Assembly (NCBI RefSeq): GCF_020630935.1
Contig: NZ_JAHDIG010000031.1
Location: 1 to 52,653 of the forward strand
Length of the DNA: 52,653 nucleotides
From: Bernardetia sp.
Lineage (GTDB): Bacteria; Bacteroidota; Bacteroidia; Cytophagales; Bernardetiaceae
Direction of reading: 5' to 3'
The notes beneath the pieces were generated by a model, which was not told the DNA's origin, made no database searches, and saw only the letters and a list, made by a program, of their open reading frames with translations. The position numbers and the translations under genes were made by a program. Each line of letters starts with the position of its first letter. Positions within the stretch are counted from its first letter, which is position 1. This document shows, one piece after another, positions 1-52,653 of the stretch.

Positions 1-59
1 GGCATATCTATTGCATTTTTTGGAATATAAGGTGGTTTTTCTTCTATGATTTTAAACAT
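1..59 (-). CDS. Partial CDS, N-terminus only, function unknown
   Basis: An open frame starts with ATG on the minus strand and runs off the left edge of the window without a stop. Its 19 complete codons read MFKIIEEKPPYIPKNAID followed by M. It lies about 30 bp downstream of the BstA-like gene on the same strand, so it could be the next gene of that unit. There is no recognisable domain in so few residues and no clear ribosome binding site. It may be a real gene or a chance frame. Confidence 0.35.
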   Translation of the reverse strand, partial: MFKIIEEKPPYIPKNAIDM

Positions 60-91
60 ACTGATGGTTAAGATTTTTATTAAAACTATCC

Positions 92-694
92 CTAATAACT
101 TCCTTTTGCTGCAATGGCTTGCTTAATATGAGCCAAATGATGATTGGAGTGCCAAGCATAGTTGGCTACCAGTTCGAAAAGATTGAAATAAACTTGATGC
201 TCTGGGTGAAAAAAACGTTTTTCTAAATCTGACTCTGAAAGAGATTCAATAATAATATTTAGTTTTTGATGAACTCCTTCTAAAATAGATAGCGAAACAT
301 CAATAGATAATGTCATGTCTTGCAAAACAGCCCATTTGGCTTCTAAATAGGGTTTTATGGTAGGCTCATTTTCTGTAAGGGCAAGTTTGAATCGAATAAG
401 CGCATTGATATGACTGTCCGAACAGTGATGAATCACTTGTTTGATTGTCCAACCATTAGGGCGATATTTCCACTCTAACTGTTCATTATTTAGGTTTTCT
501 ATAACTTTTTTTAATCGGTTAGGAAAAGATGAAATATCATTTTTCCATTCTAACACTAGCTCTTTACGCTTTTCGGAATTTTTTTCTTTTGGAGCTTCAA
601 AATCTCCAATTGGATAGCGAAGTTTGTCTAATTGTATTTTATCCAATGTATTGTGTTTGACTTTATTCTTTATCAATATTTGCTTTAAACACAT
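92..694 (-). CDS. DinB/YfiT-family thiol transferase (BstA-like)
   Basis: This is a DinB-fold four-helix protein of the YfiT/BstA family. BstA enzymes transfer bacillithiol to electrophiles and carry a three-histidine metal site. Visible family features are the N-terminal LRYPIGDFE segment, WTIKQVIHHCSDSH (first metal His region), and the C-terminal HSNHHLAHI run that supplies the other two His ligands. The frame is open back to an ATG at 706, but that start sits in the loop of a perfect 10-bp palindrome (694-718). I therefore prefer the ATG at 694; a TTG at 646 would give a length closer to typical family members. It lies downstream of the E2-like gene on the same strand. The enzyme family is well supported, the bacillithiol role is inferred. 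Confidence 0.8.
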   Translation of the reverse strand: MCLKQILIKNKVKHNTLDKIQLDKLRYPIGDFEAPKEKNSEKRKELVLEWKNDISSFPNRLKKVIENLNNEQLEWKYRPNGWTIKQVIHHCSDSHINALIRFKLALTENEPTIKPYLEAKWAVLQDMTLSIDVSLSILEGVHQKLNIIIESLSESDLEKRFFHPEHQVYFNLFELVANYAWHSNHHLAHIKQAIAAKGSY

Positions 695-718
695 AACGCA
701 GACCAAAAGTCTGCGTTA
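694..718. repeat. 10-bp palindrome with 5-nt loop
   Basis: TAACGCAGAC is followed by a five-base loop and its exact reverse complement GTCTGCGTTA. It separates the E2-like gene from the BstA-like gene. There is no T-run on either side, so it is not a standard intrinsic terminator. It could be a REP-like repeat or an mRNA-processing hairpin. Confidence 0.7.
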
Positions 719-725
719 CATAAGA

Positions 726-1343
726 TTAGTGTATTCTGAATCCTCCTCGTTTTCCTTCGTGTGAAGATGAACTCTCTTGGGGAGCTTCTTCTTTTGGAGT
801 AGATTCTGTGCCAAAACCTGTTATTCTGAAACCAGAGCTTTTCTTGGCTGCACGCTCTTTGGTTGGGTCTGGCATTTCTTGTCTGTCGCAAGGAAAAATA
901 CCACTATTTCGCATACGTAAATACCAATTACGAGCTTCTTCGTTGGCTGGACTGTGTTCATTGGTAATTTCCATGTCGTATTGTAATGTACGAATCATGC
1001 GAATCATGTGTCTTCCCAACCCTTCCGACATTTCCCAAGTTCCGTAACACCAACGTCCATTTTTAAACCAATTGGGATGATAGACAAAAGGCTCATCTAG
1101 TAATTCCAACTGTGGTGGAGCTTGTGGATAGGCTTCAGGAAGTGTGATTTTTAACTTGTGTTGGTCTCTGTAAGTAGGCTGTGTGTCAAGAATACTACGT
1201 ACAAAAATTGTTACTTCATATTCTTCCACATGTGGAGGCGTACCTACAAGTGGCTCAAAAGATAGCAAAGAACCACTGATATTTTCCATTTCTTTATAAT
1301 CGTTTGCCAAACGACGGTTTCGTATTTGTTGAGGAGTAGCCAT
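726..1343 (-). CDS. E2-like (ubiquitin-conjugating enzyme fold) protein
   Basis: The protein has the layout of an E2 conjugating enzyme. An N-terminal helix (about residues 3-20) precedes the beta-meander, a YPQAPP segment (72-77) matches the E2 YPxxPP turn, and HPN at 89-91 is followed by Cys99, exactly eight residues after the Asn as in eukaryotic E2s. A later SPANEEARNWY segment (131-141) matches the E2 'P.N.EAA..Y' helix. E2 enzymes carry a ubiquitin-like protein as a thioester on this Cys. The C-terminal tail (about 165-205) is charged and Ser-rich and has two GFRI motifs (171-174 and 201-204). The gene upstream on the same strand encodes a ubiquitin-like protein, which strongly supports a conjugation role. 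No E1 or JAB protease is visible in the window. Start is the only ATG that includes the first helix. Confidence 0.85.
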   Translation of the reverse strand: MATPQQIRNRRLANDYKEMENISGSLLSFEPLVGTPPHVEEYEVTIFVRSILDTQPTYRDQHKLKITLPEAYPQAPPQLELLDEPFVYHPNWFKNGRWCYGTWEMSEGLGRHMIRMIRTLQYDMEITNEHSPANEEARNWYLRMRNSGIFPCDRQEMPDPTKERAAKKSSGFRITGFGTESTPKEEAPQESSSSHEGKRGGFRIH

Positions 1344-1466
1344 ACTTCAGTTATCAGTTATCAGTTATACAGTTTTTAATAAACCATCCTATATAACTTT
1401 ATAAATAATGTATTTTAAAATTCTAAAATCTAAACTTTATAGTTCTAAGTTTATTTCACTCTGAAT

Positions 1467-1721
1467 TTACCTTCCTGCATCTGTAGCTGGAATTACTCTA
1501 AAGGTAGTGCCATGCGTGATGCCTGCTTGCCCTAATGTTTGATGATTCAGCAGACGATTCCCTCCTTTTATAGCCAAATTGTATCCTTGCTGACTATTTT
1601 TGATAAAATCATGTGTAATAAGTTCGCCTATAATTTCTTGTACGCTCATCGTATCGTCTAGGGTAGCACTAATCATGCGTCCGTCTGTTGGGTGTACAAA
1701 GTTTACATTTACGTCTGCCAT
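1467..1721 (-). CDS. Ubiquitin-like beta-grasp protein
   Basis: This 84-residue protein aligns over its length with ubiquitin. It has a first hairpin (VNVNFVHPTDGRMISATL), a Thr-Met-Ser-Val-Gln-Glu-Ile helix start (about 24-35), a central strand with YNLAIKGGNRLL, and a final strand (GTTFRVIP) after an 'L.QAGI..G' turn equivalent to ubiquitin's 'L.DYNI..ES'. It ends in DAGR rather than a di-glycine, so it would need a different C-terminal chemistry, or it may act unconjugated like the YukD/EsaB proteins of type VII secretion. It lies 123 bp upstream of the E2-like gene on the same strand, probably in one transcription unit. No type VII secretion gene is nearby. Confidence 0.8.
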   Translation of the reverse strand: MADVNVNFVHPTDGRMISATLDDTMSVQEIIGELITHDFIKNSQQGYNLAIKGGNRLLNHQTLGQAGITHGTTFRVIPATDAGR

Positions 1722-1996
1722 ATTTGGAGTTATATATTTTTTGTAAGAATTTTTTAAATGAATTTCAAAAGAAGACCAAATAAATAGTTTCTAGTATAAA
1801 GAGTTTGGTTGTATTCTATTTAGCTACTAAGAAAATGAATTGCTATCAATTATGCAAAAAATAATTGATTTTATACACAAGCATTTTTCCTTTTTGTTCT
1901 ACTAAATTACATATACTAAACTTTTACTTAAATGAGCTATTCGAAATTGTAATATCGTATTTCTGAACGTAGATTTTAAATATTTTGTTTTTCAAA

Positions 1997-2848
1997 CTAA
2001 AAATCTTCACTTAAGAATTTGATAACAGCCTTAGCTGTACGGACAGGAACTTCTTCCATCGGAAGGTGTCCTACTCTGTCGTAGATAAGCATTCTATTTT
2101 GTGGAATAAGGTCATGAAAACGGTGAGCATTTCGGACAGGAATCCAACGGTCTTCACGTCCCCACATAATCAAGACTGGCATAGAGAGTTTTTTGAGACT
2201 TTTTGTATTTTCCTTGTGCTTGTTATTTACCAAAAGTAAAAAAGCCTCTGGGTTTCCATCTCTAGTGAAGAGTTCGTAATAACGCTCTATAAGCTGAGGC
2301 GTAATTTTAGACTGATTGTAATATACTTCTCGTACAAATTGTTCTAAAACATTGTGCTGAATGACATATTTTATCACACGACCAAAAAATGGAGTACGAG
2401 CCATTTTGAAAGGCAATGGAATACTTTGAGCATCTAAAAAACCTGCTGCATCTATTAAAATGAGTTTTTTAACTTTCTTTGGGTATTGAAGTGCATATTC
2501 CCAAGAAAGCCAACCTCCCAAAGAGCTTCCTCCTAAATAAAATTTATCAATGCCCAAAGTTTCTATGAAACCATTGAAATAGTGAAGATGTTTTGGCATA
2601 GAATAGTCATCATCTGGAACTGTTCCTGTAAGCCCAAAACCAGGTAAGTCTATGCGAATGACTTTATAATGTTTGCTTAGTCGTTTTGTCCATTCATCGA
2701 AGGTATGGAGAGAAGAAAATGCGCCGTGTAGCAAGACAAGAGGCTCACCTTCACCTTCAATACGATAATGAATCAGTGCACCATCGACACTTAAAAAACG
2801 AGAATATTGATTGGTATATTTTTTTAAAAGAGATTGAAATTCCTTCAC
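1997..2848 (-). CDS. Alpha/beta-hydrolase fold enzyme
   Basis: A full-length (283 aa) alpha/beta-hydrolase with no signal peptide, so probably cytoplasmic. The oxyanion-hole motif LLHGAF is at 39-44, the nucleophile elbow is GSSLG with Ser109, the acid is Asp233 in MWGREDRWIP and the base is His261 in RVGHLPMEE. This complete triad predicts an active ester- or C-C-bond-cleaving hydrolase, but the substrate cannot be read from sequence. A cap domain of roughly residues 140-205 separates strands. It is upstream of the ubiquitin-like gene on the same strand, but 275 bp away, so it probably has its own transcript. Confidence 0.9.
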   Translation of the reverse strand: MKEFQSLLKKYTNQYSRFLSVDGALIHYRIEGEGEPLVLLHGAFSSLHTFDEWTKRLSKHYKVIRIDLPGFGLTGTVPDDDYSMPKHLHYFNGFIETLGIDKFYLGGSSLGGWLSWEYALQYPKKVKKLILIDAAGFLDAQSIPLPFKMARTPFFGRVIKYVIQHNVLEQFVREVYYNQSKITPQLIERYYELFTRDGNPEAFLLLVNNKHKENTKSLKKLSMPVLIMWGREDRWIPVRNAHRFHDLIPQNRMLIYDRVGHLPMEEVPVRTAKAVIKFLSEDF

Positions 2849-3038
2849 AAAGAGCTAGTTGATATAAATAATAATAAGTGAGTAGTTGTATTAGAACTTA
2901 TGTTATTATGTGGTGTGTTGTTAGATATTGTTCTGATAATTTGATTTTTTTGAAAAATCTTTCCGAATAACGGAAATTAATCCTAGATTTCATAATCTTA
3001 ATCATCAAAATTTGTTTCTGCTTTCTACTCTTAAATTG

Positions 3039-3578
3039 TTAATAACTTCTTTTTCTTTCCAAATCTAATCCCTCTGCTTTAGGCACTGCTCGCAGATGAC
3101 GATAAGAGTTTAATTTGTAATTTCTATTTTCAAATAATCTAAGAATTTGTGCCAATACAAAAGAAGTAGCACCACCATATATCATTGCCTCTGACCCTTG
3201 TATTTTAAATAAAGTATTTATTCCTCCTAAAGCAGCAAAAACAATCCCTCCTTTTTCTCCGATATGGCGAATCTTTGTTATCGTTTTTTTATTGACTTGA
3301 ATTATTTTAAAGTCTTCCAAAGGAATAGTTGCTAGTCCATTTATGCTTACTGAATTTGAATCTATGGCTGTAATGGTAGCTTTTCGTTTAAATTTTTCTC
3401 CTTTGAGTTTGAATTTGAGTTCTTCTCCTACATAAAAGCGAATACGCTTTTTCTTACCAGGTTTTATTAGGGTAAGGTAGTATTCTTGTTCTTTCTGAAG
3501 TTGTGAAAATGCTTCATCCGAACAAATAAAAAGTAGTAGAAAAGACAAAGAGAGGAGTAAGGTATTTTTGCTATTCAT
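3039..3578 (-). CDS. Secreted or membrane-anchored hypothetical protein
   Basis: I do not recognise a named family. The first 25 residues form a clear Sec signal peptide (LLLSLSFLLLFICSDEAFSQ, cleavage likely after AFS). A basic beta-rich stretch (about 40-90) follows, then two glycine-rich hydrophobic segments (about 108-125 and 130-148) that could insert in a membrane, and a basic C-terminus. It is monocistronic and diverges from the membrane protein gene to its right. Confidence 0.7.
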   Translation of the reverse strand: MNSKNTLLLSLSFLLLFICSDEAFSQLQKEQEYYLTLIKPGKKKRIRFYVGEELKFKLKGEKFKRKATITAIDSNSVSINGLATIPLEDFKIIQVNKKTITKIRHIGEKGGIVFAALGGINTLFKIQGSEAMIYGGATSFVLAQILRLFENRNYKLNSYRHLRAVPKAEGLDLERKRSY

Positions 3579-3633
3579 AGCTAAGTTATTTTAGATAAAT
3601 TTTAAAGATAATATAAAAATTGTTATCCTATTA

Positions 3634-3665
3634 AAGGAGTTGCCAAAACGTAATTTCAACTCCTT
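3634..3665. other. 9-bp inverted repeat in divergent intergenic region
   Basis: AAGGAGTTG and CAACTCCTT flank a 14-nt spacer, just upstream of a TATTTTTG promoter-like box (3675-3682) for the rightward gene. Given its position between divergent genes it could be an operator, but there is no other evidence. Confidence 0.4.
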
Positions 3666-3674
3666 CAAATTTTG

Positions 3675-3682
3675 TATTTTTG
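3675..3682 (+). promoter_or_regulatory. Bacteroidota-type -7 box (TATTTTTG)
   Basis: The octamer matches the TAnnTTTG consensus and ends 26 nt before the ATG of the membrane protein gene. No good TTTG -33 element is present at the expected distance, so support is partial. Confidence 0.4.
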
Positions 3683-3708
3683 AGAAAAAAAGGAATAATT
3701 AAAAAATC

Positions 3709-4716
3709 ATGACCGATACGTGGATAATTGCCCAACTGTTGGCACAGAGCTGCTGTTTTTTCTTACTTTTTATGATTTTGAGAACTGTTTTTCAAATTAT
3801 TAAGAGATGGAATATTTCAAGTAGCGATGAAATTCAAATTAATCTTGAAAGAAGGACTTTTTTAGTAGGAGCAGTTGTGGAAATGGTGCTTTTATTTCAA
3901 GTTTTTTCATTGATAGCTTTTTTGATGACAGTCAATGAGCATATTCCATCGCTTCTGCGTGGTGCGATGTGTGCCACAGGTGCGTTAGAGGCAAACGAGT
4001 TTGGCTATCCACTACTATATTTTAAGATTTTTAGCCTGTTTGTGTATAGTAGCTTTTTATTCTTACATTTTTTAGATAAAAAAGAACCTACTTATCCTCT
4101 TACACCACAAAAGTATTATTTGGTTTTTCCAGCTTTTTTTTGTGTCAGTACAGAACTTGTTTTGATGCTGCTTTACTTTTGGAATATCAATCCAGATTTG
4201 ATAGCGACGTGTTGTAGTGTTAATTTTTTTAGTAGTGAAGTAAATACAACAGATTTTTTAAATACTTCTGTGCTGCTAAATGAAGGAATTATTTTATGGA
4301 TTGTAATGGGAAGTATTTTAGGAGTTTATTTTATTTATAATTCATTTTATAAAAATCCAAAAAACAGCCTTATTTCCACACTTGCAATTTTCTTTATAGG
4401 TGTTTTTTATATCATTTTGAGCGTATATGTCTTGAAATTCTTTTTTGTAAAGTATATTTATGGATTGCCTTCCCACCTGTGTTTGTTTGATATATTTTTC
4501 GAAAAATACAACTACGTCGGTTATCTAATTTTCTTTAACTTATTTTTCTTAGGCTTATTTCTGACAAGTAAACTGATTTTTGAAGCTGTAAAAAACAATT
4601 TGAGTACGAATTATTCTTCATTTTGGAAACGCTATTACAGGCTATCATTTTTTGTTTGGCTTTTGTCTTGGCTTGTTCCTTGCCTTTATTATTTTACTTG
4701 GGAGGGAAGTTTGTAA
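3709..4716 (+). CDS. Multi-pass membrane protein with clustered cysteines, function unknown
   Basis: A 335-residue integral membrane protein with about eight predicted transmembrane helices (near 10-32, 55-75, 100-120, 138-158, 190-212, 222-245, 268-290 and 312-330). Three features look conserved rather than random: RGAMCATGALEANEFGY (84-100), ATCCS (166-170) and a LPSHLCLFD segment (253-261) at the mouth of a helix. The cysteines sit in loops at membrane edges, which suggests a redox, metal or heme role, but this is inference. The gene diverges from the secreted-protein gene to its left and ends 60 bp before the AAA ATPase gene, so the two may be co-transcribed. Confidence 0.75.
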   Translation: MTDTWIIAQLLAQSCCFFLLFMILRTVFQIIKRWNISSSDEIQINLERRTFLVGAVVEMVLLFQVFSLIAFLMTVNEHIPSLLRGAMCATGALEANEFGYPLLYFKIFSLFVYSSFLFLHFLDKKEPTYPLTPQKYYLVFPAFFCVSTELVLMLLYFWNINPDLIATCCSVNFFSSEVNTTDFLNTSVLLNEGIILWIVMGSILGVYFIYNSFYKNPKNSLISTLAIFFIGVFYIILSVYVLKFFFVKYIYGLPSHLCLFDIFFEKYNYVGYLIFFNLFFLGLFLTSKLIFEAVKNNLSTNYSSFWKRYYRLSFFVWLLSWLVPCLYYFTWEGSL

Positions 4717-4776
4717 CAGAATGTTTTTTATTCTAAATTCACTCTTAAACGTTATCCATTTCTGATTTTTTTCTTT

Positions 4777-6459
4777 ATGCGAATTACTCAAATTCATCTT
4801 CAAAATTTCAAAAGGTTTACTGACCTAACTATTAAAGATATTCCACAAGACTCTAAACTCGTCTTGCTTATTGGTGCAAATGGTTCTGGGAAATCTTCTG
4901 TTTTTGATGCTTTTGTTTTTGCTAATGAGATGTTTAAGAATAATATTAGCTACGAAAAACAATTTTTAGATTATTGGACAAAGGATGAAGAAAAAAACAC
5001 AACGATAGAAATAGAAGCAGATGAATTCAAAATTACTTCTCATGATACTTGGGGACTTTTCAAAGGACAAACAAGTAAACCTGTTTATAGCCCAGATTCA
5101 AAATTTATATTTTATGGAAGAACAAGTTTTAGACAAATACCCAGATTGACTAGAAAAAGTTTAGGGCAACAAGAGTTTGATTTTGAAAAAGACTCTGACC
5201 GACCTAAGTATTTTATTGACAGAGACGAACGTTTTGAAAATGATGTAGAGAAAATTACTGGTATTATTTTGAATGATGTTTTTATAAAAAAACAATCAGG
5301 AGAAGAGATAAATCAAAAATACATAGAGCCTATCAATAATTCATTACAAAATATTTTTGGAGATGAAAATGGAACGAAGCTAGAATTATTATCAATTATT
5401 CCTCCTTTAGATGGAAAGGTTGCACAGATAAATTTTAGAAAAGGAAACACAGAGTTTCACTACAATCAGCTTTCGGCTGGAGAAAAAGAAGTGGTAAATT
5501 TGCTTATTAATCTCATTAGTAGAAAAGACTTGTATCAAGAAACGATTTACTTTTTTGATGAAATAGATTTGCACCTAAATACTAAAATTCAGTATAATCT
5601 TTTAAAAGAAATTACTGAAAACTGGATTCCAGAAAAAAGTCAGCTTTGGACAGCTTCTCATTCTTTGGGTTTTATAGAATACGCCAAGCAATCTGAACAC
5701 GCCTCCATCATTGATTTTGATTCTTTAGATTTTGACTTACCCCAAATATTACAGCCAGAACTTAAAAACAATCCAGATATTTATGAAATAGCCATTGGAA
5801 AAGAGTTTTTACCTTCCATTTTCAAAGATTTTAATTTGTTTTTTGTAGAAAATAAAGACGCAAAACTGTATGGAAGTACAGGAATTGAAAATACTGTTTT
5901 TATTGCTGCCAATACAAGAAATGATGTGTATCACAAAACACGTACAACAGAATTAAAAGGACTTGTAGATAGGGATTTTCTCTCTGATGAAGATATTTTT
6001 TTGATAAAAGAGAATTATCCAAAACTATCTATTTTGAAATATTACAGTATAGAAAACTATCTGTATCACCCAGATAACTTAGAGGAATATTATGCTGAAT
6101 CAAATAAAGAGTTTGATAAAGTAGCATATATTGGTGCTTTAGTGGAAGAAAAAAACAAAGTTGTGAGTAGAATTTCATTACGTATAGCTTCTGAACGTGA
6201 GAGTTATCCTTATTTTGGAGAATCAGAATTTACAAACAAGAATAAAGAACTTCCCAAGCGATTTAAAAAAGGCAAATCTAATTTCGAACAAGTAGAAATC
6301 ATTGTTTCCTACTTAGAAAGTAACGACCTAGAAGTTTTTTATAAAGTGCTTCCTATGAAAGACTATTGTAAAAGTTTAGAAGCAAGACAAAATATTGATA
6401 AGAATAAGCTAGTCAAGACAGAATGGTTTAAAAAGCAGATAGAGAATATCATTTCATAA
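4777..6459 (+). CDS. AAA ATPase fused to DUF4435/TOPRIM-like domain (PARIS AriAB-like)
   Basis: The N-terminal part is an ABC/SMC-like AAA ATPase of the AAA_15/AAA_21 type. It has Walker A GANGSGKSS (33-41), signature LSAGEKE (232-238), Walker B TIYFFDEID (256-264) and a switch His in TASHS (292-296). The C-terminal part has DUF4435/TOPRIM-like acidic motifs: FFVENKD with Glu358, GLVDRDF with Asp398 and Asp400, and YYSIENYL with Glu426. An ATPase joined to a DUF4435 domain is the arrangement of the PARIS antiphage system, where AriA (ATPase) and AriB (DUF4435 nuclease) are sometimes merged. OLD-family nucleases have a related layout. All nucleotide-binding motifs look intact. A GrpB-family gene starts 6 bp after the stop, so they are almost certainly co-transcribed. 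Domain calls are firm; a defence role is inference. Confidence 0.85.
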   Translation: MRITQIHLQNFKRFTDLTIKDIPQDSKLVLLIGANGSGKSSVFDAFVFANEMFKNNISYEKQFLDYWTKDEEKNTTIEIEADEFKITSHDTWGLFKGQTSKPVYSPDSKFIFYGRTSFRQIPRLTRKSLGQQEFDFEKDSDRPKYFIDRDERFENDVEKITGIILNDVFIKKQSGEEINQKYIEPINNSLQNIFGDENGTKLELLSIIPPLDGKVAQINFRKGNTEFHYNQLSAGEKEVVNLLINLISRKDLYQETIYFFDEIDLHLNTKIQYNLLKEITENWIPEKSQLWTASHSLGFIEYAKQSEHASIIDFDSLDFDLPQILQPELKNNPDIYEIAIGKEFLPSIFKDFNLFFVENKDAKLYGSTGIENTVFIAANTRNDVYHKTRTTELKGLVDRDFLSDEDIFLIKENYPKLSILKYYSIENYLYHPDNLEEYYAESNKEFDKVAYIGALVEEKNKVVSRISLRIASERESYPYFGESEFTNKNKELPKRFKKGKSNFEQVEIIVSYLESNDLEVFYKVLPMKDYCKSLEARQNIDKNKLVKTEWFKKQIENIIS

Positions 6460-6465
6460 AAAGTT

Positions 6466-7002
6466 ATGCTAATCCAAAAATACAATCCTAACTGGATTTT
6501 TGATTTTGAAAAAATAAAGCAAAAACTAGAAACTGTCTTACCCAAAAATACAAAAGTAGAACACATAGGGAGTACAGCAGTTCCTAATTTAGCAGCAAAA
6601 GATATTATTGATATAGACATTGTTTATTTTGATGAAGCCGATACAACTTTTCAAAAAGTCAAAGAAGATTTAGTAAAACGAGGCTATTATCATAATGGAA
6701 ATCAAGGAATCGAAGATAGAGAAGTATTCAAACGAGAGAAAGAAAATGCTGATGAAATTTTAGATAAAATAAGCCACCATTTATATGTTTGCCCGTCTGA
6801 TAGTGAAGAACTGAAACGCCACTTGCTTTTTAGAAATTTTTTGAGAGAAAATGAAAAAGCTAGACAAGAATATGAGAGTATAAAGTTTGATATTGCACTA
6901 AGAACAAATCAAATGAAAAAAGAATATGCAGAACTCAAAGAGAAAGAAGCAAAAGATTTTATTGAGAAAACGATACAAAAAGCTAGAGAACAAACTGTAT
7001 GA
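6466..7002 (+). CDS. GrpB-family (UPF0157) nucleotidyltransferase-like protein
   Basis: This 178-residue protein matches the GrpB/UPF0157 family, a branch of the polymerase-beta-like nucleotidyltransferase fold. It has the GS-containing motif VEHIGSTAVPNLAAKD and the following acidic pair in IIDIDIVY, which would bind metal. The family's second conserved part is present as HHLYVC followed by LKRHLLFRNFLREN and the LK-rich C-terminal helix. Family substrates are not established. It starts 6 bp after the ATPase-DUF4435 gene and its stop overlaps the next start (ATGA), so the three genes form one unit. That makes it a possible partner or effector of the ATPase. Confidence 0.85.
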   Translation: MLIQKYNPNWIFDFEKIKQKLETVLPKNTKVEHIGSTAVPNLAAKDIIDIDIVYFDEADTTFQKVKEDLVKRGYYHNGNQGIEDREVFKREKENADEILDKISHHLYVCPSDSEELKRHLLFRNFLRENEKARQEYESIKFDIALRTNQMKKEYAELKEKEAKDFIEKTIQKAREQTV

Positions 7003-7838
7003 AAAAAATAATTTTGTCAGCACTATTTCTATTAATAACTATTACTATTTGTTTAGGACAAGATACTCTACATATAGATAAGGAAGTGTTTTTTGAAAAA
7101 GAGATGGTTTTGGCTGATATTGATTCTTATGGCAGAATGTATATCTGCGATACAAAAGGAAATATAAAACGCTTAGACAGTTTGGGGAAAACAGAAGTTC
7201 TCTATTCGCCGTCATCTCCTATTGTTCCTACTAATTTTACGACTCAAAACCCGAATCAAATTTTTGTTTTTTATCAAGAGTTACAAGAATGGGTTATCTT
7301 GAATCGTTTTTTGACAGAAATAGAACGTTACAGAGTGTCTGAAAAAATAGAAACAAATAATCAGTACGGACAAGTGGGTTTTGTACGTTTGCTTGTGCCT
7401 GCTCCGAACAACACACTTTGGTTTTTCGATGAATCTGATTTTAGCTTGAAAAATTATGATGTTTTGAATAAACAAATTTTATCTCAAACGCCTTTAGATT
7501 TGGTATTGAGCAATGAAGAATATCCTATCACACATCTACAATTTTATCAAGGGCAGATATTTTTGGGGGTAGAGCAGCAGGGCATCTTGGTTTTTGATAG
7601 TTTTGGAAACTATAAAACCACATTAGAATATCCACACTGGAAATCAATTTCTTTTGAAAAGGAAGCTATTTTCATTGTTGCAGAAAATAAAATTATAAAA
7701 AAGAGCTTGTATAAAAATGGTTTGGATGAGATACCTCTTGAAAAAAATATAATTAGTAAGTTAGAATATTTTTTTCCTTATAGCTTACAATTTTATGCAC
7801 TAACCAAAACAAAAATGTATGTCTATACTACAAAATAG
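6999..7838 (+). CDS. Secreted beta-propeller-like hypothetical protein
   Basis: A Sec signal peptide (residues 1-20, ending in ICLGQ) is followed by about 260 residues of alternating short strands. Segments such as DIDSYGRMYICDTKGNIKRL, and IFLGVEQQGILVFDSFGN are typical propeller blades, as in NHL- or LVIVD-like proteins. I do not recognise a specific family. Its start overlaps the GrpB-family stop by four bases (ATGA), so it is translationally coupled to that cytoplasmic gene, although it is probably periplasmic. Confidence 0.75.
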   Translation: MKKIILSALFLLITITICLGQDTLHIDKEVFFEKEMVLADIDSYGRMYICDTKGNIKRLDSLGKTEVLYSPSSPIVPTNFTTQNPNQIFVFYQELQEWVILNRFLTEIERYRVSEKIETNNQYGQVGFVRLLVPAPNNTLWFFDESDFSLKNYDVLNKQILSQTPLDLVLSNEEYPITHLQFYQGQIFLGVEQQGILVFDSFGNYKTTLEYPHWKSISFEKEAIFIVAENKIIKKSLYKNGLDEIPLEKNIISKLEYFFPYSLQFYALTKTKMYVYTTK

Positions 7839-8014
7839 AAACAAATTAGACCTAACATTCAATTTTTTTAAGATTCTCTCGTTTAATTAGGGAGTATTGC
7901 TTATTTTTGGAGTACTTATTTTGTTTTGATAAAGTAGTAAAAATAGACATTCTAACATCAAGAACTGACTAAAAAGAAATTTTACATCCTATATAAATAT
8001 TAGTTATGACTATT

Positions 8015-8887
8015 ATGAAAAAAACATTTTTTCTCTCTCTTCTTTTTTGCCTTGCTCTAACATATCAGTTGCAAGCACAAGGATTTTCATATTCGGGTTT
8101 TAAGGGAGGATTATCTATTTCTCGTATGCCTATGTCTTTTGAAACAGCACGTTTTGTTGAAATAGATGAGGAAGATCTACTTCAATTACCTCTTCTTGAG
8201 GTAGAGAATACTAAAGCAAACGGAAAATTTCAAGTAGGAGGACAGTTTGGCGTATTTGCTGGAAAAGAGTTTACAAAAGCAATAGGAGTTCGTATGGAAC
8301 TCAATTATGTAGAAATGGGAAGGGTAGATACAATCAATTTTAATCAGCGAAACAAATACAAGTTGCGTTATTTTTCTTTAGACCCAATGTTACAGATTCG
8401 TATTGCTCCAAATAGTCGTAATCACTTCTATATCTTAGCAGGCCCTTCTGCTCGTCTGCTTATAGGAAATACAGCTTCTACTGTAGGTAATGAATCTAAT
8501 ATAATGAATCAAAGAATTGCAAACATTCGCCAGACAGATATAGGTGCAAGTTTTGGATTTAGTTATTTGATAGAACTTACTCGTTATGCATATCTTACTT
8601 TAGATGCTCGTGCTTATTATGGACTACGCAATATAGCTGAAAAACCAAAAGAAAATACAGTAGCTACTTCAAAATATGTAAATGCTTATAATGATTTGGT
8701 TACAGCAAGTTTATCTATCCCTCCAAGAGATGTAAGTGAAGAAACAGTAACTACACTTGCTGAAGTACAACAATATGGAGTAAATGACAATACAAATATT
8801 TCAAATCAAGGTGCAATATTTAGCATAGGTTTTTGTGTGCCATTGCGTCCACCAGCAGATAAACTGATTAAGATGAAGAAACAATAA
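8015..8887 (+). CDS. Outer membrane beta-barrel protein (PorT/OMP_b-brl-like)
   Basis: I chose the ATG followed by AAAAAA (MKKTFFLSLLFCLALTYQLQAQ) because it gives a standard signal peptide; an ATG three codons earlier is also possible. The mature part begins FSYSGFKGGLSISR, the usual entry of the small eight-to-ten-strand barrels common in Bacteroidota. Many aromatic-ended alternating strands follow (VGGQFGVFAGKEF, GVRMELNYVEMG, YFSLDPMLQIRI, FYILAGPSARLLIG), and a final strand GAIFSIGFCVPL. The substrate is unknown. It is monocistronic, with its own terminator just downstream. Confidence 0.8.
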   Translation: MKKTFFLSLLFCLALTYQLQAQGFSYSGFKGGLSISRMPMSFETARFVEIDEEDLLQLPLLEVENTKANGKFQVGGQFGVFAGKEFTKAIGVRMELNYVEMGRVDTINFNQRNKYKLRYFSLDPMLQIRIAPNSRNHFYILAGPSARLLIGNTASTVGNESNIMNQRIANIRQTDIGASFGFSYLIELTRYAYLTLDARAYYGLRNIAEKPKENTVATSKYVNAYNDLVTASLSIPPRDVSEETVTTLAEVQQYGVNDNTNISNQGAIFSIGFCVPLRPPADKLIKMKKQ

Positions 8888-8911
8888 AAAGTAAACACAC
8901 TTACTATTATT

Positions 8912-8946
8912 AACCTAGTACTATTACATTTGTACTAGGTTTTTTT
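8912..8946 (+). terminator. Intrinsic terminator
   Basis: A perfect 10-bp stem AACCTAGTAC/GTACTAGGTT with a 10-nt loop is followed by a run of T. It lies 25 bp after the stop of the outer membrane barrel gene. Confidence 0.85.
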
Positions 8947-8981
8947 ATTCCCTATTGAAAGAAAGTATTGTTCTTTCTTAG

Positions 8982-8989
8982 TACCTTTG
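8982..8989 (+). promoter_or_regulatory. Bacteroidota-type -7 box (TACCTTTG)
   Basis: An exact TAnnTTTG match 76 nt upstream of the next ATG and just after a terminator, which is where a promoter is needed. The -33 TTTG is not clear. Confidence 0.45.
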
Positions 8990-9065
8990 CAACTTCTTTT
9001 AGCAAAACAGTAGAAACAAAATTAGTTTCTATACTATTTTATAATTGTAATTTTTAACTAGCAAT

Positions 9066-9593
9066 ATGATAAAGTTTATAAAATTTATTTGGATGCTCTC
9101 TATGCTTGCCGTAATGGGAGTTCTTTTGTATGAAAATGTAATTTTGAAGCCTCCTGTTACTATCAAAATCGATGAAGTAGGTGGAGTTTTCAATCTTACA
9201 AAAAATGGATTTTTCTATTTGTTTTTAGCAGCTATTGTAGTTTGTAATGGCATACTTCTGATTTTAGGGACATTAATTCCTAATTTACCACAACAATTTT
9301 TACCTATTCCAAAACGAAAATTTTGGGCAAAAAATCAAGCTACACGCCAAATGTTGCTCAAAAACTTCAAACTTTGGACAAAAGGCATCGGTATTTTTAT
9401 CAATCTTTTTATAATCATTTATTTGGTTTCTGTTCAAGTAGAAAATGGAGCAACACCAAAATTTCCTTTTGATGCTTCTATTTTATCTACCGTAGTTGCT
9501 ATACTTTTGGGAGGCTGGTTCATATTGTTTTTTGCTTGGTTTGGAATGAATGATACAGCTGCTCAAAAAGTAAAGGTGGAAGCAAGAAGCTAA
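9066..9593 (+). CDS. Four-helix membrane protein, function unknown
   Basis: A 175-residue membrane protein with predicted helices near 5-22, 50-72, 108-127 and 140-160. Between helices 2 and 3 lies a conserved-looking cytoplasmic stretch, LPIPKRKFWAKNQATRQ, somewhat like the 'P.R.YW' loop of DUF1648/SdpI-type proteins, but the match is too weak to assign. The gene has its own promoter-like box and no close partner. Confidence 0.65.
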   Translation: MIKFIKFIWMLSMLAVMGVLLYENVILKPPVTIKIDEVGGVFNLTKNGFFYLFLAAIVVCNGILLILGTLIPNLPQQFLPIPKRKFWAKNQATRQMLLKNFKLWTKGIGIFINLFIIIYLVSVQVENGATPKFPFDASILSTVVAILLGGWFILFFAWFGMNDTAAQKVKVEARS

Positions 9594-9695
9594 TATGGAG
9601 ATAAGATAAGTTTATATTCAAGTTTTGGCACAATAATTTGATTATAAAAACTATCTAAAACAAAAATTATTTCCTATCAGAACCATTTCAACTTT

Positions 9696-10313
9696 ATGAA
9701 AATCAAAAAACATAAAATAAAAACAGTCAAAACAACAGTCTTTATTTTTTTATTGCTGTGCGTATTTTCTGCCTTTAATTTTGCAGGACAAATGCCAGAT
9801 AAGTATAAAAGAAAACGTATTGGAGAAGGAGTAACGCTTCTTATTCCAGATAATTTTGTGGAAATGTCCGACGAGGAGATAGCTGCAAAATATTTTACAC
9901 CAAAAAGACCTTTAGCTATCTTCAGAAGTCCAGATAGGCGAGCCGAAATAGGCGTAAACTCTAGCCTTTTTGAGTGGGGCGAAGTAGGTTTGGAAAGCGA
10001 ACTCAGTATGGAGCTTTTGATGGGGTTTTACAAAGGTGCGATTGCTAATTCGTTTTATGAGAAAGTAAAGTTTCTTAACGAAGGAGAAATTATTAATCTT
10101 GGTAGTAGGGAAGGTGTTCTGTTCGAATTTATTGGAGCTATTCCCGAAGACCCTAATGCTATCATCAATCAAGGTGGAAAGTCTCGTTATCATCAAGTTT
10201 TATATAGTGTTTATAATGGAAAAGTACTTATTGTAAACTTTAATGTATCAGGTACTGATTATAAATATTGGCGAGAGCATGCTACCAAAATGGTTACTTC
10301 CGTAAAGATTTAG
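9696..10313 (+). CDS. Secreted hypothetical protein, possible PsbP/DcrB-like fold
   Basis: A basic N-terminus and hydrophobic segment (about 12-30) form a signal peptide or anchor. The remainder (about 40-205) has the pattern of the Mog1p/PsbP-like fold: GVTLLIPDNFVEMSDEEIAAKY, a short strand with an AIFRSPDRRAEIGV turn, a helix with MELLMGFYKG and final strands ending in VLIVNFNVSG. This is a fold-level guess. It begins 100 bp after the four-helix membrane protein gene and may be co-transcribed with it. Confidence 0.6.
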   Translation: MKIKKHKIKTVKTTVFIFLLLCVFSAFNFAGQMPDKYKRKRIGEGVTLLIPDNFVEMSDEEIAAKYFTPKRPLAIFRSPDRRAEIGVNSSLFEWGEVGLESELSMELLMGFYKGAIANSFYEKVKFLNEGEIINLGSREGVLFEFIGAIPEDPNAIINQGGKSRYHQVLYSVYNGKVLIVNFNVSGTDYKYWREHATKMVTSVKI

Positions 10314-10508
10314 TTTTCTAATTGGTGTTTTGAACAATAGTTTGTACTTTGTGAGTGCTTTTAGGTGAAAAAGTGATTAATTGAGCCAATCATTTTTTAT
10401 TATCTTTACAAATAGTACAGAAATAGGATTGTCTTTAAGTTTTATAGTAATTTTTCAACAGTGTTTTGCCTAACTCTATATTTGATGCACTCTTAACAAG
10501 AAATACTA

Positions 10509-11471
10509 ATGTCTTCTAACGTACGTATGTATGTCATGCTTCACATGATAGTGCTATTGAGTAGCTTTATTCCCTCAATAGTATTACTCATTGATATGCC
10601 TGCTATTGAATTACTTTTTCTACGTACTTTGGCTGCTTTTGCTATGTTGCTTGTTTTGATGAACAGAAAAATTTCTCCAAAGTTATTTACAAGACAAGCT
10701 ATTGTTCAAATGTTATCTTCTGGGATATTAGTCTTTTTGTATTGGGGACTTTCTTTTATTTCTGCAAAAATATCGACAGCTTCTGTGTGCTTGGTCGGTA
10801 TGGCAACTACCTCTCTTTGGATTAGCTTTTTAGACCCTATATTATCCAAACGCAAAAGTCGTCCATTTCAAGTTTTGGTGGGAATGAATGCTATTTTAGG
10901 CATCTATATCATTTTTAATTCCGATTTTGACTATGGATGGGGACTTGCTATTGGTATTATAGGAGCTATTTTTGGAGCTTTACTCACTATTTATAATGCT
11001 AAGTTGGCTCAACAGCACGATGCTTATGTTGTTACTTTCTATCAAATGGGAGGAGCACTTATTAGCACGACGATATTTCTACCTTTCTATTATTATTTTT
11101 TCTTGCAGCCAGAAGGCAAGTCGTTTCAGTTTGATGCAAGTGCAGTAGATTATATACTTATTCTAGGGCTTGCTTTTGTGTTTTCAATTTACGCTTATTC
11201 CATATTTATAAGTGTCATGAAATCTATCCCTCCGTTTACAGTAGCTTTGGTAAGTAATCTAAACCCTGTGTATGGAACTGCTGCAGCAATTCTTCTTTTT
11301 CAAGAGAATGTGATGAATACAGGGTTTTATATAGGAACAGGGCTTTTGTTGATTTCTGTTTTCGCTTATCCTATATTAAGTGATTACATGAAAAACTATA
11401 CAAAAACAAAAATAGAAAAATCAAAAAAACAAGGCACAATTACTAAAGAAGAACCTGCAAGAGCTAAGTAA
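10509..11471 (+). CDS. EamA/DMT-superfamily transporter
   Basis: A 320-residue protein with ten predicted transmembrane helices in two five-helix EamA halves, the usual design of drug/metabolite transporters. The first half ends around residue 135 (NAILGIYIIFNSDF) and the second ends with SNLNPVYGTAAAILLFQE, the typical 'L.P....l.g.l.l.E' helix of the second EamA domain. The C-terminus is a short basic cytoplasmic tail. The substrate cannot be predicted. It converges on the membrane protein gene to its right with only 7 bp between stops. Confidence 0.88.
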   Translation: MSSNVRMYVMLHMIVLLSSFIPSIVLLIDMPAIELLFLRTLAAFAMLLVLMNRKISPKLFTRQAIVQMLSSGILVFLYWGLSFISAKISTASVCLVGMATTSLWISFLDPILSKRKSRPFQVLVGMNAILGIYIIFNSDFDYGWGLAIGIIGAIFGALLTIYNAKLAQQHDAYVVTFYQMGGALISTTIFLPFYYYFFLQPEGKSFQFDASAVDYILILGLAFVFSIYAYSIFISVMKSIPPFTVALVSNLNPVYGTAAAILLFQENVMNTGFYIGTGLLLISVFAYPILSDYMKNYTKTKIEKSKKQGTITKEEPARAK

Positions 11472-11478
11472 TCTTATT

Positions 11479-11988
11479 TTAAGCCCAAGTCTGACTACTT
11501 TTAAATAGCAAAATTTCATCTTGTTTTAATGATAAATCTTTATAAATTGCTTTATTAGTTGGGCGTTGGAAGATAAACAAAGTCAGAATACCCATCACAA
11601 CAATAGCCAGTTGGCTCTCGCCAGTCATATAATATCCAAAAGCAGCAAAAACTCCAGCAAAAGCAGAAAGTGTATATTTATAACTTGCTGCTCGGAGAAA
11701 ACGTTGTGCTTTCCAACGTAGTAATACTTGTGATTTGGCTTCAGGAATACGTTTTTTATATAAAAATATACCAAAAAGAGATACTCCAATGCAGCAGATA
11801 GCTAATGCCCACACAAACCATTCTGGAAAAATAACATACGGTGAGACATAACTATTTGGTCTTTGATAACGACCCAAACCAAAAAATAACAAGATAAGAG
11901 GGGCAAATATAGAAGAGTAAAATAAAACAGTTAGGCGATGGTCGAAATCTGAACGCCTAGTAACTCCAAAAAAACCTTTTTTTTGCAT
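11479..11988 (-). CDS. Four-helix membrane protein, function unknown
   Basis: Predicted helices occur near 20-38, 60-78, 108-125 and 130-146 when translation starts at MQKKGFFGVTRRSD. The frame stays open to an ATG at 12063, which would add 25 residues with an extra hydrophobic stretch; I prefer the internal start because the basic MQKKG end looks like a natural N-terminus. Between helices 2 and 3 is a basic, aromatic segment (LLRWKAQRFLRAASYKY). No family is recognised. It is convergent with the EamA transporter gene. Confidence 0.6.
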   Translation of the reverse strand: MQKKGFFGVTRRSDFDHRLTVLFYSSIFAPLILLFFGLGRYQRPNSYVSPYVIFPEWFVWALAICCIGVSLFGIFLYKKRIPEAKSQVLLRWKAQRFLRAASYKYTLSAFAGVFAAFGYYMTGESQLAIVVMGILTLFIFQRPTNKAIYKDLSLKQDEILLFKSSQTWA

Positions 11989-12200
11989 AAAAAATTCTAA
12001 ATCAAGTAAGTAAATAATAAGTGAGATTGACAAATAGGGTTTTGTAGAGTAGAGTATAGGCAAGAAGTTTAGTTTTTATATATCTTTAAGACAATATTTG
12101 CACCAAAGTTAATAAAAGAAATGAAAGTCATTTTCATAAATATTTTTTTTTATGAAACACTTAGCATATAAATTAAAATATTTATAGGAGAAGGCACAAG

Positions 12201-12245
12201 AAAAAGTCGTTTTCTGTCTAATGTGATAAATTGACAGAAAACGAC
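12201..12245 (-). terminator. Intrinsic terminator for the LVIVD lipoprotein unit
   Basis: A perfect 13-bp stem GTCGTTTTCTGTC/GACAGAAAACGAC with a 14-nt loop is followed on the minus strand by five T. It lies about 40 bp after the stop of the downstream LVIVD gene. Confidence 0.85.
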
Positions 12246-12283
12246 ACAGGCGATAACATTTGAGAAGGAGACAAATTCGTTTA

Positions 12284-13051
12284 TTATTCTTCTTCTACTT
12301 CAATAAGGCTCAGTAGCTCCATTTCTCCAGAAGTTTTATACTGATATTGATAAAATCCTTCTTCAGCAATGAGTAAAAGTAATCCATTGTGTGGAATGAC
12401 ATCTTTAGCATTTATTTCTTCAAACTGGTGTAAAAGTTCGATACGGTCTGGTGTAAAAGTAACATCAAAAACCTTTAATCCTGCATTTCCATCACACACA
12501 AAGAGCAAATTATTGTCTATCCCTAATCCATAAGGATTTTCTAATGGATACTGATTGAGAGCAAATGGAGAAGTTGGATTCGAAACATCTATCACTTCCA
12601 GTTGGTCTATCTGTACAGTGTTTCTACAAGTTGTTCCCGAACGTATAGTAACATAGGCATAATTATCTTGTACCACAACAGGGTCGCAAGCCTGTACGTG
12701 TTCGTACATAGATACATAAGCAGGAGCAGAAGGGTTAGAAATATCATAAATTAGCATTCCTGTTTGTGTCCCCAAATACAAATAGTTGTTGTATGGAAAA
12801 ACAGTTTCCACTCCACTTATTAAATCTACAGTTTGTTCGAAGGTGGGGTTTGTATTTTCTTCAATATCAAAAACTCTCATTTGGTCGTTATCGATAGTAT
12901 AAAGTTTATCTCCTACTACTGTAAAGCGAGCCAGTGAACCACCTTTGCCATTTGGATTGACAGCATCTACGCTCTCTGTAAATTGGTCAGCTTCGCAACC
13001 AAAAGATGCAAAAAGTATAAGACCAAAAAGAATATATATATAAGTTTTCAT
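12284..13051 (-). CDS. LVIVD-repeat lipoprotein (beta-propeller)
   Basis: A lipobox ending in Cys19 (FASFGC) marks it as a lipoprotein. The mature protein carries LVIVD-type propeller repeats: MRVFDIEENTNPTF, MLIYDISNPSAPAYV, LEVIDVSNPTSPFAL and LKVFDVTFTPDRIEL, each with a preceding 'LYLGT/YVTI/LFVCD' strand. Such repeats form surface or periplasmic propellers in Bacteroidota and archaea; no enzymatic role is known. The upstream gene on the same strand, 53 bp away, has the same repeats, so the two form an operon and perhaps a complex. Confidence 0.82.
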   Translation of the reverse strand: MKTYIYILFGLILFASFGCEADQFTESVDAVNPNGKGGSLARFTVVGDKLYTIDNDQMRVFDIEENTNPTFEQTVDLISGVETVFPYNNYLYLGTQTGMLIYDISNPSAPAYVSMYEHVQACDPVVVQDNYAYVTIRSGTTCRNTVQIDQLEVIDVSNPTSPFALNQYPLENPYGLGIDNNLLFVCDGNAGLKVFDVTFTPDRIELLHQFEEINAKDVIPHNGLLLLIAEEGFYQYQYKTSGEMELLSLIEVEEE

Positions 13052-13104
13052 GTTTTGTATGGATTTTAATCGTTTGGAATAAATAATTGAGATACAATCT
13101 AGGA

Positions 13105-13644
13105 TTAGTCATTTTTGACCCAATCTATGATATATCCTTTACTAGCATCATAATCAAACTGTCCTCCGTCGGGTGGACGAACTTGATTAGCTTCTGGAAA
13201 ACTTTCTTCCACACGTTTCAAAACACGAATTACTGGTAGGTTAGAAATATCTATCGCTACCAAATCAACAGCATTATCAGCATACATAACATTGCCTTTT
13301 GTAGCTACATCTACATTTCCTGCGATGGCAATAAAACCAACATTTTTTGGGTCTCTAGGGTTTCTATTATCAATTACATGAACTCCTTCATATCTTTCTC
13401 CAACAAAAACATACGAGCCTTTCATAAATATCTTGCCTGTGTTTTTGAGTACACGTGCAGATTCGAATTTTACTGAATTGTTTAAGTCTTCACGACTCAT
13501 ATAAACAGGAGTATATTCTGTTTTATAAACAGGTTCTGAAGGTTCTTCAACATAAAAACAAGCTGTAAAGCCAAATAGAAGCGTTGCAAAAAGTAATAGT
13601 TGGCTCATCTTCTTTGCAGAGTTTTTTGTTACATATTTTCTCAT
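13105..13644 (-). CDS. Lipoprotein with LVIVD-type repeat
   Basis: The signal peptide ends in a lipobox with Cys29 (LFGFTAC). The mature region has a linker rich in Pro, Glu and Tyr (about 31-50) and LVIVD-like blades, notably VHVIDNRNPRDPKNVGFIAI and LVAIDISNLPVIRVLKR. At 179 residues it is too short for a complete propeller, so it may pair with the product of the next gene, which has the same repeats. It is the first gene of this two-gene unit and is preceded by a 358-bp intergenic region with a dispersed repeat. Confidence 0.75.
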   Translation of the reverse strand: MRKYVTKNSAKKMSQLLLFATLLFGFTACFYVEEPSEPVYKTEYTPVYMSREDLNNSVKFESARVLKNTGKIFMKGSYVFVGERYEGVHVIDNRNPRDPKNVGFIAIAGNVDVATKGNVMYADNAVDLVAIDISNLPVIRVLKRVEESFPEANQVRPPDGGQFDYDASKGYIIDWVKND

Positions 13645-14002
13645 ATTTCAAATAAAATTAAAGATGTGTTAAGCACTTTAAAAATAAGACGCACACTCAA
13701 TAAAATCTGTTGCAACTATATTTTATTTTTGTAGAGTAAAAGCAGTGAATTAACATACTCAATATGAGGAGTAAACTGTTAAGACTAATAACTCTGTCAA
13801 GTATATTAATATTGAAATAGAGAAAAAACAAATTATTTACGGTCTGCGCTAGCGAGACTGACCTATATAGACTAAGGTCAGTACCGACAATTGTATAAAG
13901 CTACATTAGCTTCGCTCACTTTTAGGTCTTAAACACCTTTAAAATTATCTAAAAGCTGAACAATATAAATTACTCCAAAATTTGCTTCGTATTTGAGTAT
14001 TC
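13645..14002. other. Intergenic region with a dispersed palindromic repeat
   Basis: This gap contains no credible gene. It holds one copy of a dispersed repeat (13840-13886), and a small AGCTA/TAGCT hairpin lies just after it. It should also hold the promoter of the LVIVD unit and end near the stop of the pdxH-like gene. Confidence 0.7.
13840..13886 (+). repeat. Dispersed palindromic repeat, copy 1
   Basis: CGGT and ACCG bound the element, which contains a perfect CGCTAGCG palindrome and a hairpin of ACTGACCT/AGGTCAGT around a 10-nt loop. The same arrangement, in reverse orientation and with several substitutions, is found at 33092-33152. Two copies in one 52-kb window point to a genome-wide repeat family. 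Confidence 0.75.
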
Positions 14003-14593
14003 TTATGGCTGAAGTTGTTTACAAATCCACTCATTTTCCTGTTTTACATATAGTTTTCTATCATGAAAACGAGTGTCTTTAAATTGCATAAACTCTATTC
14101 GGACAGGAGAAATAAAATATCCGCCCCAGTCTGCTGGCACTTCAACATTTTGTCTCTGTGAAATTTGTTGTTCTAGTTCTTTTTCAAGTGATTCAATAGC
14201 ATTGCTTTCTTGTCCTTGATTGGAAATACAAGATACAATTTGGGAGGCTAAATTTCTTTCTTTAAAATATTTTTGAGCTAACGATGTAGGTGTTTTTGTT
14301 GCTATTCCCTGTATTCTGATTTGTCTTTCTGTAGTTTTCCACCAAAATGTCAGAGCTACTTTATTATTGCCACTTATTTCTAGTCCTTTTCTTGAATTGA
14401 AAGAAGTTGTGATAACAAAGTTTTCATCCATAATTTCTTTTAAAGAAACAAAACGAGCATTTGGAAAGCCATCTAAACCCAAAGTAGATAAGCAAACTGC
14501 ACTAATATGTTTGGTTTGTGATATTTTTTTCTCTTCGTCAAACCATTTTGTAAATAGTTCGATGGGGCTAATGTATTCATTTTTGATAGACAT
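14003..14593 (-). CDS. pdxH: Pyridoxamine 5'-phosphate oxidase family (PdxH-like)
   Basis: The 196-residue protein has the split-barrel FMN fold of PNPOx and the hallmark C-terminal segment: W155-G-G-Y, VRIEFMQ, then TRFHDRKLY and a final W.C..L.P. Family enzymes oxidise pyridoxamine or pyridoxine phosphate to pyridoxal phosphate, the last step of PLP synthesis. Phosphate- and flavin-contacting residues are seen in NARFVSLKE, TSFNSRKG and the TERQIRIQG strand. Compared with E. coli PdxH (218 aa) the N-terminal helix is shorter. The family's usual WGGY.I.P...EFWQ motif has Met in place of Trp. Monocistronic; diverges from the helicase gene. Confidence 0.85.
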   Translation of the reverse strand: MSIKNEYISPIELFTKWFDEEKKISQTKHISAVCLSTLGLDGFPNARFVSLKEIMDENFVITTSFNSRKGLEISGNNKVALTFWWKTTERQIRIQGIATKTPTSLAQKYFKERNLASQIVSCISNQGQESNAIESLEKELEQQISQRQNVEVPADWGGYFISPVRIEFMQFKDTRFHDRKLYVKQENEWICKQLQP

Positions 14594-14713
14594 ATATCTT
14601 GTTTTATTTTGTAAATTTGAACTTGTTTTTTAGCTAAAGTACTCCCATTTTTTTATTTGAGTTCTGTTTGAGCTACATTTTATATTTTCTTATCTACTCT
14701 TTATTATTTTTTA

Positions 14714-16042
14714 ATGTCTAATTCTATCAAAAATCAGAAAGCTATTTTAGCGAAATTGGGAATAGAGAAACTCAATGAAATGCAAGAAGAATCTAAACTA
14801 GCAATGGATTCGGCTAATGAAGTGGTTTTGCTTTCTCCCACAGGAACAGGAAAAACGATTGCTTTTCTATTACCTATCATTGAAAAATTAGATGCAGATG
14901 TAGAAGAAATACAAGCACTCATTGTTGTTCCGACAAGAGAACTTGCCATTCAGATAGAACAAGTAATGCGACAGATGGGAACAGGATTTAAGGTAAATGC
15001 TGTCTATGGAGGGCGTGCAGGTTCAAAGGACAAGATAGAAATAAAACATCGCCCTGCTGTTTTGATAGGAACAATGGGAAGAGTAGCTGACCATCTAAGA
15101 AGAAAAACATTTTCAACACATCACATAAATACACTGGTTTTAGATGAGTTTGATAAATCATTAGAAATTGGTTTTGAAGAGGAGATGAAAGAGATTTTGG
15201 AGCTATTACCAAAAGTGAATAAAAAAATACTGACTTCTGCTACAAAAGGAATAGAAATACCCAGCTTTGTAGGGCTTCGAAAACCTCTTATAATTGATTA
15301 TTTGGATGATAAAAAGCGAAGTAAGTTAGAAATAAAACTGGTAGAGTCTCCCAAAAAAGATAAATTAGATATGCTTTTAGAATTGCTTTCTTATATTGGA
15401 AATCAGAATGGAATTGTTTTTTGCAATTATAAAGATTCTATTGAAAGGATAAGTAATTTTCTTTCAGAGAACAGTATTTCTCACGGTACTTTTTTTGGAG
15501 GAATGGAGCAAACAGAAAGGGAGAGAGCTTTAATAAAATTTAGAAACGGAACGCATCAAATTTTGCTTGCTACAGATTTGGCAGCTAGGGGAATAGACGT
15601 TCCAGAACTTAGTTTTATCATTCATTATCATCTTCCACACAGAAGCGAAGAATTTACGCACCGAAACGGACGTACAGCACGTATGGATGCAAAAGGAACG
15701 GCATATATTCTGCATTACGAAAATGAAAATTTACCAGATTTTATTGAGCAATTAAATTTATCTACTCAAAACCTAGTTATTTCAACGAAACAAAATCTAC
15801 CAAAAATATCTGAATGGACAACGTTATTTATTTCTGGAGGAAGAAAAGACAAAATTTCGAAGGGCGATATTGCAGGACTATTTTTCAAGCAGGGAAAGTT
15901 AGAAAAAAATGAATTAGGAATTATCGAACTCAAAAATGATTGTGCTTTTGTTGCTGTTAAGAAAAACACTATCAAAACGGTATTGCCAAAAGTAAATAAT
16001 CAGAAGCTAAAGAAAAAGAAGGTTAGGGTTTCGGTAGTTTAG
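14714..16042 (+). CDS. DEAD-box-type RNA helicase with DbpA-like C-terminal domain
   Basis: All superfamily-2 helicase motifs are visible: Q-motif near NEMQEESK, motif I SPTGTGKT (41-48), Ia PTRELAIQ, motif II DEFD (144-147), motif III SAT, motif V TDLAARGID and motif VI HRNGRTAR. Motif II reads DEFD instead of DEAD. The last 75 residues resemble the DbpA/CsdA RNA-recognition domain (LFISGGRKDKISKGDIAGLF) and end in a very basic tail. DbpA helicases act in 50S ribosomal subunit assembly by binding 23S rRNA hairpin 92; that role is inferred here. Monocistronic. Confidence 0.9.
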   Translation: MSNSIKNQKAILAKLGIEKLNEMQEESKLAMDSANEVVLLSPTGTGKTIAFLLPIIEKLDADVEEIQALIVVPTRELAIQIEQVMRQMGTGFKVNAVYGGRAGSKDKIEIKHRPAVLIGTMGRVADHLRRKTFSTHHINTLVLDEFDKSLEIGFEEEMKEILELLPKVNKKILTSATKGIEIPSFVGLRKPLIIDYLDDKKRSKLEIKLVESPKKDKLDMLLELLSYIGNQNGIVFCNYKDSIERISNFLSENSISHGTFFGGMEQTERERALIKFRNGTHQILLATDLAARGIDVPELSFIIHYHLPHRSEEFTHRNGRTARMDAKGTAYILHYENENLPDFIEQLNLSTQNLVISTKQNLPKISEWTTLFISGGRKDKISKGDIAGLFFKQGKLEKNELGIIELKNDCAFVAVKKNTIKTVLPKVNNQKLKKKKVRVSVV

Positions 16043-16094
16043 GTTATTAAAAATCTACATTCAATTTTATTTTTATAAAAACGTATTTTATTGT

Positions 16095-16120
16095 TAGGGA
16101 AAAGGCATGCCTTTTCCTTA
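16095..16120. repeat. Near-perfect 26-bp palindrome
   Basis: The core of 20 bases (GGAAAAGGCATGCCTTTTCC) is a perfect palindrome with no loop, extended by a G-T and two A-T pairs. It lies in the convergent gap after the helicase gene. No T-run follows, so it looks like a REP-type element or a protein-binding palindrome rather than a terminator. Confidence 0.6.
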
Positions 16121-16292
16121 CAAGTGGAAAAACAAGATTTTATCTGATGATTGTTTTGCGAAAGTCTATTATCTACTTCCTATGTGTCAGAATATAGTTT
16201 TTCTCATTTTTAAATAAATTCAATAACGTATTTTCCATTTATCATTAGCTTTGCTGAATAAATATTTCATCACTAATAATTTATAATTTTAT

Positions 16293-17891
16293 TTACCTTC
16301 CTCCTCGTCCTCCAGTTGTTCCACGTCGGTTTTCACTTGGCAGCGTAGCATAATAGCGAGCAGAAACAGATAAATCTCTAAAATCTCCCACAGGATAAGT
16401 AACACTATCCCACGCCCCACCACGAACTATAAAACCTTGCATTACATCAAAGGAAAGGAAATTAGCATTGCCATTTTCATCTAACGTTCCATCCCCTATT
16501 TGGTTTCTTGCAAAACTTAGAGCATCTGTGTTATTCGTTTTGACACAGTATTCCCAAACGTTGCCACTAAGTTCTAGCACACCCCAAAAACTAGCTCCTG
16601 CTTGTAGGCGTAATTCAAATTCAGAAGTAGAAAAATCTGCTCCTTTTGCTCCAAACCCATTTCGTAACACACCATTTAACTGGTTAAATTCTATTCCAGA
16701 GTTATAAGGTGCAAGCCCTGCCGAATCTGCAAAATTTGCTGTTTCTGTAACGGTTTCATTTTCTGTTCCGTCGTTTTGAATGGTATTAGCATCAACAATA
16801 TAAGGCGTTCCCCAAGAAAATTCTCCTTTTGTGGGATGTGTTATTCCTCTTGCAGCTTTTTCAAATTCTAGTTCTGTGATAGGACGAAGGGCTGCCCAAT
16901 CTAAAAATGCACTTATATCTTCTGCACTAAGCCAGTTACAAGCTCTATATTTTCCTTCTCTCACTTCATAAGTAGCTGGAATATTTAAGTTTTGATTTCC
17001 TTTTACTTTAATGAAAATTGAATTTCTTAAAGGTAATGTGGATGTTAAAGCTGATGTTCCATTTTCACTTTCTGGACTATTTGCTGTACGATTTGATTGC
17101 TGTTTGAAAGTCAGAGTATTGAGGAAATCTGTGTATTGGCTCTGATTAATTTCATATTTCATAATCCAAAAACCGTCGTAGCCTTTTGGAAAAGTATTTG
17201 GAATGTTTTTTTGTGGAAACTCTTCTGTATCATTTCCAAACAAATTATTGGCAGCTGTTCCTACTGCAATTTCGTTTTCCGAATCTATTAGAAATGGTTT
17301 TACTGCTGTACTATCGTTTTCTAAACTAGCTTTTCGAAGCGCATTTTGAGAATGAACTCCGTCACCTACAAAAAAACTTCCCTCATCTACCCAAACCATC
17401 TCTATTGCATAAAGCGCAATGTCATACACACCAAACTGATTTTTAATTTCATTTGGTAATCTTATAGAAATAGAAGTTTCTGAACTGCCGTTTTTTTCTT
17501 CTCTAATGATAGAACTTAGAAAAAAACCTCCTTTGTCTTCAACGTTTTCTAGTTCTGTATCTGAATCTTGATTATTTATAAACACATCATTTTCTGATAA
17601 ATAAATGTGTTTCCATTTGTAATCATTGGTTCGTATTTTGAGAAAACACCAAACACCATCTTTAAAAATAAAGTCCTTTTGAGCTGTAGAAGTAGAATTT
17701 TCAGAAATTATGGTAAGTTCTTTGTTAAAAAACCAACTGTTTTCCCATTTTACCGTACACTCTAAAAAGTTATTTTCTGTAATCCTTAAATTTTCTATTT
17801 TTACATCATTAGCAAAACTATTTTTTGAATTTGAAAGAAAAATAAGCAATAAACTAAAAAATAGAATCTTAATTTGTGTTTTTTGTATCAT
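16293..17891 (-). CDS. Secreted SUMF1/FGE-sulfatase-domain protein
   Basis: A signal peptide (about 1-27) precedes an N-terminal beta-rich domain (30-170) and a C-terminal SUMF1/formylglycine-generating-enzyme-like fold (about 175-532). FGE-fold motifs are WIMKYEINQSQYTDFLN, a CNWLSAEDISAFLDW segment, RPITELEFEKAARG, LSGNVWEYCV, and VRGGAWDS. True formylglycine-generating enzymes use a cysteine pair near the C-terminus; only the Cys in WEYC is seen, so catalytic sulfatase activation is unlikely. In Bacteroidota this fold also occurs in gliding/T9SS proteins (GldK/GldJ) and in adhesins. It ends in a Gly-Arg-rich tail (TTGGRGGR). It diverges from the outer-membrane barrel gene. Confidence 0.85.
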   Translation of the reverse strand: MIQKTQIKILFFSLLLIFLSNSKNSFANDVKIENLRITENNFLECTVKWENSWFFNKELTIISENSTSTAQKDFIFKDGVWCFLKIRTNDYKWKHIYLSENDVFINNQDSDTELENVEDKGGFFLSSIIREEKNGSSETSISIRLPNEIKNQFGVYDIALYAIEMVWVDEGSFFVGDGVHSQNALRKASLENDSTAVKPFLIDSENEIAVGTAANNLFGNDTEEFPQKNIPNTFPKGYDGFWIMKYEINQSQYTDFLNTLTFKQQSNRTANSPESENGTSALTSTLPLRNSIFIKVKGNQNLNIPATYEVREGKYRACNWLSAEDISAFLDWAALRPITELEFEKAARGITHPTKGEFSWGTPYIVDANTIQNDGTENETVTETANFADSAGLAPYNSGIEFNQLNGVLRNGFGAKGADFSTSEFELRLQAGASFWGVLELSGNVWEYCVKTNNTDALSFARNQIGDGTLDENGNANFLSFDVMQGFIVRGGAWDSVTYPVGDFRDLSVSARYYATLPSENRRGTTGGRGGR

Positions 17892-17970
17892 TTCTGAATT
17901 TTAAAAATTTTTATTCACTTTATTTATCAAAAGCTTGCCTTTTGACTACTACATTATTGTTTCACAATTT

Positions 17971-18945
17971 ATGAAAAGAACACTTACCTCTAACCACTAC
18001 CACAAATTTTTTCTCTTAGCTCTTCTTATTTTTTCTACGTCTGTCTTGACTTCAAACTATGCCAACGCACAAGGTTGTAGCGATGCAGGTTTTTGTACGA
18101 TGGGAGCAATGCGCCCAGACCAGCCTTTTAGTAAAAATCTCAATGTCAAACTTCGTTCGGTCAGTATGACACAGTATATTGGGCTTACAAAATTCGATGA
18201 CCGTATTATTTCATACATTGCAGAAGCAAATGTAGGTATTGGAGACAAATGGCAAGCACAAATTAAACTTCCTTACACTTTCGTACAAGGACCTTTGGCA
18301 AATACGAACGGTTTGGGAGATGTTTCGTTGAGTCTTACAAGAAGCCTTGTTCAGAATCAAGATTGGCAAATCAATGGAACTTTAGGAGCTAAGATTCCTA
18401 CTAATGATGCTAATTTTACAAATGATGTAGGGTTAGCTTTGCCTATGTATTACCAAACCAGTTTGGGAACGTATGATATAATTGCAGGAATTTCTTTTAT
18501 AAATAAAAACTTTTTGATTGCAGCAGGAGTACAGCATCCCTTCAATCAGATTGATAATGGTTTTAAGTGGGGCATTTGGTCAGAACATCCTCTTACTGAA
18601 ACAGCTAATGAATATCCAGTTTCACAGTTTTTGGACAGAGGAACAGATGCAATGTTAAGAGTTGAGTACAATCTTCGTTTTTCAAAGTGGAGTATGAATT
18701 TTGGAATTCTACCAATTTACAGATTTACATCAGATAAAATTACCAATCCAGAAACAGGAGAACGAGAAAAATTAGAGAATACGAAAGGAGTTGCTGTTAG
18801 TGGACTTATTGGAGGAACTTATAATTTCTCTGTTCGTTCTAGCTTGAAAGTTTTGTTAGGAAAGCAAGTGCAGCAACGTTATAAAAACCCAGATGGGCTT
18901 TCAAGAGAATGGGTCAATACAATTACTTACTTATATCGTTTTTAA
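17971..18945 (+). CDS. Outer membrane beta-barrel protein with GCSDAGFC motif
   Basis: The preferred start is MKRTLTSNHYHKFF, twelve codons into the frame, because it gives a compact basic end before the signal peptide (cleavage near NANAQ). The mature protein starts with GCSDAGFCTMGAM, a short Cys pair, then about twelve to fourteen amphipathic strands, for example ISYIAEANVGIGDKWQAQIK, GDVSLSLTRSLV, GTLGAKIPT and a final TITYLYRF, the typical C-terminal aromatic barrel strand. It resembles the 'MetA/phenol degradation-like' transporter barrels, but its cargo is unknown. The two Cys near the N-terminus suggest metal or disulfide formation. It diverges from the SUMF1-like gene and converges on pepA. 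Confidence 0.8.
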   Translation: MKRTLTSNHYHKFFLLALLIFSTSVLTSNYANAQGCSDAGFCTMGAMRPDQPFSKNLNVKLRSVSMTQYIGLTKFDDRIISYIAEANVGIGDKWQAQIKLPYTFVQGPLANTNGLGDVSLSLTRSLVQNQDWQINGTLGAKIPTNDANFTNDVGLALPMYYQTSLGTYDIIAGISFINKNFLIAAGVQHPFNQIDNGFKWGIWSEHPLTETANEYPVSQFLDRGTDAMLRVEYNLRFSKWSMNFGILPIYRFTSDKITNPETGEREKLENTKGVAVSGLIGGTYNFSVRSSLKVLLGKQVQQRYKNPDGLSREWVNTITYLYRF

Positions 18946-18950
18946 TCAGC

Positions 18951-18978
18951 GTAAGGATAATGCACACATTATCCTTAC
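18951..18978. terminator. Hairpin between convergent genes
   Basis: A perfect 12-bp stem (GTAAGGATAATG/CATTATCCTTAC) with a CACA loop lies 5 bp after one stop and 4 bp before the other. T-runs are weak on both sides, so it may be a bidirectional terminator or a structural palindrome. Confidence 0.65.
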
Positions 18979-18982
18979 TATA

Positions 18983-20446
18983 CTATAAAAACTTCTCTAT
19001 CAAAAAATGATATAAAAGTCTCACACCTGTTCCAGTTGCACTTTTACCTCTATAACTAGAAGATTTCATAAGGTAGGCTGGAGCAGCGATGTCTAAGTGC
19101 AACCAATCATAATCTACAAAATGTTCTAAAAATTTTCCTGCTGTGATTGCTCCAGCAAAACTTCCACCTACGTTTTTAATATCAGCGACATCCGATTTTA
19201 AATAATCTTTATACTCATTCCATAGAGGAAATTCAACCAAACGCTCATACACGTCTCTCCCAATTTTTTCTAAATTTCTTTTCAAAAGTTCGTCTGTATT
19301 TCCCATAAATACAATTCCTTCTTCTCCAATTGCACGAACAGCACTTCCTGTGAGTGTCGCCAAATCAATAACCAATTCTGGAGCTAACTCTTTAGCATAA
19401 TCTAAAGCATCAGCCATAATGAGTCTTCCTTCTCCGTCTGTATTGGTAATTTCTACTGTTGTTCCACTTCGCATCGTAATCACATCACCCGGAACTAACC
19501 CTTTGTTACTAATCGCATTATCAGTAATAGGCAGCAGACCAACCACATAAAGAGGAATATTATTTTTTGCAAGGGCATACATCAGACCTATAACAGTGCC
19601 ACAACCTCCCATGTCTGATTTCATAATCTCTAAAGCTGATGTTCCTGTTTTGATATTCGAACCACCAATATCGAAAGTAACTCCTTTTCCTACCAAAACA
19701 ATAGGAGTATCATTGGTAGCGTCTTTTGGAGAATAAGTGAGCTTAGCAAAAATAGGGTCTTCATAGCTTGCTTGAGAAACACCTAAAAGTCCTCCCATTT
19801 TTTCTGCCTTTATGCGTTCTTTGTCCCAAATTTCTGTTTGAAAACCTGCTTCTTGTCCTAGTTCTTCAATTTTTTGTCCTAATAGAGACGACTTTTTAAA
19901 GTTTGGTGGGTCATTTACCAAATCTCTTGTTAGCCAAACGGCATCGCAAAGCGTTGTGAGTCGTTCTAATTCTTCTTGTTCTAAGATTTCATTTTCATTT
20001 GGAAATACAACCTCTACTTGCAATGTGTCTCTAAAGTAGTTTTCTGAACTTCCTTTTTTCTCATAGCTATAACTTCCTAAATTTAAACCTTCTAAAAAGC
20101 AAAGAACACTATCTTTTGTAAGAATAGCATCAGCAAAAACCTGTAACTTACTAAGCGAGTGTTTTTTCAACATCTGTGAAACCAAAAAACCTTGGTTACG
20201 CATTTTTTCCTTCTGAATGTAATTTTCTTCTGTAGGAGCAAGATAAGGAACTGCAAAAACAACTTGGTCGTCTAAGAAAATTGTTGTAGGGGTTTGTTCT
20301 TTCTCAAAAAAATTGATTAGAGAAGAAACTGGAAAGTTATCGGAAAAAGTAGTTGGAATAGCATCAAAGTTTTCACCTAATAAATAAACACAAGGCGTAG
20401 ATTCTGATAAATGCTCACGAACAGTAAAGAAAATTTGCATAAACAA
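18983..20446 (-). CDS. pepA: Leucyl aminopeptidase, M17 family
   Basis: Cytosolic di-zinc aminopeptidase that removes N-terminal residues from peptides. The metal and catalytic residues are all recognisable: Lys254 and Asp259 in GKGVTFDIGG, Lys266 in NIKTG, Asp278 in KSDMGG, and Asp337, Glu339 and Arg341 in NTDGEGRL. The signature usually reads NTDAEGRL, so this copy has Gly for Ala. Length (487 aa) is normal for the family. It follows rpiB on the same strand with 57 bp between them and probably shares its transcript. Start at MFMQIFFTVRE; a second Met two codons later is also possible. Confidence 0.92.
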   Translation of the reverse strand: MFMQIFFTVREHLSESTPCVYLLGENFDAIPTTFSDNFPVSSLINFFEKEQTPTTIFLDDQVVFAVPYLAPTEENYIQKEKMRNQGFLVSQMLKKHSLSKLQVFADAILTKDSVLCFLEGLNLGSYSYEKKGSSENYFRDTLQVEVVFPNENEILEQEELERLTTLCDAVWLTRDLVNDPPNFKKSSLLGQKIEELGQEAGFQTEIWDKERIKAEKMGGLLGVSQASYEDPIFAKLTYSPKDATNDTPIVLVGKGVTFDIGGSNIKTGTSALEIMKSDMGGCGTVIGLMYALAKNNIPLYVVGLLPITDNAISNKGLVPGDVITMRSGTTVEITNTDGEGRLIMADALDYAKELAPELVIDLATLTGSAVRAIGEEGIVFMGNTDELLKRNLEKIGRDVYERLVEFPLWNEYKDYLKSDVADIKNVGGSFAGAITAGKFLEHFVDYDWLHLDIAAPAYLMKSSSYRGKSATGTGVRLLYHFLIEKFL

Positions 20447-20503
20447 AGAAACTCAAAAAATTAAAGAAGATGTAAAAGTATGAAAAAATAAGATTTGATT
20501 AAA

Positions 20504-20932
20504 TCAACAAGAGATTTTTTCTACTCTTCTTTCGTGTCTTCCTCCTTCAAAATCTGTTTTTAAGAAAGTTTCTACCATTTTTTGCGCCAGTTCTTGACTT
20601 ACAAAACGAGCAGGAATACAAATTACATTAGCGTTGTTGTGTTGGCGAGCTAGAGCAGCTAGTTCTTCGTTCCAACATATAGCAGCACGAATTTGAGCAT
20701 GTTTGTTGGCTGTCATGGCTATTCCATTTCCACTACCACAAATCAGAATACCAAGTTCTGTTTCTTTTTTAGTAATTGATTCTGCTAAAGGATGAGCAAA
20801 GTCGGGGTAATCTACCGAATCTGAACTATCTGTACCAAAGTTTTTTACTTCATGACCTAAATTTGTGAGGTAGTTAGTTAGATATTCTTTATATGCTGTT
20901 CCTGCGTGGTCGTTTGCGATAGATATTTTCAT
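20504..20932 (-). CDS. rpiB: Ribose-5-phosphate isomerase B
   Basis: RpiB interconverts ribose 5-phosphate and ribulose 5-phosphate in the pentose phosphate pathway. This 142-residue protein has the family's start (MKISIANDHAG), the active-site loop LICGSGNGIAMTANK with Cys65 as the general base, the RQHNNANV segment carrying the conserved His, and the C-terminal GRHERRVEKI phosphate-binding motif. It is the first gene of a two-gene unit with the M17 aminopeptidase, an association with no clear metabolic meaning. Confidence 0.95.
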   Translation of the reverse strand: MKISIANDHAGTAYKEYLTNYLTNLGHEVKNFGTDSSDSVDYPDFAHPLAESITKKETELGILICGSGNGIAMTANKHAQIRAAICWNEELAALARQHNNANVICIPARFVSQELAQKMVETFLKTDFEGGRHERRVEKISC

Positions 20933-21173
20933 GGATATATTCTAAATGTTGCCTTAGAGGGTATGGTTATGATATTTTTCCGAAAAATACGGATTTTTGT
21001 AGAAAAAAAGTATTTAAAATTGAATTTTTATGTTTTGCTGAACAGATTATTCTTTCAGAAAAAAGAAGAAAAAAATAGCTATCTCAAACCATAGAACCAT
21101 TTTTCTTGTTACCCTATAAATATTTCAATAAAATGCATAAAATAAATAACAAACATAATCAAAAAGGAATGTA

Positions 21174-22406
21174 ATGAACGCATCTCAAATTTTACTTCTC
21201 ATCATAGCTATTTTAATAGGAAATTTTTTGTTGGAAAATTTTTTAGAGTGGCTCAATGCTCAAAAACAGCCAGCTAATTTACCTCCTCAATTTAAAGATA
21301 TTTACACAGAAGACGAATATCAGAAAGCTAAAGCCTACAAAAAAGCCAATTCAGCATTTTCTCTGATTAGTAACTCGGTCAGTTTTGTTATCACATTGGT
21401 TTTACTCATTACAGGTGCTTTTGGTTGGCTAAGTCAGTATTTGGAAACCTATTTTCAAAACCCTATTTGGCACGCTCTAGCCTTTTTTGGTGTTGTAACA
21501 GTAGCTTCAACAATTTTAGGACTCCCTTTTTCATTGTATCAAACTTTTGTCATTGAGGAAAAGTTTGGGTTTAATAAGACTACAAAAAAACTGTTTTTTA
21601 GTGATAAAATAAAAGGACTTTTACTCGGTGCAGTTGTGGGAGGAATTATAGGGTATGTTTTACTATATCTAATTTTAGAAATTGGGCAAAATTTTTGGAT
21701 TTACTTTTGGATAATTATTACTGTTTTTTCTGTCGGAATGCAGTTTTTTTATGCTTCTCTGATTATGCCACTTTTTAATAAACTCACGCCTTTAGAAGAA
21801 GGAGAGCTAAGAGATGCAATTGAAGAATATGCAGGGAGCGTATATTTTCCTTTACAGAATATTTTTGTAATTGATGGCTCAAAACGTTCTACGAAAGCCA
21901 ATGCCTTTTTCATGGGATTTGGCAAGCAGAAAAAAGTAGTATTTTACGACACAATTTTAGAAAAGCACAGTACAGAAGAACTGGTAGCTATCTTTGCTCA
22001 CGAAGTAGGACACTACAAGAAAAATCATATTTTACAGACGATGGCAATTTCTATTTTACAAACAGGAATTACGCTTTTTATTTTGTCTCAAATTATTTTC
22101 AATAAAGAAATTTCACTAGCTTTAGGAGCAAATCAGTGGCAGATTCATCTGAATATGGTAGCTTTTGGTTTTTTATATTCGCCTATTTCTACGATTACGA
22201 GTGTACTTTTCAATATTTTCTCTCGTAAAAATGAATACGAAGCCGATAATTATGCGAAGGAAACCTATGGAAGCAAACCACTTGCAACAGCACTTAAAAA
22301 ACTTTCAGCAGATTCGCTCTCTAACCTTACACCTCATCCGTGGTACGTGTTTTTTAATTATTCACATCCTCCACTGAGTGAACGATTGAAGGCAATGGGA
22401 GAGTAA
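21174..22406 (+). CDS. M48 family CAAX-prenyl-protease-like metallopeptidase (Ste24 type)
   Basis: An integral membrane zinc metalloprotease of 410 residues. Zinc ligands are the two His of HEVGH (276-280) with catalytic Glu277, and a downstream Glu in NEYEADNYA. The N-terminal half has the Ste24-type helices, including a loop with YQTFVIEEKFGFNKTT, where eukaryotic Ste24 has its conserved 'ie..fgfNk.t' motif. Bacterial homologues are thought to degrade or process membrane proteins; no CAAX prenylation is known. It lies between two transcription units and has no obvious partner. Confidence 0.9.
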   Translation: MNASQILLLIIAILIGNFLLENFLEWLNAQKQPANLPPQFKDIYTEDEYQKAKAYKKANSAFSLISNSVSFVITLVLLITGAFGWLSQYLETYFQNPIWHALAFFGVVTVASTILGLPFSLYQTFVIEEKFGFNKTTKKLFFSDKIKGLLLGAVVGGIIGYVLLYLILEIGQNFWIYFWIIITVFSVGMQFFYASLIMPLFNKLTPLEEGELRDAIEEYAGSVYFPLQNIFVIDGSKRSTKANAFFMGFGKQKKVVFYDTILEKHSTEELVAIFAHEVGHYKKNHILQTMAISILQTGITLFILSQIIFNKEISLALGANQWQIHLNMVAFGFLYSPISTITSVLFNIFSRKNEYEADNYAKETYGSKPLATALKKLSADSLSNLTPHPWYVFFNYSHPPLSERLKAMGE

Positions 22407-22505
22407 AACCAATTTAGATTTTCTGATTTTATGAATTGAAAGTCAATTACAGATTATATCAGTTTTGCTGATGTTTGTTTGATATACATTAAAACAAATG
22501 ATTGG

Positions 22506-23057
22506 ATGAAAAAATACACTCTCCTTTTATTATTTTTCTTCGTTGCGTTTTCGTATGTAAAAGCACAAAACTTCTCTAGTGAGACCTTTAAGACGAAAGA
22601 AGATTACTATGAGCATCAGCCACAAGTGGAAAAGGCACTGAAAGATTGGTTTACCTACAATCCACTAGAAACTGATAATACGACGATTCAATTACGAAAC
22701 GTTTTACAAGCCTATTTGATGGCGTGGCTAACAGGTGCGCCACAGGTAAGTTTGGCGATTGATGGAAAAATTGAAGGTGGAATGCTTTCTGATAAGAAGT
22801 TTAAGTATTCGTCAGATTTGCTTTTAGCCATGATGTTTGCCAAAACTACCTATCTTTTAGAAAATGAAGGCTCAAAAAGTACAGATTTTGAGGCAAATTT
22901 GGCTGGTGTAAATGGGATGCTTGTTACTTATAAAAAAATTAGACAACAAACTAAAGACAAGAAAAAGTATAGAACTGATTCTATGGAAAAATATTTGGAG
23001 TGGGAAGAAAATGGAACTTTGGAGGAAAATGTAAAGAGAATTACGAACACCAAATAG
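22506..23057 (+). CDS. Secreted hypothetical protein
   Basis: I start at MKKYTLLLLFFFVAF because it provides a normal signal peptide (cleavage near VKAQ); nine further codons are open upstream. The mature protein (about 165 aa) is helical and charged, with ALKDWFTYNPLET and VLQAYLMAWLTGAPQVSLAI as the most distinctive parts. No family is recognised. It ends 16 bp before the next secreted protein gene, so the two are probably expressed together. Confidence 0.65.
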   Translation: MKKYTLLLLFFFVAFSYVKAQNFSSETFKTKEDYYEHQPQVEKALKDWFTYNPLETDNTTIQLRNVLQAYLMAWLTGAPQVSLAIDGKIEGGMLSDKKFKYSSDLLLAMMFAKTTYLLENEGSKSTDFEANLAGVNGMLVTYKKIRQQTKDKKKYRTDSMEKYLEWEENGTLEENVKRITNTK

Positions 23058-23073
23058 ATTTATATTTTATACT

Positions 23074-24018
23074 ATGACAAAAAAAAGAAAAATACAAACG
23101 ATCTTACTTCTTTTATTTATGCTGACCTTCTTTGAAGCTACTAGCCAAACTTATACAATAGAGGCAAAGTTTAAATTAGATACAGTATATAATTTTACAG
23201 TCAAAAGAGCTAAAATTTCTTCACAAAACCCTGCTACAAAAGATTTATCACAACTTACTCAGATAACAACGAAATTTACTCGTTTAGACGAAAATGAATT
23301 AAGATTTCTTTGGAAGTATGGAGAAACAAAAGCAATGATGGAGACAACAGATATAACAAGTCAAATAGGTTCAGATTATGTTGAATTAATTAATTTATAT
23401 AAAAATTTTGAGTTAGAATTATCATTGGACAAGCAAACTGGGGAAATAAAATTGTTGAACTATGGAAAGATGAAGGATAACCTTGCTAATAGTTTTACAA
23501 AAATGTATGCAAATAAAGCTACGGCTGACATAGATTCTACTCAAAGCATACAAATTATGAAGCAGTTAGAGGCTACATATTCTACACCTAGTCTATTACT
23601 TGCTACTTACTTTCCAGAAATAGACTTATATTTTAGTTTGTATTTAAATACTTTGGAAAAGAATGCTGTATATGACTATGAAGGTCTATATCCAAATCCC
23701 TTTGGTGGAGAAGCATTTCCTGTTAAGGGAAAAGTTGTGATTGAATCAGTGGAAAAGGATACATTAAAAGTAAAAGATACCTCAAAAATTGAAGATGAGG
23801 ATGTAAATAGAATTTTAAAAGATATTTTCGAACGAATGACTGAAGAACAAAACCGAAGTCTTGATAAAGAAGAAATACCTACTTTTACATTTGATTCTGT
23901 ATCACATTTCCATTATAACCTTAATGAGAAGGTAGTAATTAAGGCTTTATCAAAAAAAATAAATAAAACATCGGATGTTACTCAGACACAGATTTTAGAA
24001 GTCAGTTTATTAGATTGA
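23074..24018 (+). CDS. Secreted hypothetical protein
   Basis: A signal peptide (about 1-25, ending in TSQ) precedes 290 residues of alternating strands and helices. The early part (TYTIEAKFKLDTVYNFTVKR) resembles the entry strands of beta-sandwich secreted proteins in Bacteroidota, such as DUF6263-like proteins, but the resemblance is weak. A conserved-looking DYVELINLYKNFELELSLDKQTGEIKLLNYG segment lies near 90-120. It follows the previous secreted gene by 16 bp and ends at a strong bidirectional terminator. Confidence 0.6.
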   Translation: MTKKRKIQTILLLLFMLTFFEATSQTYTIEAKFKLDTVYNFTVKRAKISSQNPATKDLSQLTQITTKFTRLDENELRFLWKYGETKAMMETTDITSQIGSDYVELINLYKNFELELSLDKQTGEIKLLNYGKMKDNLANSFTKMYANKATADIDSTQSIQIMKQLEATYSTPSLLLATYFPEIDLYFSLYLNTLEKNAVYDYEGLYPNPFGGEAFPVKGKVVIESVEKDTLKVKDTSKIEDEDVNRILKDIFERMTEEQNRSLDKEEIPTFTFDSVSHFHYNLNEKVVIKALSKKINKTSDVTQTQILEVSLLD

Positions 24019-24024
24019 TTTAAT

Positions 24025-24063
24025 AAAAAATCCTTTATCAAATAGTTTGATAAAGGATTTTTT
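24025..24063. terminator. Bidirectional intrinsic terminator
   Basis: An 18-bp perfect stem, A-tract plus TCCTTTATCAAA and its complement, with a TAG loop. The A and T tracts on the two sides serve both convergent genes. Confidence 0.9.
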
Positions 24064-24118
24064 ATTTTCTGACCGTAAACGAGGCGTAGAGTTGTCGTTT
24101 AGAATAAATAAAAATTAT

Positions 24119-25873
<1,755 letters not shown>

Positions 25874-25906
25874 TTATGATTTTAAAAATGCTATTTTTTC
25901 AAAGCA

Positions 25907-25914
25907 CAAAGGTA
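25907..25914 (-). promoter_or_regulatory. Bacteroidota-type -7 box (TACCTTTG on minus strand)
   Basis: An exact TAnnTTTG match about 148 nt upstream of the ABC-F start in the correct orientation. The -33 element is not clear, and it also lies at the very end of the neighbouring gene region. Confidence 0.35.
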
Positions 25915-25924
25915 CGAAATTATT

Positions 25925-26968
25925 TTAATCTTTTGAAGTAGGTTCAAAATAAAATATTGGCTGCCCTATTCCATAGTATTCCCTGTATTCTCTCCAAGTT
26001 GGTATGATGGAATGAGCTTCTTTAGGTAAGCCTTTCAAAACTTCTTGGTAGAGTTCATAGCTATAAATATTCAAGTCCGAATTTTCACAAGAAATCAGAA
26101 ACTGTAAGAAAAGTCCGATGGCTGTAGTTTCTTTGCTTTTGAAATATTCTTCTTCTGAGTGTAATGGTTTTTTTGGTTTTCTTATCACCTTTGTAGAGCT
26201 TTTACACTCTCTTCCTTTTGTTGTTTTGATTGAAAAATCATATAAAACGACTGAGGTTGATTGAGGAGAAACAACTACTTTTTCTTCTATCTCCTGTTGT
26301 TTTCTTTTTCCTTGTATCTTTATTTTCTTCGTAATCGTTTTTTTGTATTGTGGTAAACTGTCCCAATGAAAACAAAAATAGCTAGTGTCTAATTTTTGAG
26401 TTGTGATAATGTTATTCCTCAAGTCTTTTACTTCAATAGCTAAAGAATCAAGAATAAACTGTTCGTCCTCTGCTAATTCAAAATCAAGTAATTCTATAAA
26501 AATTTTAGTGCTGTCTCTCAGATATGTACTTTTAATATCTGCCAAAATATCTATTTCATCTAATCCTCCACATATATGAACTGCTCCTGTTTTTTTCATC
26601 CCAAAATACTTGTTTTTTCCTTTTCGTCCTCTACTTGCCCTTTCTGAAATAAAAGAACGGACAGTAAACCTCTTGATTTTATTGAAAGTAGAATCATTAC
26701 TCTTATCAAACTCAATTCTATAACTTCCTGCTTCTTTATTTTTCCATTCTAAAATATTTCCGTTTTCTGTGTCCATTAAAGCTAAGTAGGTATTTTTCTG
26801 CAACGAAATGAGTTCATTTTTGCTGTTTGAACCATAAGAAAGTGTGTCGCCTATCTGTAAAGTATCTTGATTGGCACTGAAAGCATTGTAAGACAACAAC
26901 ACTACAGCTTTTTGAGCAAAGCAAGTGGAAGAGAGGAAAAATAGAAGTAAAGAAAATCGTATTTTCAT
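25925..26968 (-). CDS. Secreted hypothetical protein
   Basis: A classic short signal peptide (MKIRFSLLLFFLSSTCFAQ) leads a 328-residue mature protein. An N-terminal part with GDTLSYGSNSKNELISLQKN and YLALMDTENGNILEW looks like the small beta-domain found at the start of several Bacteroidota surface proteins. A basic region rich in Arg, Lys and Gly follows (RASRGRKGKNKY, near 110-120). The C-terminal third is more helical. No family is recognised. It is transcribed toward the ABC-F gene and separated from it by a promoter-like box. Confidence 0.65.
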   Translation of the reverse strand: MKIRFSLLLFFLSSTCFAQKAVVLLSYNAFSANQDTLQIGDTLSYGSNSKNELISLQKNTYLALMDTENGNILEWKNKEAGSYRIEFDKSNDSTFNKIKRFTVRSFISERASRGRKGKNKYFGMKKTGAVHICGGLDEIDILADIKSTYLRDSTKIFIELLDFELAEDEQFILDSLAIEVKDLRNNIITTQKLDTSYFCFHWDSLPQYKKTITKKIKIQGKRKQQEIEEKVVVSPQSTSVVLYDFSIKTTKGRECKSSTKVIRKPKKPLHSEEEYFKSKETTAIGLFLQFLISCENSDLNIYSYELYQEVLKGLPKEAHSIIPTWREYREYYGIGQPIFYFEPTSKD

Positions 26969-27071
26969 TGTATCTAAGTTTATGTATGAAGAGTTTATTA
27001 AACCTCAGAATTTGCAAAATTATTTGTCTATTGATATTTTGTATTTTTATTGAATTTAAAAATACACAAAA

Positions 27072-27761
27072 ATGAAAAAACTAACATTCACTCTGATTTG
27101 TACTTTAAGTATTGTTTTACAAATACAAGCACAAAAATCTCAAGTTAATTTATTTTCTGATACTCCATATACAACTTACACTGGTGTTGTTGAAGGTGGA
27201 GATTTGAAATATGAACAGGTAAAAGGAACTCCTTACACTAATGATTCTTTCCAAGAAGCTACTTTAGTAGGCGACAGTATAGGCTATCTCATAAGATATG
27301 ATGCTTACAAACAAGTAATGCAGTTGAGAGAAAAAGATTATCATGGTGAAGCAAAAATTCTTCAACCTACAAAATCTTATCGTTTTGATTTGGTAGGAAA
27401 AAATCAATCTTATATTGCTGTAACCTATCCTTCTCTTGGAAAAGGATTTGGATTAGTAATATGGAACAATAATACAGGTGTTGAGCTAATCAAAAGACAA
27501 GTTGTTACTTTTCAGAAAGGCAGAAAAGGAAATGGAGGCTATCAAGTTGAAATTGCTGATGCTTTTAGTGAGATAAAAGAAAGTTACTTTATTCGTCTAT
27601 CAAAAGATGAAAAACTAATAGAAATACCTTCAAGTAAAAAAGAGGTTTTTAAATTCTTGGGTGACGAAATCAAGAAAAAAGCGAAAGAAAACAAGCTAAA
27701 CCCGAATAAAGAAGAAGACCTTATACAACTGATTAGTTTCAAGTATGGTACTTCTGAATAA
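27072..27761 (+). CDS. Secreted hypothetical protein
   Basis: Signal peptide about 1-20 (LCTLSIVLQIQAQ-like end), then a beta-rich protein of roughly 210 residues with propeller-like strands, for example YIAVTYPSLGKGFGLVIWNNNTGVELI. The last 40 residues are helical and lysine-rich (DEIKKKAKENKLNPNKEEDLIQLI). It diverges from the secreted protein gene to its left. No recognised family and no visible regulatory site other than an AT-rich leader. Confidence 0.6.
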   Translation: MKKLTFTLICTLSIVLQIQAQKSQVNLFSDTPYTTYTGVVEGGDLKYEQVKGTPYTNDSFQEATLVGDSIGYLIRYDAYKQVMQLREKDYHGEAKILQPTKSYRFDLVGKNQSYIAVTYPSLGKGFGLVIWNNNTGVELIKRQVVTFQKGRKGNGGYQVEIADAFSEIKESYFIRLSKDEKLIEIPSSKKEVFKFLGDEIKKKAKENKLNPNKEEDLIQLISFKYGTSE

Positions 27762-27879
27762 AAAAATGAAACGCATCTCAATTAATTTTTTGGTAAGGCT
27801 TTTGTAAAATACTAACAAGTATAGAACTAATTTTATTTATCAAAATTATCCAAGTTTATCTTATAAAACCCTTCGAAAA

Positions 27880-28302
27880 ATGAATTTAAAGTTTAAAAAT
27901 ATTTTGAAGTACAAAGTAAATGTGCTTTTCTTTTCTCTTTTATTAGTATTTTCTATGTCTTCTTGTGATGAGCTATTTGCTCCTATTGAAGACACTACAA
28001 GTGCAGGAGAATACACAGAAGAAGGTATTGCATCTTATTATGCAGACAAATATGAAGGCAGACCCACAGCAAGTGGCGAAATATTTAGACAAGATTTATT
28101 GACGGCAGCACACAAAACATTGCCCTTCGGTACAATGGTAACAGTTACGAATTTGAAAAATGGTAAGAGTATTAGAGTTAGGATAAATGATAGAGGACCT
28201 TTTGTAGCAGGCAGAATTATTGACCTAACAAGTAGAGGTGCAAGAGAACTAGATTTTATTCGTGATGGAATTGTGAATGTAAAAATAGAATATGATTTAT
28301 AG
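27880..28302 (+). CDS. RlpA-like lipoprotein (double-psi beta-barrel)
   Basis: The precursor has a lipobox ending in Cys29 (VFSMSSC) and one RlpA/double-psi beta-barrel domain: [20 protein letters not shown], then [19 protein letters not shown] and [18 protein letters not shown]. RlpA proteins are septal-ring or denuded-glycan lytic transglycosylases, and the Asp in NDRGPF is a conserved active-site position. There is no SPOR domain here, so it is a short variant of 140 residues. It ends just before a bidirectional terminator. Confidence 0.88.
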
Positions 28303-28317
28303 GAAAAGTTATAGCAT

Positions 28318-28359
28318 AAAAAAAACTCAATCCATTTTTTTATAGATTGAGTTTTTTTT
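28318..28359. terminator. Bidirectional intrinsic terminator
   Basis: A 15-bp stem formed by an A-tract plus CTCAATC and its complement with a 12-nt loop. It sits between the convergent RlpA-like and DUF1206 genes. Confidence 0.88.
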
Positions 28360-28365
28360 ATGGTT

Positions 28366-29178
28366 TTACGCTTGAATTCTAAATTCTTTTGCTCTGATAA
28401 CCATAAAAAGTCCGTAGAGAGCCAAACCTAGAGCAACTAAACCAACTAACCATGCACTCGTTGAGGAGAACATAAATTCAAAGGCATTTTCTGTCCCTCC
28501 TGCTTTACTTGCATTGTTTTCAATAGCAGCTCTTGCTGTCAAATAACCAATTACCAAAAGGACTATACCTCTTGAGATGTAACCTACTTTTCCTGCTTCT
28601 CTGACAACTTCTTTTGTTTTCCTTGCTAAAGTATTTATTTTCTTCATGTGTTTGTCCGAAAAGCCTTTCCATATTTCATACCCTCCTTTTCCAATAATAA
28701 CAAGAGCCAAAATACCAACAATAATACTACCAGCAGGCATGTCTAATATTTGAGCTATTACAGTAGAACGTCCTCCACCAGCATCATTTTTTACGCCTTG
28801 TATCGCCATTTTCATTGCAAAACTTGCTAAAGTACCATACGTAAATCCACTAATGAAATAGCCTATACGATTTATTTTATCCATTGCACTATCGTCATTA
28901 TCTTTTTCTGGAGCAATAAATGCCTGTGTCCATCGCCAAGCAGTGTATCCGAACAGACCTAATGCAACAATACTTAACAAAATGCGTCCGAAAGGTTGTT
29001 CTAGAATAAATTGAAAAATACCTGTCTTACCATTTACATCTCCTCCTAGTCCAAAGGCTGTCATAGTGGCAAGTATGCCTATAAGGAAATATACTAACCC
29101 TTTCATAAAGTAGCCAGATTTAGCAAACTTTTCTAGGGAATCTTTTTTGTCTGTGGGTAATGAGCTAATCGAAATCAT
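28366..29178 (-). CDS. DUF1206-family integral membrane protein
   Basis: A 270-residue membrane protein built of three repeated two-helix units, the layout of DUF1206. Each unit begins with an 'a..Gy...g.vy...G.l' pattern: SGYFMKGLVYFLIGILA, IGYFISGFTYGTLASF and VGYISRGIVLLVIGYL. Each second helix holds a 'G...l....lG...y' pattern, e.g. ILLSIVALGLFGYTAWR. No molecular function is known for the family. It is monocistronic. Confidence 0.88.
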   Translation of the reverse strand: MISISSLPTDKKDSLEKFAKSGYFMKGLVYFLIGILATMTAFGLGGDVNGKTGIFQFILEQPFGRILLSIVALGLFGYTAWRWTQAFIAPEKDNDDSAMDKINRIGYFISGFTYGTLASFAMKMAIQGVKNDAGGGRSTVIAQILDMPAGSIIVGILALVIIGKGGYEIWKGFSDKHMKKINTLARKTKEVVREAGKVGYISRGIVLLVIGYLTARAAIENNASKAGGTENAFEFMFSSTSAWLVGLVALGLALYGLFMVIRAKEFRIQA

Positions 29179-29722
29179 AAAAATAAATAGTTTAAAAAAT
29201 TTTTGTTTGATTAATATTAAAAAATGAATAGTTGTAGTTTGTTGATAACTATCTGAATAATCAACCTTTATCTGTGTAGTTTTGTTACTGAAAATAAAAC
29301 TAGAAGTAGCAAGTTTTGTTTGGTTTGCTATTTTCTATAATGAGAAACCATCTGCAAAGAGGTGGCAATATGTCTTTGGTTAAAGCATTGTACCTGAGTT
29401 TATTAATATGCTTTATAAAAGTATCAGACCGTGAAAAACATAATACCTGTTCAGAATTTTTTGTAACACAGAACACAGTTTTTGCCACTCTTGAATAAGC
29501 TCTTACTAACAAAATTTAATTCAAACAACATTCTTAATATTTTTATCTAGTTAAGATAAAGTTTTGTTGCCTTCTTTCTTTTTAGAAAAAAATAGTGTTT
29601 TTTTATTTGGGAATAAATACGAATTTTTACTACCTTAGAAAAGCATAAATATTATAGGTATTTATAAAATATTTTATTTTTAACTTCACACAATTTTTCA
29701 AAATTATTAATTTAAACTTTAT
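29179..29722. other. Long AT-rich intergenic region
   Basis: This 544-bp gap lies between divergent genes. Two short overlapping frames on opposite strands (about 60-70 codons) have no homology-like features and I reject them. A promoter-like pair is present at 29606-29638 for the large surface-protein gene. I see nothing else of substance. Confidence 0.6.
29606..29638 (+). promoter_or_regulatory. Bacteroidota-type promoter for the surface protein gene
   Basis: A TTTG at 29606-29609 and a TACCTTAG at 29631-29638 are separated by 21 nt. This matches the TTTG/TAnnTTTG consensus except for one base in the -7 box. The leader to the ATG would be about 80 nt. Confidence 0.6.
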
Positions 29723-32700
29723 ATGAAACATTTATTCAGTTTTATGAAGTATGGTGTATTACTTCTTACCTTATTTTTATTTTGGCTTCCAGCTTACTCT
29801 CAAACGATAAGTTCCAACATTACTAGTGTAGATTGTGCAGGAGGTGCCACAGGAGTTATTGATTTAACAGTAAGTGGGTTTAGTGGCTCAGAAACTTATC
29901 TTTGGTCAAATGGTGCCACAACTCAAGATATTTCAAGTTTGTTGCCAGGCGAATATGATGTTACTGTGAGTGATGGAGGAGATACATACACCGCTCGTTA
30001 TTACGTAGGCTATGACATAAGTTGGACAGATTTGCAAAACTTTACTCTGAATGGAGATGGAAATCTTCAAAAAGGAGCTACTTCAGGTTGGAATAGTGAT
30101 GCTAACTCAGTAGAAACAGTTCCTGGTGCAGGTGGTGTTGCTTTTACAGCTTTTGAGACTACCTCTTCTTATATGGTTGGACTTTCTGCGAATGACACTG
30201 ACCCCACTCTTTCATTTAGTGATATAGACTATGCAATTTATATAGTTTCTACAGGAGTAGTACGAGTTTATGAATTGGGTACATTTATAGGAGAATTTGG
30301 TGCCTATCAAGCAGGAGACCTTTTTACAATTTCTCGTAATAATGGTGATATTACTTATTCAAAAAATGGTAGTGTATTCTATACAAATAATAGTGCTATA
30401 AGTTCTTCTTTATTTGTTAGTGCTACCATGTTCTCAGCGAATGCTACCGTTCCACAAGTACAACTCACTAATTGTGATGTTATAAGTTCTGCTACTATTA
30501 CCCCTGTAAGTTGTGCAACAGGAAGTTCAGTAGGTGCTATTGACCTTACTGTAACTCAAGGAAGTGGCACTTATACCTACCTATGGAATACAGGTGCAAC
30601 AACACAGGATATTTCGGGTTTGACAGCAGGAAATTATAATGTTACTATTACAGATGTAGGTAGTGGACTTACCTATGAGGCTCGTTATACTGTAGGTTAT
30701 GATTTGAATTGGACAGGTTTGGTTAATCAAACTGATAATGGATCTGGTAACTTAGTTAAAGATGCTTCTACAGGTTGGACAGGTGATGCAAGCTCGGTTG
30801 AGCGTGTTGTAGGAGATGGAGGAATTGCTTTTACAGCTTCTATTCGTAGTGCCTCTTATATGGTAGGCTTATCATATACTAATACTACAGGAGGTTTTTC
30901 TGATATTGGTTATGCTATTTATCTTAATAAACTTGGCGAGGTAGAAGTCTATCAACAAGGTATTTTTAAAGGTGATTTTGGTTCTTATACATCAGGTGAT
31001 TTATTTAGTGTTACTCGCAGTGGTACTACTATCAGTTATTCTAAAAATGGTAGTGTTTTTTATACACAAAATAATGCTAACCCATCTGATCTTTTTGCAA
31101 GTGCATCCATTTATGATGCAAATGCAGTCACTCCTCAAGTACAATTTATAGATTGTCCTATTTCTTTGGATATTGCAACTACCCTAAGTAATTGTTCATC
31201 AGACGTAGGTTCTGCAACTGTAAGTCTAGTAGGTGAAAGTCTTCCAGTAACTTACTCGTGGACACCAGGAGGTTCTACAAGTGCAACTATCTCTAACCAA
31301 TCAGCAGGTTTGTATGAAGTAACAGCTACTATAGCTAGTGCAGGTCTTAGTTTAAGTAAAACGGTAAGTATAGGTAATGTTATTAATTGGGAAGCCTCTA
31401 ACAATGTCAACGTTACTACGACAGGAAATGTAGTAAGTAAAACAAATGCTTCTGGATGGACAAGTGGTGCTAATTCAGCAGACCAGTTGAGCCCTAGAGT
31501 TGATGGATGGGTAAACAATACAGTTAACTCTACTACAAATTCATATATGTTTGGTTTAGGGTTACCTAATACTTCTGCTTATTTTTCATCAGTTACTTAT
31601 GCTTGGTATATAGTAGCAGGAGGAATTGCTTATCCTAGTTATAACTCTCAAACAACTACTTCGGTTTCTTATCAATTAGGAGACAATTTCCGTGTAGCTA
31701 GAGAGGGGAACAGTGTTAAATTTTATAAAAATGAAGTTGTAGTTTATCAACAAACTGTAAATACTGAAGAACGACTTGTTGCTGATGTTGCTATTCATAC
31801 TGCTAGTGGAAGTACAGGTATTTTACAACATTCTTTTTGTGGTACTACAGGTGGCGAGAGTTATTCTGCAGTAGTTACAGACTTAGATTGTGGAGGTTCA
31901 GGACTAGGAAGTATTGATGTTACTGATGTTGGAGGATTTACTTATTCTTGGTCAAATGGTGCAACTACGCAAGATATTAGTGGTTTATCTGCTGGAGTTT
32001 ATACTTTAGAGCTATCCTTAGGAGGGCAACTATATGATAGAAGTTCTTACTTTGTTGGAGCTCCAATTACTTGGACGGGTTTAACAGATTTTACTTTAGA
32101 AGATAATCGTTTAAGAAAGACATCTACCACAGGTAGTTGGAGTAGTTCAGCTAATTCTACATCTTCTATATCAGGAGACGGTGGTCTGTCTTTCTTAGCT
32201 GTTACTAATTTATCTTATATGGTAGGGCTTTCATCTCAAGAACAAGGAGTTGGTTATTCAACTATTGACTATGCTATTTATTTAGCTTTGGGTAAAGTAT
32301 TTGTCTATGAAAATGGGGTGTACAGAGGAGAATTTACTACTTATGAAGCAGATGATTACTTTGAAGTCAGACGTACAGGAACTACAGTTAGATATTATAA
32401 AAATGGAGCATCTTTTTACACTAGTACAGTAAGTAGTAGTGGAGCATTGATTGCTGATGTAAGTATGCATTCAGCAAGTGGATTAATGCCAAAAATAACA
32501 TTTAATAGCTGTTCTACTCCTTCTACTGCACCTCCACTTACCAAAATAAAAGCTGTAAGTGACATTACAAAAGAAGGTATCTTTAGTATTTATCCAAACC
32601 CAAGTGCGGGAATATTTAAAATACACTTTGAAAGTATATTATTATCAGATACAGAAGTAACAGTATTTGATGGTATTGGTAGAAAGGTAAGTACACAAAC

Positions 32701-32818
32701 TTTCAAAGAAGGAAGTCAAGAATTCAAAGTTAATTTGACTAACCAGCAAAAAGGAGTGTATTTAATCCATTTTAATCAAAATGGAGCAACTTATTCAAGA
32801 ACGGTTGTTATTAAATAA
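29723..32818 (+). CDS. Large modular surface protein with SprB-like repeats and T9SS sorting domain
   Basis: A secreted protein of 1031 residues. A signal peptide (about 1-27) is followed by four tandem copies of a roughly 230-residue unit, starting near residues 31, 257, 485 and 716. Each unit has a SprB-like repeat (for example YLWSNGATTQDISSLLPGEY, and TYLWNTGATTQDISGLTAGN) and a second module of about 170 residues with 'GWxxxAxS' and 'YMVGLS' motifs, plus D/YAIY and KNGSVFYT strands. This second module looks like a concanavalin/SPRY-type beta-sandwich. The last 75 residues are a T9SS type A sorting domain (IYPNPSAGIFKIHF, ending KGVYLIHF and TVVIK), which directs export and attachment to the cell surface. 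Likely an adhesin, possibly for gliding or surface attachment. It has its own promoter and terminator. Confidence 0.9.
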   Translation: MKHLFSFMKYGVLLLTLFLFWLPAYSQTISSNITSVDCAGGATGVIDLTVSGFSGSETYLWSNGATTQDISSLLPGEYDVTVSDGGDTYTARYYVGYDISWTDLQNFTLNGDGNLQKGATSGWNSDANSVETVPGAGGVAFTAFETTSSYMVGLSANDTDPTLSFSDIDYAIYIVSTGVVRVYELGTFIGEFGAYQAGDLFTISRNNGDITYSKNGSVFYTNNSAISSSLFVSATMFSANATVPQVQLTNCDVISSATITPVSCATGSSVGAIDLTVTQGSGTYTYLWNTGATTQDISGLTAGNYNVTITDVGSGLTYEARYTVGYDLNWTGLVNQTDNGSGNLVKDASTGWTGDASSVERVVGDGGIAFTASIRSASYMVGLSYTNTTGGFSDIGYAIYLNKLGEVEVYQQGIFKGDFGSYTSGDLFSVTRSGTTISYSKNGSVFYTQNNANPSDLFASASIYDANAVTPQVQFIDCPISLDIATTLSNCSSDVGSATVSLVGESLPVTYSWTPGGSTSATISNQSAGLYEVTATIASAGLSLSKTVSIGNVINWEASNNVNVTTTGNVVSKTNASGWTSGANSADQLSPRVDGWVNNTVNSTTNSYMFGLGLPNTSAYFSSVTYAWYIVAGGIAYPSYNSQTTTSVSYQLGDNFRVAREGNSVKFYKNEVVVYQQTVNTEERLVADVAIHTASGSTGILQHSFCGTTGGESYSAVVTDLDCGGSGLGSIDVTDVGGFTYSWSNGATTQDISGLSAGVYTLELSLGGQLYDRSSYFVGAPITWTGLTDFTLEDNRLRKTSTTGSWSSSANSTSSISGDGGLSFLAVTNLSYMVGLSSQEQGVGYSTIDYAIYLALGKVFVYENGVYRGEFTTYEADDYFEVRRTGTTVRYYKNGASFYTSTVSSSGALIADVSMHSASGLMPKITFNSCSTPSTAPPLTKIKAVSDITKEGIFSIYPNPSAGIFKIHFESILLSDTEVTVFDGIGRKVSTQTFKEGSQEFKVNLTNQQKGVYLIHFNQNGATYSRTVVIK

Positions 32819-32849
32819 GCAGCAAAGTTAAAATAAAGTGTATCGCAAA

Positions 32850-32897
32850 AAAGAGGTTGTATAAAAAATGTTATTTATACAGCCTCTTTATTTTTTT
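32850..32897 (+). terminator. Intrinsic terminator of the surface-protein gene
   Basis: A 16-bp stem with one G-T pair (AAAGAGGTTGTATAAA with TTTATACAGCCTCTTT), 8-nt loop, then A and seven T. Confidence 0.85.
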
Positions 32898-32966
32898 GTC
32901 CAAAGTAAAAGTAGGATTTTTGCAAAAATAAAAGCCAACCAAATTTTATTTGTTTAAAAGCTTATT

Positions 32967-33003
32967 TTCTTCATAGCGTTGGGTTTGCAAACCCTATGAA
33001 GAA
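32967..33003. repeat. Hairpin element with nested palindrome
   Basis: Outer arms TTCTTCATA and TATGAAGAA flank an inner GGGTTTGCAAACCC palindrome. Its position in the repeat-rich gap suggests a REP-like sequence. Confidence 0.55.
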
Positions 33004-33011
33004 ACGAATTT

Positions 33012-33067
33012 TTGATAATCAATTAGTATAATAACGTGAAATCGGAATTGTATTTCTTGATTATCAA
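33012..33067. repeat. 11-bp perfect inverted repeat
   Basis: TTGATAATCAA and TTGATTATCAA form exact complementary arms separated by 34 nt. No transposase is nearby, so it could mark the ends of a very small element or be coincidental in AT-rich DNA. Confidence 0.45.
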
Positions 33068-33091
33068 TAAGTTATGGCATTCTTTTAATCT

Positions 33092-33152
33092 TCGGTACTG
33101 CCCTTTGGGCTGACCTTGATTAAAAGTAGGTCAGTCTCGTTAGAGCAGACCG
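33092..33152 (-). repeat. Dispersed palindromic repeat, copy 2
   Basis: Reverse-complementing this segment gives the same order of blocks as 13840-13886: CGGTCTGC, CTA(A/G)CGAGACTGACCTA, a loop, AAGGTCAG and CAGTACCG. The hairpin CTGACCT/AGGTCAG is present with an 11-nt loop. It differs from copy 1 by several substitutions and a short insertion (GCCCAAAGGG-type block). Confidence 0.7.
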
Positions 33153-33267
33153 AAAATAGTTTTTGTAGTGTATAGAGAAGCATTTAAGATTGGTTTTTAA
33201 TCCCAAGTTCACGTTATAATACCGAGTTTACGTTAGTTTTTAATGAGGAATATTAAGTAATTGATGG

Positions 33268-33362
33268 GTGCAATTTGTTTCGTAACAACTATTGTCAAGG
33301 TCTGTTTTTTCTTCGAAAAAGACCATTGACAAAGTTGAAACTAGCTTTTTAGAAAATTGCAC
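33268..33362. repeat. Nearly self-complementary 95-bp element
   Basis: Four nested arms pair in order: GTGCAATTT/AAATTGCAC, GTTTC/GAAAC, AACTATTGTCAA/TTGACAAAGTT and GGTC/GACC, with a TTTTT-CTTCG-AAAAA core. This gives a long hairpin spanning almost the entire element. It may be a small transposon-like repeat (MITE type), a structured RNA, or the terminator of the MscS gene to its right. Confidence 0.6.
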
Positions 33363-33413
33363 TAACATTCAAAAGTAACAAAATTGTAGGATATGATTAC
33401 TTAATTAACTGTT

Positions 33414-35279
33414 TTAGTCTTCAAACTCTTTTCTGTCTTTAGTCAATACTCCATCTTCATCACTTTTTGGATTTACTTCTTTGCTTTTACTGTTACTAGA
33501 ACTGTTATTTTCATATTTTTGAAGCAAGACTCTTTCTTTTGAAAGATAGATACCATTTTCTAATTCAGCAACATATTTTAATATTTTCTCACGAATATCA
33601 CAATGCAGAATCCACGCTGTTGAAGGGTCTTTTGCACTACATAAAGCTCTCATCTCAATTCCTTCTTTTGAGCTTCCAATAACTTGTAATTTTGGTGGTT
33701 TTGCTTCATCATAATTATCTGATGCTTTCAAGAGTTCTGAAAATTTTTGTCGTACTTTTTCTACATCAATATGAAAGTCTGCGTAAATCATTATTGGTTT
33801 CATAAGATGTGGGTCGTTCATAGACCAGTTTTCGAAAGGCTCTGTGATAAAATGTTTTAGGGGAACAATGACTCTTCTCTCATCCCACGTTTTGATAATC
33901 AGATACGTAAAACGAATATCTTCTACTGTTCCATACTGATTTTCAAAATAAATAGTATCTCCAATTCTAGCTGGTTTTGTAATAGCAATCTGCATTCCTG
34001 CAATAATATTTCCGAGTGTACTTTGTGCTGCAAGTCCTAAAACAACTGTCGCTACTCCTGCCGATGCCATCAGCGAAATACCAAGGTTTTGTAAAGATTC
34101 AAATTGTGAAAGAACTAAGCCGATGCCTATCGCAATAACCACAAACGTAAAAACTCTACGAGCTACTGAAATGTGAGTAAGATAACGCCTAGATTCTAAA
34201 TTTTCTTCGTCTGAAATATCTCCTACTTGTGTTTCTGAAATTCTATCAATAATATATTCTACTACACGAAGTATGAGCCACGTAAAAGAACCAATGACGA
34301 CTACAAGCATTATCGCATAAAAAATAGGCGACAGTGAGCCAGAAATAGAAAGAAAATTGTTCATTATGAAATAAAAAACAAGCACACCTACTGCTAAAGA
34401 AACAGGAGGAGCTATTTTGTCACCAATCTCATCTACCCAATGTTTATCATAAAGTTTTACTAATTTATTTATAGCAAATGCAATGAGTCTTCCTAATAAA
34501 TAACAAGCCAAGCCAAAAATAATCATGCCCAACATTTTCCAGGCTTGAATGCCTAAGATTTCAAACTCTCCCCATTCTGGAACGAGACGGTCTAACTTAG
34601 AAGGTGCATACTGTTCGTACAAAAGCTCAATATTTTCGACAGTATTTGCAGAAATGACCCATACAGGAGCTTTGTCCTTTATTTTTACTCTATCCAAACG
34701 CAAAGGTATAGAACGCCCATTTAACGGAAGTGAACCAAAACGAATACTTTTTTGAGCTTTTCCAGAAATAGATTTATTCCCAGCTCCTGCTTGATTGATT
34801 TGTCCGTCAGGTCGGTCAGGAAGGTCGTCCCAGTTAATGCTAACTCGTTTGTCTATGACATAGTACAACTTTTCTGCAAGAGTAGCTGCCTTTTCTGAAC
34901 GTATTTTTTGTGGTAATAAGTTAAAATTGAGTGCATGAGCAGCCAATTCATATTTCTTTTCTTGACAAGCCAAGATAAAATGCTCCATGGCTGCCTGTGG
35001 AGTTTGAAGATTAATAAACTCTTCTGAAGTTGACAGTCCTTTATTTAGTTGTTTTAGGTTGAAATAATAATCATTGTGTTCCCCTATAAAAGAGCGTTCA
35101 TCATCTGTATCTAAAAGTGTATCGACTACAAATTTTTTATCAGGAAGCTCATCTTTATTAGAAGCCGTATTTTCGGTACTATCGTTTTGAGCAAAAGTGA
35201 AAATTGAGAGAATAGAAAATAAAACAAACAGAGATAATCGTACAAAAAAATGTGTTTTGTAGTGAGTAAAAAATGTCAT
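33414..35279 (-). CDS. MscS-family mechanosensitive channel
   Basis: A 621-residue inner membrane channel. An N-terminal signal-like segment (about 10-30, ending in FAQ) and a periplasmic domain (35-245) precede five transmembrane helices between about 245 and 420. The MscS core follows: the glycine-alanine pore helix (LMASAGVATVVLGLAAQSTL), LGNIIAGMQIAITKPARIGD, then the beta domain TVEDIRFTYLIIKTWDERRVIVPL and the alpha/beta cytoplasmic domain. These channels open under hypo-osmotic stress. The tail (about 590-621) is charged and low in complexity. It has an unusually long periplasmic domain compared with E. coli MscS. Monocistronic. Confidence 0.9.
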   Translation of the reverse strand: MTFFTHYKTHFFVRLSLFVLFSILSIFTFAQNDSTENTASNKDELPDKKFVVDTLLDTDDERSFIGEHNDYYFNLKQLNKGLSTSEEFINLQTPQAAMEHFILACQEKKYELAAHALNFNLLPQKIRSEKAATLAEKLYYVIDKRVSINWDDLPDRPDGQINQAGAGNKSISGKAQKSIRFGSLPLNGRSIPLRLDRVKIKDKAPVWVISANTVENIELLYEQYAPSKLDRLVPEWGEFEILGIQAWKMLGMIIFGLACYLLGRLIAFAINKLVKLYDKHWVDEIGDKIAPPVSLAVGVLVFYFIMNNFLSISGSLSPIFYAIMLVVVIGSFTWLILRVVEYIIDRISETQVGDISDEENLESRRYLTHISVARRVFTFVVIAIGIGLVLSQFESLQNLGISLMASAGVATVVLGLAAQSTLGNIIAGMQIAITKPARIGDTIYFENQYGTVEDIRFTYLIIKTWDERRVIVPLKHFITEPFENWSMNDPHLMKPIMIYADFHIDVEKVRQKFSELLKASDNYDEAKPPKLQVIGSSKEGIEMRALCSAKDPSTAWILHCDIREKILKYVAELENGIYLSKERVLLQKYENNSSSNSKSKEVNPKSDEDGVLTKDRKEFED

Positions 35280-35419
35280 TACAAGAAAAATATTTAGTCT
35301 AAAAAATGTGTTGTGTCTTTTCTTAACTCAGTTTTGAAGTGATAGTTTAAAGTTTTTTAAAAAGTAGTATTTAAAACTATTGTTTTAGTGGGTATGTGAG
35401 ATTTAGAAGATTTTCATAT

Positions 35420-35459
35420 AAAAAAACTCGTTGAAGGTTATAGTTTAACCCTCAACGAG
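35420..35459 (-). terminator. Intrinsic terminator of the FTCD gene
   Basis: CTCGTTGA/TCAACGAG arms with an inner GGTTA/TAACC stem are followed on the minus strand by seven T. It is 12 bp past the stop of the FTCD gene. Confidence 0.85.
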
Positions 35460-35471
35460 AATTTTCTTTAG

Positions 35472-37157
35472 CTACATCTCTTCTATTGCTTTCTCCACAA
35501 TTTTTAGAACTTTCTTTTCTCCCTCTTTGGCTATTGTATAATATTCTTTAGCCTTTGTTAGGACATTTTCAACAAATACTTCATCATTATAAGAAGCAAT
35601 ATTGATTTTTACATTTAGATATGCACCACGAAGTGCAGCACGCAGACAAAGCGCACCTACACCTGTATCTGAGGCAGAGTTTGGATTTCCTGTCTTAGCT
35701 AATTTTTCTAACCACTCAAACGTAGAAGCGCAAATTTCCATCACTTTTAGAGGAACTTCAATGGCATTTTTAGTAGCATCAGCAATAGCTTGTGTTCTTG
35801 CTTCAATTTCTGCTTCGTTTTCCTTTGGCATACCAAAAGCATCCATAATGGCATTGAAAGCATTTGTATCTTCATCTACTAGAGCCAAAAGCTGATTTTT
35901 GTAGTTTTGCCCTTCTTCTGCTAACTCTGAAAATTCTTTCCAACGTTTGTCCCAACCTCGTTTGTGTGAAGAAAGGTTAGCTACCATCGTTCCCAAAGCA
36001 GCTCCCAAACTTCCTACATAAGCAGAAATAGAGCCTCCTCCTGGTGCTGGCGATTCAGAGGCTGTTTCTTCTGCAAATTCAGTTAAGTTTTTTTGAAGTA
36101 ATGGCGTGTTAGACGTATCTGCAATTTTATACTCAATGATTTTTTCTTGTGGATAGAAGGGTTTTAAATCATCCAAACCCATAGATTTGATGGCGATTTT
36201 GATAAGTTCTGCCTCTGAAACGCCAGTAGAGCGTTGTTGCTGTTCTAAAAAATATCTCCCTGCCGAAGTCATCATTTCTAAAGGCACTAAACCTACTATT
36301 TCAGTTCCTGTTACTCGCATTCCACGAGAATCTGCACTTTTTCTTGTTTCTTCAAAGGCTGTATGTAGAGGGGTTGCTCTCACATCAGTAATATTCATAG
36401 AAACCTGTGCAATGCCATATTCTTCGATATACCAGCCAATTCCTTTTGTGCCTTTACACGTTCCTTGTTGTCTTAAAGGTTCACCATTTTCATCTGTTTT
36501 TATTTTTCCAGTAATCGGATTTCCTTCTCTCAATACTCTTCCTGCTTCACGAACATCAAAAGCAACAGAGTTGGCACGCCTTGCAGAAGTTGTGTTTAGG
36601 TTAAAATTGACTGCAATCAAAAAATCTCTTGCACTAATAGCTGTTGCTCCTGTTTTGGGTCTGAATTCAGATTTTCCATAATCTGGTTTTTCTGTTTTGA
36701 TACGTTCTTTTAAGCCTTCATATTCTCCCATTCTGACAAAAGCCAAATTTTTACGTTCTTTCTTTGTGGCAGCGTTTTCATATAAGTAAACAGGATAATC
36801 CAATTCTGTGCCTACTCTTTTAGCTAGTTTATGAGCAAGTTTTGCAACTTCTTCCATAGAAATATTGGCAATAGGAATGAGTGGACAAACATCAGTTGCT
36901 CCAAAACGAGGATGTTCTCCTGTATGTTTGCTCATATCTATAAGTTCTTTAGCTTTTTTCATGGCTAAAAAAGCAGCTTCCAAAACAGGCTCTGGCTCAC
37001 CTACAAAGGTAACTACGGTTCTGTTGGTAGCTTTCCCAGGATCGACATCAAGAAGAGAAACACCTTCTACACTTTCAATTTCGTTTGTAATCTGTTTGAT
37101 AATATTCATATTGCGACCTTCTGAAAAATTAGGAACGCATTCTATGAGTTGTTTCAT
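35472..37157 (-). CDS. Bifunctional glutamate formimidoyltransferase / formimidoyltetrahydrofolate cyclodeaminase
   Basis: A full-length FTCD-type fusion (561 aa). The N-terminal formiminotransferase (about 1-325) moves the formimino group from formiminoglutamate to tetrahydrofolate; the C-terminal cyclodeaminase (about 355-555) then releases ammonia to give 5,10-methenyl-THF. The end of histidine breakdown thus feeds the one-carbon pool. Evidence: LIECVPNFSEGRN at the start, the catalytic His82 in HTGEHPRFGATD (same number as in mammalian FTCD), and the cyclodeaminase start ESPAPGGGSISAYVGSLGAAL. Other histidine-utilisation genes are not in the window. Many bacteria encode these activities separately. 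Confidence 0.93.
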   Translation of the reverse strand: MKQLIECVPNFSEGRNMNIIKQITNEIESVEGVSLLDVDPGKATNRTVVTFVGEPEPVLEAAFLAMKKAKELIDMSKHTGEHPRFGATDVCPLIPIANISMEEVAKLAHKLAKRVGTELDYPVYLYENAATKKERKNLAFVRMGEYEGLKERIKTEKPDYGKSEFRPKTGATAISARDFLIAVNFNLNTTSARRANSVAFDVREAGRVLREGNPITGKIKTDENGEPLRQQGTCKGTKGIGWYIEEYGIAQVSMNITDVRATPLHTAFEETRKSADSRGMRVTGTEIVGLVPLEMMTSAGRYFLEQQQRSTGVSEAELIKIAIKSMGLDDLKPFYPQEKIIEYKIADTSNTPLLQKNLTEFAEETASESPAPGGGSISAYVGSLGAALGTMVANLSSHKRGWDKRWKEFSELAEEGQNYKNQLLALVDEDTNAFNAIMDAFGMPKENEAEIEARTQAIADATKNAIEVPLKVMEICASTFEWLEKLAKTGNPNSASDTGVGALCLRAALRGAYLNVKINIASYNDEVFVENVLTKAKEYYTIAKEGEKKVLKIVEKAIEEM

Positions 37158-37268
37158 TGTGTTTGTTGATAAATAGTTGGCAATATTTTACTGGAGTTAA
37201 AGGTAAAAAATAATGATTGATTTTGTACCTTAAAGAAATCAGAACTTCAATAAAAATTAAATTTACCT

Positions 37269-37799
37269 ATGACTCTACTGCCCTACGAAAACTTAACTTA
37301 CAAAACACATCTTTCAAAAGAAGAAATAGTTAGACGAATACAACAAGAAACCGAACCTAAGCAGATGTTTAGAATGAGGGGATTTTTGGCTTCTAACAAA
37401 AAATATAAAGCCTATGAAGGAGAAATACAGCCAAATAATTTTAAAATCAATCGAATTATTGGGTATCGCAACTCTTTTTTACCACAAATAAAGGGAGAAA
37501 TAGAAGACCAAACAGAATATACACTTATTCATATTAAAATGAGACTACACACTTTTGTCATAGTATTTTTGATAATCTGGCTTTTCTTTATGACAGGAGT
37601 AGGTTCGATAGTTGGTTTGACTTTATTTCAAGAGCCAGAAAATCAATCTTTTACAAGCCTAATTTTTTTCATGCCTATTCTGATGGCAATTCTTATTTCT
37701 GTCATAACCTGCTTGGCATTTCATTATGAAGGAAACAAATCTAAAGAATTTTTTGAAAAACTTTTTGAAGCAGAGAAAACAGAGCAAAAAAAAGAATAA
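37269..37799 (+). CDS. Two-helix membrane protein, function unknown
   Basis: A cytoplasmic N-terminal part of about 90 residues (SKEEIVRRIQQE, IGYRNSFLPQIKGEI, and TLIHIKMRLH), followed by two transmembrane helices (about 97-118 and 133-152) and a short basic tail. The order 'input strand, GYRNSFLP, helices' suggests a small membrane protein family, but I do not recognise it. It diverges from the FTCD gene and converges on the Tdi1-like gene with 28 bp between stops. Confidence 0.6.
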   Translation: MTLLPYENLTYKTHLSKEEIVRRIQQETEPKQMFRMRGFLASNKKYKAYEGEIQPNNFKINRIIGYRNSFLPQIKGEIEDQTEYTLIHIKMRLHTFVIVFLIIWLFFMTGVGSIVGLTLFQEPENQSFTSLIFFMPILMAILISVITCLAFHYEGNKSKEFFEKLFEAEKTEQKKE

Positions 37800-37827
37800 G
37801 ATATTTCAACAGAAAAAACAACTTTGT

Positions 37828-38310
37828 TTATTTTGATTTCAACTCAATAGAGTTTATGATAACTCCGTTGGATAACTTTTGGACTTTTTCTTGAAGTTGC
37901 CCGCAAATAGTAAAATGAACTTCTATATCTGTTATTTCATAGTTTTGAGCTTCATATTCTCCTCCTAATGTTGGTATTTTTTTGTATCCATAAAGAAATC
38001 CTTTTGTAAGTTTGGGCTGGTTTTGATGAATTTCTTTTAATAGGTTAGGTAAAAACCATTCTTCAAATATTTTTTCACTATTTAGCTCTGCTTCAAATTC
38101 TTGTAATGAATCTGCTATTTTTTTAGATTCTCCTTGTCCTGTCATAAGCCAATAAACTCTGTCTTTTTCATCTGTGTAAAACAAGTCTCCGATACTTGTA
38201 ATTAAAATTACTTTTTTCTGTTCTCCTACAAGCCATTTCCAACTCTCTAGTAGTTGTAGAGAATCAAAGTGTGTAAAGTCAATCGAAAAATCTGACCATT
38301 CTAAGTTCAT
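37828..38310 (-). CDS. Tdi1/DUF1851-like immunity-type protein
   Basis: A 160-residue soluble protein with the pattern of the T6SS immunity protein Tdi1 (DUF1851). It has a WKWLVGEQKKVILITSIGDL segment, then FYTDEKDRVYWL and a C-terminal KIPTLGGEYEAQNYEITDIE, with the 'P.LGG.Y' and 'D..VHF' signatures. Tdi1-type proteins protect against ADP-ribosylating or related toxins delivered by type VI secretion. No toxin, T6SS or polymorphic toxin gene lies next to it, so it is an orphan or a homologue with another role. Family assignment is moderate. Confidence 0.6.
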   Translation of the reverse strand: MNLEWSDFSIDFTHFDSLQLLESWKWLVGEQKKVILITSIGDLFYTDEKDRVYWLMTGQGESKKIADSLQEFEAELNSEKIFEEWFLPNLLKEIHQNQPKLTKGFLYGYKKIPTLGGEYEAQNYEITDIEVHFTICGQLQEKVQKLSNGVIINSIELKSK

Positions 38311-38373
38311 ATATTTAAAGTTTAGATAAAAATAGTATTTCTTCTTATTCTATAAATTTACACAGAAAAAAAC

Positions 38374-38381
38374 TATCTTTG
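38374..38381 (+). promoter_or_regulatory. Bacteroidota-type -7 box (TATCTTTG)
   Basis: An exact TAnnTTTG match 47 nt upstream of the gatB start. The expected -33 position has only an AT-rich stretch, so support is partial. Confidence 0.45.
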
Positions 38382-38428
38382 CATCTTAGTTTTGCTATAA
38401 AAATATACGTTTCAATATAAGTTCTACA

Positions 38429-39922
38429 ATGAGTTTACAAGAAGTACAAGAAAAATTAGATAAATATTTTGAAAAATATGAGGTAGTAATTGGACTTGAA
38501 GTTCACGCCCAACTTCTAACCCAAACAAAAGCCTATTCTTCTGACCCTAACGAATATGGCAGTCTGCCAAATACGAATGTAAGTGTAATTACGCTTGCTC
38601 ACCCTGGAACGCTTCCAAAATGCAATAAAAAAGTATTGGAGTATGCAATCAAAATGGGAGTAGCTTGTGATAGTCAAATTACAGAGTACAATATTTTTGA
38701 TAGAAAAAATTATTTTTATCCTGATTTGCCAAAAGGCTATCAGATTACACAAGACAAAACGCCTATTTGTAGAGGAGGTTTCGTTACGATTACATTGCCA
38801 AGTGGAGAAGAGAAAAAACTAGAACTCACACGTATTCACATGGAAGAAGATGCAGGAAAATCGATGCACCTTGCTGCCGAAGTAGATACGTTAGTAGATT
38901 TGAACCGTGCTGGTGTTCCTCTAATAGAAATTGTTTCAGAGCCGTGCTTGCGTGCTAGTGAAGAAGCATATTATTACTTGCAAGAAATTCGTCGTTTGTT
39001 ACGCTACTTAGAAATTTGTGATGGTAACATGGAAGAGGGTTCTATGCGTTGTGATGCCAATATTTCTGTGCGCTTGAAAGGAGAAGAAACGTATCGCACT
39101 CGTGTGGAAGTCAAAAACATGAACTCATTTAGAAATGTTCAGAGAGCGATTGATTTTGAAACTGTAAGACAAATAGAAATTTATGAAAATGGAGGCAAAA
39201 TAGACGGAGAAACTCGTATGTTTGATGCCAATACAGGAATTACGTACAGCCTTCGTACAAAAGAAACACTAAATGACTATCGCTATTTTCCAGAACCAGA
39301 TTTACAGCCTTTGGTGGTTACAGAAGAATATTTAGAAACGGTTAAAAAATCGCTCCCTGCACTTCCACGTGAATTAAAAGAGCGTTTTATGAAAACGTAT
39401 CAGCTTTCTGAATATGATACAAACATTCTGATTGATGATAAAGAGACGGCTCTCTATTTCGATGAGCTTTGCCAAAAAACAGATAATTATAAGGCTGCTT
39501 CTAATTGGATTACCAATATTGTCAAATCCTATTTGAATGAAAACAAACTTTCTTTTACTGATTTTTCTTCAAAGATGAGTACAGATAAAATGGTAGAACT
39601 GATTGCTCTTGTAGATGCAAATAAAGTGAGTTTTGCGTTGGCTGCTCAAAAACTTTTCCCTGCGCTTATTGAAGATACAAGCAAGTCGCCAGAAGAAAAG
39701 GCAAAAGAATTAGATATGATTCAGAGTAGTGATGAAGATTCTATTTTACCTATCGTAAAGGAAGTTTTGAATCAGTTTCCAGATAAAGTAGAAGAATACA
39801 ATGGTGGAAAAACAGGACTTTTGGGGATGTTTATGGGACAGGTCATGAAAAAATCTAAAGGAAAAGCAGACCCTAAAGTAGCTAGTGCGCTAGTAGCACA
39901 AGAATTGGAAAAAATGAAGTAA
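38429..39922 (+). CDS. gatB: Asp/Glu-tRNA(Asn/Gln) amidotransferase subunit B
   Basis: GatB is the tRNA-binding and kinase subunit of the GatCAB complex, which amidates Glu-tRNA(Gln) and Asp-tRNA(Asn). Length (497 aa) is normal. The family motifs are present: VVIGLEVHAQLLTQTK, then FDRKNYFYPDLPKGYQI, RIHMEEDAGKS, SMRCDANISV and VEVKNMNSFRNV (nucleotide/metal pocket), and the C-terminal YqeY-like domain (about 330-497) with GLLGMFMGQVMKKSKGKADP. The gatA and gatC genes are not adjacent. A short membrane protein gene follows at 25 bp and may be co-transcribed. Confidence 0.95.
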   Translation: MSLQEVQEKLDKYFEKYEVVIGLEVHAQLLTQTKAYSSDPNEYGSLPNTNVSVITLAHPGTLPKCNKKVLEYAIKMGVACDSQITEYNIFDRKNYFYPDLPKGYQITQDKTPICRGGFVTITLPSGEEKKLELTRIHMEEDAGKSMHLAAEVDTLVDLNRAGVPLIEIVSEPCLRASEEAYYYLQEIRRLLRYLEICDGNMEEGSMRCDANISVRLKGEETYRTRVEVKNMNSFRNVQRAIDFETVRQIEIYENGGKIDGETRMFDANTGITYSLRTKETLNDYRYFPEPDLQPLVVTEEYLETVKKSLPALPRELKERFMKTYQLSEYDTNILIDDKETALYFDELCQKTDNYKAASNWITNIVKSYLNENKLSFTDFSSKMSTDKMVELIALVDANKVSFALAAQKLFPALIEDTSKSPEEKAKELDMIQSSDEDSILPIVKEVLNQFPDKVEEYNGGKTGLLGMFMGQVMKKSKGKADPKVASALVAQELEKMK

Positions 39923-39947
39923 AATACACTCTAAAGTTTATAATATT

Positions 39948-40292
39948 ATGATAATAGGAATTTTTCTTATCTACTTTTTGGGGAAAGCCTTCTATAACCT
40001 TGCTAAAAAAGCTGGTAAATCTACATCTTTGCAATGGCTCTTTGCTTTTTTAGGTGTTCTCTCTTATTATGTGGGAACATTCATAGGAGGAATAATCGTA
40101 TTTCTAATTATTGACTTGTTTCTTCCTCAATATTATGAACTTATGGAAAATGATATTGCTATTGCTTTGATAGGTCTTGTCTTTGGAATTGCAGGCTGTT
40201 GGACGTTCTACACCATTCTTAAAAATATTTGGAACAAGCAAGAGAGAGAAACGTACATAAAAGATGATAACATTTTAGATGCAGATTTATAG
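39948..40292 (+). CDS. Small membrane protein, function unknown
   Basis: A 114-residue protein with three hydrophobic segments (near 1-14, 27-55 and 68-88) and an acidic C-terminal tail (YIKDDNILDADL). It starts 25 bp after gatB on the same strand. The first hydrophobic stretch, LIYFLGKAFYNLAKKAGKS, is amphipathic at its end, so that segment may lie at the membrane surface. No named family is recognised. Confidence 0.65.
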   Translation: MIIGIFLIYFLGKAFYNLAKKAGKSTSLQWLFAFLGVLSYYVGTFIGGIIVFLIIDLFLPQYYELMENDIAIALIGLVFGIAGCWTFYTILKNIWNKQERETYIKDDNILDADL

Positions 40293-40337
40293 AAAGTCAA
40301 ATACTTTTATCTTTATTCCAAATAAACTTTAGCATAA

Positions 40338-40374
40338 AAAAACTCTGTTTTCAAACTTTGAAAACAGAGTTTTT
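40338..40374. terminator. Bidirectional intrinsic terminator
   Basis: A long perfect stem (AAAAACTCTGTTTTCA with its complement) with a short loop, flanked by A and T tracts. It lies between the gatB-linked membrane gene and the thioredoxin gene. Confidence 0.9.
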
Positions 40375-40395
40375 ATTTAGAAAGGTTTTTTAGAA

Positions 40396-40713
40396 CTATA
40401 CAAGTTTACCAATACGGTCCTCAAGTTCTTTTTTAGTAGTTGTTCCCACGATTTTCTCTACTACTTCTCCATTTTTGAAGATAAGAATAGTAGGAATATT
40501 GCGTACACCAAACTCTACAGTAAGTTCTGAATTAGAATCTACATCTACCTTTGCAATTTTTGCTTTGCCTGCAAAGTCTTTTGAAAGCTCATTTACGATA
40601 GGTGTCATCATCTGACAAGGACCACACCACTCTGCCCAAAAATCAACTAATACAGGTTGATCCGTATTAATAAGCTCTTTAAAAGTTGCTTGAGTTGCTT
40701 CAATAGCTGCCAT
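40396..40713 (-). CDS. Thioredoxin
   Basis: A 105-residue classical thioredoxin starting at MAAIEATQATFKELI. The redox centre is FWAEWCGPCQMM with Cys30 and Cys33. The cis-proline motif is RNIPTILIF, and VLVDFWA and FKNGEVVEKIVGT are the usual flanking strands. It reduces disulfides in cytosolic proteins. The frame is open for 34 more codons upstream, but those residues have no thioredoxin-like character, and a -7 box sits within them, so the internal ATG is the real start. Confidence 0.95.
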   Translation of the reverse strand: MAAIEATQATFKELINTDQPVLVDFWAEWCGPCQMMTPIVNELSKDFAGKAKIAKVDVDSNSELTVEFGVRNIPTILIFKNGEVVEKIVGTTTKKELEDRIGKLV

Positions 40714-41194
40714 AATATTAAATTTCTTTGTAAAAAATGAATAATTATATAAAAATATAGTTGGATTCTTTCCCAAACTAAAATGAATTAGCTTTATATT
40801 TCTAAGAGTGTACAAATATAGTGCTTTCTATATTGTCATGTTTAGAAAATTGATTGCTCTGTCATTTCGTCAGTCAAAGTAATAACTCTTGAAGAGGTAG
40901 TTATGTTTAATAACATCAAGTCAAGACTTTAGATATTTAAGATAGATAGTAAAATATCGTCTTACTTAGTATATTTTTCGTGATTGCAAAGTTATATTCT
41001 TATTCAAATACAGTTACAATTTATTTTCTTCAGACAGAATCAGATCTATTGTAGAAAAATCTTCTCTCTTCTTTTTACTCTTTTATAGTTTAAACTAATC
41101 ACATAAAATATATAAAGATGAGTGATAGCTATTTTTATATTTACTCACTTTGATAGGAGAGCTAAAATTATTTCTCGCTAATACTGTGTTCAGC
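40714..41194. other. AT-rich intergenic region upstream of thioredoxin
   Basis: No gene is visible. The left part contains the thioredoxin promoter region, with a TATATTTG box at 40813-40820 on the minus strand. The right part is plain AT-rich DNA with no strong hairpin or homology. Confidence 0.55.
40813..40820 (-). promoter_or_regulatory. Bacteroidota-type -7 box (TATATTTG on minus strand)
   Basis: An exact TAnnTTTG match about 100 nt upstream of the thioredoxin ATG in the right orientation. The -33 region shows no clear TTTG. Confidence 0.45.
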
Positions 41195-41758
41195 TTAATT
41201 TGAGCTCCATATTATATTTTTTTGATTAACGCTATTTTTTCCTCCAATGATAATTTGGTCAAGAAGGGCGTCTTGGTCAGTACTATTTCTAAGAGTGTCG
41301 TGTGGAAATCCTTTTACGGTTTTTATGAACATTATACCTACTTTTTGTAAATTTATAGAATCTCCTTCACTTACTATAGTTGTTTCAAAATCAAAACTTT
41401 CTTTTGCTTTTAAGTTTGATAATGAATACCATGAAGCATTACAATGAAAATCCTTATCCACTTTATAGCTACTAGGAATAATTTCAAGAGAATAAACAAT
41501 TTCACCACAAGTTCTACCTAGATATGAAATAGTTGTATCTGAGTTATTGGTAATAATACATTTTATTTTCATTGCATGCTGTGGAACACTATCATAGTGT
41601 GAAATATACCTAACAGTATCTAAAATATCATATGCGAATGAAATATTTTCATTAGAATAACTAGAATAGTTTATATGATTATTCTTTATTTTTTCTTCCT
41701 TATTTTTGTTACAGGCAGTAGCCAATATTATTAGCACAGATATTATAATAAATCTCAT
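41195..41758 (-). CDS. Lipoprotein, function unknown
   Basis: The lipobox ends in Cys16 (LIILATAC) and is followed by a Lys/Glu/Asn-rich linker. The remaining 150 residues are beta-rich, and KIKCIITNNSDTTISYLGRTCGEIVYSLEIIP looks like an Ig- or DUF-type sandwich found in Bacteroidota lipoproteins that handle surface proteins. No family is recognised. It lies downstream of the dehydrogenase E1 gene but beyond that gene's terminator, so it has its own transcript. Confidence 0.65.
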   Translation of the reverse strand: MRFIIISVLIILATACNKNKEEKIKNNHINYSSYSNENISFAYDILDTVRYISHYDSVPQHAMKIKCIITNNSDTTISYLGRTCGEIVYSLEIIPSSYKVDKDFHCNASWYSLSNLKAKESFDFETTIVSEGDSINLQKVGIMFIKTVKGFPHDTLRNSTDQDALLDQIIIGGKNSVNQKNIIWSSN

Positions 41759-41785
41759 GTTTCCTAAATCTAATTTTATCTAACT

Positions 41786-41830
41786 AAAAACCGTCATACT
41801 GAAAGGTTATGAGTCAGTATAACGGTTTTT
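41786..41830 (-). terminator. Intrinsic terminator of the dehydrogenase E1 gene
   Basis: Arms AAAAACCGT and ACGGTTTTT with an inner ATACTGA/TCAGTAT stem and one mismatch. On the minus strand the hairpin ends in a T tract. It lies 21 bp after the stop of the gene. Confidence 0.88.
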
Positions 41831-41850
41831 ATTATTATAATTCTGATAAC

Positions 41851-44673
41851 CTAATACTGCAACAGCGTTCTAAGTTTTTCTAAGAAACGGTTATAAGGTA
41901 AGAAGTTTTTCTCTAGGTCTGCACTAAACGGAACAGCCGTATCAAGACTTCCTTCACGCATAATTGGTGCATCAAGGTTAGTAAAAAGATGTTCTGCAAT
42001 CCACGCTGAAATCTCTCCACCTATTCCACCTGTGAGGCAGTCTTCGTGCAGAATGATTACTTTTCCTGTTTTCTTAACTGTTTCGCTTACAGCTTCCTTG
42101 TCCCAAGGCAAAAGTGTTCTTAAATCAGTGATTTCTAAAGAATGATTTTCGCCTAATTCTTCTGCTGCTTTCTTTGCCCAATGTACGCCCATTCCATAGG
42201 TGATAATACTGACATCTTCTCCTTCTGCAACAGTAGCAGCTTTCCCAATAGGAAGCGTGTAATAATCATCATAAATTTCTTCTGAAATAGAACGGTACAA
42301 AGCCTTGTGTTCGAAGAAAATAACTGGGTTAGGGTCTTCAATGGAAGCATTCAACAAGCCTTTTGCGTCGTAAGGTGAAGAAGGATAAACTACCTTTAAT
42401 CCTGGTGTGTGTGCAAACCAAGCCTCATTAGATTGTGAGTGGAAAGGACCTGCTGCTACGCCTGCACCAGTTGGCATACGCACCACCACATCTGCGTTTT
42501 GTCCCCAACGGTAATGCGATTTGGCTAGGTTGTTAATGATTTGATTAAAACCACAGGTTACAAAGTCAGCAAACTGCATTTCCATCACAGCTTTCCAACC
42601 ACGAATAGAAAGTCCAAGACTTGCCCCCACAATGGCAGATTCGCAAAGTGGTGTGTTTCTGATACGCTCTTTTCCAAACTGTTCTACAAAACCCTCTGTA
42701 ATTTTGAAAACTCCTCCATAATCTGCTACATCTTGCCCCATTATAGTCATTTTTGGATAACGCTCCATACTCTGACGCAGAGCATCTGAAACAGCATCGA
42801 CTAAACGTTTTTGCGTTTGATTACTGCTAATAGGTGCAATGAGTTCTTGCTGATGAGAAGCATACATGTCTGTAACTTCTTCTTCTGTGTTCGGCTCAAT
42901 TTGAGGAAGTTCTAAAGCTGCATCTAAGGCATCTTTTATATCCTCAAAATATTCTTTTCTAATTTCTTGTGTTTGTTCTTCTGTCAGAATATTATTTTCT
43001 ATCAAGAACTTTTCATAATTTGTTACAGGGTCTTTTTTCTCCCACACTTCAAAGAGTTCTTTCGGAACATATTTTGTTCCAGATGCTTCTTCGTGTCCAC
43101 GCATACGGAAAGTAATCATTTCTAGTAGAACAGGCTTCGGATTTTCTCTCATTTCCTCTGCCAATTTTTTTACTGTCGAATACACTTCCAAAATATTATT
43201 TCCATCTACTTGTACGGCTTTCATCCCATAACCAATCCCTTTATCTATAAATTGCTTACAACGAAACTGCTCGTGGCTTGGTGTAGAAAGTCCGTATCCA
43301 TTATTTTCTATCACAAAAATAGTAGGCAAATCCCATACGGCGGCAACATTTAATGCTTCGTGAAAATCTCCTTGTGAAGTACCACCATCACCAGTGAAAG
43401 TAACTGTGATTCGCTTTTTGCTTTCTAAAATATCAGCAAGTGCAATACCATTGGCAACAGCCAGTTGAGGGCCAAGGTGGGAAATCATTCCAACAATATG
43501 ATGTTCATTTGTTCCGAAGTGGAATGACCTATCTCTACCCTTCGTAAAACCTTCTTTTTTTCCTTGAAACTGTGCAAAAAGCTTTTTAAGACCTATTTTA
43601 CGAGATGTAAAAAGTCCTAAGTTTCTATGGAGTGGTAACAAATATTCGTCTGTTTGTATGGCTTCTGCAACGCCTACTGAGATAGCTTCTTGTCCATATC
43701 CAGAAAACCACTTTGTGATTTTACCTTGTCGGAGCGCAATGAGCATTCTGTCTTCAATCAAACGAGGTTTCAAAAGAGTTTTATACAAATGGATAAGTTG
43801 TTCATCTGAAATATCTGTTCTGTCAAAAATCATTTCTTCCTCTGAATAGGTTTTTCTGATTTCTGCATCTTTGTTTTCTTTTGTGAGGCTATTTTCTTCA
43901 ACTTTTTGTTCAAGAGTAGCCTCTACTGTGATTTGTTCTTCTGTGTTGTTCACTTCTTCTGTAAGTAATTGTGTTTTGTGGTCTTTATCTTCTAACAAAT
44001 TGTTTTCTATTGTTTGTGCTTCCATTTCCAATTCTTTTTGGATGGAATCAATTTTATCTTGCAAAGATGAAGTTTCTTCTTTTTCTTTTGAATTGAGGTT
44101 TTTAGAAAAACCATTGAGATAAACCTTAGGCTTAGGCAAATCTTGTGAAAACTCTATATTTCTAAAAAAGTCGTCGTCTTTGTCTATTTCTTTTCCTTCT
44201 AGTTCGATTTCTATCTCTATTTTCTCTTCTTCCAACTCTTTGTGCATTTCCTCTAATTCTTCTCTTAGGCTATTCATCTCTTCTATCGAAAAAGTATCTT
44301 CTCTGTCTAAAGGACTAGAAAAAGTAGCAGTTTCATCTTCTAAATCTTCAGTTTTTATACTGTCATTTTTTGGCTCTTCATCATCAAAAGCCATATCTAA
44401 AGGATTTTTTGCTTTTTGGGGAGTGCTTTCTTTCTCTTCTTCAAAAATCATATCTAAAGGACTAGATGCTTTTTTAGAAGTAGTCTTTTCCTCTATATCT
44501 TTATTGGTTTTATTTTCATCATCATTATCAAAAACCATGTCCAACGGACTGACAGATTTTTTACTTGTTGTGTCTTTGTTTTTTTCTTGTTGCTCTTCTT
44601 CTTTGCTTTCTTCTTTTTCTGATTTAGCTTTAGCTTCCTGTTCAGCTTTTAAGGCTCTTTCTAATGGATTCAT
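41851..44673 (-). CDS. 2-oxoacid dehydrogenase E1, alpha-beta fusion with long acidic N-terminal extension
   Basis: The core (about residues 281-940) is a thiamin-diphosphate E1 with the alpha and beta subunits fused in one chain, common in Bacteroidota. The alpha part has the TPP motif from GDGGTSQGDFHEALN (428-441) to ENNGYG (456-461). The beta part (about 620-940) has MGQDVADYGGVFKITEGF, then CESAIVGASLGLSIRGWKAV, FFEHKALYRS and TLLPWDKE. The reaction decarboxylates a 2-oxoacid (pyruvate or branched-chain) and passes the acyl group to the lipoyl E2; the substrate cannot be fixed. The first 280 residues are highly charged, mostly Glu and Lys, and contain repeats SPLDMVFDN (42-50), SPLDMIFEE (71-79), NPLDMAFDD (90-98) and SPLDRED (120-126). 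This extension is not part of the usual fused E1. No E2 or E3 gene is in the window. Confidence 0.9.
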   Translation of the reverse strand: MNPLERALKAEQEAKAKSEKEESKEEEQQEKNKDTTSKKSVSPLDMVFDNDDENKTNKDIEEKTTSKKASSPLDMIFEEEKESTPQKAKNPLDMAFDDEEPKNDSIKTEDLEDETATFSSPLDREDTFSIEEMNSLREELEEMHKELEEEKIEIEIELEGKEIDKDDDFFRNIEFSQDLPKPKVYLNGFSKNLNSKEKEETSSLQDKIDSIQKELEMEAQTIENNLLEDKDHKTQLLTEEVNNTEEQITVEATLEQKVEENSLTKENKDAEIRKTYSEEEMIFDRTDISDEQLIHLYKTLLKPRLIEDRMLIALRQGKITKWFSGYGQEAISVGVAEAIQTDEYLLPLHRNLGLFTSRKIGLKKLFAQFQGKKEGFTKGRDRSFHFGTNEHHIVGMISHLGPQLAVANGIALADILESKKRITVTFTGDGGTSQGDFHEALNVAAVWDLPTIFVIENNGYGLSTPSHEQFRCKQFIDKGIGYGMKAVQVDGNNILEVYSTVKKLAEEMRENPKPVLLEMITFRMRGHEEASGTKYVPKELFEVWEKKDPVTNYEKFLIENNILTEEQTQEIRKEYFEDIKDALDAALELPQIEPNTEEEVTDMYASHQQELIAPISSNQTQKRLVDAVSDALRQSMERYPKMTIMGQDVADYGGVFKITEGFVEQFGKERIRNTPLCESAIVGASLGLSIRGWKAVMEMQFADFVTCGFNQIINNLAKSHYRWGQNADVVVRMPTGAGVAAGPFHSQSNEAWFAHTPGLKVVYPSSPYDAKGLLNASIEDPNPVIFFEHKALYRSISEEIYDDYYTLPIGKAATVAEGEDVSIITYGMGVHWAKKAAEELGENHSLEITDLRTLLPWDKEAVSETVKKTGKVIILHEDCLTGGIGGEISAWIAEHLFTNLDAPIMREGSLDTAVPFSADLEKNFLPYNRFLEKLRTLLQY

Positions 44674-44903
44674 AATCTATACTATTGAAAAATGATGAGT
44701 TGGCTTATTGGTTGTTAGGATAGAAGTTGTAATAGAAAAATATACAACTAATTTTTTGAATGCAAAACTGTGAAATTTTGCTCTAATATTCTAAAATACG
44801 CATTTTTTTTTGAAAAAATACTCTTGGAAAGATAGTTTTTCGACTAAGATATTTTTTATTCTTGTTGGGCAATACATAAATAACGACAGAAAAGCTATAC
44901 ATT

Positions 44904-45458
44904 TTACTCAAAAGGAATCAAATCTATTTCAACATGTACTCCCTTAAATTTTTTTTGCCCAAGCAAATTATAGGAGTATTCTGGAACGGCTTTGTAGATA
45001 ATTTCACTTTTAGCTACCACCGTAAGAAAATGGTCGTAGGCTTGAATATCAAAGGAATCTCCCAAAATATTATTAAAAACATGAGAGCTACTCAACACGC
45101 CAGCTTCAATATGATTTTCTTGAGAGTAGTCGTACAAATCCATAGAGGTTAGAATAGATTCTTTTTCGTTGGCGTAGTATTTTGCATTGAGTTTGGATTC
45201 AATTCGAAGTTCGATATTGGTAAATTGTTTAAAAAACTCAACATCTCTGACAGCAATATTTTTAATTGGATTTTTCCCACTCTTGGCAAACACTACAATA
45301 ATTTCAAGATTAGGATTGATGAGTTTTACTTGTAAAAGTTTTTTATAAAATGAGTGCAAACGAATATAAGGTGAAATAAGAATTAATCTTTTCTCAGCTT
45401 TTTCTATAATTTCTCCTACCTTATGATTGAGAGCATTTCCTGTTAAAAATTTTGGCAT
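44904..45458 (-). CDS. Phospholipase D-like protein with altered HKD motif
   Basis: The protein (184 aa) resembles single-domain PLD-like proteins: the strand LILISPYIRLHSFY near 25-38, LEIIVVFAKSG, and then LNAKYYANEKESILTSMDLYDYS where a HxK...N/D motif is expected. In active PLD enzymes the motif reads HxKxxxxD; here the His is Asn91 (NAK93), while Lys93 and the Ser/Asp positions further on remain. It lacks a second motif, so a dimer would be needed for catalysis, and the lost His argues against activity. It diverges from the multi-PAS kinase gene, without an obvious partner. Confidence 0.7.
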   Translation of the reverse strand: MPKFLTGNALNHKVGEIIEKAEKRLILISPYIRLHSFYKKLLQVKLINPNLEIIVVFAKSGKNPIKNIAVRDVEFFKQFTNIELRIESKLNAKYYANEKESILTSMDLYDYSQENHIEAGVLSSSHVFNNILGDSFDIQAYDHFLTVVAKSEIIYKAVPEYSYNLLGQKKFKGVHVEIDLIPFE

Positions 45459-45638
45459 ATATCAAAAGTACGAATAGTTTGTATTTTTGAAGATAAAAAT
45501 AACTATAAAATTAAAATAAGGTATCTAACTCAAATGAAAATACTATAATTATAAGGTCAGAAAATTTCTAATACTAATTTTTTTACGTAATTTGAGTTTA
45601 GTCTTCATAATTTTAGATAGGTGCAGTAAATAACTTTT

Positions 45639-48600
45639 ATGGAAAGACCAGAATTTAATCCACTTTCAGACCCTAAATTAGCTCATTCAGATAATAGTCC
45701 GTATGCATGGTTGTCGCATTTACCTGTTTTGGTTTGGCAAACAAATGCTGAGCTTGTAGTGGAGAATATTATGGGAGCATTGACAGAGGAGTTTGAAATT
45801 GATACCACTAAAATTATTCAAAAAACAGTTTGGGTATTAGAAGAAGAAAAAGGCAATGAGTGGGTTTTTTCGGCGCAGTCGCACGCTGATGTGCTTTTAG
45901 GAGAAGAGTTTTACTCAATTATAAATTATAAAGAAAAGTTTTATCGTCTTCAAATTACGGCTCTCAAAAAAGGAAGTAAACTTGTCGGTACAGCAGGAAT
46001 GCTAACCAAAATAAATCTAGGACAACCTAGCGAAAGTACCACTGATTCTACTTCAAGCTCAACAAATGATGCTCTAATTTATAAATGTGCAGAATTACTC
46101 CCTTCCCCTACACTAATTTTTTCTGCCACAGATAATGAAATAGAGGTAGCCAATGAGCCATTTCTTAAATCATTCAAATATGATAGAGAAGAAATTATAG
46201 GGCAGTCTATCAATATGCTTATTGGTAGTAGCGACCTATCTCAAATTCGAAACCGTACACGTAGAAGAAGAGTTGTACGAACATTTGAGATAAAGATGAG
46301 ACGCAAGGAGCAAGGAAAGTTCTTTTGGGTCAAGATGGCTGTTCAGATGATGCAAATAGCCCAACAAAAACATTATCTACTTCAGTTTACAGACATTACA
46401 AAGAGTCGTCATAATGAAGGCAAATGGCGTTCTCTTATCAAATTTGCGCCTGATTATGTATTGCACGTAGATTTAGATGGTAATATACAGTACATCAACC
46501 GTACTCCGAAGGAAACTTCTATTTCAGAAATGATGGGTAGAAATGTTTATGGCATCATTACACCTAATGAAAGAGGACAACTCAAAAAAATATTCGAACA
46601 AGTATATGAAACTAAAAATATAGGACGTTTTGAAAGTCTGATTTATAATTTTAATACTCAATCTCGTACCACATGGCTAAGCATCAGAATAGCTCCTATG
46701 ATGACAGACGACGAGGTAACAGGGTTTGCTCTCATTGCTTCAGACATTACAAAAGCAAAACAAAATCAAGAACAGTTGAGCCAAAGTGAAGCTAAAAACA
46801 AAGTTTTACTAGATACTATTCCAGACCAAATGTTTTTACTCTCAGAAGATGGAACTATTTTGGATTACAAAGCAGACCAACAAGACTACTATCATTTGCA
46901 AAACCCTGTGGGCAAGAAAATAGGAGATGTTTTTCTACTGATGGTTTCTGGAAAAGTAGAACAAACTATTCAGAAAACGCTACTGACAAAAAAACCACAA
47001 TCTATCCAATACAACCATCTTACAAAAGATGAAGGCTTGATTCATTTGGAAGCTCGTATGAACCTCAGCACGAGAGGAGAAGTCTTGATGATTGTTAGAA
47101 ATGTTACAGAACAAAAGCGAAATGAGGAAGCTATAGTAAAAAATAGACAAGAATATAAACAACTACTCAATAATATTGATGAAATTGTATATGCAGTAGG
47201 TATAGACCCCAATAATGGCACATATCAACTCACATTTGTAAGCGAACACTTGCAGTCCGTTCTCAATTACCCTCTTGATTTTTTTGATGAAGGATTTATT
47301 CCTTGGATGCGTGTTATTCATCCAAAAGATAGAAGGCAGGTATTAGAAACTACACAAGAAGCGATATGGAAACAAACTAAAATATCTAGAATATTCAGAA
47401 TTTTACACCACACAGAAAAAAAATATTTGTGGCTAGAAGAACGTATCAATCCACAATTTGATAATTTGGGTAATCTGATAGGGTTTTTGGGAGTGGCAAG
47501 AGATATAACGCAAGAAAAAATTGCAAAAGAAGAAAATCAGAGACTTATTTCGCTCATCGGAAGTAGTCATGAATTTATTGGACTGACAGATAAGGACGGA
47601 AATATAAAATTTATAAACGAAGCTGGCAAAACCTTATTAGGTGTAGATGAAGAAAATCTATACAACAAAAAAAATAGAGAGGATGTAATAGGTACAAGTA
47701 TTTTAGAATATTTTACACGTTCTTCTCAAGAAAAAATAAGAACAGAAGTATTGCAGTTTGCTAGGTATGAGTCTTGGGAAACCGAACTTCGAATTATCAA
47801 TAGAAGAAAATACATGCCATTAGATGTAGCTGTTTCTTTCTTTCCCATAAAGCTCAACGAAACTCAAGAGACTACTTCTATTGCTGTTGTGATACGTGAT
47901 ATTAGCGAGCGCAAACGTTCTGAAAGAAAAATAAAACAAAGTGAACAGAAATATAGAACGCTTATAGATACAATGCGTGAAGGAATCATTGTATTAAATG
48001 GTAAAGATGAAATTGTATATGTCAATGAGCGAGTATTAGAACTTTTAGGGCATGTACAAGGTGAATTACTTGGTAAAACTATTGATAAATTACTTTTTCC
48101 AGATACAATAGATGAAGAGTCGCACAGTACAATTCAAAAGAGAGTAAAAATACAACCTGAACAGTATGAATTACAACTTCGCAAAAAATCTGGTGATGGA
48201 TTATGGACATGGATAAGTAGCAATCCAATAAAGTCTGACCAAGTAGAGTCTTTAGGGACAATTTTGGCAGTTGCTGATATAAATTCGTTGAAAGTAGCAC
48301 AAAATGAGATTGTTTCTGTAAATAAAGAAATGGAACAGCTGCTCTACCGTTCGTCGCACGATTTGAAAGGACCGATTAGTTCAGTAGAAGGTGTTTTGAA
48401 TCTTTTCAGAATAGAAAAAAGTGGAGATGCTACTGTACAGCAATACACAACAATGATAGAAACCTCTGTCAAAAAATTAAGCGAACTCATCAAGGATTTG
48501 ACCAAAGTATCCTCTATCAAACAAGGAAAATTAAATACAAAGGTCATAGATTTTGAAGAACTCATAAACAGTATCATCAATACATTTTCTTTCTATGAAA

Positions 48601-48995
48601 ACTATGAAAATATTGATTTTAGAGTGCATATAAATACAAAAAAAGAGTTTTGCACAGACGAAAGTTTACTTTATACTATTATTCAGAACTTTATTGAGAA
48701 TGGTATTAAGTATTCTAAGCGTTTTCAAGACAATGCACTGGTGCAGGTTACAGTAAAAGACACTAGCAGAGGCGTAGAAATGGAGTTTTTAGATAATGGA
48801 ATTGGTATTCCAAAGAAATATCAATCCACTATATTTGATATGTTTATTCGTGCCAGCGACCAAGCCAAGGGAAGTGGACTAGGACTTTACATTGTTCAGA
48901 ATGCTATCAAAAAATTAGGGGGAACGATTCACTTAGAAAGTGAGCCTCACGAAGGCTCTATTTTTACAGTCAAATTGCCTTGTATGAATTTGTAA
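45639..48995 (+). CDS. Multi-PAS sensor histidine kinase
   Basis: A 1118-residue soluble sensor kinase with no transmembrane segments. I count seven PAS/PAC-like domains in tandem, starting near residues 22, 145, 260, 380, 505, 632 and 770; PAC-like ends are seen as DITKSR, DITKAK, NVTEQK, DITQEK and DISERKRSE. The HisKA domain follows, with His907 in SSHDLKGPISS. The HATPase domain has N-box NFIENGIKYSKR, G1 DNGIGIP and G2 GSGLGLYIV. It would sense several cytoplasmic or diffusible signals (ligand, redox or light), with no identifiable cofactor residues. No response regulator gene or receiver domain lies nearby, so the partner is unlinked. It diverges from the PLD-like gene. Confidence 0.93.
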   Translation: MERPEFNPLSDPKLAHSDNSPYAWLSHLPVLVWQTNAELVVENIMGALTEEFEIDTTKIIQKTVWVLEEEKGNEWVFSAQSHADVLLGEEFYSIINYKEKFYRLQITALKKGSKLVGTAGMLTKINLGQPSESTTDSTSSSTNDALIYKCAELLPSPTLIFSATDNEIEVANEPFLKSFKYDREEIIGQSINMLIGSSDLSQIRNRTRRRRVVRTFEIKMRRKEQGKFFWVKMAVQMMQIAQQKHYLLQFTDITKSRHNEGKWRSLIKFAPDYVLHVDLDGNIQYINRTPKETSISEMMGRNVYGIITPNERGQLKKIFEQVYETKNIGRFESLIYNFNTQSRTTWLSIRIAPMMTDDEVTGFALIASDITKAKQNQEQLSQSEAKNKVLLDTIPDQMFLLSEDGTILDYKADQQDYYHLQNPVGKKIGDVFLLMVSGKVEQTIQKTLLTKKPQSIQYNHLTKDEGLIHLEARMNLSTRGEVLMIVRNVTEQKRNEEAIVKNRQEYKQLLNNIDEIVYAVGIDPNNGTYQLTFVSEHLQSVLNYPLDFFDEGFIPWMRVIHPKDRRQVLETTQEAIWKQTKISRIFRILHHTEKKYLWLEERINPQFDNLGNLIGFLGVARDITQEKIAKEENQRLISLIGSSHEFIGLTDKDGNIKFINEAGKTLLGVDEENLYNKKNREDVIGTSILEYFTRSSQEKIRTEVLQFARYESWETELRIINRRKYMPLDVAVSFFPIKLNETQETTSIAVVIRDISERKRSERKIKQSEQKYRTLIDTMREGIIVLNGKDEIVYVNERVLELLGHVQGELLGKTIDKLLFPDTIDEESHSTIQKRVKIQPEQYELQLRKKSGDGLWTWISSNPIKSDQVESLGTILAVADINSLKVAQNEIVSVNKEMEQLLYRSSHDLKGPISSVEGVLNLFRIEKSGDATVQQYTTMIETSVKKLSELIKDLTKVSSIKQGKLNTKVIDFEELINSIINTFSFYENYENIDFRVHINTKKEFCTDESLLYTIIQNFIENGIKYSKRFQDNALVQVTVKDTSRGVEMEFLDNGIGIPKKYQSTIFDMFIRASDQAKGSGLGLYIVQNAIKKLGGTIHLESEPHEGSIFTVKLPCMNL

Positions 48996-49053
48996 ATGAT
49001 TTTGAAACGACTGTTGGATATATTATCAATACATTTTTTACTAGAAAAAACTT

Positions 49054-50028
49054 ATGAAATACATAGTTGCCCCCCTTATACTTTTACTATTGCCTTTTGC
49101 TGTTTTTTCTCAAGATAATTTTGTCTTAGAAAAATTCCAACCTATTCCTAAAAAAGTCAAAAAAATAAGTGGCGTTCAATATAGTATCTATAAACAAGAT
49201 ACTACAAGAGAAGATTTTTCAGAATACAATTTTGATGAAGCTGGAAATTTGATAAAATGGGAACAATTTCTTTACCATGCTGGCGAAGAACGAGAATATG
49301 ATTCGTTAGGAAGAATTACAGAATTAGAAGGGGTATATGGCGAAAGTTTTGCTAATGGAACTGTCTCTTATTCTTACCTTTCAAAAAATCAGAAAATTGA
49401 AATTTATGATAAAATGGGTTTCTATCAGTATGTAAAATCGAACTTTGTATTTGATAAAGATAAGATAGTTCAAGAAGTAAGATATGATTCTACATTTGAT
49501 AAAATGGATAACTATGGTTCTAGTAATAAAGTGAATATTAGTTATTCGTATGATAAATATGGAAACTTAGCAGAAGAATTACATTTTCTTGATTCTGCAA
49601 CAGAAATGATTTATGAGATGCACGCCATCTACAACAAAAACTCTTTGCTCAATAGAAGTGAACATTTTTCTGAAAAAAGTCATAATTATGAGAGTGCTGA
49701 TATAAAAACAGAAGAATATTTTTATATCGAAGAAGGAGACTTCAAAGGAAAAGTAAAGAAAAAAGTGCTTAAAGCAACACTTTCGCATATTGATACGAAA
49801 ACAGAAACTATTATAACCTATACTTATAAAAAGCTAGGTAAAGATTCTTATACAGTTGAGATAAGGCATTTTTCAAGTGGAAAACTTACTTGGCATCAGA
49901 AAAAAACATACAATAACGATTATTTAGTTAAATTAGAAGAGTATAATACATTGGAAAGCTCAAGCGAGCCTAAACTATCTTCTTGGACAGAATACACTTA
50001 CTCTTTCTATCCAACAAGCAATGAATAG
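49054..50028 (+). CDS. Secreted protein with YD/RHS-like repeats
   Basis: The signal peptide (1-19, LLPFAVFSQ end) precedes a beta-rich protein of about 300 residues. Repeated motifs of the YD/RHS type occur: NFDEAGNLIKWEQF, EYDSLGRITELEG, SYDKYGNLAEELHF. These short repeats form spiralling strands in Bacteroidota proteins of unknown function. Unlike toxin RHS proteins it is short and lacks the hyperconserved core and toxin domain. It follows the kinase gene by 58 bp on the same strand and may share its transcript. Confidence 0.7.
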   Translation: MKYIVAPLILLLLPFAVFSQDNFVLEKFQPIPKKVKKISGVQYSIYKQDTTREDFSEYNFDEAGNLIKWEQFLYHAGEEREYDSLGRITELEGVYGESFANGTVSYSYLSKNQKIEIYDKMGFYQYVKSNFVFDKDKIVQEVRYDSTFDKMDNYGSSNKVNISYSYDKYGNLAEELHFLDSATEMIYEMHAIYNKNSLLNRSEHFSEKSHNYESADIKTEEYFYIEEGDFKGKVKKKVLKATLSHIDTKTETIITYTYKKLGKDSYTVEIRHFSSGKLTWHQKKTYNNDYLVKLEEYNTLESSSEPKLSSWTEYTYSFYPTSNE

Positions 50029-50343
50029 ATGGCTGAAAATGACTAATGGTCATTTTATAAATGTTGGTTTGTTTTTTGTAAAAAAAATACTTGTTTTATT
50101 GAAAAAATTGAAACAAAAGTATCATTTTTATAGAAATGAACGAAATATTCAGTTTTTGTAATAAAAAACTTGGATTTTAGTGCAACTTATTGTTACTTTG
50201 TATCGTTATTGGTATGCAAGCATAACAAAAAAACTTTTTTAGTGTGTGTAAAAAGTGAACTTGTTTCAGCGATTTAAAACTTAAATTACTGACTTGCTGT
50301 ATAACTTTTTATTCCAAATAAAAACCTTTTAAATTTTAGTCTT
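50029..50343. other. AT-rich intergenic region upstream of the phasin-like gene
   Basis: No gene is visible in this 315-bp gap. It contains a weak promoter-like pair, TTGG at 50170-50173 and TTACTTTG at 50193-50200, with a leader of about 135 nt. No hairpin or repeat of note was seen. Confidence 0.5.
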
Positions 50344-50718
50344 ATGGAAGATTTATTAAAGAAACTCGTTTATACTGGTGTTGGTGTTGTTTCATTGACT
50401 GCTGAAAAATTACAAGAAGTAGTTGACAAATTAGTTGATGAGCGCAAAATCTCTGCTGATGAAGGAAAAAAATTAGTAGATGAGTTTTTCGACACTACTG
50501 AAGAAAAGAAAAAAGAATTCGAAGGACAGCTTTCTTCTATCGTAGAAAAAGTAGTTCGTTCTTTCAAATTTGCTTCAAACAAAGAAGTTACTGAACTTAC
50601 TGAGCGTGTTAAAGTATTAGAAGCTAACGCTGGTATCGTAGGTGAAGTAGAGCAAAGCGAAAAAAAAGCTACTAAAACTGTAAAGAAAGCCCCTGCTAAA
50701 GCTGCTGCTGCAAAATAA
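50344..50718 (+). CDS. Phasin/PhaF-like granule-associated protein
   Basis: A 124-residue, mostly helical protein. The N-terminal 100 residues (LLKKLVYTGVGVVSLTAEKLQEVVDKLVDERKIS, then EGKKLVDEFFDTTEEKKKEFE) resemble the polyhydroxyalkanoate granule-associated PhaI/PhaF family, with a coiled-coil region near 75-95. The C-terminus (KKATKTVKKAPAKAAAAK) is a Lys/Ala histone-H1-like tail, as in PhaF-type proteins that bind DNA and granules. No PHA synthase lies nearby, and in Bacteroidota such proteins are abundant without a proven granule role. Strong terminator downstream. Confidence 0.75.
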   Translation: MEDLLKKLVYTGVGVVSLTAEKLQEVVDKLVDERKISADEGKKLVDEFFDTTEEKKKEFEGQLSSIVEKVVRSFKFASNKEVTELTERVKVLEANAGIVGEVEQSEKKATKTVKKAPAKAAAAK

Positions 50719-50779
50719 TCAAAGGTGATTTACAAATTGCATTACCTTTTTGCACCTTAGCAATTAGTTATTGATAAAT

Positions 50780-50830
50780 AAAGCCAAATTTCTGTCTTTC
50801 CATAACAAAAAGACTGGAATTTGGCTTTTC
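50780..50830 (+). terminator. Intrinsic terminator of the phasin-like gene
   Basis: Arms AAGCCAAATT and AATTTGGCTT with an inner GTCTTT/AAAGAC stem, followed by TTTTC. It lies about 60 bp after the stop. Confidence 0.85.
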
Positions 50831-50863
50831 TGCTTTATATATGTAATTTTATATAAGTAAGTC

Positions 50864-51026
50864 AATGGAAAATTTAAAATGGATAATTGATAATTAAATC
50901 ATTGATTCACAGAACAGAGAAAAACCACCGTTCGTTGGTCTTTTAGTGTAGCAACACCAACAATTTTTTTATCATGTCCAGTACTCTAAGAATAATTATC
51001 CATTGTCCATTAATGAATTATCAATT
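50864..51026. repeat. MITE-like repeat element with inverted ends
   Basis: ATGGATAATT at 50879-50888 and AATTATCCAT at 50994-51003 are a perfect 10-bp inverted repeat, with further imperfect TGATAATT/AATTATCA sequence outside or beside them. The interior contains a nested palindrome, GTTGGT...ACCAAC around GTGTAGCAACAC. There is no coding potential. It resembles short non-autonomous repeats rather than a regulatory site. Confidence 0.6.
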
Positions 51027-51034
51027 CAGTCTAT

Positions 51035-52653
51035 ATGTTTTTTCAAAATACCGTTAAAAATATAAATCGCCTCAGACAGCTTATTCAAGTATTGTTGAAA
51101 TATGGTTTTGAAGATATTGTAATGAATACACCTCTTCAAAAACTGATTCCACCACGCACAACACTCACTTGGACAAGTAATGAAGCAGGAGAAAGTGAGG
51201 CACTGATGGTATATTCCACTCGTTCCGAACGTGTCAGAATGGTTATTGAAGAGTTAGGACCAACCTTCGTAAAGCTGGCTCAAGTGCTTAGTAATCGTCC
51301 AGACTTTGTGCCTGAAGATTTGATTGTAGAGTTTAAAAAATTACAGAGCAGTGTTCAGCCTTTCGATACAGAAATTGCTAAAGAAATTATTTTTATAGAG
51401 ACTGGACAAACGACAGAAGAACTTTTCCAATTTTTTGATGAAGTGCCGATTGGAGCAGCCTCTATTGGACAAGTACACCGTGCTAGGCTACATACAGGAG
51501 AAGATGTAGTGGTAAAAGTTCAGCGTCCTAATGTGCGTGCAAAAGTAAAGACTGACCTTGCCTTACTCTCTGAATTTGTTCGTCTTACAGAAAACTTTTT
51601 TATCTCGGCTGGTATTCTAAACCCTTTAGAAGTAGTTACGGCATTTGAAAAGACAATGCAGAAAGAACTGGATTACATGACTGAAGCAAGGCACATGGAA
51701 CAGTTCAGAAAAATGTATAGAGACAAAAAAGAAGATTTTCATGTTCCGAAGCCTTATTTAGATATTTCAACTTCTAAAGTTTTGGTAATTGAATATGTAA
51801 GTGGTTGTAAAATTACGGACATTGCACAGCTTGAAGCTTGGGGTTTAGACTCAAAACGCATAGCTGAAAAGGGAATGGATATTTACCTAACTCAAATCTT
51901 CGAATACGGACTTTTTCACGCCGACCCTCACCCTGGGAATATTTTGATAAAACCTAACGGAAAAATTGTTCTGTTAGATTTTGGAATGGTAGGAAAACTA
52001 ATGACTCATCAAAAATTTGCTTTTGCTGGAGTGTTTATCAATCTTGCCAAACAAGATGCTCGTGGAATGGCTGCTAATCTTCGAAAGCTCGCCATTGATA
52101 GTGAGATTGAAGACATGCGAAGTTTTGAGTACGATTTGCACGAACTGATTGAGGAGTTTGTTGTTTTGGATGCTGCTGGCGATATGGGAATGGCAGACTT
52201 GACAGAAAGATTACAAAAAATAATTTATACCTATCGTTTAGAAATGCCCGGAGTGGTGTTCTTGATTTTGCGTGCTTTAGTAATTTTGGAGGGAATTGGT
52301 AACACGCTTCATCCAGAATTTCAAAGTTTGGAGTATATTCGTCCTTATGGTGTCAAGATTTTGGCAGAGGAATATTCAGTAGCAAATGTCAATTCAGAAC
52401 TTTCCTACACACTGACCGAATTTGGAGGACTTTTATATAATTTCCCTTCTGAAATTCGATATATTCTCAAAAAACTTAGAAAAGGAGAGTTTAACTTCGA
52501 TATCAAAGTTCAAGCAGATGAGCCGATTCTTAGGAAAGCTGAATCAATTACCAATCGCTTGACTTTTACTATGCTTATCTGTGCTTTGGTGGTTTCTGCA
52601 ACTATTTCACTAAGTGCAGAATTTCCAGCTTATTTAGAAACGGATGGTGGAAT
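51035..52653 (+). CDS. ABC1/UbiB-family atypical kinase, truncated by window end
   Basis: The 539 codons visible begin at MFFQNTVKNINRL and run off the right edge. Family motifs are clear: GPTFVKLAQVLSNRPD (75-90, where the usual KxGQ reads KLAQ), a PIGAASIGQVHRA loop (138-150) corresponding to the Ala-rich nucleotide loop, VVVKVQRP with the ATP-site Lys, ELDYMTEA, GLFHADPHPGNI (catalytic loop) and LLDFGMVG (DFG-type metal motif). UbiB/ABC1 proteins support biosynthesis of ubiquinone or other isoprenoid quinones; Bacteroidota use menaquinone, so the exact role is inferred. A hydrophobic segment starting near residue 518 (TFTMLICALVVSATISL) is the C-terminal membrane anchor. An element lies immediately upstream. 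Confidence 0.93.
   Translation, partial: MFFQNTVKNINRLRQLIQVLLKYGFEDIVMNTPLQKLIPPRTTLTWTSNEAGESEALMVYSTRSERVRMVIEELGPTFVKLAQVLSNRPDFVPEDLIVEFKKLQSSVQPFDTEIAKEIIFIETGQTTEELFQFFDEVPIGAASIGQVHRARLHTGEDVVVKVQRPNVRAKVKTDLALLSEFVRLTENFFISAGILNPLEVVTAFEKTMQKELDYMTEARHMEQFRKMYRDKKEDFHVPKPYLDISTSKVLVIEYVSGCKITDIAQLEAWGLDSKRIAEKGMDIYLTQIFEYGLFHADPHPGNILIKPNGKIVLLDFGMVGKLMTHQKFAFAGVFINLAKQDARGMAANLRKLAIDSEIEDMRSFEYDLHELIEEFVVLDAAGDMGMADLTERLQKIIYTYRLEMPGVVFLILRALVILEGIGNTLHPEFQSLEYIRPYGVKILAEEYSVANVNSELSYTLTEFGGLLYNFPSEIRYILKKLRKGEFNFDIKVQADEPILRKAESITNRLTFTMLICALVVSATISLSAEFPAYLETDGG

Follow-up and report, generated by a model that had tools for sequence, protein, structure and literature searches.

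The genome of Bernardetia sp. (RefSeq GCF_020630935.1) appears to encode a complete ubiquitin-like conjugation pathway in its core genome, together with many candidate membrane-bound E3 ligases; judging from sequence comparison, we give this reading a probability of about 0.7. What the genomes compared show directly are its components with their catalytic motifs, how well these are conserved and occur together, and how their genes are linked in distant relatives. Most of what is known of ubiquitin-like systems in bacteria concerns compact operons, the best studied of them in anti-phage defence. The window, i.e., the whole stretch of DNA analysed here (52,653 nucleotides), is all of contig C31, from an assembly of 4.75 Mb on 153 contigs that is 97.4% complete. 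Near its left end, it carries adjacent genes for a ubiquitin-like protein (UBL) and an E2 homologue, for which the original prediction had considered a minimal or divergent system in case the missing components did not lie beyond that end. With an E1, an E2, a UBL, two JAB genes and, unforeseen in that prediction, candidate RING-type E3s present in the genome, the system is not minimal.

Table 1. Features discussed in the text; positions given without a contig or locus label are those of the window.
Feature	Position	Strand	Content or basis
JAB1, JAB/MPN metalloprotease gene, first 19 codons	1..59	-	Overlap and frame; JAMM motif; Pfam JAB in relatives
DinB_2-family gene between E2 and JAB	92..706	-	Pfam DinB_2 (1.7e-20); neighbourhoods
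Perfect 10-bp inverted repeat, loop 5, just past the E2 stop codon	694..718	-	Direct sequence reading
E2, ubiquitin-conjugating-enzyme (UBC) homologue, 205 aa	726..1343	-	phmmer; UQ_con; motifs; Foldseek
UBL, single-domain YukD/EsaB-type beta-grasp protein, 84 aa	1467..1721	-	Pfam YukD; AlphaFold2; Foldseek
JAB2	G000:C48:9311-9760 (L057 7288-7623)		Unlinked second JAB gene
SAR202 contig	L080 5488-12185		UBL, E2, JAB, Cys-less UBC domain fused to RING-like finger, RING-like protein, E1
Viral-collection contig	L156 2382-6022		By reading: DAFTGAPL...CxxC...CxxC protein, DnaJ-like, E1, UBL (LVAG end), E2 (HPN...C), JAB, in one run
Contractile-injection neighbourhoods	L037 97-3710; L074 1691-2212, 8350-9885; L033 3176-3694; L072 1293-5438; L153 3627-4124		

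The E2 homologue carries HPN at residues 89-91, Cys99 eight residues past N91, YPQAPP at 72-77 and SPAN at 131-134. The HPN motif, the spacing to the cysteine and the YPxxPP turn had been predicted, and all were confirmed in the open reading frame. A phmmer search against the PDB aligned residues 9-141 with Rad6/Ubc2 (E = 3e-6), including the SPAN stretch near the C-terminal helices. The protein scored below the cut-off of Pfam UQ_con (25.5 versus 27 bits, E = 1.1e-5) and had no match in NCBIfam; its relative on the SAR202 contig exceeded the UQ_con cut-off with 40.4 bits. The structure model was weak (pLDDT 60, and <50 at residues 93-105, around Cys99), with the element order H-E-E-E-E-H-H. 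Searched with this model, Foldseek returned exclusively E2s or E2 fusions as its best 50 PDB rows, and VIA structural comparison yielded Z scores up to 10.5 with an rmsd of 3.0 over 103 aligned residues. By sequence and model, a UBC fold is supported, while the weak model does not support the active-site geometry. HPN with a downstream Cys was found in all 18 E2s listed, the window's own included, the Cys standing 8 residues past N in 11 and 12 residues past it in 7. These counts of E2, UBL and JAB motifs leave out the E2 and UBL of G744, the E2 and JAB of G544, all three proteins of the viral-collection contig, and a further UBC domain at the SAR202 locus, which has HPN and no nearby Cys. Within the genus, E2 identity was 89-90%, with the core almost unchanged. 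The inverted repeat that follows the E2 gene may terminate UBL-E2 transcription; a terminator scan did not call it, and terminator and promoter scans were no richer than those of shuffled sequence.

Next to the E2 gene, a protein of 84 residues with ubiquitin-like order of strands and helix had been proposed, and this was borne out. UBL passed the Pfam YukD (PF08817) cut-off (30.4 versus 27 bits), its AlphaFold2 model (pLDDT 88) has the beta-grasp order E-E-H-E-E, and Foldseek matched the model to structures of SUMO, ubiquitin, Caldiarchaeum ubiquitin (6fno, 6fj7) and Bacillus subtilis YukD. The orthologue in the sister-genus genome (G007) stayed below the YukD cut-off with 20 bits, and phmmer with UBL alone found no meaningful sequence match in the PDB. 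A profile that combines seven bacterial UBLs covered ubiquitin residues 9-76, up to its end, with E values of ∼4e-4 to 2e-3 against the single ubiquitins listed and lower values against repeats and some variants; the tail glycine thus falls at the position of the ubiquitin C terminus. UBL ends in IPATDAGR, and Gly83 was invariant across 12 aligned sequences; the family UBL has this single tail glycine, not GG. A glycine lies within the last 5 residues in 19 of the 20 UBLs listed, the tail glycine being absent from Crinalium UBL1. The second Crinalium protein, UBL2, gave a weak result in profile comparison with the A6 UBL set (probability 25%). Across six genomes of the genus, UBL identity was 93-99%, and its mean over seven genomes (93.8) was the joint top value of 25 ORFs compared, tied with a methyltransferase compared in two genomes. 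From its sequence and model, UBL qualifies as a beta-grasp protein with a conserved near-C-terminal glycine and as a candidate conjugatable ubiquitin-like protein.

That UBL is instead a sulfur carrier of the ThiS/MoaD/CysO kind, or a noncovalent assembly factor such as YukD of type VII secretion, with the E2-like protein as a scaffold, appears very improbable. ThiF-type E1s serve sulfur transfer too, and UBL shares the beta-grasp family of YukD/EsaB by its Pfam match. However, we know of no sulfur transfer that needs an E2, and the E2 active-site residues are kept in every E2 listed. UBL further differs from YukD/EsaB by its conserved tail glycine, by its E1, E2 and JAB partners and by its surroundings: by eye, no type VII genes were noticed among the ORFs that surround the locus in eight family genomes. 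In favour of a noncovalent role, YukD is reported to be unconjugated in PMC1779556 (Iyer 2006), which also defines bacterial E1/E2/JAB/Ubl neighbourhoods and places YukD with ESAT-6 export.

According to the original prediction, the window holds neither an E1 nor a JAB-type protease, and the missing components might lie beyond its left edge. Indeed, among its ORFs we saw neither an E1 nor a complete JAB gene; its first 59 bp, however, belong to a JAB gene (JAB1) that the end of the contig truncates. A 55-bp exact overlap with the end of contig C101 (G000:C101) continues the frame into the intact gene, so that the protease does lie off the left edge, whereas the E1 is encoded on another contig. 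The JAB proteins of G001 and G007 exceeded the Pfam JAB cut-off, and the JAMM signature HxHP...S..D occurs in 16 of 16 JABs listed; JAB2 and the G744 JAB have this signature and lack the ExGG part in the motif listing, in which the JAB2 frame begins late. JAB1 is 72-77% identical within the genus and 40% identical to its G007 counterpart; in G004, it lies ∼14 kb off on the opposite strand. JAB2 is a second, unlinked JAB present in all seven genus genomes, 39-40% identical to JAB1. Over a 111-aa part of its frame, its identity in two genomes was 88% and 93%, versus the lower range of JAB1, and by reading its motif appears to resemble the operon JAB of G007. The DinB_2-family gene between E2 and JAB1 was present at the locus in six of seven genus genomes. 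We rejected it as a component, since the loci of G006 and G007 lack it; it is thus probably outside the system. Opposite JAB1, at L056 (G000:C101) 6512-9358, lie genes that by reading are ThiM-, ThiE-, TenA- and ThiD-like, in a genome in which no ThiS was found; these thiamine genes perhaps serve salvage only. Elsewhere in the window, at 4777-7002, a gene for a 560-aa AAA/SMC-like ATPase is followed by a GrpB-like gene (by reading).

The E1, of 410 aa, is the only ThiF-family protein of the genome and is encoded on contig C29, unlinked to UBL-E2. Against the PDB, its best match was eukaryotic Uba1 (∼2e-25), with ThiF (6e-23) and MoeB (8e-22) close behind, and it scored far below the NCBIfam ThiF and MoeB cut-offs. 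A ThiS/MoaD family protein was searched for in the genome and none was found, with a control search for ThiS positive in 11 of 14 known genomes; a role of the E1 as MoeB or ThiF in cofactor synthesis is therefore unlikely. Cys194 and the CxxC and CxxH set were invariant in the seven aligned E1s, and identity within the genus was 91-94%. A near-full-length E1 was present in all eight family genomes that have E2. Among the three family genomes without E2, two had no E1 match and one had a partial match of 27% identity. JAB followed the same pattern, 8 of 11, as E2 and E1. In the other seven family genomes with E1, it was likewise distant from UBL-E2 or on another contig, and we discarded the idea that it adjoins the UBL-E2 locus in the family. 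Since the E1 is unlinked in Bernardetia, its membership in the system rests on co-occurrence across these 11 genomes and on homology. Directly upstream of the E1, at L017 (G000:C29) 6447-8272, are a DNA methyltransferase gene and, by reading, one for a HindIII-type-like restriction enzyme. Both genes also occur beside the E1 in G004, the methyltransferase gene in G006, and neither was seen there in G001, G003 and G005.

Within the family, UBL, E2 and JAB are linked in most genomes, and UBL adjoins E2 in all eight loci. The order UBL-E2-DinB-JAB was found in G001, G002, G003 and G005, and UBL-E2-JAB without DinB in G006 and G007. Altogether, the system was present in seven of seven genus genomes examined and in one sister-genus genome. 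In wider searches, a profile of window-type E2s had matches in 6 of 395 class genomes, and a wider E2 profile in 5 of 13 genomes within one of the matched families and in 4 of 395 genomes of a phylum search (G000, G212, G331 and G544). The class-distant G544 has, adjoining a JAB, an E2-like gene whose profile match is interrupted by a stop codon; no E1 or UBL was seen beside it. A search of plasmids for E2 relatives retrieved a single one, on a plasmid of the cyanobacterium Crinalium with the order E1-UBL-UBL-E2-JAB and an E2 35% identical to that of the window; E2s of the G011 type were absent from plasmids, and phage GenBank records held no E2 relative.

In these distant loci, the E1 is physically linked to the other genes. 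An E1 with Cys194 lies beside UBL and E2 in G212, G331, G393, G011 and G376 and, by reading, also by UBL and E2 in G316; in G209, it lies a few genes apart. Distant-locus E1s align with P0003 along their whole length, and the alignment takes in a C-terminal domain that ends in LG[IV]PxL...EL. In G011, G376 and G316, E1, UBL and E2 are followed by a pair of large proteins, secreted or membrane-bound, then by JAB and another membrane protein; the ORFs listed for G212, G331 and G209 showed no JAB, and the contig of G393 stops too early to show one. The original prediction was to be refuted if neighbourhoods in related genomes held no E1 or protease; four distant relatives instead have E1, UBL, E2 and JAB in one run, namely G011, G376, G316 and the Crinalium plasmid. 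The same parts were found on the SAR202 contig, on a Dulcicalothrix contig (where the E1 is cut by the stretch) and on one viral-collection contig. Further along this last contig, there is by reading a lysozyme- and holin-like pair. Some distant E1-UBL-E2 genes neighbour contractile-injection genes: TssF over its cut-off in G376, and an eCIS core, Pvc16_N and PAAR in G212; an Rhs protein lies by the Ubl locus of G316, and a weak gp25 match by that of G209. Our literature search found nothing that ties Ubl or E2 proteins to contractile injection.

That the genes form an anti-phage or conflict system of the Bil, CBASS-E1E2 or JAB kind we consider distinctly improbable. In favour of it, the E1 gives partial matches to PADLOC E1-E2 models (best 2.5e-17) and a match to BilD (3e-8), the E2 and JAB match PADLOC-type models weakly, the E1 adjoins methyltransferase and restriction-type genes in G000 and G004, and the same module occurs on the cyanobacterial plasmid and on the viral-collection contig. 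In the family, however, the parts are dispersed, present in every genus genome and highly conserved; in G001, G003 and G005, the E1 has no methyltransferase or restriction-type neighbour; and the E2 has HPN, not the CEHH of Bil. Bil (BilABCD) does share E1, E2, Ubl and JAB with the Bernardetia system. According to PMC11354881, BilB has CEHH, BilA two ubiquitin domains, and BilD an inactive and an active adenylation domain. In contrast, Bernardetia has HPN, a single-domain UBL, one ThiF domain and no four-gene operon. Because of the HPN of the E2 and the single domain of UBL, membership in Bil was rejected, the unlinked E1 being a further difference.

Besides these enzymes, the genome encodes a large family of RING-like membrane proteins. 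A search of the genome with Prok-RING_1 (PF14446) returned three matches, all below the cut-off, which have in common the N-terminal motif DPITGD...DxVVxCxxCKSxF...SWxY...HCxQ. Ten such domains all matched Prok-RING_1 at E <=0.05, the best at 28.3 versus 29.1 bits, and five of ten full-length proteins scanned did so at E <=0.01. A profile of the ten domains had 41 matches in G000, 23, 17, 39, 56, 52 and 12 in the other genus genomes and 8 in G007; three family genomes without E2 had 0, 0 and 0. Copies lie a few kilobases from UBL-E2-JAB in G002 and G006 and from the E1 in G003 and G004. We read 27 proteins from the genome with the 41 matches, namely 26 among the matches listed and one neighbour. 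In 26 of the 27, CxxC...HC is kept, which gives four zinc ligands and not eight, and in 26 of 27 a hydrophobic stretch follows the domain and none precedes it (own hydropathy script). The 27 proteins fall into 16 sequence clusters, and mean identity is 56% in the domain versus 15% in the remainder.

Class-wide, the profile matched in 3 of 395 genomes, all with E2, with at most 15 candidates scored per genome. G212 and G331 have a match in a membrane protein two genes past E2, which in G212 also carries vWA and FHA domains, and a related stretch, DP[IY]T...[IV]VxxC...W...C, is found in the membrane protein after JAB in G011, G316, G744 and G376. Profile-profile comparison joined the two RING-like groups with a probability of 96.5 (E = 9e-10, 35 columns). 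Among 174 distant-locus proteins, the five above the HMMER inclusion threshold were four operon membrane proteins and the SAR202 operon protein, and the operon membrane proteins of G376 and G316 were below it. After addition of operon rows, the wider profile matched in 10 of 395 class genomes: seven with a known E2, G209, and two represented by 43-aa frames (E = 9e-4) taken for chance matches. G209 had been negative in our first E2 search; around its RING-like match, however, we saw an E1, a UBL ending in PIAG and an E2 (HPN...C), so that in eight of the ten genomes E1, UBL and E2 were seen. The RING-like match thereby led to an overlooked Ubl locus, and since the first E2 profile missed both G209 and G316, the 385 genomes that had no RING-like match may hold further divergent E2s. 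The G209 membrane protein has the pattern CxxC...CxH...HxxC...C...C and matches zf-RING_16 below the cut-off (E = 0.0013). Similar sequences occur at Ubl loci of Bacteroidota and of the SAR202 contig and, as judged only by eye or by a weak profile, at those of two cyanobacteria and a phage-like contig. This distribution suggests that a RING-like protein is a general, overlooked partner of Ubl loci.

A different role for these proteins would leave the conjugation pathway intact: the RING-like membrane proteins could be substrates, receptors or readers of UBL and not E3 ligases. In keeping with this, the copies read have only four zinc ligands, the Pfam match is below its cut-off, and the RING-like profile gave chance-level matches in the PDB, none of them credible. 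The eight-ligand cross-brace is not found in the 26 of 27 Bernardetia copies that keep CxxC...HC alone. The G209 homologue, however, has a fuller ligand set along with its weak zf-RING_16 match, and bacterial RINGs that have lost two ligand pairs are already described (PMC11354881). Moreover, a constant domain joined to divergent remainders is the pattern of an adaptor, as would be expected of an E2-binding part placed on many target-binding parts. On balance, we regard the nonligase roles as unlikely and favour the interpretation of the RING-like proteins as candidate E3s.

If the parts act as their homologies suggest, JAB1 and JAB2 would first trim the UBL precursor tail past Gly83, which is one residue here and four in G007. 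The E1 (C29) would adenylate the C-terminal glycine of UBL and take UBL onto Cys194, from which it would be handed on to Cys99 of the E2. The loaded E2 would be bound by the constant N-terminal zinc domain of the RING-like membrane proteins, whose divergent C-terminal halves would guide UBL to target proteins located at the membrane or close to it; JAB1 and JAB2 would strip it from these targets again. Catalysis and conjugation, E3 activity, the substrates and the role of the modification are what we infer here from gene content and motifs. Organized in this way, the system could form a eukaryote-like hierarchy in which one E1, one E2, one modifier and two deubiquitinase-like JABs are combined with dozens of membrane RING-type E3s with diversified target halves, acting as a housekeeping or envelope code; we see the chances for and against this extension as even.

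Burroughs, Iyer and Aravind reportedly described, in 2011, bacterial Ubl systems with E1, E2, RING-type E3 and JAB, the RING being of the Prok-RING_1 type. The Bernardetia system has the same parts list, with JAB beside Ubl and E2, and the SAR202 locus (SAR202 by title) resembles these systems in keeping UBL, E2, JAB, RING and E1 together. In contrast to them, the Bernardetia genes are scattered, the E1 is unlinked and the system is core to the genus. RING-like matches also differ in number, with 8-56 per genome in the E2-positive genomes of the Bernardetia family versus one each in distant Bacteroidota among the candidates scored. The Caldiarchaeum/Asgard operon, as given in PMC5654768, comprises ubiquitin, an E1-like and an E2-like protein, a small RING and an Rpn11 that cleaves pro-ubiquitin. 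Bernardetia shares these parts, and the UBL fold matches the Caldiarchaeum structures noted above; the archaeal genes are operonic whereas those of Bernardetia are scattered, in a comparison made at the level of parts. Operons with JAB, E1, RING and a Ubl-E2 fusion are known (PMC7159879), sporadic bacterial E2 and E3 homologues occur, some in complete operons (PMC5654768), and human-type E2 homologues are reported only as single instances, from four bacterial phyla that do not include Bacteroidota (PMC11354881). Across titles and abstract openings, a scope that takes in few subscription papers, we found no report of a system in the Bernardetia family or of a bacterial E3 expansion. Bacterial E1/E2/RING/JAB systems as such are thus already known, and as far as we found, the dispersed layout and the E3-like expansion are new.

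In the Bernardetia family, the pathway looks like core machinery, with a modifier among the most conserved genes compared, and the would-be target-choosing part has multiplied as in eukaryotes. If its activity is confirmed, this would be an unusual complexity for a bacterial ubiquitin-like system, and if the eukaryote-like hierarchy holds true, it would be the first bacterial E3 expansion known to us. It would make testable in a bacterium how a pathway with one E1 and one E2 gains many specificities, and whether a half-RING with one zinc can act as an E3.
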